The translations under genes and the position numbers were made by a program. The notes under the pieces were generated by a model. The model ran no database searches, had not been told where the DNA came from, and was given only the letters and a program-made list of their open reading frames with translations. Shown here one piece after another: positions 1 through 42,494 of a DNA stretch of 42,494 bases. Source of the stretch: a virus; the IMG/VR virus record IMGVR_UViG_3300029624_000217, positions 1 to 42,494 of that record, one strand, 5' to 3'. Every line of letters starts with the position of its first letter. Position 1 is the stretch's first letter.

Positions 1-219
1 ATGACTCTTAATGTCAGATGGGAATGCGATATATGTGGCGATAACTTTAAATGGGATGAGGCTCGCAGCAAAATATTCCCTGTTATTTTTAGCGGCACCA
101 AAAAGTTTGCAGTCGAGGCGCTATCTCCAGAAACTAGACAGCATGAGGGAAAGCACATTTGCAAATCCTGTCTCAATCAAATGGGCGAAATACTAAGCAA
201 AGGACGGGAAGATGAGTGA
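1..219 (+). CDS. Small zinc-ribbon-like phage protein
   Basis: The 72-residue product carries two CxxC pairs, CDIC near residue 9 and CKSC near residue 54, the usual pattern of a small treble-clef or zinc-ribbon fold. No enzyme motif is visible. It overlaps the next gene by 8 bp and opens a run of four short, tightly packed plus-strand genes that converges on the lysis genes. The gene starts at the first base of the window, so its promoter and the true start cannot be checked. Function unknown; metal binding is inferred from the cysteines only. Confidence 0.6.
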   Translation: MTLNVRWECDICGDNFKWDEARSKIFPVIFSGTKKFAVEALSPETRQHEGKHICKSCLNQMGEILSKGREDE

Positions 220-550
220 GCAAAAAACAATAAAACCAGAAGAAATGCCATGTCACGATCAAGGGGTTTGTAGGTATGAATACACCAGACCAATCACAAG
301 CATTTCAGAAGGAGCAATAGTAGAACTAAAGAAACTATCGAAAGAAACAGAAGAGCTAAAAGCACATCTCGCCGATACATCCGAAGCGTTAGTTACGGCC
401 CTGAAAGGCTCTAAGAATATCGCAGCTAGATTATCTGAATTAGAAGAAGTCCTGTGGTTGGCTGTAAGGCACGAAGACACTGGAAACGATATGTGCAACC
501 CACACTGGGTTTTGCGAGCAAAGGAGATTTTGGGAGGAATAGATGAGTAA
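212..550 (+). CDS. Hypothetical phage protein, coiled-coil centre
   Basis: This 112-residue product is not recognised. Residues about 30 to 80 are rich in Glu, Lys, Leu and Ala with heptad-like spacing (for example IVELKKLSKETEELKAHL), which suggests a coiled coil. The start ATG overlaps the end of the zinc-ribbon gene, and the stop overlaps the start of the following gene, so the four genes at this end are probably co-transcribed and translationally coupled. No membrane segment or catalytic motif is seen. Confidence 0.6.
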   Translation: MSEQKTIKPEEMPCHDQGVCRYEYTRPITSISEGAIVELKKLSKETEELKAHLADTSEALVTALKGSKNIAARLSELEEVLWLAVRHEDTGNDMCNPHWVLRAKEILGGIDE

Positions 551-875
551 AGACATGCCAGAGACAGTGTGGTTAGAACCTGATGGGGATGAGATTTTGT
601 TTGTTACTGACCCTGAAATATTTAACCACCCTGAAAGGTATGTTTGGCAAGACGGAACACCAATGATTCAACAATACACCCGCACAGACATCCACACCCG
701 AGCCCTAGAGGTAATGGATAAAATGGCGGAGGCTTTGAAGCGAAGCGAGATAAAGCATAAAGCCTACATTGGAATTTGCGATGGTGACAAAGAGCTAAAC
801 GAAGCAATAATACCTGTTATCAGGGAAGCCCTAGAGGAATACCAGAAACGGAGGGAAGATGATGTACATGCCTAA
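543..875 (+). CDS. Hypothetical phage protein with YTRTD-type motif
   Basis: This 110-residue acidic protein begins with a short beta-rich part (VWLEPDGDEILF), then has QYTRTDIHTRALEVMDKMAEAL, a string of the type YxRxD followed by a helix. That pattern is common in small phage proteins of unknown role, and it recurs in the next gene as EYIRKDEYDKLVKRLE. The two are probably distant paralogues. The gene overlaps both neighbours by a few bases. No biochemical function can be assigned. Confidence 0.6.
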   Translation: MSKDMPETVWLEPDGDEILFVTDPEIFNHPERYVWQDGTPMIQQYTRTDIHTRALEVMDKMAEALKRSEIKHKAYIGICDGDKELNEAIIPVIREALEEYQKRREDDVHA

Positions 876-1101
876 ATCTATATTTGTTTGGGAATGCGCA
901 GATGATGAGCATGATGGGTTGGTGTTTTCAGAAAACAATCCCGGAGATGCGCAGGAGTACATCCGCAAAGATGAATATGATAAGCTCGTTAAGCGCCTAG
1001 AGATAGACCCGCGCCATACTTATGACGGCATAGAAGCGCGGGATGAGACTATCGCAATGCTCGAAAGAAGGCTGGAAAATGCGGAAAGGAAGCGCCGATA
1101 G
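859..1101 (+). CDS. Hypothetical phage protein with YIRKD motif
   Basis: The product is about 80 residues. It has EYIRKDEYDKLVKRLE in the middle and a charged C-terminal helix (ETIAMLERRLENAERKRR). ATG codons lie at 859, 862 and 868; GGAGGG at 850-855 gives best spacing to 862, so the true start may be one codon downstream of the one given. It ends only 2 bp before the convergent stop of the outer spanin gene, with no obvious terminator between the two transcription units. Related in pattern to the preceding gene; function unknown. Confidence 0.55.
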   Translation: MMYMPKSIFVWECADDEHDGLVFSENNPGDAQEYIRKDEYDKLVKRLEIDPRHTYDGIEARDETIAMLERRLENAERKRR

Positions 1102-1103
1102 CC

Positions 1104-1340
1104 CTACTCTCCCCGCGCGATGCGGGTTTCCTGCATCATTTTGTCGTAATCATTCAGGACAACCACAATAGAATTGCTTGCCGGGCAGGCTTTGATTTCG
1201 CCGGCGAGCTCTCTTTGAAAAGGCCGCGAGTATTCCTTCACTGTCGGCAGGATCAGAGCCTTTGTGTCAGAGTTGACCGAATTGACCGCGGTGCAGCCGA
1301 TCAAGAAGCTGCTCAGGAGTAACAGACCTGTTTTGTACAT
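1104..1340 (-). CDS. Outer-membrane spanin lipoprotein (Rz1-like)
   Basis: The 78-residue product starts with a lipoprotein signal peptide: charged MYK, hydrophobic TGLLLLSSFLI, then GC at residues 15-16, a lipobox (LIGC) with Cys16 as the lipidated residue. The start codon lies inside the preceding gene in another frame, an arrangement typical of Rz/Rz1 pairs. Together the two spanins bridge the envelope and fuse inner and outer membranes in the last step of Gram-negative lysis. Rz1 proteins are often Pro-rich and shorter; this one is longer and not Pro-rich. The call rests on lipobox plus position. Confidence 0.75.
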   Translation of the reverse strand: MYKTGLLLLSSFLIGCTAVNSVNSDTKALILPTVKEYSRPFQRELAGEIKACPASNSIVVVLNDYDKMMQETRIARGE

Positions 1341-1515
1341 CCGATTGTTTCCTTTCTATTTCTATATCCTTTTGCGCCTCGGTTATGCTGGATGCGATTT
1401 GCTTGTCCTCGCAGTGTTCCATGCCCTGCAGCCATATAAACAGGCTCACGAGGGCTATGACGGCACATATGGAGAGATAACCGGAAAGCTTGGAGGACAG
1501 GAAGCCGCTGAGCAT
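1267..1515 (-). CDS. Inner-membrane spanin (Rz-like)
   Basis: The start is taken at the ATG at 1515, which overlaps the endolysin stop as TGATG; upstream GTG codons in frame are possible but less likely. The 82-residue product has one N-terminal membrane segment (about residues 13-30, YLSICAVIALVSLFIWL) followed by a charged periplasmic helix (KDIEIERKQSDVQN). That is the topology of an i-spanin. Its 3' end overlaps the lipoprotein gene by 74 bp in a different frame. The protein is shorter than lambda Rz, but the lysis-cassette position and nested partner support the call. Confidence 0.72.
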   Translation of the reverse strand: MLSGFLSSKLSGYLSICAVIALVSLFIWLQGMEHCEDKQIASSITEAQKDIEIERKQSDVQNRSVTPEQLLDRLHRGQFGQL

Positions 1516-2024
1516 CACACACCCCACCACGGGTTTTCTCTTATGCCTTCAAGGCAAAGTCCTTTTTCTGATATGCGCCGATTGGCGAGCCCTTGCACGT
1601 ATTTGCCTTTCACAAAAACCCATCGGGAGAGCTGGTTGCAAGCACCTTCAATGTCGCCCTCATTGGCGAGCCTCAGGAGGGTTGAGCTCTTAAACTGTGC
1701 AGCTCCGACATTGTAGTGAAAGGAGTAAAAGGCGGCGCGTGTTTCTGCGGGAATATCGACCTTTACCAATTCATCGACGGAATCCGCATGCTTTTCCAAT
1801 TCCTCTTCAAACAGCCTGTCGCATTCTTCATCGGTGTATTCATAGGGAGGCAGCTTAAGGTTTTTCTTGTTCGTCAGGCCGTCGCAATAGGTCCAGACGC
1901 CGCCGACATCCTTATAAGCAACAAGCTCTCGGCCCTCCCATTTCTGCACAAGAGGAATGGCAATGGCCATGGCGGAGAGCGTACATACTGTGAGCGCCTT
2001 TTTATTCATTTCTCTCATGCCCAT
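1515..2024 (-). CDS. Endolysin, T4/P21-type lysozyme (GH24) with probable SAR anchor
   Basis: A peptidoglycan muramidase. The N-terminus has a weakly hydrophobic stretch (ALTVCTLSAMAIAIPLV), typical of a signal-anchor-release domain that lets the enzyme reach the periplasm through Sec and stay membrane-tethered until release. Directly after it comes KWEGRELVAYKDVGGVWT, matching the E-8aa-D-5aa-T catalytic triad of lambdoid P21 lysozymes, then YCDGLT. The length of about 165 residues fits the family. Three ATGs (2024, 2018, 2009) are in frame. The last, MNKKALTV, gives the most natural positively charged N-terminus, so the start is uncertain. Overlaps the holin gene by 23 bp. Confidence 0.88.
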   Translation of the reverse strand: MGMREMNKKALTVCTLSAMAIAIPLVQKWEGRELVAYKDVGGVWTYCDGLTNKKNLKLPPYEYTDEECDRLFEEELEKHADSVDELVKVDIPAETRAAFYSFHYNVGAAQFKSSTLLRLANEGDIEGACNQLSRWVFVKGKYVQGLANRRISEKGLCLEGIRENPWWGV

Positions 2025-2211
2025 CCCGGAGGATTTTTGTTCGCTCGTGCTGGTAGTACCAATTCACGATAAAACCGCCCAGGGCGAGAACAAAACCACC
2101 CAAAGCGAGCCATTCATTGAAAGTAAGAGCCCCCAAAATAGATGCACCCGCACCTGTCGGCATACTCGTACTCGTCAATGCCTGTACTTTTTCGTAGGTT
2201 TTTTCGTTCAT
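2002..2211 (-). CDS. Probable holin (class III or pinholin-like small membrane protein)
   Basis: The 69-residue product has a hydrophilic, small-residue-rich N-terminus (STSMPTGAGASILGALTF). One clear membrane segment follows (about residues 34-50, WLALGGFVLALGGFIVNWYY) and then a charged tail (QHERTKILRDGHERNE). A second, weaker hydrophobic patch around residues 19-30 could make it a two-segment pinholin of the P21 type, which would suit the SAR endolysin downstream. It lies immediately upstream of the endolysin and overlaps it. The holin call is inferred from size, topology and position. Confidence 0.75.
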   Translation of the reverse strand: MNEKTYEKVQALTSTSMPTGAGASILGALTFNEWLALGGFVLALGGFIVNWYYQHERTKILRDGHERNE

Positions 2212-2227
2212 TCCTATACCCCTGCTT

Positions 2228-2791
2228 CTATCCCGCTATAAGGTTTATGATTTGAGAAAACAGAAGAATGGCGATCCCTCCGCCTACCCCGCTCAGGACT
2301 TCAGAAACAGCCGTGCGATCGATACCCAGCTTTGATCCGATAAAATCGCCTGTGTCATAAGCCATGGGCCAGAGTGCCGCATTCAGAACGCCGCCGACCG
2401 GCAGGCCAATAATGAAGCCTTTGAGTGCGGCCGCGATCCATGAATACCCCTCATCGCCCAAAGAGTAGCCAAGCTTGCCAGCCAGCCAGTCGACCAGTGG
2501 TTTTAGAGTAGCGCTTCTTTGCGTTTGCGGCTCATCGTGGCCGCCCCACTGCAAAAACATCCACGTTGCTGATTGCATGCCGGCATATGATATGCCCCAG
2601 CCCAGAGCGAAAAAAACGAGACATGGAGCGAAGCCAAGTCCAAACTGATTAAGCGCCCAGCCAAGAGCGAAGCCAAAGGGCAGGGAAAACAGGAGCTCCG
2701 GTAGCCATGAAAGCCCCCATCTTGCGCCGAAGCCGTTACCAGAAAGACGCGCGAGAAGGCCCTGCCAGAGAATGAAGAAAAGCCAGATCAT
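2228..2791 (-). CDS. Multi-pass membrane protein of the lysis/tail-fibre junction
   Basis: This 187-residue protein is strongly hydrophobic and rich in Gly and Trp, with about four to five likely membrane segments: the N-terminus, 30-50, 55-75, about 120-145 and the C-terminus ending FSQIINLIAG. A good ribosome-binding site (GGAGAGG) precedes ATG 2791, and the start overlaps the previous gene by 4 bp. It sits between the fibre partner gene and the holin, so it could be an accessory lysis or exclusion membrane protein. That is inference; the family is not recognised. Confidence 0.65.
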   Translation of the reverse strand: MIWLFFILWQGLLARLSGNGFGARWGLSWLPELLFSLPFGFALGWALNQFGLGFAPCLVFFALGWGISYAGMQSATWMFLQWGGHDEPQTQRSATLKPLVDWLAGKLGYSLGDEGYSWIAAALKGFIIGLPVGGVLNAALWPMAYDTGDFIGSKLGIDRTAVSEVLSGVGGGIAILLFSQIINLIAG

Positions 2792-3453
2792 GTTTCCTCT
2801 CCCTCTATTTCCTGAATGCGGGCCCTTTTGACGGCAATCTGATCTTCGATATTTTGTATGAAGGAAGTATCGCCAGACAAAACAGCTTCGCGCATGCGCC
2901 GGGAGGTAATCTGATCTTCCAGTGCGACAATTTCACGTCTGAGAGCGTTTTCTTCCTTATTATATTCGGCCACAGCTTCCAGCTTGTCAGCTTCTTCCTG
3001 CGCCAGAAGTGCGGCATGCGCATCGATTAAATCCTGAAATTCATCGACATTCTTGAGCGCCAGGTTCAGCCCCGATTTGGTTTCTACAAATCCGCCTTCT
3101 CCATCCCAATGAACGGCATGATAATTTTTATCGATAGCAAAATCCCCGAAGTTTTCCAGGTGACGGGCCTTATCATCGACGATCACCATGCCGTCTTCCG
3201 GTATGATGCGCAGCGCGAAGGCGGTGCTTTTGGTGGCGCTCAGCTTGTCTTGAAAATCATCAAGTATTGAGGTGAAGGCATCCATAGAGGTGATGGCCTC
3301 GCCGCCGCCTTCGCGAAATTCGATAAAGCCTGACTTGACCTGCTCGTCCCAATAGATGGTTTTATAATTTTCGTCGAGATCAAAACTCAGCTTTAATGTG
3401 GTGCCGTCGACGATTACGATTTGCTGCTCTGGTATAATTTCTACAAGTCTCAT
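2788..3453 (-). CDS. Tail-fibre partner protein with duplicated domain (possible fibre chaperone)
   Basis: The start at 3453 (MRLVEIIPEQQ) is preferred because it overlaps the fibre stop as TAATG and has GGAGGAGGG upstream. The protein holds two diverged copies of one domain, about residues 6-68 and 81-140. Each begins IIPE then VIVD, continues with a Y-WD beta hairpin and ends in a helix (FTSILDDFQ, FQDLIDAHA). A long charged coiled coil follows (about 145-215). Position directly behind a tail fibre is typical of fibre assembly chaperones. The family is not recognised, so the role is inferred. Confidence 0.6.
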   Translation of the reverse strand: MRLVEIIPEQQIVIVDGTTLKLSFDLDENYKTIYWDEQVKSGFIEFREGGGEAITSMDAFTSILDDFQDKLSATKSTAFALRIIPEDGMVIVDDKARHLENFGDFAIDKNYHAVHWDGEGGFVETKSGLNLALKNVDEFQDLIDAHAALLAQEEADKLEAVAEYNKEENALRREIVALEDQITSRRMREAVLSGDTSFIQNIEDQIAVKRARIQEIEGEET

Positions 3454-4496
3454 TAAGCGGCCCTCCTCCACATATAGACGCCGAGATATGGCGAGATGGT
3501 TGTCATGGGACTGCCACTCCCTTGATTTTGCGTTCTTGTCGGGTTGCCGTTTCTTGACTGCCCCACTTGGCTAAGGCTTGCCCCCCAACTGCTTCCGGGA
3601 CCATCGCCGTATAAGTAGTGATAATGGGAAGCCAATTGTGAGCTCGACTGTGTTGTCGTTGCGGAGCCGCCCGTCGCGCCGGCTGTATAGGACCCGCCCG
3701 CACCGATCAGCATTCTGTCCTGTAGAGCCACCCAGGTACCATATCCGAGCAAGGTTGCGGGATTTGTGGAATCGTCGTGGTTGATATAGACAGTACCGAG
3801 CGGCAGCTCGCCGCCCGCGGAGGGCCCGGCCACAACTACAAACTTAGATAGAGCACCGTCATATTGCAGCAGGGCCCTTTGGCCGCCCGATAGATCAAGA
3901 TCATTGCCATCTTGCGTGATAATATTGCCGGATGTCGTAAGCGTTACTGCATGTCCATCGCCAGCTCGCACGACAACCATTTCGCCATCGACCCCGCCTC
4001 CTATTGTCTCTAGCGTATCTGAAGTACCGCTCTCAGCGTCGATTAAATGATTTGCGCCTGTGATTGTGATCGCGCCACTATCGATGGCGAGCGCTCCGGC
4101 GCTTTTGAGGGCGAGCTTTGCTGAAAAGCTGTTATTGCCGGTGAATGCGTTGTTGCCGGAAAAATCGATGTTTCCACTGAAATCTGCAACACCCTTCCAG
4201 TCCGAAGATGGTGGCTCGCTATCCGTGCTTTGCTCCAGCGCTACATAAAGCACCCCGGCGCTATTTACTACATCACCGGCTTCATAGGTAATGTCACTGC
4301 TCCAATCAGGTACTCCACGTCTGCGCAAATAATTCAGGCTTTTTTGGACCAGATTAAAAAACCAGTTTACGCTCTGAAATGCTGGTCGCTCCCCACTTAA
4401 CCACCCGATATTAATTTTGCTACTATCGGGCGCTTGAACGGCTCCATCTTCCGCCCACACATCAACAAGGCCATTATCTTCAACTGTTTTTGTCAT
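3453..4496 (-). CDS. Tail fibre protein (receptor-binding candidate, distal)
   Basis: This 347-residue fibre has an N-terminal module (residues 1-85) shared with the next fibre gene: DVWAEDGAVQAP, GWLSGERPAFQSVNWFFN, then YEAGDVVNSAGVLYVAL. The last looks like a small carbohydrate-binding or attachment domain. A low-complexity beta-helix-like stretch (NIDFSGNNAFTGN) follows. The C-terminal receptor-recognition part carries LPLGTVYINHDDSTNP, LLGYGTWV and ends PMTTISPYLGVYMWRRAA, a tail-collar-type ending. ATGA overlap with the upstream fibre shows coupling. It is expected to sit on the baseplate and contact the host surface. Confidence 0.8.
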   Translation of the reverse strand: MTKTVEDNGLVDVWAEDGAVQAPDSSKINIGWLSGERPAFQSVNWFFNLVQKSLNYLRRRGVPDWSSDITYEAGDVVNSAGVLYVALEQSTDSEPPSSDWKGVADFSGNIDFSGNNAFTGNNSFSAKLALKSAGALAIDSGAITITGANHLIDAESGTSDTLETIGGGVDGEMVVVRAGDGHAVTLTTSGNIITQDGNDLDLSGGQRALLQYDGALSKFVVVAGPSAGGELPLGTVYINHDDSTNPATLLGYGTWVALQDRMLIGAGGSYTAGATGGSATTTQSSSQLASHYHYLYGDGPGSSWGASLSQVGQSRNGNPTRTQNQGSGSPMTTISPYLGVYMWRRAA

Positions 4497-5479
4497 AACT
4501 TTATATAAACCATTCCCATGACTGTGTATGGCGGCATATTGTCGTGCGGTTGACCTCCGCCACCAGCGTTAATTCTGAAAGTCTCAGTAGGATTATCCAC
4601 CTCGGCCAATCCCCCTGCCTGACCACCCCCTACTCTGCTCGGAATGTCTATGGGAATTGGTGGGATGTGCTCTTTTGCTAACGTAACCTCTTCTGATCCG
4701 CCACGTGCCCCTAAGGTCAGCGCATTAGAAACGCGATCAGTATTTGCGTTCCCCATGCCATCCAAGGCCACAGGAACGCAAGCGCGAGCGTCCGGTAAAG
4801 TAATGCGCTTTTGCGCATCCCAGTCAGCCTGAGCAGTCGCGCCCCTCCCTCCGCTGACTTCCTCACCCTTTGCCCACAAATGCTTAAACAGGGCCTCGGT
4901 GTCCGCGTTTTCACGCTCCGTGGCTGCGGAGCCTGCATTTCCAATCGTCCTGGCGTTAAGACGGACCCATCCTTCTTGGGGCTCCGTATCATATCTCCAT
5001 TTGATATCGCCTGTGGTAAAGCCGTCCGCCTGAGTAGGTAGCGGGCGCCATCCTTTGTCACCAGAGCCGTCTGTGGCATACATTTTATTGGCGCCCGGCT
5101 CATCCTCATCGCCCACGAGCTGGTGTGAGCCATTGTCTGTCTCGATAGAATTTTTTACGTTGAATGGACCAATGGCGACCCAGTTATTATTAGGGGGCTC
5201 GGAGTTCGTGTTGTCTGTTTTTGCACGGTATATGACACCCGAGTATGAGCATATATCTCCAGTCAGGTACTCTGTGCTAGAATTCCAAAAAGGTATGCCG
5301 TGCTGGAGAATATGATTAATTTTTTGGAAGAGCGTATTGAGGGTCCAGTTGGCATATTCAAACGGCGGCTGCTCACCCTGATCCCACCCATTGGCTTTTT
5401 TGGCCTCACTGGGCTCCACTATGGTGCCGTCAGAAGCCCATGTATCCAATAGTTCGCTATCGCCGATTTCTTGTGCCAA
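4493..5479 (-). CDS. Tail fibre protein with phage tail-collar domain (proximal)
   Basis: This 328-residue protein shares its N-terminal architecture with the downstream fibre: LDTWASDGTIVEP, GWDQGEQPPFEYANWTLN, then YLTGDICSYSGVIYRA. The C-terminal half is a tail-collar domain: GDIKWRYDTEPQEGWVRLNA, a middle ITLPDARACVPVALDGMG, and the terminal PHDNMPPYTVMGMVYIKL. A terminator-like hairpin separates it from the baseplate genes, so the fibre and lysis block may be expressed at a different level. The paired fibres probably arose by duplication and then diverged in receptor specificity. Confidence 0.82.
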   Translation of the reverse strand: MAQEIGDSELLDTWASDGTIVEPSEAKKANGWDQGEQPPFEYANWTLNTLFQKINHILQHGIPFWNSSTEYLTGDICSYSGVIYRAKTDNTNSEPPNNNWVAIGPFNVKNSIETDNGSHQLVGDEDEPGANKMYATDGSGDKGWRPLPTQADGFTTGDIKWRYDTEPQEGWVRLNARTIGNAGSAATERENADTEALFKHLWAKGEEVSGGRGATAQADWDAQKRITLPDARACVPVALDGMGNANTDRVSNALTLGARGGSEEVTLAKEHIPPIPIDIPSRVGGGQAGGLAEVDNPTETFRINAGGGGQPHDNMPPYTVMGMVYIKL

Positions 5480-5493
5480 AACGCTTTATCCCA

Positions 5494-5534
5494 ATAAAAA
5501 AGCCGCCCACGCGCGAAAAGCGCATAGACGGCTT
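5494..5534 (-). terminator. Rho-independent terminator between baseplate and fibre genes
   Basis: On the minus strand AAGCCG (5534-5529) pairs with CGGCTT (5505-5500), with a GCGC/GCGC inner pairing around a TTTT loop, and the stem is followed by a T run. It lies between the DUF2612 baseplate gene and the first fibre gene. It probably trims, rather than abolishes, transcription into the fibre and lysis genes. Confidence 0.65.
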
Positions 5535-5577
5535 AGTTTTTCTAATACCAATTTCAGTATGATGCAGCAGTTGGTGT

Positions 5578-6267
5578 TTAGTCAATAATCAGGGAAGAAA
5601 ACACCCCGCCAACACTCGGATCATTTAAATTCCCAAAGCCTCCGTTGCGGGGATCTCCCGTAAAACCAAAAGCACCATCCTCCGTTGAATATGATAAAGA
5701 GCCAATACGAACACCCGCAGGTCTGGGGAAAGTGGCCTCAAGAATGCCGCGCTCCTGCTTGCCAATGGGGCGCGATATATTGATATCTATAACGCCAGGT
5801 CGCTCAAAAATAAGGGCCTCGGCATCAAAAACAAATTTTGCGTATTTGTGCATATCCGCCAGAGACGCATTCGTTGTATTGTAGATGACCTTAGCCTTGA
5901 GGGTGTATCTATATATGGAATCGGGGTACCGCTGATTGTCGATAGGGTCCAGCCCTATGAAATAGCCGCCCTGCAGTGATTTTTGAACATTGGTGTAACC
6001 CAACCCGACCTCTGAAGGATTATCAAAGGTAAAAATAAACTCAGGGTCTGGATCGGTAAAAGGCCGCTCCAGCACTACGATCTTGCCTATGACATCAAGA
6101 TTAACCCCCTCCGCACTATCAATGCCCCTCTTATTCAATAGGTTCAGGTTCTCATCTTCTACGCCCTGTAATTCAATCGAATGCGACTGGACAAAACTTT
6201 TGAGATTGGGGGAGCTCTTATACTGCTCTATCAGAAGATTTTCGGCCTGCTCAACTCTATTCACCAT
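5578..6267 (-). CDS. Baseplate protein, DUF2612 family
   Basis: This 229-residue protein opens with a helical part (AENLLIEQYKSSPNLKSFVQ) and the stretch GIDSAEGVNLDVIGKIVVLER, a hallmark of DUF2612 baseplate proteins. The middle carries DNQRYPDSIYRYTLKAKVIYN, also typical. A Gly-rich C-terminus (EDGAFGFTGDPRNGGFGNLN) ends the protein. In simple contractile phages this protein follows the J-like wedge protein and helps link the baseplate to the fibres, consistent with the two fibre genes just downstream. It is 2 bp from the J gene, so co-transcription is clear. Confidence 0.85.
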   Translation of the reverse strand: MVNRVEQAENLLIEQYKSSPNLKSFVQSHSIELQGVEDENLNLLNKRGIDSAEGVNLDVIGKIVVLERPFTDPDPEFIFTFDNPSEVGLGYTNVQKSLQGGYFIGLDPIDNQRYPDSIYRYTLKAKVIYNTTNASLADMHKYAKFVFDAEALIFERPGVIDINISRPIGKQERGILEATFPRPAGVRIGSLSYSTEDGAFGFTGDPRNGGFGNLNDPSVGGVFSSLIID

Positions 6268-6269
6268 AC

Positions 6270-7685
6270 CTATTCATCCACAGTAATTGAGATATTTGCT
6301 GTATCACAGGTTATAACCTGATCGACATCGATTGTGATCGAGGTCTCCCCTGAGGGCGGCGAGCTGGTGCCAATCAGAAGCTCCGTGACCTCAAACCCTT
6401 TGATAGAGTTAATCGGTGTAAAGAGTCGAGAATACTTAAGCCCATCGCCAATGCTGAGGTTATCGGCCACCCATTGAGCCACAGACTTTTTGATTTGCTC
6501 GGGAGCCTCTGCGGCATATCCATCAGTGGGAACAATCGTCATGGAAACATGCAAGTCAACTTCCTCTGGGCGCTCAAAGAGGATGTTATAGACTTGGCCG
6601 CTGTCTGATTCATAAGACACCGAAGTATCACCATGCATCCCAATGCCGCCCGGCTTCGATTGATATATTACTCCTGCTATATCTTTGTCCTCTCCCCCCT
6701 GAACAATTGCCCAAATATGCTGAGGAGGAACCCCGTTACTGTCAGTCGAAGCGCCGTAATTTTCAAAAACGACAACGGCACTCACATCCTCAACCTGCAA
6801 TATCTTTGAGCGCAGCGCATCAACGGTTGATGTGGCTGGGTAGGATACCGACTGTCTGCGCCTTAGCCTTAGGTTGCTGTCATTCTCTCGATCCTTTCCG
6901 ATAATACCATCAAACGGATTTTGAACGGCCTCCCACCCGGCCACTGAAGTCTGCACCTCATCCAGAGCGCCCGAAGGAACAATAATGGCCCCTGCTTCTT
7001 CGGCCACAAATGTTCCGGGGCTTCCCAGCTCTGAAATAGTCAAATTTGCCGAAACGGATAATGTGAAGGGGGCCTCAAGATCGTTTTCTGATAGCACAAT
7101 CTCCTGTAGCACATTGACTTCCTCATACTGAGAGACACCATCCAGTTCATCATTAATAGCAAGCAAGATATCATCCTGCGTGGCTTCCGATCCGCTGGTT
7201 ATTGTATAGTCGGTTCCGTTGATGGTGATTGTATAGTCGGTGGAATTTGAAACGGTGTTTACCGTGATCTTGGCCCTTACCAGATTTGATGCCTCGATTG
7301 TAACCGCTTCCTGCAAAAGAAATACGTCTTCGGTAGTGCTACTCCTCGCCTCGGAATTCGCCGCTACCGTTGTGCCCGCATTCCCATACAGAACCGCACC
7401 AACAACTGTATGAGTCGCATCAATTCTCGTAACCCCCGTGAGAGCCGCGAGGCTATCCAATGATGTTCCTTCGGCATAATCGGGGTCGAAAGCTAAATAG
7501 GTATTTTCCAGCTCAGACCATAGATCAGAAATTGGCAAGCTCAAAACACCGACGAGCTGGCCAAACACAGATTCAGACCTCAGGTCAATATCATCGCCAA
7601 ATACCGATTTTAGAGCTTCCTCTATCTCGGTTTTAATCTCTGCAAAGCTCTTTCGCTCAAACCCTTCTTTTGTCAATCCGGCCAT
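6270..7685 (-). CDS. Baseplate J-like wedge protein
   Basis: The start is set at ATG 7685 (MAGLTKEGF); a longer reading from 7736 would overlap the preceding gene. The product is 471 residues. It has the J-like N-terminus (FAEIKTEIEEALKSVFGDDIDL, SVFGQLVGVLS), YAEGTSLDSLAALTGVTR, and the central J core with VVGAVLYGNAGTTV and ENDSNLRLRRRQS followed by LRSKILQVEDVSAVVVFENY. These are well-known signatures of P2 J / Mu gp47-like proteins that form the baseplate wedge around the hub. Flanked by gp25-like and DUF2612 genes, as expected. Confidence 0.92.
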   Translation of the reverse strand: MAGLTKEGFERKSFAEIKTEIEEALKSVFGDDIDLRSESVFGQLVGVLSLPISDLWSELENTYLAFDPDYAEGTSLDSLAALTGVTRIDATHTVVGAVLYGNAGTTVAANSEARSSTTEDVFLLQEAVTIEASNLVRAKITVNTVSNSTDYTITINGTDYTITSGSEATQDDILLAINDELDGVSQYEEVNVLQEIVLSENDLEAPFTLSVSANLTISELGSPGTFVAEEAGAIIVPSGALDEVQTSVAGWEAVQNPFDGIIGKDRENDSNLRLRRRQSVSYPATSTVDALRSKILQVEDVSAVVVFENYGASTDSNGVPPQHIWAIVQGGEDKDIAGVIYQSKPGGIGMHGDTSVSYESDSGQVYNILFERPEEVDLHVSMTIVPTDGYAAEAPEQIKKSVAQWVADNLSIGDGLKYSRLFTPINSIKGFEVTELLIGTSSPPSGETSITIDVDQVITCDTANISITVDE

Positions 7686-7686
7686 A

Positions 7687-8040
7687 TTAAAACGTCTCCT
7701 CAAATAACAGCGTACCAAAATCCGTATCGACCTCAAAAACGAGGCTCAACGCTCTTTCTATGTTGTCATATTCAAGCTGAAACTTTTCGAGCTTATTAAC
7801 GCCCGGCGTTTCAAGAATCTTGGTTTTAAAAACACTCTCCAGTGTCACTTGGTCAGGGGCCTTGATATGAACATCCTGATAATACGGCACCCCTTCGGTC
7901 GTGTTCAAAAACCACTCTCCAAAGAAAAACAGCAGAGATTGCTTTAAACGCTGCCGCTCAAGCTCCAGATTTGTGTTAAGCGTTAGATCGTAACCCTCGA
8001 CCACCAAATCATGTGTATCTCTATCAAGCTTAATATCCAT
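7687..8040 (-). CDS. Baseplate wedge protein, gp25/W-like
   Basis: This 117-residue protein shows the gp25/Mu gp46-like pattern: short beta strands at the N-terminus (DLVVEGYDLTLN), the helical LERQRLKQSLLFFFGEWFLNTTEGVPYY (broken here as RLKQSLLFFFGEWFLN then TTEGVPYYQDV), and a C-terminal domain ending FEVDTDFGTLLFEE. The FF-GEWFLN-x-GVPY signature is a strong marker. gp25-like proteins bind the sheath initiator region of the wedge in all contractile systems. It sits between the spike and J genes. Confidence 0.9.
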   Translation of the reverse strand: MDIKLDRDTHDLVVEGYDLTLNTNLELERQRLKQSLLFFFGEWFLNTTEGVPYYQDVHIKAPDQVTLESVFKTKILETPGVNKLEKFQLEYDNIERALSLVFEVDTDFGTLLFEETF

Positions 8041-8766
8041 CTATGCCCCCGTTTCTCCCCATGGGTGGTTTGTAGCGTCAGTTGGTGCCGGCGCATCATC
8101 GTTTTCATTGTGTGTGTGCATGTTATAGATTTCTCTGAAGTGCCCAAAGCTTCCATACAATGTGTCTTGATCGAATATGTCTTTCTCAACAATCAAATCG
8201 CCTGTCATGCGCACAAGATCGGACTTAAACACCACGTCAGGAGCGCTAACCTCGACTTTTGGGGCGCTCATGTTTATTTGCTTGGGTGAATTGATGTTCA
8301 CAGTCCCATCCCCCTTGATCTCCACGTCGCTACCGGCATAGGTCAGGAGAACATCGCTATTGTTCTTCGCCTTTGATTTTGCTGAGAACGGAATAAGCCC
8401 CGGAATTGCAATCGCATCGTTCAGGCTGTGCATCCTATTATCGTCCTGATTGACTGTGCCGCCATTTGCGATCCAGCTATCGATAGAACGTTGCGCAAAT
8501 ATCAACAAAACCGTATCATCGGGCTTCACGGGAAATGTCATACTTGCACCGCCAGAGCGAGGAAAAATCACCGGCACATTGTTAATAACCGGAAAGGGCT
8601 CTATCTGCCCGTCAGCATATCTCCTATTGATGACAGGCTGCACAGAAGCCTTCTGCGTTCTATAATCATAAGCCGTAACCTTGGCGGGCATGGCTGTAGA
8701 GACCTCGGCCAAACGGTTGCGAATAGCCCTGCCAATTAAGTCCGTTAAACTATCTCCTGCGCTCAT
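8041..8766 (-). CDS. Baseplate spike protein, gp138-N/Mu gp45-like
   Basis: This 241-residue protein has an N-terminal OB-fold domain characteristic of gp138-like membrane-piercing spikes (AMPAKVTAYDYRTQKASVQP, FPVKPDDTVLLIFAQRSIDSW). A beta-helical needle follows (DVEIKGDGTVNINSPKQ, INMSAPKVEVSAPDVV). The C-terminus contains MHTHNENDDAP; HxH near a needle tip commonly coordinates iron in phage spikes. The trimer should form the tip that pierces the outer membrane. It overlaps the hub gene by 4 bp. Confidence 0.88.
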   Translation of the reverse strand: MSAGDSLTDLIGRAIRNRLAEVSTAMPAKVTAYDYRTQKASVQPVINRRYADGQIEPFPVINNVPVIFPRSGGASMTFPVKPDDTVLLIFAQRSIDSWIANGGTVNQDDNRMHSLNDAIAIPGLIPFSAKSKAKNNSDVLLTYAGSDVEIKGDGTVNINSPKQINMSAPKVEVSAPDVVFKSDLVRMTGDLIVEKDIFDQDTLYGSFGHFREIYNMHTHNENDDAPAPTDATNHPWGETGA

Positions 8767-9599
8767 CTGGGCTTGACCTCCATTTCAGAATACCAATCCT
8801 GACCACGGGTGTCCCCGTAGTGCCTCACTTTTTCAATCTGAAACAGCCCTTTTGCCTGCTTTGAATCGAGGTCGATAAGGGCTCCGGGGTTAAGGCGTGA
8901 ATTCAGTATGGATGTAATTTTCCACTCCAGTTCCTTTTCCAGCGCCTCTTCAAATTCACCCTCTTGATCATTCATGCGCTCAGGCGTGTTCACCAGCCCG
9001 GTTTCCGGCGAAAGCCTTACAGCAACGCTGCCGGTGTTGCCTGCCTTTGGCACAATCAAGATCTCATTGTCGACCACCGACCACGTATAGCCAAAACGGC
9101 GCGTAACCTGATCCAGCCCATCCTTAGCCCTGCCATTAAAGGTGAAACCCTCATAGTATCCGGGAACGTTAAAATTTCTCCTGAGGGGCAGCCCCAAAGC
9201 CCCCGCCAATCTGGTTAAAATGACGTTCGCCGATATTCTGCCCGAGAAAGAAAAGCTCGTCCGAGTTTCGCGCAAAACCTTCTGTCCGTCCTGCGCCTCT
9301 ATTTGCGTAATCACATCTGGAGTTTCCCAATTATTCACAATGTGCTGAGAATTCCCTATAAACAGTAGGGCAAGCCCCAAGTCCTGAGAGTGGCCAGCAT
9401 AGAGCCTAACCAGAGCGTCCCTTTCCCTGATTTTTGCCCGTGTTTCCTGCGAGAGGTTGGAAACCCTTATTTCGGCCTTGTTTGCTGTACTGTCTTTGGT
9501 TTTTTCGATCTGAAATTCAATACGAAGGTTCTCAGTGCGTTGAACCTCGCCGCTTTTTAGCTCCACATCCAGCGCCGCAACTCGATTGTAAAAAGTCAT
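8763..9599 (-). CDS. Baseplate hub protein (gpD/Mu gp44-like)
   Basis: This 278-residue protein lies directly upstream of the spike. It has a beta-rich N-terminal domain (NLRIEFQIEKTKDSTANKAE then IRVSNLS) and the middle part LTRLAGALGLPL, RFGYTWSVVDNEILIVPKAG. The C-terminal region WKITSILNSRLNPGALIDLDSK precedes FQIEKVRHYGDTRGQDWYSE. These features match the tube-capping hub fold of contractile tails, and the two domains resemble tail-tube folds. Function is inferred from these signatures plus gene order (plug, hub, spike, gp25-like). Coupled by 1 to 4 bp overlaps on both sides. Confidence 0.82.
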   Translation of the reverse strand: MTFYNRVAALDVELKSGEVQRTENLRIEFQIEKTKDSTANKAEIRVSNLSQETRAKIRERDALVRLYAGHSQDLGLALLFIGNSQHIVNNWETPDVITQIEAQDGQKVLRETRTSFSFSGRISANVILTRLAGALGLPLRRNFNVPGYYEGFTFNGRAKDGLDQVTRRFGYTWSVVDNEILIVPKAGNTGSVAVRLSPETGLVNTPERMNDQEGEFEEALEKELEWKITSILNSRLNPGALIDLDSKQAKGLFQIEKVRHYGDTRGQDWYSEMEVKPR

Positions 9600-9922
9600 C
9601 AGCCCTCCTCATATACAACAAAAACATTTACGCCGATGTCATTACGGCCAATTTTGTTTATCTTTTGAGTGCTGTTCCCAGTATCAATTGCAAAAATATT
9701 TCCTGGGGGAAGTCTCGGATCATTATAACGAGCAAGAATGTCAGTATTAAAAACCAGTTTCTGTCCTATGAGCAGCGGGTCTCCTGAGCTATCAAACAAG
9801 TCGAGCGTCCAAAACTCCTTATTTGCGTTCCAGCGGGCGCGAAGCTTATAAAACTCGCCCGAAAGCCTTAGCGTTTGAGTGAAATCTGCGTAGTCCTGCC
9901 ATGGGATAATTTGTGTCGTCAT
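9599..9922 (-). CDS. Baseplate plug protein (Pam3 gp18-like)
   Basis: This 107-residue beta-rich protein has FTQTLRLSGEFYKLRARWNA, WTLDLFDSSGDPLLIGQKLV, PPGNIFAIDTG and a short terminal strand. This is the pattern of small baseplate plug proteins described in simple contractile phages such as cyanophage Pam3, always next to the Dit-like and hub genes, as here. It probably helps close the tail tube at the baseplate. Start and stop overlap the neighbouring genes by one base each. The family call is from recalled features, not a search. Confidence 0.75.
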   Translation of the reverse strand: MTTQIIPWQDYADFTQTLRLSGEFYKLRARWNANKEFWTLDLFDSSGDPLLIGQKLVFNTDILARYNDPRLPPGNIFAIDTGNSTQKINKIGRNDIGVNVFVVYEEG

Positions 9923-10545
9923 TAATCACCCCCCAAAAGTCCATCAAGAAGGTCGGATGCAAGAGATGGAGCTATTTGCTCCTTAACTTCTTCAGCCTTC
10001 TTTTGCTGCGCTTCTGTGGCTTCAGTCGTTTCTTGGCGCCCGATATCCTTGGTGGCCCCGACTTTGTCTTTGACCTCTTCAGAAGCGACCTCCTCAGCAA
10101 CACCAATGATTTGTGATGCTGCCTTTTTGACCTGCTTGAATTGAGCCGTGAATTGAAGCCTCCCGCCCGTTCTTTGGTCCTTGGGAAATCTGAGGGACTC
10201 GATCACCATATCGCTATATGACTTTAGCCCAGTGACAAGCGTCACGATGTCGCGCGTCTCGTATAGTGCGTTAAGCTGGTCAAAGGCTTCAATGCTGCGA
10301 TTACTGACCCCGCCTAAAATGCTGAAAAACATAACGGGTGAATCTGTGACCTCGCCCTCTACCGTGACAATGCGCGGGTTTTCGTAAACGTGATCTGTGA
10401 TGAAGCCGCCATTTTCAATAGGGTGATCCGTAATATTACTGGAACGCTCATGCACTTCCCGTACGGTGGCATCAACCAGAATGGTGCCCACCTGCACCCT
10501 TCGCCCCGGAATTCTAGAAAAGAGGATAGAAAGCGGATCGGCCAT
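9922..10545 (-). CDS. Dit-like baseplate protein
   Basis: The 207-residue product has an N-terminal domain with GTILVDATVREVHERS, ITDHPIENGGFITDHVYENP, RIVTVEGEVTD and a C-terminal strand group LVTGLKSYSDMVIESLRFPKD. This is typical of the Dit-like N-terminal family found behind tape-measure genes. A charged Glu/Lys/Ala-rich helix (residues about 145-195) ends in a short Gly-rich tail. The protein is expected to form the ring joining tube and hub. It overlaps the tape-measure stop by one base. Confidence 0.82.
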   Translation of the reverse strand: MADPLSILFSRIPGRRVQVGTILVDATVREVHERSSNITDHPIENGGFITDHVYENPRIVTVEGEVTDSPVMFFSILGGVSNRSIEAFDQLNALYETRDIVTLVTGLKSYSDMVIESLRFPKDQRTGGRLQFTAQFKQVKKAASQIIGVAEEVASEEVKDKVGATKDIGRQETTEATEAQQKKAEEVKEQIAPSLASDLLDGLLGGD

Positions 10546-12167
10546 TATTCCACCTCAGGATAGTTATTTTGTGCCGCGCGAAGCTGCGTGTGATAGTAAT
10601 CATCAAGCACAAGGCGAAAACGGGACTCCATGAAATCCAACTGCTCACGTTGCGTACCCGGAGGGACGCTAATATCAACCTTGGGCTGGAATACAATGCT
10701 TTGAGAGTTGCGAACCGGCGCCATACTTCTTGCTACGTGCTGCCCGGCAACTTCCCCTTGGCTAGAGAACCAGTTAAAGGGGTTCGATTTCGACTTCATA
10801 ATTGAATTAAAACCGTCCTGTACTTGATCAAAAACCTCCAGAATAGGCTCAAAGAATGACATAAAGTCATCCACCCAGTTTTTAAACATTTCGCCAAGTG
10901 ATCCAAATATATTCGTAACGCCTAGCCAAAAGTCCTCAAACGAGCCGAGGACACGTCCTAATACTGATTCACCGCCTTGTATCCATGTCCACAGATCCTC
11001 GATTCCAAGTGCCACAAGCGCAATGCCTGCCGCCACTCCCAAAAAAGGGGCCGCCGCCGCCATCATTGATGCCGCCAGAGCCCAGAACCCACCTGCGGCC
11101 GCATAGGCATTCACCGTCAATCCGCCCATATACCACAGCCACAACCCAAGGGCTGAGATGAGCTTAGGACCCATCAAAAAGGCTGCAGCCGCCGCCATCG
11201 ACGATATGAGCAAACGGAAAGCCCTCTCAAGGCCGCCAAGAGCATCTACGGCCTCCTTTATAACTGAAACAAAGTGTACAATAACATTTACCAACTCTGT
11301 CAGAAGTCTCAATATCCCAGCAAGCAAGGAGGAGAAGGTTATAAAGGCATCCTTAAAGGCAGAAGATTCGATAACCTCCCTAAGGCGCTCAAAGACCTCG
11401 ACCACCCCCTGCATCGTCCCTTCCTCTTTGGATATCTCTCCTACATTTTTCAATATAGAGTTTTTAAACTGGGTCCATGCCTGCCCCCCTGTCTTCTCCA
11501 GCTTGGAAAACTTCTCATCTGCAGCAGCGCTCTGGCTCTCCAGTGCATTAAGCACCTGTATCCCCGTAACCATACCCTTTGCCGCCATATCGCGAAGGTT
11601 ATCAAGACTGATATTAACGCCATTCGCGCGCATCCCGTCCACGATAGCTTGGGCAACAGGCGTGGCCTGCTCAAGAACAGAGTTAAGCTCCTGCCCTCTC
11701 AGGGTTCCTGACATGATACCCTGTCTTAATTGGAATAAAGCCGCAGCCGTACTTGCCGGGTCACTTCCCCCCACCGTTGCCAGCTTCGCGGTGGTTTCAG
11801 TAATCCGTAAAATTCTCTCTTGCGAAAGGCCATACCTTTCAGCGGCCATGGACATACCAAAATACAGATCGTTGGTGGCGCCGAGGGCTTGGCGTGACCT
11901 CTGAGCGATTTCATACACACCCTCTTGCGCGGCCTTAAGCTCCTCAGTACCGTTGGTGACAAGTTTGAGCTTGTTCGCCATGTTCTGGTATTGATCGGCA
12001 GCTCGCAAGCCCCCCACCGTCAGGGCCAGCGATGCAGCACCGGCTGCAGCGGCCATGCGCCAAAGGTTACGCTTTAAGCCGTTGACGACACGGTCCATCC
12101 GCTTGGCTTTTTGTTCAGCCGTTACGGAGTCAAAGCCCAGTTTAAATAAAAGCTCACGTACTAACAT
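10545..12167 (-). CDS. Tail tape-measure protein
   Basis: This 540-residue protein begins with a conserved tape-measure N-terminal domain (YQNMANKLKLVTNGTEEL, LYFGMSMAAERYGLSQERIL, LFQLRQGIMSGTLRGQELNS, LEQATPVAQAIVDGM). Hydrophobic segments follow between about 290 and 400 (SSLLAGILRLLTELV, AAAAFLMGPKLISALGLWLW), then a C-terminal helical part. Length of the tape-measure protein sets tail length; 540 residues implies a fairly short tail of roughly 80 nm by the usual 1.5 angstrom per residue rule. Its ATG lies inside the end of the frameshifted chaperone reading frame, the classical arrangement. Confidence 0.92.
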   Translation of the reverse strand: MLVRELLFKLGFDSVTAEQKAKRMDRVVNGLKRNLWRMAAAAGAASLALTVGGLRAADQYQNMANKLKLVTNGTEELKAAQEGVYEIAQRSRQALGATNDLYFGMSMAAERYGLSQERILRITETTAKLATVGGSDPASTAAALFQLRQGIMSGTLRGQELNSVLEQATPVAQAIVDGMRANGVNISLDNLRDMAAKGMVTGIQVLNALESQSAAADEKFSKLEKTGGQAWTQFKNSILKNVGEISKEEGTMQGVVEVFERLREVIESSAFKDAFITFSSLLAGILRLLTELVNVIVHFVSVIKEAVDALGGLERAFRLLISSMAAAAAFLMGPKLISALGLWLWYMGGLTVNAYAAAGGFWALAASMMAAAAPFLGVAAGIALVALGIEDLWTWIQGGESVLGRVLGSFEDFWLGVTNIFGSLGEMFKNWVDDFMSFFEPILEVFDQVQDGFNSIMKSKSNPFNWFSSQGEVAGQHVARSMAPVRNSQSIVFQPKVDISVPPGTQREQLDFMESRFRLVLDDYYHTQLRAAQNNYPEVE

Positions 12168-12408
12168 CTGTGTTTGCCTCCGTGATGTCCGCCTTCATAT
12201 CCAAGAGCGCATTGGCACGGGCGACATCGTCGAGTGACCAGTGTGTTTCCAGCTCTTCCAGTGTTGCAACTTGCTCCAGTACCAGCCTCCAAACCGGAAA
12301 CTCCTGAGATAACTCTGGATTAAGCTCCCCCGGGATTTTTATACGCTTTCTGCGCTGAGCTCCTGTTGCAGTACATTTCCAAAGTCTGCCCCCTGCGTCA
12401 GCGCCCCA
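12154..12408 (-). CDS. Tail chaperone T domain, expressed by -1 frameshift (GT fusion)
   Basis: This is the downstream half of a G/GT-type chaperone. In the -1 frame relative to the upstream gene the DNA is open from the slippery site to a TGA at 12156-12154 and encodes 84 residues. Its middle reads clearly as protein: PGELNPELSQEFPVW, VATLEELETHWSLDDVARAN, ALLDMKADIT. The frame has no ATG, GTG or TTG before a very late ATG, so it can only be reached by frameshifting. The full fusion would be about 212 residues. T parts of such chaperones recruit the tube protein to the tape measure. It overlaps the tape-measure start. Confidence 0.8.
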   Translation of the reverse strand, partial: WGADAGGRLWKCTATGAQRRKRIKIPGELNPELSQEFPVWRLVLEQVATLEELETHWSLDDVARANALLDMKADITEANTDVST

Positions 12409-12791
12409 AAAAAACCCCCGAAGTTCACCTCCAGAACAAATTGAAGCGCCTTAAGGAGCTCCATGTAATTGCCGGAGTAGATTTTATCGATGGTCTCCGT
12501 ATTAAGGTGCACACCCTTGCGCGAAGTCTTGGAAAGAAGCTCTGCAATGAGCCTGGAGGTTTCTTCGGCATCAAGGTTTCCAACAATGGCACCAACAACC
12601 TTACCAACATCCATATTCATGATGTCGCCAGTTTGAACGCCTGCATCCCCTACTCCGCCGCCGAACATTTTAGCGAGCCGCACTGCAATGCGTACACCCT
12701 GCATGGCCGGAAACTGAGTAACCTCATATTCCACATCACAACTTTCACCATTGACCATTCCAGTGATTGTCTTGGTTTTTTTATCGATCAT
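12339..12791 (-). CDS. Tail assembly chaperone G-like protein
   Basis: This 150-residue protein sits between the tube and tape-measure genes, the fixed place of tail assembly chaperones. It has an N-terminal beta part (KTKTITGMVNGESCDVEYEV), then RIAVRLAKMFGGG, helices around LDAEETSRLIAELLSKTSRKGV and a C-terminal LLKALQFVLEVNFGGFFGAL. The GGFF codons contain the T TTT TTT slippery heptamer (12414-12408) that leads into the -1 frame. The unshifted product ends 22 codons further on with ELSAESV. As in lambda G and GT, most ribosomes should give the short form and a few percent the fusion. Confidence 0.85.
   Translation of the reverse strand: MIDKKTKTITGMVNGESCDVEYEVTQFPAMQGVRIAVRLAKMFGGGVGDAGVQTGDIMNMDVGKVVGAIVGNLDAEETSRLIAELLSKTSRKGVHLNTETIDKIYSGNYMELLKALQFVLEVNFGGFFGALTQGADFGNVLQQELSAESV
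12408..12414 (-). promoter_or_regulatory. Slippery heptamer T TTT TTT for -1 frameshifting
   Basis: Seven consecutive T residues on the minus strand are phased so that the first is the third base of a GGT codon and the next six form TTT TTT. This is the exact X XXY YYZ phasing. After a -1 slip both tRNAs re-pair perfectly, and the new frame is open for 84 codons. Confidence 0.82.
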
Positions 12792-13243
12792 TATTCACCC
12801 CCTGATCCGCTTAAAAGATTGCCGCCGATATATGATTCAAGCTGAGACGTGGCGATGGTCCACTGCCTGTCCTCAATATCTTTAGAAAAATTAAGGTCCG
12901 GCAGCTTTTGCACCCATGCCGCTTGGGTGAAAACCAGCGTGGTACCCGTGCCGATTTCCTTAATCATCATCGGCACAACACCGCCATCTTCAGACTCATC
13001 AAGCTGGTACAGGGCTGAAAGCGCATCATTAGAAGATGAGGTCTGCTTCAGGGTGATCGTAAGCGTGGCGCTTCGGTTCGTCGTTTTCGAACGGCTAACC
13101 TCTCCATCTGCGCCTACGGTCTTGTTATAAAGGTCCTCATCATATGTCAGGTTGATGAAGGTGCCATCAGCGTAGCCAGAAATACCAACGCCGCCCAAAA
13201 TAAGCTGCACGTTGTTAGGATCGTATGTTTTTACTCCGGTCAT
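12791..13243 (-). CDS. Tail tube protein, DUF3277 family
   Basis: This 150-residue structural protein has KTYDPNNVQLILGGVGISGY, FINLTYDEDLYNKTVGADGE, SRSKTTNRSATLTITLKQTS and DLNFSKDIEDRQWTIATSQL, a set of strands typical of the DUF3277 tube family. The hexameric tube lies inside the contractile sheath and is the conduit for DNA. It is encoded between the sheath and the chaperone gene, as expected, and a ribosome-binding site (AAGGAGA) lies in the 17-bp gap to the sheath gene. Confidence 0.9.
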   Translation of the reverse strand: MTGVKTYDPNNVQLILGGVGISGYADGTFINLTYDEDLYNKTVGADGEVSRSKTTNRSATLTITLKQTSSSNDALSALYQLDESEDGGVVPMMIKEIGTGTTLVFTQAAWVQKLPDLNFSKDIEDRQWTIATSQLESYIGGNLLSGSGGE

Positions 13244-13260
13244 GTTCTATTCTCCTTGTT

Positions 13261-14298
13261 TTAAGCGTAAACGGTTCCGCGAATTTCCGCGTAGTGGATA
13301 GCACCGGCAAGACGAGCCCTGAATTCAACGCCCTTGAGTTGACGGTTTTGCCGGTCCATTTCATCTGTGTTCAGGACATCCGGGACAGTTACTGTGTAGG
13401 CTGGCTCAGGTGCAATGAGGTCCCGATCAACGGAGATATCAAGTTGCTCACGTACTGCCGTCTCAATGATGGCAATACCGGCATTGGTAAACGGAATTTT
13501 AGGTGAATTCACAAGACGGGTATAAACGCGCTCTTTAATCCGCGCTGTAAGCCAATCAATTCCCCGGATAACATCAATGAATTCACCGCTGGAAACCGTT
13601 CCCTTCTGCGTTATGTTCACACCTGCAATTCTCTGATACGTATTTGCACTCTTGCCATGTGCACTATCACTCTGCGTTGTCGTAAGAGAGTCATAGGTTA
13701 TTGTGTTGAGTGTCTTGAACATCCATGTTTGCGATCCGGGATCTCGAACAAGACAATCGCCCAGCCAGGCACAATCAATATACTGACTGGCCGCCAGTGA
13801 ATGATAAACCACGGCAGTACGGTCATACTCGGCAGCTTCCAGAGTTGAGGCAATATCATCAGTGGCATTCGTAATCACATCCGCATCGCTTGTTCTGGCG
13901 ATATAGATTTTTGTACGGGCCTCAACCCACTCAGCAATATCTTCGATGTCGGATTCCTGAATGGTTTCACAGGCAAGCCCGTACCATTCATCGTCCAGAT
14001 CGACGATTGCTGACAGTGCCTCTGGCCATGTCTCATCAGTGGCCTTTTTCCCAATCTTGATCTTATTGGGGCGTATGTCCGCAGAAAAGGCAGCGGCAGC
14101 CATCTTATAGGCTTCATCCGTAGCTGCGTAATCATCGGAAACACCATCGATGCTGCTATAGGACTTCACGCGATCTGTAATACTCGACGCGCCGACGCTA
14201 TCCTCAAATACAAACATCGGTATTCCAAAGTTTTCCCGGTCAACACTTTGTGTCTCACGGCTGATCTGGACATTAATAATTTCCGCTAATTCAGTCAT
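13261..14298 (-). CDS. Contractile tail sheath protein, DUF3383 family
   Basis: This 345-residue protein begins MTELAEIINVQISRETQSVD, then FGIPMFVF, YSSIDGVSDDYAATDEAYKMA, all marks of DUF3383 sheaths. The middle has DDEWYGLACETIQESDIEDI and TAVVYHSLAASQYIDCAWLG. The C-terminus ends VEFRARLAGAIHYAEIRGTV, the strand that interlocks with neighbouring subunits. Presence of a sheath shows a myovirus-like tail. Followed by the tube gene 17 bp downstream. Confidence 0.93.
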   Translation of the reverse strand: MTELAEIINVQISRETQSVDRENFGIPMFVFEDSVGASSITDRVKSYSSIDGVSDDYAATDEAYKMAAAAFSADIRPNKIKIGKKATDETWPEALSAIVDLDDEWYGLACETIQESDIEDIAEWVEARTKIYIARTSDADVITNATDDIASTLEAAEYDRTAVVYHSLAASQYIDCAWLGDCLVRDPGSQTWMFKTLNTITYDSLTTTQSDSAHGKSANTYQRIAGVNITQKGTVSSGEFIDVIRGIDWLTARIKERVYTRLVNSPKIPFTNAGIAIIETAVREQLDISVDRDLIAPEPAYTVTVPDVLNTDEMDRQNRQLKGVEFRARLAGAIHYAEIRGTVYA

Positions 14299-14299
14299 T

Positions 14300-14827
14300 T
14301 TATGCTCCTACCTGAAAGTTGGATTGAAAATTTTCGTTCTTGCCTGTGTCATGTGTTCCCACACCCTCGACGCTCTCGATGGTGCCGAGGTGATCACTCA
14401 CAACATTCGCGGCCCTAAAGGCCAAATCCATTCCCGCCCGCTCCTCATACTTTGTGCCGATTGTCTGCGACATATCGTTCACGCCGTTCAGAACCCTGAT
14501 AAATAGCAACCCCACCGCCCGCAGAGATTGCAAAACGCTCACCTTGTCTAGCGAGCTCCTCAGGCCACCCATAATCGAATACGCATTCTCTCCAAAAGCT
14601 TGCAGGCTGACGCTTATTTCCTGATCATTGACGATCTCCGCATCACCATCCGTGTTCGGCTCCCCAATAGTGCCGAATTCCTTCTGACCTATAGCCGTAA
14701 TGTGTATTGTGATATACGGGCCCTTGGGACGCGGTGCGTTCTGATTGGCAAACACCACTGCAACACCATTATCTGTGGTGTCGTCTATAAAGGTCTGCAA
14801 TTTGCTCTTGATATCGGCTATGTTCAT
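14300..14827 (-). CDS. Neck/tail terminator protein (gp12-like, LIC_12616 family)
   Basis: The start is set at ATG 14827 because it overlaps the preceding stop as ATGA; the upstream ATG would lie deep inside that gene. The product has 175 residues: NIADIKSKLQTFIDDTTDNG, PRPKGPYITIHITAIGQKEF, EISVSLQAFGENAYSIMGGL, RAVGLLFIRVLNGVNDMSQT and YEERAGMDLAFRAANVV. This is the typical pattern of the neck terminator family that caps the tail tube and contacts the connector. It lies just upstream of the sheath gene, the standard order in this phage group. Confidence 0.82.
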   Translation of the reverse strand: MNIADIKSKLQTFIDDTTDNGVAVVFANQNAPRPKGPYITIHITAIGQKEFGTIGEPNTDGDAEIVNDQEISVSLQAFGENAYSIMGGLRSSLDKVSVLQSLRAVGLLFIRVLNGVNDMSQTIGTKYEERAGMDLAFRAANVVSDHLGTIESVEGVGTHDTGKNENFQSNFQVGA

Positions 14828-15168
14828 GGTTGCACCCTCACTGCCAGTGATTTGTGGTGCTCTATGAGGCCGTTTTTCCATGGATCGCAACTGGCAATCT
14901 CATAATCCTCACCCTCGATCTCAACGATGTCCGGGTTACGCTCGCCCTCAGAAACTGTCTGGAAGCGTTCATCAGAAAACAGCTTAAATCCCCCCTCTGC
15001 CCTTCTATTCTCAGGCAGAGACTGGAGATCATTTGCATTCATCGGCTGGACAGAAGCATGTATAGTGATTTCCGACACTGTCCCATCAACCCACTCACCA
15101 GACACGTACGATCCGGTGGCAACACGCTTTACCTTCAAGGGCTTTCTCAAGGATGCGAATGCACTCAT
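14824..15168 (-). CDS. Head-closure (stopper-like) connector protein
   Basis: This 114-residue protein is mostly beta, with KVKRVATGSYVSGEWVDG, ITIHASVQPMNANDLQSLPE, NRRAEGGFKLFSDERFQTV and a final EIEGEDYEIASCDPWKNGLI. The sequence LPENRRAEG-x-x-LFSD is typical of phage head-closure or collar proteins of the SPP1 gp16 type. It lies in the connector cluster between the gp10-like and terminator proteins and overlaps both. It probably closes the portal channel until the tail joins. Assignment to a named family is inferred. Confidence 0.7.
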   Translation of the reverse strand: MSAFASLRKPLKVKRVATGSYVSGEWVDGTVSEITIHASVQPMNANDLQSLPENRRAEGGFKLFSDERFQTVSEGERNPDIVEIEGEDYEIASCDPWKNGLIEHHKSLAVRVQP

Positions 15169-15617
15169 GTCCGCACCTCATAATTAATGGAATTCAATAG
15201 GCTGCCTTGATCAATTAAAGGATTGGATGATCCTTTTTGCGCAATGGTCGAAGGCGCATTAGGCGGCGTGTTGAGAGTGCGAATTTTTCTGCGCACATCT
15301 GACTGACCCTTCATGCCGGCTTTTTCCAATGACAGCTTAACTGTGGAAGTACCCGAAAAAATCTTCCCCGCCTCACCGCGCATCATCCGCGTATAACGAT
15401 TGGTGCCCTCATCTGCGGTAGAGCGTATAAAAGAGCGCTCAGGAACGCCGTAACCAAACTCGTTCCAAAAGGCTACGTCCACCATGGAGGTTCCATCTTG
15501 ATATGGCTCAGCATCCTGAAGAACACCTATACCTGCATAGGCGTCTTTCATATCGTCCAAACAGGTCTTGATGCGTAACCAGCCGCGATCAATGTCTTTC
15601 AGTGCGCTCTGCCTCAT
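15165..15617 (-). CDS. Virion morphogenesis / HK97 gp10-like connector protein
   Basis: The start at 15617 (MRQSALKDIDRGW) makes an ATGA overlap with the upstream stop. The 150-residue product carries VDVAFWNEFGYGVPERSFIR, a signature shared by phage virion morphogenesis and HK97 gp10-like proteins (NEFG...PERSF), then RYTRMMRGEAGKIF and a C-terminal NTPPNAPSTIAQKGSSNPLI, LIDQGSLLNSINYEV. These proteins work at the neck or tail-completion stage. The neighbours on both sides are connector genes, which supports the call. Confidence 0.78.
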   Translation of the reverse strand: MRQSALKDIDRGWLRIKTCLDDMKDAYAGIGVLQDAEPYQDGTSMVDVAFWNEFGYGVPERSFIRSTADEGTNRYTRMMRGEAGKIFSGTSTVKLSLEKAGMKGQSDVRRKIRTLNTPPNAPSTIAQKGSSNPLIDQGSLLNSINYEVRT

Positions 15618-15955
15618 GACACCATCCTTGTTCTCGCTGACATGACAGAAGAGCGGCGAAGGCGCTTGAATTCGCACCCGTAAGAGGTGGCAGATAATGA
15701 GTCCTCTGAGCCCTCACCCTTCGAATAACTCAAGGATAAGTCGCCCTCCTTCACAGACTGGATGCTTCCTGCACTACCAGACCTCCCAGCAATGGTGAGC
15801 ATATGAGCCGTAAGGTAGGCCGTCGCCAGTTCCTTTTTATCCGCGAAGACATCCCCCACACTCAAAGCAGCCAAATCAGCCACGGCAAGGCGATCAGCCT
15901 CAGCTATGGCCGCATGTTCTGGCGCTATGAGCAGCAGGGTACTATCAACAGACAT
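15614..15955 (-). CDS. Head-tail adaptor, DUF4054-like
   Basis: This 113-residue helical protein begins MSVDSTLLLIAPEHAAIAEA, has VFADKKELATAYLTAHMLTI, then a flexible GRSGSAGSIQSVKEGDLSLS, and ends SATSYGCEFKRLRRSSVMSA. The helix-AYLTAHML-helix pattern with a following SxxxGxLS strand is that of DUF4054/gp6-like adaptors, which bind the portal as a dodecameric ring. It lies downstream of the capsid gene and is tightly coupled with both neighbours. Confidence 0.8.
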   Translation of the reverse strand: MSVDSTLLLIAPEHAAIAEADRLAVADLAALSVGDVFADKKELATAYLTAHMLTIAGRSGSAGSIQSVKEGDLSLSYSKGEGSEDSLSATSYGCEFKRLRRSSVMSARTRMVS

Positions 15956-16308
15956 TATTCGCCTTTCAGCTCATCAAGACGGACTTGCGCGGCCTTATAA
16001 ACAGTCGAACGCTCATCCTTGGCAAGGTTTTCAAGCAATCCCTTGTCTTCACTTTGCTTGATCATATCGACCAATTCTTTGGCGCTTTTAGATGCCAGCT
16101 CTTCATCGCCGGTGGCATCTTCGTTATTAACGGCCTTGGAGCCACGCACCTCGATAAAGCCGCGATCCTGCTTAATCAGGATATGAGGATGCTTTAGAAA
16201 TTTCTCCGCATCCTCAGCGGGGACCTTATTAAGACCGGGCTGAAGGGTAACGCCATTCGCGCTATAAATTCTTGGGCGGTTGTTTTTAATCTCGACAATT
16301 TTAGACAT
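15955..16308 (-). CDS. Hypothetical protein between capsid and adaptor genes
   Basis: This 117-residue protein starts with a small beta domain (MSKIVEIKNNRPRIYSANGV, TLQPGLNKVP) that often appears in short proteins beside capsid genes. A helical, acidic C-terminal part follows (AKELVDMIKQSEDKGLLENL, YKAAQVRLDELKGE). The C-terminal helices recall small SAP/Rho-N-like or HeH folds, but this is not certain. Position suggests a head-associated or connector accessory role. It is separated from the capsid gene by a strong hairpin. Confidence 0.6.
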   Translation of the reverse strand: MSKIVEIKNNRPRIYSANGVTLQPGLNKVPAEDAEKFLKHPHILIKQDRGFIEVRGSKAVNNEDATGDEELASKSAKELVDMIKQSEDKGLLENLAKDERSTVYKAAQVRLDELKGE

Positions 16309-16341
16309 TTTAAGTTTCTCCTTATTGGACGGTTATAGGGA

Positions 16342-16374
16342 AAGACGGGGGCCGAGAGAGCTAGCCCCCGTCTT
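16342..16374 (-). terminator. Strong hairpin after the capsid gene (partial terminator or 3' stabiliser)
   Basis: An 11-bp perfect stem (AAGACGGGGGC at 16342-16352 with GCCCCCGTCTT at 16364-16374) with an 11-nt loop lies 7 bp downstream of the capsid stop. On the minus strand the stem is followed only by TCCC, so it is a poor intrinsic terminator. It could stabilise the upstream, highly needed capsid mRNA and lower read-through into connector genes. Confidence 0.55.
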
Positions 16375-16380
16375 GGTGCG

Positions 16381-17325
16381 TTAGATGCCTTCGCCGATTG
16401 AGAAGGCCAGAGGGTAATAGACAAGAGTACCACCAACGCGGGAGTGACAGTTGACCACATATTCAAGGCCCTTCTCCTGAACAGGGAGCTGCTCGAAAGA
16501 CTGTGGCATTTCAAATGTGAGCTTGTCCTCACTACGCTCATAAGCGATCATAATATCGCCAGTGAAATCAGTGATGCCATTGGCAGCCAAGTTCGTAGCA
16601 CTCAACTCATCCGCCCACTCTACCGAAGTGATGAATGGAGAGTTCTTCAAGAACACATCCAAGATCGTATCGTCACTGGCATTGCCGTATACAGTGGTTG
16701 CAATGTAAGTGTACTGCGCCAGTGGCAAGACCAGAGTATCTGGTTTTTCTGCACCCTTGGTCGTTGTAACGATCCCATTCACGAGACTGTTGAGGTCGCG
16801 CAAAATTTGCTCCGGTGTCTTTGTGGTGAATTCCGTTGCGTCGCCAGTGCCATCATCAGCAACGGCAGCGCTTGGAATATTCGGATTAGTCAAAAGACCT
16901 GGCAGGCCGTTTTCAGCATCGCCGTAAAAAGCAATGCGGTTCCATGTCTCACGCTGCGCACGTGTGGCGGCACTGGACTTACGCTGCTCCAGAGGCTTTC
17001 CAGCAAATCTGGCTGCACGAACCTCCTGAAGGCTATAGCCATAGGAGTTACCAATGGACTTCACCTTGGCAACAAATTCCTTGCCCTTAACATCCGCGCG
17101 AGGCAAATCATCAGCGTAGTTGCTGATAATTTTCGCCATGCCCACCATGTCATATTGCTGGTAAACGATAGACTCTGCGCCAGACCCGGCAGTCCCATCA
17201 ACGGGAATGAGCTCAAATGCCCTTAGAGGGGCCTTGATAACGTCATATGTTTTGCTTTTGATCGATTCAAGCTCACGATTGAAGAAAACCGTTTCGCCTG
17301 CATCAAGATTTGTAAATTGAGGCAT
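16381..17325 (-). CDS. Major capsid protein, DUF2184 family
   Basis: The 314-residue protein has HK97-fold capsid features of the DUF2184 (encapsulin-like) family: N-terminal MPQFTNLDAGETVFFNRELE, then QYDMVGMAKIISNYADDLPR, SYGYSLQEVRAARFAGKPLE, AQRETWNRIAFYGDAENGLP, GLLTNPNIP, and the C-terminal EYVVNCHSRVGGTLVYYPLA. No cleavage site is evident, but a protease is encoded two genes upstream. A ribosome-binding site (AAGGAG) precedes ATG 17325. Followed by a strong hairpin. Confidence 0.93.
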   Translation of the reverse strand: MPQFTNLDAGETVFFNRELESIKSKTYDVIKAPLRAFELIPVDGTAGSGAESIVYQQYDMVGMAKIISNYADDLPRADVKGKEFVAKVKSIGNSYGYSLQEVRAARFAGKPLEQRKSSAATRAQRETWNRIAFYGDAENGLPGLLTNPNIPSAAVADDGTGDATEFTTKTPEQILRDLNSLVNGIVTTTKGAEKPDTLVLPLAQYTYIATTVYGNASDDTILDVFLKNSPFITSVEWADELSATNLAANGITDFTGDIMIAYERSEDKLTFEMPQSFEQLPVQEKGLEYVVNCHSRVGGTLVYYPLAFSIGEGI

Positions 17326-17337
17326 CTTTCATTCTCC

Positions 17338-17790
17338 TTATTTGATTTTGAGTACCGCAAGACCACCGCTCTCCGCCGAGGTCTCAAAAGACCCGTTCGG
17401 GACAGCCAGATTGTCTGTGGAAACATCGGTGAATTTGGCGTTGGATACGTCCACATAGGCTGGAGCACCCGCTGCTACTGCGCTGGTAACTTCAACCCAT
17501 ACGGCCCCTTGCTCAAGAACAGACACGCTGTCCTCATCCGCATAGCCGGGCGTAGCGCCAGCAGCGACAACAACTGTGTGCGTTTTCAGGGCCACACCCA
17601 GAAACGTATCAGAGGCGTTGTCAACCACTTCGCATTGCTTCTCGGGGTCCGTACCGTAGGTTACGGCCAATCCGAATGCGACGGCCCCTTCTGCAGCGCG
17701 GCTGGATACAACGTCAGGACGGACGTCATACTTGCTCCCTGCCTCTGCCTTTGATAGTGCGCCATAGCTGGCTGCTGTGTTCTGTGACAT
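17338..17790 (-). CDS. Capsid cement (decoration) protein, gp24-like
   Basis: This 150-residue beta-rich, Ala/Val/Gly-rich protein contains VSSRAAEGAVAFGLAVTYGT, CEVVDNASDTFLGVALKTHT, PGYADEDSVSVLEQGAVWVE and AAGAPAYVDVSNAKFTD. This DUF2190/gp24-like pattern (AFG.A, FLGVA, VSVL..G.VWV) marks structural cement proteins that stabilise the expanded capsid. It lies between the protease-scaffold and capsid genes, 12 bp from the latter, the usual order. Confidence 0.85.
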   Translation of the reverse strand: MSQNTAASYGALSKAEAGSKYDVRPDVVSSRAAEGAVAFGLAVTYGTDPEKQCEVVDNASDTFLGVALKTHTVVVAAGATPGYADEDSVSVLEQGAVWVEVTSAVAAGAPAYVDVSNAKFTDVSTDNLAVPNGSFETSAESGGLAVLKIK

Positions 17791-17793
17791 GGC

Positions 17794-18345
17794 TTACTTC
17801 TCCTTTTTGTGCATGTTTTTGAAAGAGTTCAGAGCCTCTTCCTGTTTGTCGTCCAGATTGATCGACTGGGAACCGTCTAGGCGCTCGCCCATTTGCTTCT
17901 TCTGATCGGCAGACGATTTTTGATTGCCAACCTCTTCTGCAGCAATATCGAAGCGCGCCTGAATGTAGTCTTCGGAAACACCGTCCATATTTGCATTAGG
18001 GAAGTGCGCTTTGATCACGGCGTTCTTGATGTCCGCATCAGACATTTCAGAAATCTTCTGCGCCTCATCTTCGTTCAGGACCTTACCTGCAACGCGCTCC
18101 AGATCGAGGCGGGCCTTTACAGCCTTTTGCAGCTCTTCGCCGTCCAGCTTGGTTTCAAGCTTTTCCTTCAGCGTGTCACGGTCTGCGGCGATGGTGTCCT
18201 TTTCTTTTTTCGCACCATCAAGAGCCTCTTTGGTTTCCGTGAGCTCCGTTTCGGCTTTATCGGCGCGAGCCTCAGCCTTTGTCAGGGCATTGATCACTTC
18301 AGGCGCTGCCTCGTATTCAATACCATCAAGAGTGACTGTCTTCAT
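17794..18345 (-). CDS. Probable internal-start scaffold protein (Nu3-like)
   Basis: An in-frame ATG at 18345 (MKTVTLDGIEYEAAPEVINA) is preceded by AAGGAG at 18360-18355 with 9-nt spacing, one of the better ribosome-binding sites in this block. Starting there gives a 183-residue protein made of just the coiled-coil scaffold half. Lambda Nu3 and similar scaffolds are made in the same way from inside the protease gene. The signal is seen in the sequence; the separate product is inferred. Confidence 0.6.
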   Translation of the reverse strand: MKTVTLDGIEYEAAPEVINALTKAEARADKAETELTETKEALDGAKKEKDTIAADRDTLKEKLETKLDGEELQKAVKARLDLERVAGKVLNEDEAQKISEMSDADIKNAVIKAHFPNANMDGVSEDYIQARFDIAAEEVGNQKSSADQKKQMGERLDGSQSINLDDKQEEALNSFKNMHKKEK

Positions 18346-18930
18346 TTTCCTAGTCTCCTTTTTGGGTTCAGTTTTAGGTTTGCCCTCCGTTTGGAGAGCG
18401 TCGCCGGAATCGAGATGAATGCGGGCCGCGCCTCCAGCTCTTGCACGGTCCACAATAGCCAGGTGGTTGTACCTGATATTCCTTTGGCGGCAGTCGTAAC
18501 GCTCCCCGTTGTACTCCCCCTCAACTTCTTCAAGATCAAGCTCATAGCCAAGGGAAAGCTCTTTTCGGCCCTTCATGTCGACTGAATCAACCCCGTCTTT
18601 ATGGGTGATAACCAAAGAGGCCAAAATGTTCTGGCCGTCCGGGTAAACATTCTCGCCCGTATTGCCGATAGCTAGCTCTTTCGCGTTTTCCGCGTTGACC
18701 AGCTTTTGTTCAGGGTGCCCGTCTGTAACGGGGATCATTTTCAAGGTGTCGAGAGATTCCTTCGAGAACACATCATCAGGGTGCCGTAACTCTCTGCGGA
18801 TTGATCCGTCCGAATTTCGATAGAGAAAAACGCCTGTCCGCGTGACAATAGCCTCAGCGCGGATGTATCCCTCATCCGTGCGCTTGGCTTTTCCCTTAAT
18901 TTCACCTTTATCAAATCTACAAATAGGCAT
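17794..18930 (-). CDS. Prohead protease (DUF2213) fused to a scaffold domain
   Basis: The start is set at ATG 18930 (MPICRFDKGEIKG); a TTG start at 18981 would lie upstream of a terminator-like hairpin and is unlikely. Residues 1-175 are a DUF2213 domain: RTDEGYIRAEAIVTRTGVFL, PVTDGHP, ELSLGYELDLEEVEGEYNGE, NHLAIVDRARAGGAAR. A Lys/Glu linker follows, then from about residue 196 a coiled-coil scaffold (ARADKAETELTETKEALDGA) with an acidic tail. This is the protease-scaffold architecture of lambda C/Nu3-type systems. It should mature the procapsid and then digest the scaffold. Confidence 0.87.
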   Translation of the reverse strand: MPICRFDKGEIKGKAKRTDEGYIRAEAIVTRTGVFLYRNSDGSIRRELRHPDDVFSKESLDTLKMIPVTDGHPEQKLVNAENAKELAIGNTGENVYPDGQNILASLVITHKDGVDSVDMKGRKELSLGYELDLEEVEGEYNGERYDCRQRNIRYNHLAIVDRARAGGAARIHLDSGDALQTEGKPKTEPKKETRKMKTVTLDGIEYEAAPEVINALTKAEARADKAETELTETKEALDGAKKEKDTIAADRDTLKEKLETKLDGEELQKAVKARLDLERVAGKVLNEDEAQKISEMSDADIKNAVIKAHFPNANMDGVSEDYIQARFDIAAEEVGNQKSSADQKKQMGERLDGSQSINLDDKQEEALNSFKNMHKKEK

Positions 18931-18969
18931 AAAAAAAACCGCCTCCCCCGGAATACGGGGGAAAGCGGC
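18931..18969 (-). terminator. Attenuator-like hairpin with T8 tract abutting the protease start codon
   Basis: On the minus strand CCGC plus CCCCCG pairs with CGGGGG plus GCGG (18968 to 18939) around a short loop and is followed directly by eight T residues and then the ATG. This is a textbook intrinsic terminator in shape. The GGGGGAGG that would serve as ribosome-binding site for ATG 18930 lies within its 3' arm, so the hairpin could also hide the start. Confidence 0.7.
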
Positions 18970-19002
18970 CTCGTTGTTCAAGTACCAAAATAACCTAATT
19001 AC

Positions 19003-19032
19003 AGTCTACGGGACATCTCTTTTGATTGTCAA
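19003..19032 (-). promoter_or_regulatory. Candidate sigma70 promoter for the protease-capsid operon
   Basis: On the minus strand TTGACA (19032-19027) is followed after 18 bp by TAGACT (19008-19003). It lies just after a terminator that closes the packaging block and just before the attenuator-like hairpin, so transcription of the protease, cement and capsid genes could begin here. The perfect -35 box is the main support. Confidence 0.5.
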
Positions 19033-19039
19033 ACAGGAT

Positions 19040-19075
19040 AAAAAGAAGGCCGGGCAACCACTTAGGTCCCGGCCT
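19040..19075 (-). terminator. Rho-independent terminator after the small gene behind the MuF-like gene
   Basis: On the minus strand GGCCGGG (19074-19068) pairs with CCCGGCC (19054-19048) across a 13-nt loop and is followed by TTCTTTTTA. It closes the terminase-portal transcription unit about 80 bp after the last stop codon. Confidence 0.72.
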
Positions 19076-19152
19076 CTAGTCTAGCAACAGAAAAAAACAG
19101 ATCGGAATATCTGCTAAGAAATAGAGTACCCTCACAGACAAAGGATTGTAAA

Positions 19153-19356
19153 CTACACCCCGTGCCCCGTCTCCCAAGGACGCATACCCGGCTCTGGCGG
19201 CTTGAATGTTTCGTTTCTCTCCGTGCGCGTTATCCGTCCGCCTTCCAAATGCACAACCACTTTGCAATATGCCCCTTCGTCCTGCGCCTGCCGGACATGA
19301 CTAGCCACCCAAGCCAATAGCTCTGCATCTTTATGTGGATCAGCCTTTGCTGTCAT
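19153..19356 (-). CDS. Small hypothetical phage protein
   Basis: The 67-residue product (MTAKADPHKDAELLAWVASH, then CKVVVHLEGGRITRTERNET) is not recognised. It has an N-terminal helix, two or three strands and a Pro-rich tail (KPPEPGMRPW). The start lies 17 bp inside the end of the MuF-like gene and is preceded by AGGAGTG. It ends about 80 bp before a terminator, so it is the last gene of the packaging unit. Codon use looks like the neighbours. Function unknown. Confidence 0.6.
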   Translation of the reverse strand: MTAKADPHKDAELLAWVASHVRQAQDEGAYCKVVVHLEGGRITRTERNETFKPPEPGMRPWETGHGV

Positions 19357-20245
19357 TAAACACTCCTATCAAGTCTTCCATTACGGGATCGCTGTAGCAC
19401 CGGCACTGGTAGTCCTGTCCGGGGTTTCCGATAAAGCCACCAATAGCCGCTCTGCTCTTCCAGTCTTCCTCACCTGGATTGCGGTAAACAGTAGGGTCGT
19501 CCCAGCGGCAAATCTTTCCATCCATAACCCTGTGAGAATAGCGCACACGCTCATCGTGCGCCGAGCTCCAAATGTATTCTGTTATACCTATGCGCTTTTG
19601 CCTGATTTCAGAGAGCTGGCCGTTCAGCTTCGCAACTTGGTCTCGCGCAATAAACTGCGCCCTGTTTCTTGTGACCTTGAAGCGCCCCTGTATATCGTCC
19701 TGAAGCTGCTTTAATGTGGCCCCGCCGCGCATGCCACGATAAACGACCCCCTCAACATCCTTTAGGTATTGATCTGGAATGGAGGAAATGAGAGCCGCAT
19801 TCTCTTGCGCAAACAGTTTGAGCTGAGCGTCGAGAAAAGCATCGTTAACAAGTGGGTTCACACCGAGGACGGTTCGCACTATGCGCTTAAACTGCTCACG
19901 ATTAAAGGCCGCCACCTGCACAGCTACAGCGCTGCCAAGCTCTTCAGCGTTACCGAATACTTCATGGGCCGAAGCTGCTATTGCCGCCATAACCGTCTTG
20001 ATGTCATCGAGAAAATAATCGGCCCTTAACTTCGCATCGGCCTCTTCCAGAAAATACGGCAGGCGCTCTATAAGCAAACGCTCAACGCTGCCCTGCAAAA
20101 GGTCGAGCCTACCGAGCAGCCTATTCCTATATTCCCGCTCTACCGCATAAGGAAACAACCACACGCCACCACGGCGGCGCAAACCCTTACGCCCTAGTTG
20201 TTGACGTCTGCGCGCAACTAGTTCAGCGAATTTACTATTCGGCAT
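19340..20245 (-). CDS. Phage head morphogenesis protein, SPP1 gp7/MuF-like
   Basis: This 301-residue protein carries the C-terminal gp7/MuF signature: RAQFIARDQVAKLNGQLSEI, then IGITEYIWSSAHDERVRYSH, MDGKICRWDDP and NPGQDYQCRCYSDP. These Cys/His residues resemble the conserved ring of this minor capsid family. A helical N-terminal half probably binds the portal. MuF-like proteins are injected or head-internal proteins made beside the portal. It overlaps the portal gene by 11 bp. Confidence 0.9.
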   Translation of the reverse strand: MPNSKFAELVARRRQQLGRKGLRRRGGVWLFPYAVEREYRNRLLGRLDLLQGSVERLLIERLPYFLEEADAKLRADYFLDDIKTVMAAIAASAHEVFGNAEELGSAVAVQVAAFNREQFKRIVRTVLGVNPLVNDAFLDAQLKLFAQENAALISSIPDQYLKDVEGVVYRGMRGGATLKQLQDDIQGRFKVTRNRAQFIARDQVAKLNGQLSEIRQKRIGITEYIWSSAHDERVRYSHRVMDGKICRWDDPTVYRNPGEEDWKSRAAIGGFIGNPGQDYQCRCYSDPVMEDLIGVFNDSKG

Positions 20246-21533
20246 TGTTCAATTCTTCAAATTTTCTCATGCTTGGATCAATAGTGGTGTCTGGGTTAAA
20301 ACCGCCACTAAAGCGGCTCACTGCAATTTCTTCAGGATTTGCAACACCGTTTCTAACGTAAATCTCGTCTGTCTGTGCGATCTTGTATTTCCAATCAGCG
20401 TCTTGCTGGTCGGTCATTTGCCACAGGGGTACAAATTCTATATTGGCCTCTGCATTCACCTGCCCCTTATAGCCGCCGTTAAGGGACTTCATGATCAGGT
20501 AGTGAAGGCGTTGAAGCATCGGCAAAAGCTCCTCCTCTTGAGAGGACTTGATATCATCATAGAAGTTGCGCACATCATTATCGCCGGACGCATTCAACCC
20601 GGCAGGGGCCTGCCCAAAAAGCTTGGTGACTGGTATACCCGTGACCCCGGACAGCGCCAGAGCAAATTGCTCAATAAGCTTGTCCAATCCCGTCACCGTA
20701 GAGCTTTGCTTCGTGTACTGTTCTTCACCATCTAGGAGAATGGTGTTTAAAACGGATCGGCTCATATCGATCAGATCCAGCCTCTTTCTGACAACGTCCT
20801 CGCCGTCTTTTGTGGACAGCATCTCTGACAAGTTGTCAATTTGCAGCAAGGTCTGCACGAAGTCCTGCACGATATTCACGCTGGAGCTTTTGATAATCCC
20901 ATAGTCGCGCAACTCATCATATATGGCCTGAAGGACGGAATCTCCCCACCCGTCATTTTGCGCCCTCGACCTCTCCGAGATACCTATGCCGCCATGGCGC
21001 AAAACACGGCTTGCGTGGACACGAAATTGCTTTGCCGTGTTATAGGCGCTGATTGTATAGAATTCCGGCAATCCATAATATTCAGAGTTCGGATCGTCTG
21101 ATATGTCGGCTGTTTGCCATGATATCTGGTGGCGATCATAGACACGGAGAAACGTTACGTCTCTTATGGCCGCTTCCCTAACCGGCTGCTCCAACGCGCC
21201 GCCATCGTCAATGCCCATCACGATCAAAGCGCCGCCAAAAAGCCGCCCCCATTTCAGGGCATCGCGAAAGATGGTTTTGGCACCAAGTGCATCAAGCTTC
21301 TGTAGGCCAATATTCTCATCATCATTTTCAATAGTAATCCACTGTCTGGTCATTTCCTTTGCAGGAATATCGACAATCTTTTTTGCAAAGCCGTTGTGAC
21401 GGTACATGTCATCAAGCGTTTGGCGGTCCAGAACAATTCCGCCAGAATAGTGCGTGTTCTGAGTTCGGTCTTTCTTGCTTCCCAAGCCGCTTAAAAAATT
21501 GACCAGCCCATCTATGCGAGTTTTACTTGTCAC
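20235..21533 (-). CDS. Portal protein, DUF1073 family
   Basis: This 432-residue protein has the hallmark sequences of the DUF1073 portal-like family: LDRQTLDDMYRHNGFAKKIV, DIPAKEMTRQWITIENDDEN, ALKWGRLFGGALIVMGIDDG, HASRVLRHGGIGISER and ALALSGVTGIPVTKLFGQAP, then AGLNASGDNDVRNFYDDIKS. It sits between the large terminase and the MuF-like gene, the standard place of a portal. The family name has been linked to anti-CBASS Acb1 because some members are fused to that nuclease. No such domain is present here; the protein ends after the portal part. Confidence 0.9.
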   Translation of the reverse strand: MTSKTRIDGLVNFLSGLGSKKDRTQNTHYSGGIVLDRQTLDDMYRHNGFAKKIVDIPAKEMTRQWITIENDDENIGLQKLDALGAKTIFRDALKWGRLFGGALIVMGIDDGGALEQPVREAAIRDVTFLRVYDRHQISWQTADISDDPNSEYYGLPEFYTISAYNTAKQFRVHASRVLRHGGIGISERSRAQNDGWGDSVLQAIYDELRDYGIIKSSSVNIVQDFVQTLLQIDNLSEMLSTKDGEDVVRKRLDLIDMSRSVLNTILLDGEEQYTKQSSTVTGLDKLIEQFALALSGVTGIPVTKLFGQAPAGLNASGDNDVRNFYDDIKSSQEEELLPMLQRLHYLIMKSLNGGYKGQVNAEANIEFVPLWQMTDQQDADWKYKIAQTDEIYVRNGVANPEEIAVSRFSGGFNPDTTIDPSMRKFEELNNAE

Positions 21534-21544
21534 CCTGATTGTTC

Positions 21545-23173
21545 CTATGCTTGAGAATTGAGAAGCTTCTCATAATCGACGCCTGTTCTTACAGGACAGT
21601 AGCACATCTTAATCGTGTCCGCATAATTGGGCGATTTTGTCCCGTCAGGCTTTTTGTTAATGATCATCTTACCCTTCCCCGTTGCGCTCTGGGTAGGCTG
21701 AGACAGTTCTTTTTCTATTTCATGAAGATGCGGGATTTCAGAGCTTATACTGATCAGCTCATCATGGGGATATTCCCTCACGCCGTTCACGGCCAAATAG
21801 GTTTTGTAAAAACGTTGCGCCAGTAGCCACATGCCCTGAGCGCTCAAATTCTCGAAATAGTCCTTGTTCTTGGGCGTGTCCTTGTCGCCCTTGATGATAT
21901 TGTCGTCGGGATTGATGGGATTGGCACCAGCGTTCCAAGGCTTAATCCTCATATGCCTTGGGAGCTCCTTATCCTTTTTAAGCCGGTTGGCATCAGCCTT
22001 AACCCCGGCACCAACGCCTATGCAGTCATAGTACATCTCATTGATGCCGTACTCACCATTAAGCAAAATGGCCCTGCGCGTTGTCTCGCCGGTATCGCCC
22101 TGCCCCCAAGACTCACAATGTTTCAGTACCACGCCATAGCGCCCTGCCCATGCATTTCTGTCACGCCCCTCATCGGCCACATCCAGCGCAGAAACCTTCT
22201 CGCCATCTTCTGAAATACCCAGCTTGATATGAGCATCAATAGCAGCCTTAACCCATTCGGGCTTGATGATTATACCCTCAACCGCGCTCGCATAATCACG
22301 ATCCACCTCTTGAGCGAACAGAGCCAGCAAGCCCTCGGCCTCCGCTTTCTTTCTGCGCCTGTCATACCATGCTTGGTCCTTGAGCGGATGATCGCGCCAA
22401 TCGAATATAAATACCCGTGTAACACCCTCCTCGATCTTGCTGCCCGGATACCATTCCTGCCCGGCCTGCCTGCGACGATAGAACACATTGGCGGTACCAT
22501 TCACGCTCGAAATGTCGATTTGCACATCGGTGTTGTCCCCCAGGGCGGCTTCAATTTTTTCAGGCCGTTCGTAGTGGGCCGACTCGTCCTTGAAGTAAAC
22601 GGTCTTACGCCCTCCACGCCCGATATTGTCACCCGCCTCCCCTGTAATGGTCGACCCATCCTCAGGGTTGAGCAGCTTCATATACGTGGAATGCTTGCGG
22701 CTTTCATATCCCTTTGGCAGGGAAAAACTCGGCAGGTGATCGACGATAATGCGTATTTTTTCAAAGATAGAGTCGCGGTCTCCGATCTTGTCGACAAGCT
22801 GTTCTTTCCTTGAGCCCCAGCCCACAGAAGCGGCGCCATGAAACCGCCATAAATGCGCTGAAATAGCTGAGCAAACCCATGTTACCCCAGCATCCCTGCA
22901 CTTCTCCACCAAGAGAGACTCACCGTCATGAATGCATTCATAGACACACTCTACCAGCTCCTCCTGCCTCTTAAACAGGACGAAAGGCACAAGCTTTGGT
23001 TTGGGTTTTTTGTTTCGTGGGTCATAGGTGACGCAAAAATCATTGATCCAGTCCACAGGGTTGTTCGCATAATGGACCTCACAATCAGCCCAGAGCTGAG
23101 GATCTTCCCTGTAGGCTTGAAACAGCTTTATTCGTCTATTGAATTCTGAAAGATAATCCGGGGGCCAGTTCAT
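21545..23173 (-). CDS. Terminase large subunit
   Basis: This 542-residue packaging motor has an ATPase domain with an adenine-binding region (FVLFKRQEELVECVY), a variant Walker A at about residues 90-99 (EKCRDAGVTW), Walker B at about 191-197 (TVYFKDES) and a coupling motif SSVNGT near 222. The nuclease domain shows SALDVADEG with Asp331 and Asp334, and YYDCIGVGAGV with Asp383, as in RNase H-like terminase nucleases. It follows the small subunit and precedes the portal. Length is normal for the family. Confidence 0.94.
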   Translation of the reverse strand: MNWPPDYLSEFNRRIKLFQAYREDPQLWADCEVHYANNPVDWINDFCVTYDPRNKKPKPKLVPFVLFKRQEELVECVYECIHDGESLLVEKCRDAGVTWVCSAISAHLWRFHGAASVGWGSRKEQLVDKIGDRDSIFEKIRIIVDHLPSFSLPKGYESRKHSTYMKLLNPEDGSTITGEAGDNIGRGGRKTVYFKDESAHYERPEKIEAALGDNTDVQIDISSVNGTANVFYRRRQAGQEWYPGSKIEEGVTRVFIFDWRDHPLKDQAWYDRRRKKAEAEGLLALFAQEVDRDYASAVEGIIIKPEWVKAAIDAHIKLGISEDGEKVSALDVADEGRDRNAWAGRYGVVLKHCESWGQGDTGETTRRAILLNGEYGINEMYYDCIGVGAGVKADANRLKKDKELPRHMRIKPWNAGANPINPDDNIIKGDKDTPKNKDYFENLSAQGMWLLAQRFYKTYLAVNGVREYPHDELISISSEIPHLHEIEKELSQPTQSATGKGKMIINKKPDGTKSPNYADTIKMCYCPVRTGVDYEKLLNSQA

Positions 23174-23239
23174 GCGCCGTGAAATTTTTTGTGATTGGCT
23201 TTACCATCAATTTACCAAATCACAGGGGCGTTCTCATAA

Positions 23240-23701
23240 TCACAGGGATTTGAGCAGGTCCTTATAAACCTGTGAAGCCTCAACAGCATCCTTGGGCTTC
23301 GTATTCACATTTAAGCTTGTCCCGACATTCTCAACCCTGTCTGTGAACATCTTCAGGTGTTTGCCCAAAAGCTCATAACCCCTTAAGGCCGCCTGAGAAT
23401 CAAATCGATACTCACCAGTAGGCATGCCATCGATTAAAACAGGCTCAGCCTGCATAGACTTTTGCACCACGTCTTTTATCCCCTCAACCACATAGAACCG
23501 ATCAAGCAGTATATCGCCGGCACGTTGTTCGATGAGTTCGTCTATAAAAGCTTTTACGTGAGGTTTTCTGAGGTTTTCATATCCAATTTCGGACGCGCAA
23601 TCTTCGCTGTAACCAGCCCGAGTAGCCGCCTGCGTGGCGTTGAAGTCCTTGATGTACTCCAGACCAAAAAGTTTCTGCTTACCTGTAAGTTTCTTGTTCA
23701 T
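23240..23701 (-). CDS. Terminase small subunit (Terminase_2 type)
   Basis: The 153-residue protein starts with KLTGKQKLFGLEYIKDFNAT then QAATRAGYSEDCASEIGYEN, a DNA-binding helix-turn-helix domain characteristic of Terminase_2 small subunits (the KQ-F--EY--D-NAT-AA-RAGYS pattern). Helices that assemble the ring follow. It recognises the packaging site, which often lies near its own gene. It is separated by 66 bp from the large subunit and overlaps the preceding gene by 23 bp. Confidence 0.92.
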   Translation of the reverse strand: MNKKLTGKQKLFGLEYIKDFNATQAATRAGYSEDCASEIGYENLRKPHVKAFIDELIEQRAGDILLDRFYVVEGIKDVVQKSMQAEPVLIDGMPTGEYRFDSQAALRGYELLGKHLKMFTDRVENVGTSLNVNTKPKDAVEASQVYKDLLKSL

Positions 23702-24161
23702 AGTTCAAATCTATCACACGGTGTTTCGTTCTACATAACTTCCGGCTTTTCTGCATTTTCTCAGCGGTCTCATACAGCCCCTTTCGTAGGGTGATGATCT
23801 CCTGACAGAAATCAAAAACACTCTGCGCAAAATCACAATCGTATCCCGCAAGCTCAAGCGCCTTTTCAAGTCTGTCACTCTCCAGAAATTCATAGGCGTT
23901 GCGCATATCGGCCTCTCGGAATTCAATGCGGGACAGCTCCCCACCTCTCTTAAGGGCGTTGAGCTTTTTCTCATATTGTTTTGCAATACTGTCGCTGCCG
24001 CCACGATACGGAGTGGGGATTTTAAACGGATATATCGCATCATTGACCATGAGGTTGATATAAGCGAGCCAAAACCTTTCTTCTGGCGCTTTATGCCCCG
24101 CCTGACCATCGGAGCCTGATACAAAGCTCGGTGTGTCGTATTGTTCAAGGTTGTTATACAT
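23679..24161 (-). CDS. Hypothetical protein upstream of the terminase small subunit
   Basis: This 160-residue protein is not recognised. It contains PEERFWLAYINLMVNDAIYP, GGSDSIAKQYEKKLNALKRG, RNAYEFLESDRLEKALELAG, YDCDFAQSVFDFCQEI and a basic C-terminus. The helix-rich pattern and tight coupling with the terminase small subunit suggest a late-operon or packaging accessory role. A possible late activator cannot be excluded, as such genes often sit just upstream of terminase. No clear DNA-binding motif is seen. Confidence 0.6.
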   Translation of the reverse strand: MYNNLEQYDTPSFVSGSDGQAGHKAPEERFWLAYINLMVNDAIYPFKIPTPYRGGSDSIAKQYEKKLNALKRGGELSRIEFREADMRNAYEFLESDRLEKALELAGYDCDFAQSVFDFCQEIITLRKGLYETAEKMQKSRKLCRTKHRVIDLNYEQETYR

Positions 24162-24211
24162 GATTACTCCTTTGCGGGGTCTGGGAATGCCCCGGCGTTT
24201 AGGTTTTTTGG

Positions 24212-24847
24212 TTAATTGTTTGTTTCGGCGTCATCCATTCTTTGGGCCATAAGTCGACAGGCAAAAAGCTTCAAATCAACTTCAGTGTTCTTGCTGACCC
24301 ACCTTAATTGAAACAATCTCTCCAACGCGCTTTCGCCCCAGTGCTGGAAGAGCTTCCACGGTGTTGATAGTGCGCTTGTAAGCATGAGATATTCGGCATG
24401 CTTGTTATATTCATCAAAAGCCGCCGCCTCCTTTTTCTTGGTAATTCGCCCCTTTTCAGATACATACAGCAAGCCCCAATTTTCCGGCACCTCATCAGCA
24501 CCAATCAAATCCTTTGGGCATATATAATATCTGTATTTTCCCATCCCCATATTTGGATTGGCCCTAAATCCCTTCTTTGAGTCTGCAACAAAATCAGGGC
24601 GGCTCATTTTTGCCTCAATCAAAAAACTTTCAGAATAATAAAACCCGATTACATCCGGCATCTCCGCTGCAGAACAGCCCTTCTCAACAAGAACCGCTCG
24701 GCATTTATGATTTCTTACCAACCAATTTGCGCCTAGAGCGCACAAACTACCGTGATCTTGGTTCTGTGGTTGATCCCACCTCTTACCTGTAGAATGCAAT
24801 CCCATAAAATCCTTCAAAGCCGACACAGCCAGATTATAATTTTCCAT
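24212..24847 (-). CDS. PD-(D/E)XK nuclease-like protein (MmcB-like core)
   Basis: This 211-residue protein has a compact restriction-endonuclease-like core: EMPDVIGFYYSESFLIEAKM with Asp65 and Glu78-x-Lys80. SRPDFVADSKKGFR and YRYYICPKDLIGADEVPENW with GLLYVSEKG follow. That order (D...ExK, S-R-DF--D-K, a YxxCP strand, VP--WGL) matches the MmcB-like and related nuclease families. It could process DNA during replication or recombination, or act as an anti-host nuclease. The catalytic residues are visible; substrate is unknown. Confidence 0.72.
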   Translation of the reverse strand: MENYNLAVSALKDFMGLHSTGKRWDQPQNQDHGSLCALGANWLVRNHKCRAVLVEKGCSAAEMPDVIGFYYSESFLIEAKMSRPDFVADSKKGFRANPNMGMGKYRYYICPKDLIGADEVPENWGLLYVSEKGRITKKKEAAAFDEYNKHAEYLMLTSALSTPWKLFQHWGESALERLFQLRWVSKNTEVDLKLFACRLMAQRMDDAETNN

Positions 24848-24857
24848 TCACGTCCCC

Positions 24858-24941
24858 TTAATTAAAAACAATCGTGCCAAAAATGCACAGAACCATGACA
24901 ATCATGCAGGCGCCGCAAATGTTGTATTGGATGTGTTTCAT
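24858..24941 (-). CDS. 27-residue membrane peptide
   Basis: A short reading frame starts at ATG 24941, one base after the stop of the upstream gene, with GGAGG 4 bp upstream. The 27-residue product (MKHIQYNICGACMIVMVLCI, then FGTIVFN) has a single hydrophobic membrane segment with several cysteines. A good ribosome-binding site and exact packing between two genes support it. Function unknown. Confidence 0.55.
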   Translation of the reverse strand: MKHIQYNICGACMIVMVLCIFGTIVFN

Positions 24942-25265
24942 CTATCCTCCTTCTGAGACCTCTATTCCAAAATCCCGGTACTCCTCTTGGCTTAACGGGT
25001 AAGAGACACGCTCCAAATCCGCCAGTGCCATCCGGCCATACTCGGACAGGGAAAAGTAGGTAATCATATGCCCGCAATCCTCGCAGGGGCGCTTGACCTT
25101 GTTGTAGTTATTATGGTTTTGAGAAAGCATAACCTTGAGGCTTCCCAAACTTGCCACCTCAACCCCGCGATCAAATAGCTCCTGATATATCCGATATGCG
25201 CTCAAAGGCTCCCCTGCGCCCTTCAGGATTTTGTGAATTTCGTGTGACACGCCGCCTTTCTTCAT
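24942..25265 (-). CDS. Winged-helix-like hypothetical protein
   Basis: The start is ATG 25265 (MKKGGVSHEIHKILKGAGEP), overlapping the upstream stop as ATGA. The product has 107 residues. The N-terminal part HEIHKILKGAGEPLSAYRIY-QELFDRG is typical of a winged-helix domain, followed by SLKVMLSQ as a candidate recognition helix. A CEDCGH motif and a C-terminal helix follow. A single CxxC is present, so any zinc site would be incomplete. It probably binds DNA. It lies behind the replication genes in the same operon. Confidence 0.6.
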   Translation of the reverse strand: MKKGGVSHEIHKILKGAGEPLSAYRIYQELFDRGVEVASLGSLKVMLSQNHNNYNKVKRPCEDCGHMITYFSLSEYGRMALADLERVSYPLSQEEYRDFGIEVSEGG

Positions 25266-25684
25266 TCCACCAACCCTTTCTCTTTCAAATATTCCTGATA
25301 CTCGGCCCATGAGCCGTCAAAATCGCACCATCTCTTGCTGTGCGAAGCTTTGGCCTTATCCTTCTTCGCCTTGAGGATCAGATCGCGAATATTGAACGGG
25401 GCCGGTATCTTGTGCGACGTTCTCCTCCACTCCACAAAAGCCGCCTCGATCTCCTGCGTTTGAAATTCCCGCAGATCCTCCACCATCGCCACAAGCAGAT
25501 TGTCCAATTGCTTTGCCGTCTTGCCGTAGGTGTCCTGAATGTCGAAAAGCTGGCGCGTCATATCGATAATCTGGTTGGTCTTGCGCATTTCCTCCCGCTC
25601 CCAATCTGGTCCTGACCCTTTCGGCGGCAGCATCAAGCTCGTCGGCTTTATCCCTATTTCTTCCGCTGGCGTTAAATCGTTCAT
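25262..25684 (-). CDS. Replication protein, helicase-loader-like (inferred)
   Basis: This 140-residue protein contains QTQEIEAAFVEWRRTSHKIP then APFNIRDLILKAKKD, a pattern (AF-xW-R----IP-P-DI--LI) common in small phage proteins next to O-like initiators that load the DnaB helicase. It starts after a very good ribosome-binding site (AAAGGAGA, 5-6 nt from ATG 25684). The gene overlaps the end of the initiator reading frame by 329 bp in another frame, which is unusual. Function is inferred from motif and position. Confidence 0.65.
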   Translation of the reverse strand: MNDLTPAEEIGIKPTSLMLPPKGSGPDWEREEMRKTNQIIDMTRQLFDIQDTYGKTAKQLDNLLVAMVEDLREFQTQEIEAAFVEWRRTSHKIPAPFNIRDLILKAKKDKAKASHSKRWCDFDGSWAEYQEYLKEKGLVE

Positions 25685-26354
25685 CTCTTTCTCCTTTCGT
25701 TACCCAGTCAGCTTTAAACCCCTGCCAGTTTCTGGCGCATATCTCGGCAAGCGCATCGTCCATGCACCAGCCGGCCTTTTCAGCCTCAGCCCGTATCCGG
25801 GACAACACCGTTGCGGTGATGGGCGCTTTTTTTCTGCGCCTGTGCTCAACAAAATCATCCCAAACCTGATCCGTTACGTCCTCAGGCTTTGAAATTTTGG
25901 TTTTCCCCCTGGGGGGACTATGGGGGGTATTACTTTTACTTCTTTCCTTCTTTTCCTTCTTATTGTTTGTCTCGCTCCTGTCTCGGTCTTGTCCCGCTTC
26001 TGTCTCGGTTTGCGTCTCGGCGCTGTCTTGCAATCCCTGAAATTTCGAATATTCACAGATAGTTATAACAAGTTGCCCCTGTCCCGTTTCCGTCTCGATC
26101 ATTGACCACTCTTTGAGCTTTTTTAAAAACCTTTCGACCTTGCTTCTGGTCCATTGCCATATATCGGCCAGAAATCTTACGGCATACGAGAGTTGGCCAC
26201 GCTTTAAAATCACGGGCTTTCCGCTTATGTTTGCGGTTACGGGCTTAAAGGCGGCCTTGGATATCAGCCACTCCCACGCCTCGCGCTCTGTATAGGGCTC
26301 CTTTTTGAAAACCTCATGGTCCTTCCAGCCCCTGTACATCTTGTACCAGCTCAT
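25356..26354 (-). CDS. Phage O-like replication initiator
   Basis: The start is ATG 26354 (MSWYKMYRGWKDHEVF), preceded by AGGGGGTG. The N-terminal winged-helix domain (residues 1-100) has EREAWEWLISKAAFKP, LKRGQLSYAVRFLADIWQWT, RSKVERFLKKLKEWSMIETE, the normal layout of O-type initiators that bind the origin. A low-complexity linker rich in Glu, Thr, Asp and Lys (about 115-150) follows, encoded by 11-bp repeats. The C-terminal domain has VWDDFVEHRRRKKAPITATV, WCMDDALAEICARNWQGFKA. Beyond residue 230 the frame runs in parallel with the next gene and looks non-native, so the functional end may be near WVTKGERDE. Confidence 0.8.
   Translation of the reverse strand: MSWYKMYRGWKDHEVFKKEPYTEREAWEWLISKAAFKPVTANISGKPVILKRGQLSYAVRFLADIWQWTRSKVERFLKKLKEWSMIETETGQGQLVITICEYSKFQGLQDSAETQTETEAGQDRDRSETNNKKEKKERSKSNTPHSPPRGKTKISKPEDVTDQVWDDFVEHRRRKKAPITATVLSRIRAEAEKAGWCMDDALAEICARNWQGFKADWVTKGERDERFNASGRNRDKADELDAAAERVRTRLGAGGNAQDQPDYRYDAPAFRHSGHLRQDGKAIGQSACGDGGGSAGISNAGDRGGFCGVEENVAQDTGPVQYSRSDPQGEEG
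25925..26031 (-). other. Candidate replication origin: iteron-like repeats inside the O-like gene
   Basis: Six copies of TGTCTCGG or close variants start at 25968, 25979, 25990, 26001, 26013 (CGTCTCGG) and 26024 (TGTCTTGC), a spacing of 11-12 bp, one helical turn. A pyrimidine-rich, AT-rich tract (25928-25967) borders them. Lambda has the same layout: iterons within the linker of O followed by an AT-rich region. The repeats also encode the Glu-Thr/Asp-Arg linker, so coding repetition is an alternative. Confidence 0.5.
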
Positions 26355-26369
26355 AAAACACCCCCTGAA

Positions 26370-26391
26370 AATAAGACTTTTTTGTCCTTTT
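26370..26391. promoter_or_regulatory. Operator copy 1 of the hicAB control region
   Basis: AATAAGAC-N6-GTCCTTTT is an imperfect dyad that recurs 32 bp downstream. It lies between the divergent O-like gene and hicA. HicB-type antitoxins with an HTH domain repress their own promoter by binding such sites. Confidence 0.5.
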
Positions 26392-26396
26392 TTCTC

Positions 26397-26425
26397 TTGA
26401 CGATAAGACAATTTTGTCCTATTCT
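26397..26425 (+). promoter_or_regulatory. hicA promoter with operator copy 2 in its spacer
   Basis: TTGACG (26397-26402), 17-bp spacer and TATTCT (26420-26425) form a good sigma70 promoter. The second operator copy, GATAAGAC-N6-GTCCTATT (26402-26423), fills the spacer, so bound repressor would block polymerase. The predicted start of transcription (about 26432) coincides with the hicA ATG, giving a leaderless mRNA. Confidence 0.6.
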
Positions 26426-26431
26426 ATAGAT

Positions 26432-26635
26432 ATGAAAGGCAAGGAATTCATAAAGAAAGTTAAAAAGCTCGGTCGCAAAAACGGCATTGAGGTTATTGTG
26501 ACGGAGCAGGGAAAAGGCTCTCACAAGACCTTGTTTTACGGAGAGCAATTTACCCGTGTAAAGCAAAGTGAACTTGGCGAGGGCTTGTTGAGTGCCATGT
26601 GCAGCCAAATAGGAATTAAAAAGGAGGACCTTTAA
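26432..26635 (+). CDS. hicA: HicA-like mRNA interferase toxin
   Basis: The 67-residue protein starts at ATG 26432 (MKGKEFIKKVKKLGRKNGIE); a TTG at 26414 in frame lies within the promoter and is not credible. It has the small dsRBD-like fold of HicA: a first helix, then VIVTEQGKGSHKTLFYGEQF with the catalytic GSH motif (His31 in this numbering), and a C-terminal helix (LLSAMCSQIGIKKEDL). HicA cleaves mRNAs and is neutralised by HicB encoded next to it. It sits on the opposite strand inside the leftward early operon, apparently a mobile stability cassette. Confidence 0.88.
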   Translation: MKGKEFIKKVKKLGRKNGIEVIVTEQGKGSHKTLFYGEQFTRVKQSELGEGLLSAMCSQIGIKKEDL

Positions 26636-27064
26636 ATGTTGACCATGATTTATAAATACACCATCGAAGGGGAAAGCGGCGATTATATCGTTCGGTTTCC
26701 TGATATCCCGGAGGCCCTTACTGGAGGCTCCACCAAAGAGGAGTGTCATGAGCTGGCGCGTGATTGCCTTATCGGGTCTCTTGACGGTTATATCACCATG
26801 AATAAGCCGATCCCCACGCCTACCAATAAAGGGAAGCATAAAGTTGCCCTGCGCCCTATCGAGGCCGCTAAGGTTTGCTTGTGGAACGCCATGCGCGAAA
26901 AAGGCATGAGCCGCGTTGCTCTCGCCAACATGATCGACGTTGACAACAAGATCGTGCAACGCTGGCTTGATCTGGACCACGCTTCTAAAATTGAAGACAT
27001 TCACAAGACCCTGCGCCTTGTGTTTGGTCTTCGGCTGGTGACAAGTGTGGAGAAATCGGCTTAA
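26636..27064 (+). CDS. hicB: HicB-like antitoxin with C-terminal HTH
   Basis: The 142-residue antitoxin begins directly after the hicA stop. Residues 1-60 form the HicB domain (YKYTIEGESGDYIVRFPDIP, EALTGGSTKEECHELARDCL), which occupies the HicA active site. Residues about 80-135 are an XRE-like HTH (AAKVCLWNAMREKGMSRVAL, ANMIDVDNKIVQRWLDL) that should bind the two operator dyads upstream. The last codons overlap the convergent methyltransferase stop by 4 bp. Confidence 0.9.
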   Translation: MLTMIYKYTIEGESGDYIVRFPDIPEALTGGSTKEECHELARDCLIGSLDGYITMNKPIPTPTNKGKHKVALRPIEAAKVCLWNAMREKGMSRVALANMIDVDNKIVQRWLDLDHASKIEDIHKTLRLVFGLRLVTSVEKSA

Positions 27065-27909
27065 CATGTGCCCCCCTGCTCCGTCATCACATCCTGAAAG
27101 GCCCCTATGAACTCCGCTGCGACTTGCGGTACGATTGCATCGCCTGCCGCATGGATGAGACCCACGCGCTCGGTATCCCCATGAGCCAGCAAGGGAATTC
27201 CGGGTTCAATGAGCCTTTCTTTTCCGTCTGCGCAGAGGGACCATTCTGCCAGACCTGTCTGCCAAGAAGGCCGTTGATCGGCACATTGTTGCATTGTGGC
27301 CCGTCTTTGTGGTCCCGCACTGTCGGCGTTGCCCAGAGCACCATTGTCTGCAAATCCGCACGGTTTCCTGTCCGGCTTGGACCTGACCCTCGTGAAGTCT
27401 GAGCTCTCACTGTGGGCCACAAACCACAATCTTTCCCGTCTGTGGGCCGCGCCGACACTGCAAGCTGGCAATACAGCCGACCCGCAGGCGTAGCCTTCCG
27501 CTTCCAGCCCTTCATAAACATCGTCAAGCCACCCTTTGGCAATCGCGCTTGCAACCTGCTCTCCAAAGACTGTTGCAGGGCCGCACTCGCGGATGAGGCG
27601 CTCCCATTCGGGCCATAAATGCCGATCATCTGCCTGAGCTTTTTGTCGACCTGCTGAACTAAATGGCTGGCATGGGCACGATCCCGTCCAAACGGGTGTA
27701 TCTTGCTTCCATCCTGCGAGGTCAAGTGCATAGTCCCACAATCCGACCCCGGCGAAGAAATGGGCCCGCTCGTATCCCTTGACGTCTGCCGGCTGAACAT
27801 CTCTAATTGATCTGTCATCAATATCACCCTTTCTGATATGACCGTCCCTCATGAGCTGCGAAAGCATGGCGCATTTTTTGGGGTCGATTTCGTTGTAGTA
27901 GACCTTCAC
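27061..27909 (-). CDS. DNA (cytosine-5) methyltransferase
   Basis: The start is GTG 27909, with GGAGG 7 nt upstream and overlap with the HNH stop. The 282-residue enzyme shows C5-methylase motifs: AHFFAGVGLWDYALDLAGW (motif I), TGSCPCQPFSSAG with catalytic Cys in the PCQ (motif IV), VFGEQVAS (motif VI variant of ENV), GAAHRRERLWFVA (motif VIII) and the C-terminal GDAIVPQVAAEFIGAF (motif X). The target-recognition region is short. No cognate nuclease is next to it, so it is probably a solitary phage methylase protecting phage DNA or tuning expression. Confidence 0.9.
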   Translation of the reverse strand: MKVYYNEIDPKKCAMLSQLMRDGHIRKGDIDDRSIRDVQPADVKGYERAHFFAGVGLWDYALDLAGWKQDTPVWTGSCPCQPFSSAGRQKAQADDRHLWPEWERLIRECGPATVFGEQVASAIAKGWLDDVYEGLEAEGYACGSAVLPACSVGAAHRRERLWFVAHSESSDFTRVRSKPDRKPCGFADNGALGNADSAGPQRRATMQQCADQRPSWQTGLAEWSLCADGKERLIEPGIPLLAHGDTERVGLIHAAGDAIVPQVAAEFIGAFQDVMTEQGGTC

Positions 27910-28223
27910 GCCATCACCTCCGAGTAGCACTCATAGGCTCTCCTCTTTTGATTTTCCGTATGCGTGACGATCTCTAGGTTTTCACGTCTATTGTCTAGCG
28001 TTTGCCCATTAACATGATCGACTTGCAAGGACTGAGGAGCATTACAAAGAAATCTGTGCAGGTAGACTTTTTTGCCATCAATGTTTGCCCTCGCATAAGG
28101 ACGCCCCCTTTTTCTGCCAAAGCCACCAGAGAAGTGAACATGCCAGCTATATTGACTGCAAAGCTTCCAATCCTCTGTGGAAATAACTGCAACATATCCC
28201 TTGGTTAAATTCAGAACTCTCAC
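27906..28223 (-). CDS. HNH endonuclease (homing-type)
   Basis: The 105-residue protein begins with a GTG that overlaps the upstream stop. It has a beta N-terminal part (KGYVAVISTEDWKLCSQYSW) and a basic stretch (GRKRGRPYARA). The HNH core is VYLHRFLCN, SLQVDHVNGQTLDNRRENLE and IVTHTENQ: His-Arg, Asp-His and Asn...Asn-Leu residues in the expected order. Such stand-alone HNH proteins are mobile in phage genomes and often lie within gene clusters without function for the host. It is squeezed between methylase and hypothetical gene with 4-bp overlaps, so it is well integrated. Confidence 0.85.
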   Translation of the reverse strand: MRVLNLTKGYVAVISTEDWKLCSQYSWHVHFSGGFGRKRGRPYARANIDGKKVYLHRFLCNAPQSLQVDHVNGQTLDNRRENLEIVTHTENQKRRAYECYSEVMA

Positions 28224-28519
28224 TTGCGCCCCCCTGGTTTAATGGTCACAACAACTCCGTTCTCGATCACATAAACGAAACCAGCCTTTTTGATCCGGGT
28301 GCAGCCCATGGCGATAGAAGCTCTGTCCTGATCTGTTAGAATTTTCCGCTTGAGCGCATCGGTATCGATCCCGTATATACGGTGCAGGGCACGAACAAGC
28401 GCATGGTCGGAAACTTCAGGTTGCTTCTTCATGCTGGCCCTCAACTCTCTGCGCTCCTCTTTATAGATTTTTTTGTCCAGCTCAGCGCTTTGCTTTCTCC
28501 ACCTATCCAGCTTGTTCAT
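28220..28519 (-). CDS. Conserved phage protein with SDHALVR motif
   Basis: The start is ATG 28519 (MNKLDRWRKQSAEL) with GGAGG in good position; a longer reading is less likely. The 99-residue protein has a charged N-terminal helix and then SDHALVRALHRIYGIDTDAL-KRKIL, a pattern (HAL-R-L-R--GID---L---I) that occurs in many phage proteins of unknown function. The C-terminus ends in strands FVYVIENGVVVTIKPGG. It lies in the leftward early operon among nucleases and methylases. No catalytic role can be given. Confidence 0.65.
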   Translation of the reverse strand: MNKLDRWRKQSAELDKKIYKEERRELRASMKKQPEVSDHALVRALHRIYGIDTDALKRKILTDQDRASIAMGCTRIKKAGFVYVIENGVVVTIKPGGRK

Positions 28520-28664
28520 TTGCTGCCTCCAATCGAATTTTGGTTTTGGCCACGCCGGAACGGCGCTCGAAAATATCGGCAATTTCGCTCGCTTCTAGTT
28601 TGGTCAAGCCTCTGTGGTGTTGTGGTCTGTGCTCAAACCAGTGGACTGTGAGGGTGTAGGTCAT
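28503..28664 (-). CDS. 53-residue hypothetical protein
   Basis: A short frame starts at ATG 28664, overlapping the methyltransferase-like stop as ATGA, with AAGGAGG 5 nt upstream. The product begins MTYTLTVHWFEHRPQHHRGL and continues TKLEASEIADIFERRSGVAK, a strand followed by a helix. Its 3' end overlaps the next gene by 17 bp. Tight packing and a strong ribosome-binding site support it. Function unknown. Confidence 0.6.
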   Translation of the reverse strand: MTYTLTVHWFEHRPQHHRGLTKLEASEIADIFERRSGVAKTKIRLEAANEQAG

Positions 28665-29236
28665 GCTGCCTCCTTTGCGTAATGAGGCTCCTGAATGGGG
28701 GTTAGCCTCTCAAAAATCATTTTTTCGGGAAGAACGTCCTTGCAGAAATACCCGCTGGCAAAGTGATTGCTGGGTTTCCATGCTTGCAATTCACCGCGCG
28801 TGTAAAAGCAAATACGGCGATCAAAGCCCAAATATTCAAGGCCGTTCTCAAGATATAGATTCACGCGCTCTATTGATTGTAATGAGTTTTGGGGAAGCAG
28901 AACCGCAAAGGGCTTTCCCAGCCGGTATAGTCTGCTTAGTACAAGATCTTTAATGGAAAATGGTGCATTGCTTACGATGCAGTCATAATCAAAAAACCTT
29001 GGTTCATATTCCAGAAAATCGTATCCGTTCTTGAGGGTTGTGCAATGAACAATGAACCCGGCGCCCTGAAGACATCGCACATACTGTGAATTTGAATTAT
29101 CAAACGGGCACCATATTTTTAGATAGCCCCGCGCGCTTAGATACTTAATTACGGGTTCAACCCCATATCTGGGCGTAAGACACTCATCGCTCTGAGGGAC
29201 TGATGACGCTTTCAAGTATCCATTATTACGCCCCAT
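28661..29236 (-). CDS. N6-adenine methyltransferase-like protein
   Basis: The 191-residue protein shows SDECLTPRYGVEPVIKYL, KIWCPFDNSNSQYVRCLQGA, then FFDYDCIVSNAPFSIKDLVL. The NAPF at the end of that string is the motif IV (N/D-P-P-F/Y) position of amino-methyltransferases, with Ala replacing the first Pro. LGKPFAVLLPQNSLQ follows. This is the layout of a widespread phage family usually annotated as adenine N6 or tRNA-like methyltransferase. Motif I (AdoMet) is weak here, so activity is uncertain. Part of the leftward early operon. Confidence 0.7.
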   Translation of the reverse strand: MGRNNGYLKASSVPQSDECLTPRYGVEPVIKYLSARGYLKIWCPFDNSNSQYVRCLQGAGFIVHCTTLKNGYDFLEYEPRFFDYDCIVSNAPFSIKDLVLSRLYRLGKPFAVLLPQNSLQSIERVNLYLENGLEYLGFDRRICFYTRGELQAWKPSNHFASGYFCKDVLPEKMIFERLTPIQEPHYAKEAA

Positions 29237-29637
29237 TACAGCACCCCCCGCTCTTTCAAAATAGCCTCTACCTGTTCCACTGCATGGCTTGGAGATTGTG
29301 CCGTTACCGTGTAGACACCATAAAAAAGACCCTCCAGCTTCTTATGGAACGACCTTTGATTGGCGTTCAGGCTCCCGCCTTTGGCCTTCAGCTCCACAAA
29401 AACAGGATTGGAAATTTCGAGATTAAAAAGGATAACCAGATCGGGAACGCCAGCACGTACGCCCATGGACTTAAAGATACCCGCCTCGGCCTTTGTTCTC
29501 TTTCCACCATTTGCGGGATGGAAAAAGGTAAACCGGTTAGTCAGGTTTTCCAGCGTATAAAGATAGCGCGCAACGGCCTTTTGCATTTCCTGTTCGGGGC
29601 GCTGAATCGAGCGCCTGGAGTTACGTGGTGATCTCAT
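29236..29637 (-). CDS. VRR-NUC domain nuclease
   Basis: The 133-residue protein is a clear VRR-NUC (PD-(D/E)XK) member. It has RPEQEMQKAVARYLYTLENL with Glu16 near the N-terminus, HPANGGKRTKAEAGIFKSMG, RAGVPDLVILF with Asp66, VFVELKAKGGSLNANQRSF with Glu82-x-Lys84 and a conserved Gln94. VRR-NUC enzymes are structure-specific nucleases. In phages they probably help in recombination or resolve branched DNA. Coupled by 1 and 4 bp overlaps. Confidence 0.9.
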   Translation of the reverse strand: MRSPRNSRRSIQRPEQEMQKAVARYLYTLENLTNRFTFFHPANGGKRTKAEAGIFKSMGVRAGVPDLVILFNLEISNPVFVELKAKGGSLNANQRSFHKKLEGLFYGVYTVTAQSPSHAVEQVEAILKERGVL

Positions 29638-29873
29638 GGGGCAAAACGCTCCCTGATTACCTCCAGTGCATAGGCACCGGCTATATCCCCCTCATGACGC
29701 TTTCTATCCACTTCCCTAGAGAGAACATCATAGATAATCTCGTCCTCAGCATCGCTGGTCCCGTTTCTCAACATCCGCTCCCGATGGAGGGCCTTGCGGT
29801 GCGGCACTATCTCCCCGTCCTCGTTTTTGACTTGAACGTGCCCCCCGTATTCAATGGCTATGAACTGCTCCAT
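29634..29873 (-). CDS. Small hypothetical protein
   Basis: The 79-residue product (MEQFIAIEYGGHVQVKNEDG then EIVPHRKALHRERMLRNGTS) starts with beta strands followed by an acidic helix (EDEIIYDVLSREVDRKRHEG) and ends near YALEVIRERFAP. It is not recognised. The ATGA and one-base overlaps with its neighbours place it in the early operon. No motif was found. Confidence 0.55.
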   Translation of the reverse strand: MEQFIAIEYGGHVQVKNEDGEIVPHRKALHRERMLRNGTSDAEDEIIYDVLSREVDRKRHEGDIAGAYALEVIRERFAP

Positions 29874-30217
29874 TACTTCACCTTGCCTTTCGCCTTATTC
29901 TGCTTGTCAATTGCCTTCATAATCCGGTCACGCTCAGGCCCTATTCCAATTTCATTAAGACGCTGAATTTGATCCGGTCTTGCCCAGCCATAAGAAGGGT
30001 GCTTTTCAAGGCGCGGTTTATTGAGAAGCTCAGCCATAGCGCTTACTACCTCCTGTTCTCTTCTTGGTTTTCTTGGTGCTTTTTTGTTTAACCAAGCAGA
30101 TAGAGTCTGCTTGGTTACATTCAGTTTTTGGGAGACAGCGTCAGTTGTATATCGACTGCTATCTATAATCTCAGGCCAGTGTGATTGATTGGCCGGATCA
30201 AGGGTATGTGTTTGCAT
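29873..30217 (-). CDS. Helix-turn-helix DNA-binding protein
   Basis: This 114-residue protein has an HTH near the N-terminus, YTTDAVSQKLNVTKQTLSAW-LNKKAPRKPRREQEVV, where QKLNVTKQTLSAWL is the turn and recognition helix. A basic region follows, then WARPDQIQRLNEIGIGPERD and a Lys-rich tail (KQNKAKGKVK). It probably binds DNA as an early regulator or initiator accessory. The stop overlaps the next gene by one base. Target sites are not known. Confidence 0.65.
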   Translation of the reverse strand: MQTHTLDPANQSHWPEIIDSSRYTTDAVSQKLNVTKQTLSAWLNKKAPRKPRREQEVVSAMAELLNKPRLEKHPSYGWARPDQIQRLNEIGIGPERDRIMKAIDKQNKAKGKVK

Positions 30218-30226
30218 GCCACTCTC

Positions 30227-30487
30227 CTACCAACGCTCACCATTGAAACGGCCCTGCTCATCTTTCTTAGCCATGATGTTCGTGCCGTGCTTTTTATCGT
30301 AGGCTTGTACGTGGGCCCGAAAATCATCATGTTTCCTTTCTAGGAACGAAAGTGTGAGCGTTGCCTCGCTCAAATCCCTAGAAAGGCTCTCCACTCGCCG
30401 TTGTAGCAGCCGTCGATGATATTTCTCGGCTAGATATTTGGGGCGCATGACGATAGGGAAAAACAGGCATTTCAATATGGTTTTCAT
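30227..30487 (-). CDS. Small basic coiled-coil protein
   Basis: The 86-residue product begins with a hydrophobic patch (LKCLFFPIVM), then a basic helix (PKYLAEKYHRRLLQRRVESL, SRDLSEATLTLSFLERKHDD). The C-terminus is hydrophilic. It could be membrane-associated by its N-terminus. The family is not recognised. It sits directly downstream of the GapR-like gene with a 9-bp gap and an AGGAGG ribosome-binding site. Confidence 0.55.
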   Translation of the reverse strand: MKTILKCLFFPIVMRPKYLAEKYHRRLLQRRVESLSRDLSEATLTLSFLERKHDDFRAHVQAYDKKHGTNIMAKKDEQGRFNGERW

Positions 30488-30496
30488 GGCAGCCTC

Positions 30497-30760
30497 CTAC
30501 AGTAGCCCGATTGCAGATTTATAGAGATCAAGAAGCTCCTCTTCCTCACGGCGTTTTTCGGCCTCCATCTTTTCCAAGGCGACGATTTTGCGAACAATCT
30601 TCGCATCAAAGCCACGCCCCTTTGCCTCGGCGTAGATTTCCTTCTTGTCCTCATTGAGGGCCGCCTGCTCCTCTTCAATACGATGAATGCGGTCAACAAA
30701 TGATCGAAGCACCTGCCCGGCAACGCCGCCGACTTCTTGTGTTTCTTGATTGTCTGTCAT
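30497..30760 (-). CDS. DUF2312/GapR-like nucleoid-associated protein
   Basis: The start is ATG 30760 (MTDNQETQEVGGVAGQVLRS) with AGGAGAG upstream; the longer frame is not supported. The 87-residue protein contains GQVLRSFVDRIHRIEEEQAA, LNEDKKEIYAEAKGRGFDAK, IVRKIVALEKMEAEKRREEE, LLDLYKSAIG, which is a full DUF2312/GapR sequence. GapR binds over-twisted AT-rich DNA ahead of replication forks in Caulobacter and relatives. The phage copy probably assists replication or remodels the host chromosome. It also indicates an alphaproteobacterial host. Confidence 0.92.
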   Translation of the reverse strand: MTDNQETQEVGGVAGQVLRSFVDRIHRIEEEQAALNEDKKEIYAEAKGRGFDAKIVRKIVALEKMEAEKRREEEELLDLYKSAIGLL

Positions 30761-30882
30761 GGTTCTCTCTCCTTTTTTAGGTTGCACAAAGCCGCCGCCG
30801 CCAAGTGATGGTGACGCTGGTCTTTGATGTCGATGTAAAAGCAAAAACGATCTGTTGCTTTTGGTCGCCTCGGGCAGGTCAT
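30757..30882 (-). CDS. Possible 41-residue protein upstream of the GapR-like gene
   Basis: A frame from ATG 30882 to a TGA overlapping the GapR-like start (ATGA) encodes MTCPRRPKATDRFCFYIDIK followed by DQRHHHLAAAALCNLKKERE. Composition looks protein-like and the coupling overlap is suggestive. The upstream ribosome-binding site is weak, and the region is also rich in inverted repeats, so it may be an RNA leader instead. Confidence 0.4.
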   Translation of the reverse strand: MTCPRRPKATDRFCFYIDIKDQRHHHLAAAALCNLKKEREP

Positions 30883-30931
30883 CCAGAGTGGAGTCTCGCG
30901 TACCCGTGACGGTAAGTTGCCCGCTTTTTAT

Positions 30932-31039
30932 TCAGCCGCAGCGGGTCGCAGCCTTTCCCTTTTCTGGACATTTATTGACCGTCTTGAAAGGGTAAGTCAT
31001 CCAGTCATCTGTTGAGGCTGGCAGGAATTTCACCTGCAT
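30932..31039 (-). CDS. Possible 35-residue protein in the early leader
   Basis: A frame from ATG 31039 reads MQVKFLPASTDDWMTYPFKT followed by VNKCPEKGKAATRCG. GGGAGAG lies close to the ATG, with short spacing. The start codon overlaps a GCAGG/CCTGC hairpin with a 7-nt loop. It may be a small early peptide, but a structured RNA is equally possible. Confidence 0.3.
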   Translation of the reverse strand: MQVKFLPASTDDWMTYPFKTVNKCPEKGKAATRCG

Positions 31040-31459
31040 CTCTCCCGGAGCTATCAGCGCACAGGCTGTTCGGTTCGTCTAAAGTGCGCCGACTTAAGGT
31101 TAAGCCTTAATCTCAGCCTCACAAAAACAACCCAAAAGGACGCTTATGTGAAGCGCCGGGATTTAACCCTCCCGGCTAGGGGCTTACTCAGTTACTACCA
31201 ATATCTATCAGCGTTCCACTTCCGCGCTGCCGGGTGCCGGTCCTATTTTTTATGGTTCCTCTCCACCTCTAATGTCACACCACTTTGACCAGCACTCCCG
31301 GCAGGTGTCGCCGTTTATTCAGTTTCCACTTGACTCCCATAAGGGCCTGTGGATAAAGTCTCCCCAATTAAGGAAACTCAAGGAAAAGCTCACGGGTTGC
31401 AGCCCTTAAGCGTTTCGTTGAATTTCTTGGAAACCGTTGAAGCCTTTTGCTCCCGTTTC
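31040..31459 (-). other. Structured, gene-poor early leader between cro and the GapR-like gene
   Basis: No convincing gene is visible here on either strand. The segment has adjacent hairpins (CGCTT/AAGCG at 31141-31155 and GCCGGGA/TCCCGGC at 31155-31176, loop 8), GC-rich dyads around 31220-31240, several tiny frames without good starts, and one perfect DnaA box. It would be transcribed as a long leader from the cro promoter, so an RNA element controlling antitermination or translation is possible. Confidence 0.4.
31348..31356 (-). other. Perfect DnaA box
   Basis: TTATCCACA on the minus strand is an exact match to the DnaA-box consensus. It is the only one I saw in this gene-poor segment. A single nine-base match in 42 kb is compatible with chance. 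Confidence 0.35.
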
Positions 31460-31651
31460 CTAAATAAAAACCGTAATTCGGTTATTAGACATTTCTTGAA
31501 GCTTATTCCTGTTTGCCTCATGGGGTACGCATTCAAGATTTATCCATCGATTGACACTGTCGGATCGGGTGAGGCCGCAATACTCCTTAACGTATTTCAC
31601 GTCGCGGTCCTCTAAATCCATCCATTGCTTTAGTGTCAAACCCTCTGTCAT
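31460..31651 (-). CDS. Cro-like repressor
   Basis: The start is ATG 31651 (MTEGLTLKQWMDLEDRDVKY); the longer frame would run through the operator. The 63-residue protein has a Cro/YdaS-like layout: an opening LTLKQWMD helix, YVKEYCGLTRSDSVNRWINL as the turn and recognition helix, VPHEANRNKLQEMSNNRITV at the end. It is the first gene of the leftward early operon and faces the CI-like gene across three operator copies. The predicted transcription start lies at the ATG, so its mRNA may be leaderless. Confidence 0.75.
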   Translation of the reverse strand: MTEGLTLKQWMDLEDRDVKYVKEYCGLTRSDSVNRWINLECVPHEANRNKLQEMSNNRITVFI

Positions 31652-31657
31652 GGAAAA

Positions 31658-31687
31658 ACTATACGCATTTAATGCGAAAAACGTCAA
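31658..31687 (-). promoter_or_regulatory. Leftward early promoter (cro) with operator 1 in its spacer
   Basis: On the minus strand TTGACG (31687-31682) and TATAGT (31663-31658) are 18 bp apart. The perfect dyad CGCATTTAATGCG (31664-31676) fills most of the spacer, so repressor binding would exclude polymerase. Confidence 0.75.
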
Positions 31688-31732
31688 GCGTTATTTCGCA
31701 TTTTATGAGGTTTTAGATTCGCAAATAATGTG
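31664..31732. promoter_or_regulatory. Three repressor operators between cro and cI-like genes
   Basis: Related 13-mers CGCATTTAATGCG (31664-31676), CGCATTTTATGAG (31697-31709) and CGCAAATAATGTG (31720-31732) lie 33 and 23 bp apart. The first overlaps the cro promoter; the third lies just in front of the repressor start and overlaps a weak rightward -10 (TAATGT). This matches an OR1-OR3 arrangement. Confidence 0.75.
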
Positions 31733-31744
31733 TAAGGAAAAACC

Positions 31745-32131
31745 ATGGCCAATAATGTACGAAAATTAAGACTAGCCAAGGGCTGGAATCTTGAGGCGTT
31801 CGCCGAAAAGGTAAACCATGTCCTTGATGGCAACCCACATCTAAGAAAAATCACAAAAAAGAACCCTTATGGTGTTGTCGACTATCAAACCCTCCAAAGA
31901 CTAGAAACCGGAGAAATCAGCCTTAACGACCGATGGGTCAATATACTGAAAATCGTCTTTGAGTGCAGTGCCTCCGACCTTTCCTCCACCTATGAAGGCG
32001 AAGACACCAACCTCCTAAAAAAAGATATGCAGCTATTCATCAAAGAAATAGAGGCGGGCGATCAGGTTTTAAAAGGGATGTTTGATAACATGAAAACCTA
32101 TCTTCAGAGCCGTAAGGGAGGGAAAAAATGA
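31745..32131 (+). CDS. CI-like prophage repressor (XRE HTH, no peptidase domain)
   Basis: The 128-residue protein starts MANNVRKLRLAKGWNLEAFA, a typical XRE HTH first half (helix then -LEAFA--V-), followed by a longer loop, DYQTLQRLETGEISLNDRWV as recognition part and a C-terminal helical domain (LLKKDMQLFIKEIEAGDQVL). No LexA-type Ser-Lys peptidase domain is present, so it is unlikely to be cleaved by RecA. It faces cro across three operators and is coupled (ATGA) to a membrane-protein gene. It is the best candidate for the main repressor. Confidence 0.78.
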   Translation: MANNVRKLRLAKGWNLEAFAEKVNHVLDGNPHLRKITKKNPYGVVDYQTLQRLETGEISLNDRWVNILKIVFECSASDLSSTYEGEDTNLLKKDMQLFIKEIEAGDQVLKGMFDNMKTYLQSRKGGKK

Positions 32132-33015
32132 CAGAATTTGTAGCCACAATTATAGCAATTATCATAATCATCACTCCGTTTGTAGCGCTGTATTTTTTGG
32201 TCAAAAAGGCTATGGCGTATTTAAAACAAAGGCGCGAGGGGGGCAACCGTACAGCTCAAGTTAAAAAACAGCTCATAGAAATGAGCCCCGAACTTTCGAA
32301 AAAGAAGGAAGAACGTAAGCAAGCTATAAAAGGCACAGTTAGTTTGGCATTCCTTATTGTACTGTTTTTTCTCTCCTATAACGCCCTCTCCAATCAAAGC
32401 TCAGAACAATCTAAAACACAGTCAAGCGCTGGCGAAACACAGCAGGAAAAAACAAAGCTGTCAGAGCAAGAACTGGAAAAGGCCGTATCGAAAGCTGTTT
32501 GGGAAATGACGCCAGATCAATTCCCCCGTGTATATGAGCAATGGGGTGCAGATTGGGTTGATAAGCTCAATGCCATGCAGTACGAAGCTGCCCGCAAGGT
32601 GGCTCAGGCGCCCTCCTGCGATTCCATCTCCATTATCGGCCTATCCGAATCCCGAAGCGTCCCGAAACAATCCGCCGTCTTCTTTGCCGACTGTGCCAAT
32701 GGTGAGCGCTTCTATGTCAGCGACGAAGACCTGCAAAACAACCAGGCAATTCAGTCTAAGCAGGAGCAAATGTCTGACCTGACTGACAGCAAGGCCATAG
32801 AACAATGCGAAAATGCTATAATGACTCAGCTTACACACCCTTCATCATTTAGCCATACATGGCTCGGCCAAGATGTTTACAGACCCGCCACGGGCAATGT
32901 CGTTGCGACGATTGATTTTGAGGCAAAGAATGCACTGGGTTTGGATATACCAATGTCGGCAAGATGCGTGTTTGACGACATTGGTATGAGCCCACCTGTT
33001 ATCACCAATAGATAG
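32128..33015 (+). CDS. Two-segment membrane protein co-expressed with the repressor
   Basis: The 295-residue protein has an N-terminal membrane segment (FVATIIAIIIIITPFVALYF) and a second at about residues 70-90 (VSLAFLIVLFFLSYNALSNQ). A Ser/Gln-rich hydrophilic linker and a C-terminal domain with three or four Cys follow (APSCDSISIIGL, FFADCANGERFYV, EQCENAIMTQLTHPSSFSHT, VVATIDFEAKNALGLDIPMS with ARCVFD). The last pattern occurs in several proteobacterial proteins of unknown role. As a lysogeny gene translated with the repressor, it may act in superinfection exclusion. That is inference. Confidence 0.65.
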   Translation: MTEFVATIIAIIIIITPFVALYFLVKKAMAYLKQRREGGNRTAQVKKQLIEMSPELSKKKEERKQAIKGTVSLAFLIVLFFLSYNALSNQSSEQSKTQSSAGETQQEKTKLSEQELEKAVSKAVWEMTPDQFPRVYEQWGADWVDKLNAMQYEAARKVAQAPSCDSISIIGLSESRSVPKQSAVFFADCANGERFYVSDEDLQNNQAIQSKQEQMSDLTDSKAIEQCENAIMTQLTHPSSFSHTWLGQDVYRPATGNVVATIDFEAKNALGLDIPMSARCVFDDIGMSPPVITNR

Positions 33016-33141
33016 CTATCCGCTTAAACCGCAGGCTTTTTCTATGATTTCGTCCAGCTTCTTAACGGTTCCGGCGATACTGTCTCTGGTGGCCTTGATC
33101 AGCTCGATTGACATTTCCAGATCTGAGTTTTTTTGTTCCAT
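33016..33141 (-). CDS. 41-residue helical protein
   Basis: A short minus-strand gene from ATG 33141 (MEQKNSDLEMSIELIKATRD, SIAGTVKKLDEIIEKACGLS) is preceded by GGGGGA at about 7 nt. It is amphipathic and helical with heptad spacing, suggesting a small coiled coil. It ends just after the convergent stop of the membrane-protein gene. The protein-like composition and ribosome-binding site make it credible. Function unknown. Confidence 0.5.
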   Translation of the reverse strand: MEQKNSDLEMSIELIKATRDSIAGTVKKLDEIIEKACGLSG

Positions 33142-33268
33142 ATGATCCCCCAATTGGATTTATTTACACTCTTTATTCAACTAGCGCATCATTATGTTTT
33201 AATTTTGTACGCTTTTTGTTGATTTTTGGCACCTTATGAAAAGCTCGCAAATAAAGTCAAGAAAATTT

Positions 33269-33296
33269 TTGCTTTTTTGGCATAAAAAGTTATACT
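33269..33296 (+). promoter_or_regulatory. Promoter for the XRE-EgtD-like operon
   Basis: TTGCTT (33269-33274), 16-bp spacer and TATACT (33291-33296) in an AT-rich stretch precede the XRE gene by about 55 bp. A separate promoter fits an independently expressed lysogenic (moron) unit. The segment 33142-33350 otherwise holds no gene that I can see. Confidence 0.55.
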
Positions 33297-33350
33297 ATCA
33301 ACCTAACTATAGGATGAAAAGCACAACCCCACCCCCCTAAACCACACCTT

Positions 33351-34010
33351 ATGATCTTATCCATCGACCAAATTAAAGCCGCAAAGGCCATGCTGGACTG
33401 GAGCAATGTAGAGCTTGGTAAGCAGGCCGGTGTTAGTACTGCCACCGTTAACAATATCCTTAATCAGAAAAGCCCCGGCAACCAAGGAACGCTACGCAAA
33501 ATCCGTAGTGCCTTCGAAAACAACGGCATTGAATTTCAGGGGATGGACAGCGTAAAGCGCAACCATAGCTCAGCTCTGCAGCAGCTAAGCGGCTATGAAG
33601 GCTTTCGCACTCTTCATTTCCAGATTCTGAATTTTCTTGAAAAAGGCGGCGAGAACGTTTACATATTTAACGTCGACGAGCCGCAGTGGGATCGCTGGGC
33701 AACCCCGCACCGCGAGGAATATTTTGAACGTATCGGGCAAATCGATCACCCGTTTGAATTCAAAATCCTCATCGCGGAATCGGACACCAATCTGATCGCC
33801 AGCAGCTATGCCGACTACAAATGGATGCCAAAAGAAGCGTTCGGAACAAGCCCGTTTTGTGTGTTCGGGGATAAGATAGCCATGCTCTCGCTGGAGGGCG
33901 CCTGTAATATAGTCATCGCCGAAAACGAACAAATGGCGGACTCTATGCGCAGGCTGTTTACATTTATATGGAGCTTATCAAGAACGCCCGATGCACACAC
34001 AGACCCGTAA
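33351..34010 (+). CDS. XRE-family regulator with C-terminal sensor-like domain
   Basis: The 219-residue protein has an HTH in residues 1-65 (DQIKAAKAMLDWSNVELGKQ, AGVSTATVNNILNQ, TLRKIRSAFENNGIEF), a pattern common in proteobacterial XRE regulators. Residues 80-219 form a second domain (LHFQILNFLEKGGENVYIFN, YEWMP-like DYKWMPKEAFGTSPFCVFGD, KIAMLSLEGACNIVIAENEQ). It resembles the PLD-like C-terminal domain of TrmB-type regulators, with the phrase P-x-x-x-FGDKIA. It overlaps the methyltransferase gene by 20 bp and probably controls it in response to a ligand. Not the phage repressor by position. Confidence 0.75.
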   Translation: MILSIDQIKAAKAMLDWSNVELGKQAGVSTATVNNILNQKSPGNQGTLRKIRSAFENNGIEFQGMDSVKRNHSSALQQLSGYEGFRTLHFQILNFLEKGGENVYIFNVDEPQWDRWATPHREEYFERIGQIDHPFEFKILIAESDTNLIASSYADYKWMPKEAFGTSPFCVFGDKIAMLSLEGACNIVIAENEQMADSMRRLFTFIWSLSRTPDAHTDP

Positions 34011-34977
34011 AAATTTTAAGGCCGATATTCTGGCGTTATTTCGTGGTGAACGCGGCGGCCACGTCGAAAAATACCTGTACACCCACACACCCTACGAACA
34101 GGACGGGATGTCGGGGGCTGGGCTGATCAATAGCTTCAACCGCTCCTCACCGTTCTACTATATAGGCCCCGATACGGAACGTATGATCCCCGATGTCGCA
34201 AGCGCCATAGCGCCCCTCACTGAGGATTTTGAACAAGTGGCGGATTTCGGCTGCGGCGGCGAAGCCTCTATCCTGACCAAAACCCTGCCCCTGATCGCGG
34301 GGTGTCCGAACGCAAAACTTTATACCGCCATCGATTTTAGCCGTGGAAATCTGGCCGCCGCGCGCACGACCCTGCAAAGCCGCAGGCCGGATCTGGAGGT
34401 AAAAACCATCAAGGCCGATTTCTTTCAAGACACACTCAATATACCGCGCGATGCCCTGCTCGCCCTGCTTTTGGGCTCGACCATCACCAATCTGGAAATG
34501 CGCGAAACAGACCCATTGCCCAAAGAGCAGGCCGTAAAGGCCCTGCGCCACATCAAAGACCAGCTCCCGCCCGGGAGTCTCCTGCTCGCCGACTACGACA
34601 GCAATCAGGACCCCGATTCGCTCCTGCGCGGCTACGACAATCTATACAGCAATCGTTTTGTTTCGAATCTCGCCTACCTGATCGACCGGGAGTTAGGGCC
34701 AAAGGGGAATTTCCATCCGGCGCTTTGGGCGACTCATCGTGTTTGGAACAGCCGAGAAGGCGTGATGCACCACTGTATATCTGCTCTCGAAGATCAGGAC
34801 TTTTCTATTGATGAAGAACGATTTCAGCCCCGCGCCGGCACCCGCTTTGTCGCTATCAACTCTGTTAAATTCAAGGAAGAAACCTTTGCTTCCATCACCA
34901 GATGCGCCAGTTACGACAGCCTGCCCCCGATCCACAGCGATGCGGGGCGCATCGTATTCCAGCCTTTGCTTACTTGA
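33991..34977 (+). CDS. EgtD-like (histidine-specific family) SAM methyltransferase
   Basis: The 328-residue protein has a Rossmann methylase core: EQVADFGCGGEASILTKTLP with motif I at 83-90, KLYTAIDFSRGNLAAARTTL with Asp115, KTIKADFFQD with Asp143, and ALLLGSTITNLEMRETDP. The phrase LGSTITNLE is a hallmark of the EgtD family (LGSTIGN-). PFYYIGPDTERMI stands where EgtD has its YY-substrate-binding region. Size equals EgtD (about 320). Known members trimethylate histidine for ergothioneine; no other ergothioneine genes are here, so the substrate is open. It is cotranscribed with an XRE regulator within the immunity region. Confidence 0.75.
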   Translation: MHTQTRKNFKADILALFRGERGGHVEKYLYTHTPYEQDGMSGAGLINSFNRSSPFYYIGPDTERMIPDVASAIAPLTEDFEQVADFGCGGEASILTKTLPLIAGCPNAKLYTAIDFSRGNLAAARTTLQSRRPDLEVKTIKADFFQDTLNIPRDALLALLLGSTITNLEMRETDPLPKEQAVKALRHIKDQLPPGSLLLADYDSNQDPDSLLRGYDNLYSNRFVSNLAYLIDRELGPKGNFHPALWATHRVWNSREGVMHHCISALEDQDFSIDEERFQPRAGTRFVAINSVKFKEETFASITRCASYDSLPPIHSDAGRIVFQPLLT

Positions 34978-35266
34978 GCTTCCCACCATCGAATAGATGC
35001 CATTGCGGCTGCCGTCATTGCGTGTGTTGCAATTATGCAACATGTCGTTTTAATTTCAGCTTCAGTGTTATTTACCGGGGGGCGGGAATCGGTTAAGAAT
35101 ACCGATAACAAGAACCTTAAAGTTGCATACATGATTATATTTTGCTGAGCTCTGTGCTACAATTTATTTGACCGCAAGATGATTTATGGTTATTACTGCG
35201 TCCTTCAACAAGATATTTCGTACCCGGTTAAGAGGGATTTAACTGTTTTATACGAAAATAGAGGCT
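34978..35266. other. Intergenic region with dyads and a candidate promoter
   Basis: No gene is supported here. Visible are a dyad GTTGCA-ATTA-TGCAAC (35026-35041), a hairpin ATCGGT/ACCGAT with a 7-nt loop (about 35088-35106) and an extended -10 (TGCTACAAT, ending 35163) that could serve the downstream two-gene unit with a leader of about 95 nt. A longer minus-strand frame across the EgtD-like 3' end looks like a shadow. Confidence 0.4.
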
Positions 35267-35500
35267 ATGAGAAAAATGACTATTGCACAAGAAAAACTCC
35301 TTGATCGCCTTACCAGCACCAAGAGAGGAAATATTGAGGATGTAAAATTTGCACCAGGTCTGGCAAAGTTTGTTTCTCCAGACGAATTTTGCCGTGAGGC
35401 CGATGCTGCTTTGAAACAACTCGAAGCTGGCCAAGCTCGACCTATAGAAAATATTGACGGCAACTTCATACCGAGAACGGTTGAAGATTTGGTGGCATAA
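35267..35500 (+). CDS. Small partner protein of the ImmA/IrrE-like gene
   Basis: This 77-residue protein (MRKMTIAQEKLLDRLTSTKR, FAPGLAKFVSPDEFCREADA, ALKQLEAGQARPIENIDGNF) is mostly helical and ends in IPRTVEDLVA. A second ATG at 35276 could be the true start, since GAGG lies only 2 nt from the first. It is 27 bp from the next gene. Its size and pairing recall antitoxin or regulator partners of ImmA/IrrE-like proteins, but no fold is recognised. Confidence 0.5.
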   Translation: MRKMTIAQEKLLDRLTSTKRGNIEDVKFAPGLAKFVSPDEFCREADAALKQLEAGQARPIENIDGNFIPRTVEDLVA

Positions 35501-35527
35501 GAGCAAAACACAAAACATTCCTCCGTT

Positions 35528-36151
35528 ATGGCCTTTTTAACAGACTTAATTAACATGACTGAGGGAACTGAGAAATTCCCCGTGCGCGTGAACGATATCA
35601 GGGCCTTCTTTATAGATAATGGAGTGCAGGAAGAGATTAATCTTCTTGAAGTGGATATGGACAAGGATGTCTGCGCCGCTATTTTTGAGCGCCGTACTGA
35701 TGTTGCTCCCCCCTACTCTACCAGCCCCCGGGTGGCGAACATCTTAATCTCAAATCAATTAAATGAGTGCTGGAGAAGGCTCATAGCTTGCAAAGAGTTA
35801 ATTCACTTAACAGACACTGATGGCCACCGCGCCAAAACAAGGCAACAGATAAAAACTCTCATTGATGACGTTTTGGGATTACCCAACAATCAAAGAGATC
35901 CGCAAGATATGTGCAAAGAAGCCCAAGCCGATTGGATGGCCTTTAATAGCGCCCTTTTTCTTCTCGCGCCTGTGATTGCTATAGATAAAATGCGTGATTC
36001 TTATTATGCAGGCAAAATTGACCAGATGGATATAGCGTTATTTTTCAAAATACCGGAAGTTTTTGTGCCGTTAATCATGTCTGAGGAATATGCTGAATTT
36101 TATACAAAAGCAAAATTTGAGCTTGTCTCTTCGAGTTGCGCGGCCTCTTGA
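35528..36151 (+). CDS. Degenerate ImmA/IrrE-like protein
   Basis: This 207-residue protein resembles ImmA/IrrE metallopeptidases in layout. A helix carries ECWRRLIACKELIHLTDTDG, where the usual HExxH is KELIH (first His lost, Glu and second His kept). Later come DWMAFNSALFLLAPVIAIDK and DIALFFKIPEVFVPLIMSEE, like the W-A---LL-P--- and IA--F-VP---V motifs. If correct, it is probably not a zinc protease but may still bind a repressor. It is followed by a terminator. The start has a poor ribosome-binding site, so an internal ATG is possible. Confidence 0.55.
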   Translation: MAFLTDLINMTEGTEKFPVRVNDIRAFFIDNGVQEEINLLEVDMDKDVCAAIFERRTDVAPPYSTSPRVANILISNQLNECWRRLIACKELIHLTDTDGHRAKTRQQIKTLIDDVLGLPNNQRDPQDMCKEAQADWMAFNSALFLLAPVIAIDKMRDSYYAGKIDQMDIALFFKIPEVFVPLIMSEEYAEFYTKAKFELVSSSCAAS

Positions 36152-36183
36152 TATCTAAAAGCCCCCACCCCCCTTAAGCACAC

Positions 36184-36206
36184 AGCCCCGAATATGGGGC
36201 TTTTTT
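36184..36206 (+). terminator. Rho-independent terminator closing the immunity region
   Basis: AGCCCC (36184-36189), a 6-nt loop, GGGGCT (36196-36201) and TTTTT form a compact intrinsic terminator. It stands between the ImmA/IrrE-like gene and the rightward early promoter and insulates the two. Confidence 0.85.
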
Positions 36207-36225
36207 ATTGCCTCAAAAATAAATA

Positions 36226-36276
36226 CGCATTTTTTGCGAAATATTTGTTGACCTGTTTCGCATTTTTTGCGAATAT
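36226..36276 (+). promoter_or_regulatory. Rightward early promoter with two repressor operators
   Basis: Two identical perfect dyads CGCATTTTTTGCG (36226-36238 and 36259-36271) lie 33 bp apart. TTGACC (36248-36253), a 17-bp spacer and GAATAT (36271-36276) form the promoter, and the second operator fills its spacer. The motif and the 33-bp spacing repeat the cro-repressor region, so the same repressor should hold both early operons. Confidence 0.75.
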
Positions 36277-36301
36277 CAAATCAACACAAGGGGAAACCAA
36301 C

Positions 36302-36538
36302 ATGAAACAAGAACTTAAAGACCTTCAATCACTGCTTAGCGAAATCAAGGCGTATCAGGAAAAGCATAAACAGACGCTTGCTGAGTACGATTTAAACGGA
36401 AGCCTAGAGGATTTCAAATCCGATACTGAATACACAATCGAGAATATTCAGGAGCAGCTTGCATGGGATCACCCTCAGATGAGCGAGTTTGACATGCACA
36501 ACACACTTAATCACGCACAGCAGGGGACGACACGATGA
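36302..36538 (+). CDS. First gene of the rightward early operon, hypothetical
   Basis: The start is ATG 36302 (MKQELKDLQSLLSEIKAYQE) with AAGGGG upstream; the longer frame would run through promoter and operators. The 78-residue protein is strongly helical and acidic (YQEKHKQTLAEYDLNGSLED, FKSDTEYTIENIQEQLAWDH), with a likely coiled coil. It is coupled (ATGA) to the next gene. Position at the head of the early operon suggests an immediate-early role, perhaps host takeover or anti-defence. Function unknown. Confidence 0.6.
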   Translation: MKQELKDLQSLLSEIKAYQEKHKQTLAEYDLNGSLEDFKSDTEYTIENIQEQLAWDHPQMSEFDMHNTLNHAQQGTTR

Positions 36539-36990
36539 CACAAGATAAGCACACACCGGGGCCTTGGGAATTTCGCAACTCAAGCCATAGTATAGCCCAC
36601 CCGCGAGACGAGAAAGATAGAAAAGATATGTATGACTGGTGTGCCGGGGTGGAGGCTTATGCGCCTTATAACTGTGACTATGATGTGGAAACAGATATGC
36701 AAGATGTCGCTTGCGGTTATGGCAAAACCAGCGATGAGGCGCAAGCTAACTCCCGCCTCATCGCCGCAGCTCGCAATGCAGTAGGCGACGATATGAGCAT
36801 CGAAAACCTTGAGAGTTTTGAGTTTGGCGGGCTGTCTCGCTTGTTGCAGCAACGAAACCAAGAGCGCGATGAGTTACTTGAGACTTTGGAGTATACGCGC
36901 CACAGGCTGGCAGCGTGTGATCTCCCGAAGGAAAATGAGCTCATGCAAAAAATCATCGCAGCAATCGCAAAAGCACGGGGGCAATCATGA
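36535..36990 (+). CDS. Phage protein with HTPGPW domain
   Basis: The 151-residue protein starts with MTQDKHTPGPWEFRNSSHSI and has a middle TSDEAQANSRLIAAARNA, the pattern (HTPGPW ... A-ANA-LIAAAP) of a common phage family of unknown function. The acidic C-terminal half (RDELLETLEYTRHRLAACDL) is a helix typical of the family. It is coupled to the genes on both sides. The molecular role is not known in any member I can recall. Confidence 0.7.
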   Translation: MTQDKHTPGPWEFRNSSHSIAHPRDEKDRKDMYDWCAGVEAYAPYNCDYDVETDMQDVACGYGKTSDEAQANSRLIAAARNAVGDDMSIENLESFEFGGLSRLLQQRNQERDELLETLEYTRHRLAACDLPKENELMQKIIAAIAKARGQS

Positions 36991-37190
36991 CACACAAGGA
37001 ATTAGACGGGCTCGCCCTGCAAATCCTTCGCAACGCAGCCGACAACCTGAATAAGCGCGGATACAACGTCGATGAGATATTTGACCGGGCTTTGGAAATC
37101 GAGCGGGAAATCAGCGGTGTTGTGAGCATACCAAAGCTCGAACCTCTGGATATTCAAATCAAGCAACTTTCCCCAATAAGGGAGGCATAG
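36987..37190 (+). CDS. Small hypothetical early protein
   Basis: The 67-residue product (MTHKELDGLALQILRNAADN, LNKRGYNVDEIFDRALEIER) is helical with no recognised motif; the C-terminus (KLEPLDIQIKQLSPIREA) appears extended. It overlaps the previous stop as ATGA and abuts the next start. Composition and codon use look like its neighbours. Function unknown. Confidence 0.55.
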   Translation: MTHKELDGLALQILRNAADNLNKRGYNVDEIFDRALEIEREISGVVSIPKLEPLDIQIKQLSPIREA

Positions 37191-37643
37191 ATGAGCACAG
37201 AGATCGCTATATCAGAAGTTGGCCGCATGATGAGCCGCGCAAGACAGGAAGGCTATGAACAAGGGTTCGAGCGGGGAATGACGCAGAAATGCATCAATGA
37301 TGTGATTTGCGCCATAGATGGACTTGAGGACGAGATGCGCGCCAAGGACGCCATGCTCGTCAAGCCAAAAAGAACAACGGCCATTGCAGATATCGTTTCT
37401 CTACGGAACCGGCTGCAAATCGAGGCGGAAAACAACGGCTACACAATGCCGCAACCAAGTTTCTTCAAGCGTCTCTTGCGCTTGGTGAAAAGGGCGCTCC
37501 CCAATGTGCCCCACTGTGTAACTCGCGAAGACATGCGCACCATCGGTGTGGGTATATCCGAATGCGCTGTCTTCGTTCTTTTTTTGACCGCGGTGGTTGG
37601 TGCAATAACCATGATTTCAGTCGCACTTGGAGGTGGAGCATGA
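37191..37643 (+). CDS. Hypothetical tail-anchored membrane protein
   Basis: This 150-residue protein has a hydrophilic N-terminal part (RMMSRARQEGYEQGFERGMT then QKCINDVICAIDGLEDEMRA), a basic patch (FFKRLLRLVKRALP) and a single C-terminal membrane segment (ISECAVFVLFLTAVVGAITM, ISVAL). Such topology would place most of the protein in the cytoplasm at the inner membrane. No family recognised. It is coupled (ATGA) to the following small gene. Confidence 0.55.
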   Translation: MSTEIAISEVGRMMSRARQEGYEQGFERGMTQKCINDVICAIDGLEDEMRAKDAMLVKPKRTTAIADIVSLRNRLQIEAENNGYTMPQPSFFKRLLRLVKRALPNVPHCVTREDMRTIGVGISECAVFVLFLTAVVGAITMISVALGGGA

Positions 37644-37816
37644 CGATAGATTTAAAACATTTCGACGACCGCACCCACTACAACATTCTGCCAGACACGC
37701 CCTTTCACATATGGAAGAGCTACAAGGAGGTAGAGCTTTGCTATGCGAATGACAACGGAGCCCTTGTAAATATGTCCGGCTTTTGGGCCAAGGAGAATAT
37801 GGATGTACGGGATTGA
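37640..37816 (+). CDS. Small hypothetical early protein
   Basis: The start is ATG 37640 (MTIDLKHFDDRTHYNILPDT), overlapping the upstream stop and preceded by GGAGGTGGA. The 58-residue product is beta-like (PFHIWKSYKEVELCYANDNG) and ends WAKENMDVRD. The longer frame would lie within the preceding gene. Not recognised. Confidence 0.55.
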   Translation: MTIDLKHFDDRTHYNILPDTPFHIWKSYKEVELCYANDNGALVNMSGFWAKENMDVRD

Positions 37817-37901
37817 TTTAATACATGCGTTTTTCTGCACGGGGAGCGCTGAATATGAGGAATGGAGAGATAAAAATGTGCATACACACAAAATTGGCTG
37901 A
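37803..37901 (+). CDS. Possible 32-residue protein before erf
   Basis: A short frame from ATG 37803 has AAGGAG 7-8 nt upstream and encodes MYGIDLIHAFFCTGSAEYEE followed by WRDKNVHTHKIG. It bridges the gap between the previous gene (overlap 14 bp) and the erf start (overlap 26 bp). The ribosome-binding site is good; protein identity is unknown. Confidence 0.45.
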   Translation: MYGIDLIHAFFCTGSAEYEEWRDKNVHTHKIG

Positions 37902-38508
37902 GATTCAAAGGGAGTTGAAGGCCCCCAAAAATCAATATAACAGCTTCGGTAAATACAAATACCGTTCCTGTGAGGACATCCTGGAGGGCGTAAAGCCCCT
38001 ATTGGGAGATGTCACCCTTACTCTTTCAGATGACATTGTTCAGGTTGGCAACCGTATTTACGTGAAGGCAAAGGCAACACTCAAAGATAAAGAGGGCGAA
38101 CTGTCCGCGACAGGATGGGCGCGTGAATCTGAAACAAAGAAAGGCATGGACGATAGCCAAATCACGGGATCAACCTCATCCTATGCCCGCAAATACGCCC
38201 TAAACGGCCTGTTCTGTATTGATGATACAAAGGATGCTGATACCGACGAGCATAAAAATCATCAAGCAACTAAGAAAGAGCCGCCCGCCGAGCAAAAAAA
38301 GGCAAAGGCCAAAGAATGGGCCGACAGTGCCAAGCAAACAGTCAGCGCCTTTGAAAGCATTGAGGACCTTAATGCATGGCAGAACGACAATCTTGAGCGC
38401 ATCGACAGGCTGAAACCCTACGATGACATCTATAAAGACCTCGGTGATTTGATTCTCAAGAGAACCAAAGAGCTATGTCAGAAACCAATACCGGAGGCAG
38501 CGGAATGA
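37876..38508 (+). CDS. erf: Erf-family single-strand annealing recombinase
   Basis: The start is ATG 37876 (MCIHTKLAEIQRELKAPKNQ) with GGAGAG in place; a longer start is less likely. The 210-residue protein has the Erf core: NQYNSFGKYKYRSCEDILEG, KPLLGDVTLTLSDDI, RIYVKAKATLKDKEGELSAT, GWARESETKKGMDDSQITGS, STSSYARKYALNGLFCIDDT. A Lys/Ala/Glu-rich C-terminus follows. Erf-like annealases bind ssDNA and pair homologous strands for circularisation and recombination. It is coupled to a PD-(D/E)XK exonuclease gene, the normal partner, and lies near ssb and ninB. Confidence 0.93.
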   Translation: MCIHTKLAEIQRELKAPKNQYNSFGKYKYRSCEDILEGVKPLLGDVTLTLSDDIVQVGNRIYVKAKATLKDKEGELSATGWARESETKKGMDDSQITGSTSSYARKYALNGLFCIDDTKDADTDEHKNHQATKKEPPAEQKKAKAKEWADSAKQTVSAFESIEDLNAWQNDNLERIDRLKPYDDIYKDLGDLILKRTKELCQKPIPEAAE

Positions 38509-39236
38509 GCGCTTATCGTATCTCGCCATCACAAATCAACCTGTTTTTAAATGAGCCTGCCATATGGATACTTAATAGGTTCTTTGGCGTCTACGGTGAT
38601 TTTGGCGCGTCCGCCAAGCGGGGGAATTGTGTGGAGTTGGGGCTTAACAAGGTTCTTTTGAATGGGCTCACATTTGATGAAGCCTTAGGTCAGGTCCTTC
38701 ATATTTATGATACCGACATGGAGGAAATCTATGACGAGAAAAAAGAAGCAGAACGTGAAAACATAGGCCCCATGCTAGAGCAGGCTATTGATCTTTTTTT
38801 GAATATTGACCCGCCGCAAAAAACACAAATTCGAATAGAACCGGATGTGCTGGACCTACCCATTCTCGGAATTGCGGACTACGACATGGGGGAATACATG
38901 GTTGATCTTAAAACGACTTCACGGTGTCCCTCATGCGTTGAAAACCTCTCCTCTGAACATATCAGACAGACAACAATCTACTATCTTGGGAGCAATAAGC
39001 CTCAAAAGCTAGCCTACGTTACACCTAAAAAGAACGCCCTTTACGAAGTCACTAAAGAGCAAATGGAGACCGCAGAAAAGGAAATTAGAGCCGCCGCGGA
39101 AGCCATGAGAGCAGCTTACGACATTGAAGAAAAGCAAGGGAAAGACGCGCTCGCGGTTCTTTACCCCCCACGAGATACGAAAAACTTTTACTGGGACAAC
39201 AAAACATTAAACGCAGCACAAGGCATTTGGTTTTAG
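38505..39236 (+). CDS. PD-(D/E)XK exonuclease (RecB/Cas4-like), partner of Erf
   Basis: The start is ATG 38505 (MSAYRISPSQINLFLNEPAI) with a good ribosome-binding site and ATGA overlap with erf. The 243-residue protein has the RecB-nuclease layout: early YRISPSQINLFLN helix, AKRGNCVELGLNKVL, then ILGIADYDMGEYMVDLKTTS with Asp125 and Asp134-x-Lys136, and QTTIYYLGSNKPQKLAYVTP as the QxxxY region. It probably resects double-stranded ends to feed the annealase. Length and order fit phage recombination exonucleases of this type. Confidence 0.85.
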   Translation: MSAYRISPSQINLFLNEPAIWILNRFFGVYGDFGASAKRGNCVELGLNKVLLNGLTFDEALGQVLHIYDTDMEEIYDEKKEAERENIGPMLEQAIDLFLNIDPPQKTQIRIEPDVLDLPILGIADYDMGEYMVDLKTTSRCPSCVENLSSEHIRQTTIYYLGSNKPQKLAYVTPKKNALYEVTKEQMETAEKEIRAAAEAMRAAYDIEEKQGKDALAVLYPPRDTKNFYWDNKTLNAAQGIWF

Positions 39237-39248
39237 AAAGGGATTAGC

Positions 39249-39737
39249 ATGAGCGGATCAGTAAATAAGGTAATTTTAGTAGGCAATTTGGGCAATGACC
39301 CGGATGTAAGAACCATGCAGTCGGGCGACAAGGTGGTCAATTTATCTATCGCCACAAGTGAGAGCTGGAAGGATAAACAGACGGGCGAGCGTAAAGAGCG
39401 CGTTGAGTGGAACCGCGTTGTGGTTTTCAACAAAGGTCTGGTCTCTGTCTGCGAAAACTACCTCTCTAAAGGATCGAAGGTTTATATCGAGGGCCAGCTC
39501 GAAACCCGCAAATGGACCGATCAAAGCGGTGTTGAAAAATACACTACCGAGATTGTCTTGCGTCCATTTAGGGGCGAACTGGTCATGCTGGACTCGCGTA
39601 GCTCAACGGTAGAGCAAGGTGCTCATAACGCCTCGGGTGCAGGTTCGAATCCTGCCGCGAGTACCATGGATGCCGCAGGTGGAGACTTCGAGGACGATAT
39701 CCCATTTATGCGTTTTAACGATTTTATAGGAGCTTAA
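39249..39737 (+). CDS. ssb: Single-stranded DNA-binding protein with a tRNA gene inside its linker
   Basis: The 162-residue protein has a standard SSB OB-fold in residues 1-112 (VNKVILVGNLGNDPDVRTMQ, RKERVEWNRVVVFNKGLVSV, SKGSKVYIEGQLETRKWTDQ, YTTEIVLRPFRGELVMLD). The following 25 codons are encoded by a complete tRNA gene (39592-39666). After it comes DAAGGDFEDDIPFMRFNDFI: the acidic DDIPF tip that normally ends SSBs, here followed by nine extra residues. SSB coats ssDNA and recruits replication partners through the tip; the linker tolerates almost any sequence. RNase P cutting at the tRNA would destroy this mRNA. Confidence 0.93.
   Translation: MSGSVNKVILVGNLGNDPDVRTMQSGDKVVNLSIATSESWKDKQTGERKERVEWNRVVVFNKGLVSVCENYLSKGSKVYIEGQLETRKWTDQSGVEKYTTEIVLRPFRGELVMLDSRSSTVEQGAHNASGAGSNPAASTMDAAGGDFEDDIPFMRFNDFIGA
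39592..39666 (+). tRNA. tRNA with CAU anticodon (Met, or Ile2 if lysidine-modified)
   Basis: A full cloverleaf is present. The acceptor is ACTCGCG (39592-39598) with CGCGAGT (39656-39662), all 7 pairs perfect. The D arm is GCTC/GAGC with a 7-nt loop containing GG. The anticodon stem is AGGTG/CGCCT with loop CTCATAA (CAU at 39624-39626), and the variable loop has 5 nt. The T arm is GCAGG/CCTGC with TTCGAAT. Discriminator A and an encoded CCA end it. The acceptor pairs fully (A1:T72), so it is not an initiator; elongator Met or Ile2 cannot be told apart here. It lies in frame in ssb. Confidence 0.93.
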
Positions 39738-39738
39738 T

Positions 39739-39951
39739 ATGTATATATCAGATTTTATTGCACTCTTGTTCTTCTTAACCCTACTTATTGGCGGGATATT
39801 CGGAGCATACTACCTTCAAAAAGCTTCATGCATGGCAAAGACTATATCTTTTAAAGAGAGCAAGTTCGACCCGATTTCCGGATGTATGGTTTTGCACAAC
39901 GGCAGATGGCTTCCCTTGGAAAACATACGCGGATTTGATGACAAGGGTTAA
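39739..39951 (+). CDS. Small membrane protein
   Basis: The 70-residue product starts right after ssb with TAGGAG upstream. An N-terminal membrane segment (FIALLFFLTLLIGGIFGAYY) is followed by a short cytoplasmic or periplasmic tail (FKESKFDPISGCMVLHNGRW, LPLENIRGFDDKG). Not recognised. It is only 2 bp from the HNH gene and so part of the same early operon. Function unknown. Confidence 0.6.
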   Translation: MYISDFIALLFFLTLLIGGIFGAYYLQKASCMAKTISFKESKFDPISGCMVLHNGRWLPLENIRGFDDKG

Positions 39952-39953
39952 GC

Positions 39954-40268
39954 ATGCTCAAACAACCCAAAATCCGCTCCAAGAAGCACCTCAAGTTTAT
40001 CGCTTCCCTGCCCTGTTTGATATGCCGGAGAACAGATGTTCAGGCCGCTCATATCAGACACGGCAACGGGGCGGGAATGGGATTAAAGAGCGGTGATGAC
40101 TGTACGGTCCCCCTGTGTATTGCTTGCCACGCAAACCAACATGAAAACGGAGAAGAGATGTGGTGGGGCGTACGCGGGGGAATAGATAAGGCCACAGGGC
40201 TTGCAAAGGATTTATACGCTGTATCAGGGGATACGGTTGAGGGAATGAAGTTAATAGCGAGGTTTTGA
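39954..40268 (+). CDS. HNH-type nuclease (DUF968/Ref-like)
   Basis: The 104-residue protein has KKHLKFIASLPCLICRRTDV with CxxC at 21-24, QAAHIRHGN, GLKSGDDCTVPLCIACHANQ and HENGEEMWW. This set (CxxC, AAHI, D----PLC--CH--QH--GE) is that of DUF968 or Ref-like HNH nucleases found next to ninB in lambdoid recombination clusters. Ref is a RecA-dependent nuclease in P1. Activity here is inferred. The stop overlaps the ninB start as TGATG. Confidence 0.82.
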   Translation: MLKQPKIRSKKHLKFIASLPCLICRRTDVQAAHIRHGNGAGMGLKSGDDCTVPLCIACHANQHENGEEMWWGVRGGIDKATGLAKDLYAVSGDTVEGMKLIARF

Positions 40269-40678
40269 TGGAGCAATACATACCCATACACACACAAGGA
40301 ATGAAAGAGGCAGCGTGCAGGGTTATTGCAGGAATGCCGTTGCCCTGTGAAGTGGTCATTCAACCTCTTAAGGCAAAACGCTCCGCAGCACAAAACCGCC
40401 TATACTGGAAGTGGCTAACAGAGATCGCTCAGCAAATGGAGGTTGAGGGAAAGCGCTATTCAAAGGAAGAATGGCACCACTTGTGCGGAATGAAATGGAT
40501 CGGAGTTAAGACCATTGAAATCGGCGATAAGGAATTCCCGCTTCCAGCTAAAAGCACAACAAAACTAAAGGTCGGAGAATTTGCTGATTACCTAACGAAA
40601 ATAGAGGCACATTTCCTATCAAAAGGCGTTGCCTTGACCTTTACCGACGATTACGCGGAGGCAATGGGTGTTAAATGA
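40268..40678 (+). CDS. ninB: NinB-like recombination protein
   Basis: The start is ATG 40268, overlapping the previous stop. The 136-residue protein contains EVVIQPLKAKRSAAQNRLYW, KWLTEIAQQMEVEGKRYSKE, EEWHHLCGMKW and FADYLTKIEAHFLSKGVALT. RSxxQNRLYWxWL and W---- -F are the NinB (lambda Orf) signature. NinB binds SSB-coated ssDNA and assists strand annealing, consistent with erf, the exonuclease and ssb upstream. Length is normal. Confidence 0.9.
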   Translation: MEQYIPIHTQGMKEAACRVIAGMPLPCEVVIQPLKAKRSAAQNRLYWKWLTEIAQQMEVEGKRYSKEEWHHLCGMKWIGVKTIEIGDKEFPLPAKSTTKLKVGEFADYLTKIEAHFLSKGVALTFTDDYAEAMGVK

Positions 40679-40863
40679 AAAACCTAACCCTCATAGCCAC
40701 GGCCTTAATCATAAGTGCCCTCTTCCCGGCCTCTGCTCATACAGAGATAGAGCCCGTGGTTGTGAGGAAGGTTGTCTATGAATGGCACATAAACTGGGAT
40801 CAGGTGGATGATATCGGGGTGAAAAGATTAACCGTTGAGGATGTAAAGGAGCAAATACAATGA
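40675..40863 (+). CDS. Small secreted or periplasmic protein
   Basis: The 62-residue product begins with a signal peptide: MKN, a hydrophobic LTLIATALIISALFP and ASA-H as a likely cleavage site (ASAH). The mature part is about 40 residues (TEIEPVVVRKVVYEWHINWD, QVDDIGVKRLTVEDVKEQIQ). ATGA overlaps on both sides place it in the early operon. Function unknown; small exported phage proteins can modify the envelope or exclude other phages. Confidence 0.6.
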   Translation: MKNLTLIATALIISALFPASAHTEIEPVVVRKVVYEWHINWDQVDDIGVKRLTVEDVKEQIQ

Positions 40864-41210
40864 GAAAAACGAAAGGATGCGCTACGGACCGGGATATAGA
40901 GATCGGGGCAATGCTCCGGCAGGTCAGAAATCTTAGAGGTCTGAGCCAAACGGAACTGGCCGAAAAGATCGGCATTACGTTTCAGCAAGTGCAAAAATAC
41001 GAAAAAGGCACCAACCGGATTTCGGCCTCTCGCTTGGAAGCAATATGCGCCGTTTTGTCTGTGCCGGTGACACAGTTTTTCCCGGCCAACGATGACAAGC
41101 CCATAGTTTTTGGGAAAGATGCCTTGCGGCTTATCAGGGCATATGAACGCTGCGATGAACGCTCGCAGGGAATAATCGTGGATACGGTGGAGAGAGTCGC
41201 AAACGTATAG
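40860..41210 (+). CDS. XRE-family transcriptional regulator (SinR-like)
   Basis: The 116-residue protein has a full XRE HTH: IEIGAMLRQVRNLRGLSQTE, LAEKIGITFQQVQKYEKGTN, RISASRLEAICAVLSVPVTQ, FF. The FQQVQKYEKGxNRIxASRL phrase is typical of small alphaproteobacterial XRE regulators. The C-terminal RLIRAYERCDERSQGIIVDT is a short dimerisation helix. It lies between the recombination genes and the excisionase, and may control integrase or late expression. No target site was identified. Confidence 0.85.
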   Translation: MRKTKGCATDRDIEIGAMLRQVRNLRGLSQTELAEKIGITFQQVQKYEKGTNRISASRLEAICAVLSVPVTQFFPANDDKPIVFGKDALRLIRAYERCDERSQGIIVDTVERVANV

Positions 41211-41220
41211 GGGCAATTCT

Positions 41221-41535
41221 ATGAGCTTTTTGATATCAGAAATTGAGGCAGCAAACATTATCGGAGGCCATTACGGCATTGATGATGAAAGCACACAAAA
41301 ACGAAGAATCCGAAAGCTTATGGATAGAGCCGATATCAAGTACACGGAGCACGGGCGTGAAAGGTTTATTGAAAAAACAGACCTCATTGCATTAAAGGAG
41401 GCCATAAAATGGCAATCAAGCCAACTAAAAGAAAAGGATCGCCGTACTGGTACGCGCGCGGGACGCACAAAGGAATCCAAGTATTCGAATCTACAGGAAT
41501 TCTTCACGCCGATGCCAAGAGAGCGCCGCGTATAG
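41221..41535 (+). CDS. Excisionase-like small protein
   Basis: The 104-residue protein has a winged-helix-like opening (ISEIEAANIIGGHYGIDDES, TQKRRIRKLMDRADIKYTEH) and RERFIEKTDLIALKEAI, which resembles excisionase or AlpA-type proteins. It overlaps the integrase start by 127 bp in another frame, as xis-int pairs often do. GGGGCAATTCT precedes the ATG, a weak ribosome-binding site. The last 40 residues are basic and lie wholly in the overlap. Role inferred from position. Confidence 0.65.
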   Translation: MSFLISEIEAANIIGGHYGIDDESTQKRRIRKLMDRADIKYTEHGRERFIEKTDLIALKEAIKWQSSQLKEKDRRTGTRAGRTKESKYSNLQEFFTPMPRERRV

Positions 41536-42494
41536 TCGAGGATTATATCGCAAAGCTGCAAAATGAAATTGAAGATACAGCCATACATGGAAAAGCCCAT
41601 AAAGCCACATTTGCCGACGCCGCACAAAATTATCTCTCGCAAGGGGGTTCTCCTCGATTTCTGGAGAAGGTCGTTATGCATATAGGGCACGTAAAATTAA
41701 AGGATATTGATCAGGAATTTGTTAATCAGGCATCTATTGAGATGTATGGCCATTGCACCAACTCGACAAGAAACCGCCAGTTTTTTACCCCCTTCATATC
41801 TGTTTGGAATGCCAATACCGCGGGGCAAAACCCGCTATGCAGGGCTGTGAACTGGAAACGTCCAAGTATGCGGGCCGACAACAAGGCCAAGAAAATTGCC
41901 TCTATAGGCAAGGCAGTAAAATATGAAGACGCTTGGACATTCATTAACGCGGCAAGCAAGCCGCTCGCGGAGATTTTGTTTTTTATGTTCTATACCGGCT
42001 GCAGGCCAATAGAAGCAATATTGCTGGATGAGCGATACGTTTTTCTTGAAAACCGCTGGGGCATCTTTAACGACACCAAGACAGAGGAAAGCCGGTCCTT
42101 CCCGATTCATGAGTGTCTTATACCGATGCTGGAGAGGCTTTGCCAAAAAGAGGGTCGCGTATTTCACAACTCACGGGGCGTTCCATGGCCGGACAATCGT
42201 CTATATTCAAAATCAGGCCGCATACTGAGCCAGCGTGGCGGGCAGTTTCAAACCCCCATACGTTCAGCGCAAAAGAAAACGGGCTTGATGATAGAGCCTT
42301 ACCATGCCCGCCATACGGTGGCCACTCACCTTGTTTACCCTGGGGGAGTGCATGAAGTGATTAAGAACGAGATCCTTGGGCACGGAAACAAGGGGCGTGT
42401 TTCCTCGGATTATTTACATTTGCCTAGACAAGCGCATATCGATGCGATAAACATTTTACCCAAGCCTGTTGGCCTGAGAAAGGATTTGCTATGA
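41409..42494 (+). CDS. int: Tyrosine integrase
   Basis: The 361-residue protein has an AP2-like arm domain (PTKRKGSPYWYARGTHKGIQ), a SAM-like core-binding domain and a catalytic domain: TGCRPIEAI with Arg199, DTKTEESRSFPIH with Lys224, EPYHARHTVATHL with Arg301, ILGHGNKGRVSSDYLH with His325 and the nucleophile Tyr335. The box-II histidine three residues before Arg301 is replaced by Tyr298, with a His at 299. It integrates and, with the excisionase, excises the prophage. The stop codon is the last base of the window, so attP is not seen. Confidence 0.94.
   Translation: MAIKPTKRKGSPYWYARGTHKGIQVFESTGILHADAKRAPRIVEDYIAKLQNEIEDTAIHGKAHKATFADAAQNYLSQGGSPRFLEKVVMHIGHVKLKDIDQEFVNQASIEMYGHCTNSTRNRQFFTPFISVWNANTAGQNPLCRAVNWKRPSMRADNKAKKIASIGKAVKYEDAWTFINAASKPLAEILFFMFYTGCRPIEAILLDERYVFLENRWGIFNDTKTEESRSFPIHECLIPMLERLCQKEGRVFHNSRGVPWPDNRLYSKSGRILSQRGGQFQTPIRSAQKKTGLMIEPYHARHTVATHLVYPGGVHEVIKNEILGHGNKGRVSSDYLHLPRQAHIDAINILPKPVGLRKDLL

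Follow-up and report, generated by a model that had tools for sequence, protein, structure and literature searches.

A regulator–methyltransferase gene pair in a phage genome and its chromosomal relatives in two orders of small-genome Alphaproteobacteria

The locus and its setting in the phage genome

The window analyzed here (42,494 bp) comprises a complete IMG/VR virus record. It codes for portal, capsid, lysozyme, ERF and SSB proteins and, at the right end, for a tyrosine integrase, and on this basis the virus is likely a temperate tailed phage. The gene pair under study, P0001 and P0002, and the features around it are as follows.

31745–32131, same strand as P0001: weakly XRE-like ORF upstream of P0001
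32128–33015, same strand as P0001: ORF with an N-terminal hydrophobic segment upstream of P0001, PHROG 29597 (unknown function)
33223–33231 and 33274–33282, + strand: two copies of the direct repeat TTTTTGGCA, putative operator sites
33269–33296, + strand: candidate promoter TTGCTT-16-TATACT before P0001, read by eye, weak (8/12 matches) and below the scan threshold
33351–34010, + strand: P0001, ORF of 219 aa, a one-component regulator with an XRE-type HTH (residues ~5–56) and a putative sensor domain (~66–219)
33991–34010, + strand: overlap of the P0001 and P0002 reading frames, 20 bp, with the same tight spacing in relatives
33991–34977, + strand: P0002, ORF of 328 aa, an EgtD-fold SAM-dependent methyltransferase with a changed side-chain pocket
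35022–35045, + strand: terminator-like hairpin 45 bp 3′ of P0002, 10 pairs of which 3 are G-C, with a T-rich tail

The sequence-only reading of this DNA had described a regulator and a 328-residue methyltransferase overlapping by 20 bp, and both reading frames are exactly as it gave them; the overlap is likely to couple their translation. The two genes and the two ORFs that precede them run opposite to the leftward structural genes, and this orientation, together with the XRE-like and hydrophobic neighbors, makes a position in the immunity region plausible, if unproven.

The signals that might control the pair are weaker. The same reading had given it a promoter of its own, which is not established, as the P0001–P0002 region holds five promoter-like sites against 5.6 expected by chance, and no clear signal was obtained from the promoter and operator scans around the two genes. 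An AT-rich gap of 335 bp lies ahead of P0001, and the hexamer pair read by eye at 33269–33296 is a possible promoter. The repeat TTTTTGGCA occurs four times in the window against 1.06 expected, a count reached by 1 of 100 shuffles; the two copies ahead of P0001 are possible operator sites. Terminator-like sites are no more numerous in the region than expected by chance.

Two further features of the window should be mentioned. A complete tRNA-Met gene (CAT; Rfam 69 bits) lies at 39592–39666 (+) inside the ssb frame (39249–39737, +), so that this tRNA gene also codes for the linker of SSB. A HicB-like antitoxin ORF at 26636–27064 (+) stands among leftward genes and adjoins a C5 DNA methylase (27061–27930, −).

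Properties of the regulator and the methyltransferase

Taken alone, the HTH_3-like N-terminus of P0001 scores 19.8 bits, under the cut-off of 23, and HTH_3 is matched by 25/25 of the family members scanned (E ≤ 1, best E 8e-14). Standalone XRE, HipB and C-protein regulators share this N-terminal HTH with P0001, but they do not have its extra C-terminal domain of ~150 residues; the description of P0001 as a sensor-type regulator overlapping an EgtD-like enzyme is right. The C-terminal domain matched no Pfam family and no sequence in the PDB, and it is homologous at full length to a large family (alignment A2, 25 rows). Folding of P0001 from its single sequence gave a pLDDT of 37. The motif F..YG.K.A...I.I......R..F...W in this part is reminiscent of PLD-like/TrmB sensors and serves as a lead only; such an identity was unsupported by the Pfam and PDB searches. 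Ligand binding by the domain is suggested by its position and by the co-sorting with enzyme classes described below.

A search with the C-terminal domain in 385 Alphaproteobacteria found relatives in 17 genomes, the majority being full-length proteins, and many paralogues occur in some of these genomes. The two bacterial groups compared in this work are two orders of small-genome Alphaproteobacteria, hereafter order 1 and order 2. The regulator family is present in all 33 order 1 genomes examined, in 1 to 40 copies (E ≤ 1e-15), and in 120 of 142 order 2 genomes (E ≤ 1e-20); genomes that carry it are small, 1.1–4.1 Mb and mostly about 2 Mb. At one locus (L285, G432:C2:1000-13000), about nine P0001-type regulators form a tandem array, several of them back to back, in a genome with 40 copies in all (E ≤ 1e-15).

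P0002 matches Pfam PF10017 (Methyltransf_33) with 108 bits, against a gathering cut-off of 23, and falls well under the cut-off of the EgtD equivalog TIGR03438 (92.4 against 290.9 bits). Its structure model, built with 39 EgtD sequences, has a pLDDT of 85.9 and a pTM of 0.84. In the Foldseek comparison with solved structures, full-length matches were EgtD entries only (TM 0.77–0.86), with the M252V/E282A variant of EgtD with bound tryptophan and SAH at the top; the non-EgtD structures among the matches listed reached TM 0.38–0.48. Of the BFVD viral proteins listed, none shared the complete fold, the highest TM being about 0.45. Since the model leans on EgtD rows, its likeness to EgtD is partly by construction; the PF10017 match, made from sequence, does not depend on the model.

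In EgtD, Asn166, Tyr56, Tyr206 and Ser284 grip the amine and carboxylate of histidine, and the histidine site includes Thr213, acting through water, and Glu282 (PMC8593015). P0002 retains the amine/carboxylate residues (N167, Y215 and S291, with Tyr56/57), and its side-chain pocket is changed from Glu282 to Ile289, from Thr213 to Ser220 and from Met252 to His261. The suggestion of an altered Tyr-rich substrate region was therefore right for the pocket, which differs at Glu282, Thr213 and Met252, and wrong for the tyrosines, which are kept. The 48 module relatives repeat this pattern: the equivalents of N166, Y206, S284 and K286 are kept in 46, 46, 40 and 44 of them, and almost all retain the SAM glycines, while E282 is found in 0/48, T213 in 2/48 and M252 in 2/48 (mostly His). 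In ordinary EgtD, Glu282 is present in 39/39 sequences and the other pocket residues vary little or not at all. Pocket residues also vary between module copies, with an entropy of ~3.3 bits at the E282 and T213 positions. A conserved amino-acid grip combined with a varied side-chain pocket points to a family of alpha-amino-acid methyltransferases whose side-chain specificity has been changed and diversified.

Beyond the shared full-length fold, SAM motif and amine/carboxylate grip, P0002 differs from EgtD (TIGR03438; PDB 4PIM/4PIP/7SCF) in its ~20–30% identity, in the E282-to-Ile, T213-to-Ser and M252-to-His replacements and in an insertion near the N-terminus. The tryptophan-bound M252V/E282A variant (PDB 4PIP) is changed at two of these same pocket positions, by engineering in that case, whereas His261 and Ile289 are the natural residues of P0002. 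EgtD is partnered by EgtB, and P0002 by a regulator; in agreement with the earlier remark that no ergothioneine genes lie nearby, the window contains no gene for an EgtB-like protein. A plasmid search and a search with the EgtD alignment returned only ordinary EgtD for P0002, at 25–32% identity. Relatives in order 2 reach 34% identity (E down to 4e-42), and because P0002 shares 31–33% identity with its nearest relatives, its substrate may differ from theirs.

The pair in bacterial chromosomes and its transfer to the phage

Pairs of the P0001–P0002 type are a chromosomal module of both Alphaproteobacterial orders. In order 1, there are 21 relatives of P0002, and 20/20 of those with upstream sequence follow a regulator on the same strand, at a spacing of −49 to +18 bp (median 3); at L231, in the same order, only 60 C-terminal residues of the regulator lie on the contig. 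In order 2, a P0001-type regulator stands directly upstream on the same strand in 30/30 loci inspected. Hence the possibility raised from sequence, that the two genes are not conserved as a pair, is contradicted by 50/50 relatives with upstream DNA. In the control set of ordinary egtD loci, a P0001-type regulator was found in 0/80 and EgtB in 76/80, and the wide module loci gave 8/8 and 0/8, respectively. A closely spaced gene on the same strand follows 26/53 regulators and precedes 6/53.

Some loci depart from the simple pair. At L366 (G550:C6), three PF10017 methyltransferase genes in a row come after a single regulator, which suggests duplication or multi-step methylation. Four order 1 loci (L267, L271, L273 and L274) carry PF10017 genes that are matched by the Pfam profile and not by P0002, without an adjacent regulator, and these may represent another PF10017 subfamily.

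The phage copy has a narrower distribution. Single-protein scans of the IMG/VR, phage and genome collections revealed nothing close to P0001 or P0002, and neither gene was found in the other viral sequences searched with short patterns, near-identical records being possibly absent from the collections; patterns from the narrower alignments A5 and A6 gave no viral relative, the broader A2 and A3 being too divergent for such scans. Sibling or distant viral copies of the pair may therefore exist. A full-length regulator was absent from 50 terminase-related virus records, and we rejected the idea of a general prophage module on this ground. The earlier proposal of a prophage module does not agree with these data either, since no other searched virus has the pair and its relatives are chromosomal. 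GC content is 0.552 at 34–35 kb against 0.45 and 0.43 in the flanking kilobases, and this GC-rich segment, taken together with the lack of the pair in other searched viruses, indicates that the phage apparently captured the module from a bacterium.

The terminase of the window is 61% identical to a fragment from order 2, compared with 57% in IMG/VR and 54% in phages. As the nearest relatives of P0002 also belong to order 2, the source of the module was probably a host in or near that order, an assignment that is weak because no other gene on the order 2 contig matches the window.

Methyltransferases are one of several enzyme types that follow P0001-type regulators. All 17 cyclodipeptide synthases (CDPS) of order 2 (L400–L416), counted enzyme-first, lie directly after such a regulator, where the 17/17 includes one case of long overlap caused by start-codon choice (automatic count 16/17); their products there may accordingly be regulatory ligands. 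The commonest non-methyltransferase partners are LPG_synthase_C-like proteins, whose reading frame overlaps or almost overlaps that of the regulator before it at L277, L278, L292, L300, L348 and other loci. CDPS and LPG-like families use amino acids or aminoacyl-tRNA. Further partners are GNATs, class-I methyltransferases, aminotransferases and 2-hydroxyacid dehydrogenases, and those of metabolic type also include an aldo-keto reductase and a formyltransferase.

Separate trees of the sensor part and the HTH part were built for 171 regulators, of which 51 were labeled as methyltransferase-linked, 14 as LPG-like and 8 as CDPS. The sensor tree requires two partner changes, the minimum for three classes; random 61-column subsamples of it gave two changes in 12/12 cases, and contiguous 61-column windows gave two in 6/7 and three in one. 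The HTH tree, with 61 columns, requires 12–13 changes, and shuffled labels require at least 17. The comparison indicates that the C-terminal domain tracks the enzyme class and that the DNA-binding domain has been exchanged. When many other partners are counted, methyltransferase-linked sensors become interspersed in the sensor tree (13 changes), so that sensor and enzyme are matched by broad class. P0001 itself falls into a clade with 30/32 methyltransferase-linked members (SH-aLRT 96). Within methyltransferase pairs, the correlation of sensor and enzyme distances is weak (rho 0.20, Mantel P 0.008), and that of HTH and enzyme distances is rho 0.04 (P 0.30). Co-sorting of this kind would also be expected if the regulators sense the substrate or are merely co-inherited with the enzyme.

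Proposed function and comparison with known systems

Taken together, the regulator-first layout with one enzyme, the many paralogues, the partners that use amino acids and the sorting of sensors with enzymes resemble synthase–receptor signaling. The reading that we favor, with confidence that goes about halfway, is that P0001–P0002 is a captured bacterial sensor–synthase module whose enzyme product, or its precursor, is sensed by the regulator. P0002 would use SAM to methylate the alpha-amino group of a non-histidine amino acid, or of an amino-acid-like compound. The product or its precursor would be bound by the C-terminal domain of P0001 and would set the DNA-binding activity of the HTH; P0001 would then control the operon it belongs to and probably further genes of phage or host. 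The data show the pair and its strict conservation in the two orders, the EgtD fold, the kept grip with the lost histidine pocket, and the sorting of sensors by partner enzyme; the methylation of a non-histidine amino acid, the ligand sensing, the cell–cell signaling and the role in lysogeny are steps that we infer. The earlier suggestion that the enzyme modifies an amino acid or produces a signaling compound agrees with this reading.

The main rival, which fits most of the same facts and which we regard as possible though on the unlikely side, is a local metabolic feedback operon, in which P0001 responds to the substrate of the enzyme (an amino acid or stress metabolite) and controls a detoxifying or osmolyte-making (betaine-type) methyltransferase with no cell–cell signal. 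A two-gene operon holding one enzyme agrees with it, betaines are products of EgtD-type chemistry, and many partner types are plain metabolic enzymes (aldo-keto reductase, 2-hydroxyacid dehydrogenase, formyltransferase). However, as many as 40 paralogues in a 2-Mb genome, the tandem regulator arrays and partners such as the CDPS (17/17) look less like housekeeping, and the pocket variation between copies (~3.3 bits at both positions) fits many distinct products.

An antimicrobial (small bioactive-compound) module, in which the enzyme would produce or modify a weapon and the regulator would turn production on, seems improbable to us. CDPS and GNATs are frequent in natural-product pathways, and both partner types, as well as the diverse and patchy gene units, speak for such a module, but no transporter, immunity or additional tailoring gene was evident in the P0002-type units seen (windows of ~3–4 kb).

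A phage defence or toxin–antitoxin pair of XRE regulator and enzyme is very improbable. The HTH does resemble R-M controller proteins and HipB, and the position is an accessory one close to the repressor region, but PADLOC gave just an HTH "Control_protein" match of 23 bits and a generic Rossmann mad2 match of 20 bits, the fold is that of an amino-acid methyltransferase, and the family occurs in every order 1 genome examined, with metabolic partners. A DNA or protein methyltransferase for defence was rejected, and nothing was found in favor of the defence role that the sequence-only reading had suggested. A host-derived EgtD with normal histidine activity, which that reading had also allowed for, is hardly credible and was rejected: the fold, SAM site and amine/carboxylate grip are retained, but the score is 92 bits against an equivalog cut-off of 291, the EgtD side-chain pocket is gone (E282 and M252 lost, T213 replaced by Ser), and EgtB is absent nearby.

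No description of a P0001–P0002-type regulator–enzyme pair or family was found in the literature searched. The logic of an enzyme with a matching sensor is already known; the combination of these proteins, this chemistry and carriage by a phage is new. If the sensor–synthase reading is true, a whole class of one-component signaling modules, open to phage capture, has been overlooked in small-genome Alphaproteobacteria, with a range of amino-acid-derived signals and a sensor domain outside Pfam. It would offer ready synthase–receptor pairs, whose ligands could be found by expressing one enzyme, and would add new chemistry to phage–host communication. Even as a metabolic module, the pair redefines a PF10017 subfamily that is currently annotated as histidine methyltransferase.

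Besides EgtD and the XRE-type regulators, the closest known systems include those of the LuxI/LuxR type. Prophage xre-luxR-luxI operons in Alphaproteobacteria control lysis–lysogeny (PMC13345283), and they are a direct precedent for a phage with a regulator–enzyme pair. Common to them and to P0001–P0002 are an adjacent regulator and small-molecule enzyme, a sensor matched to the enzyme class, many copies, and carriage by a temperate phage near regulatory genes. The difference is that P0001, P0002 and their relatives have no homology to LuxI or LuxR in Pfam scans, and that the ligand link is an inferred one here. By extension, an undescribed synthase–receptor superfamily may be envisaged, in which an HTH with a sensor domain is combined with EgtD-like, cyclodipeptide-synthase, LPG-synthase-like and other enzymes. 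Through an N-methylated amino-acid signal, the phage would gauge how dense lysogens or relatives of the host are and steer lysis or lysogeny accordingly, by analogy with arbitrium and prophage LuxI/LuxR; we consider this extension unlikely at present and put it forward tentatively.
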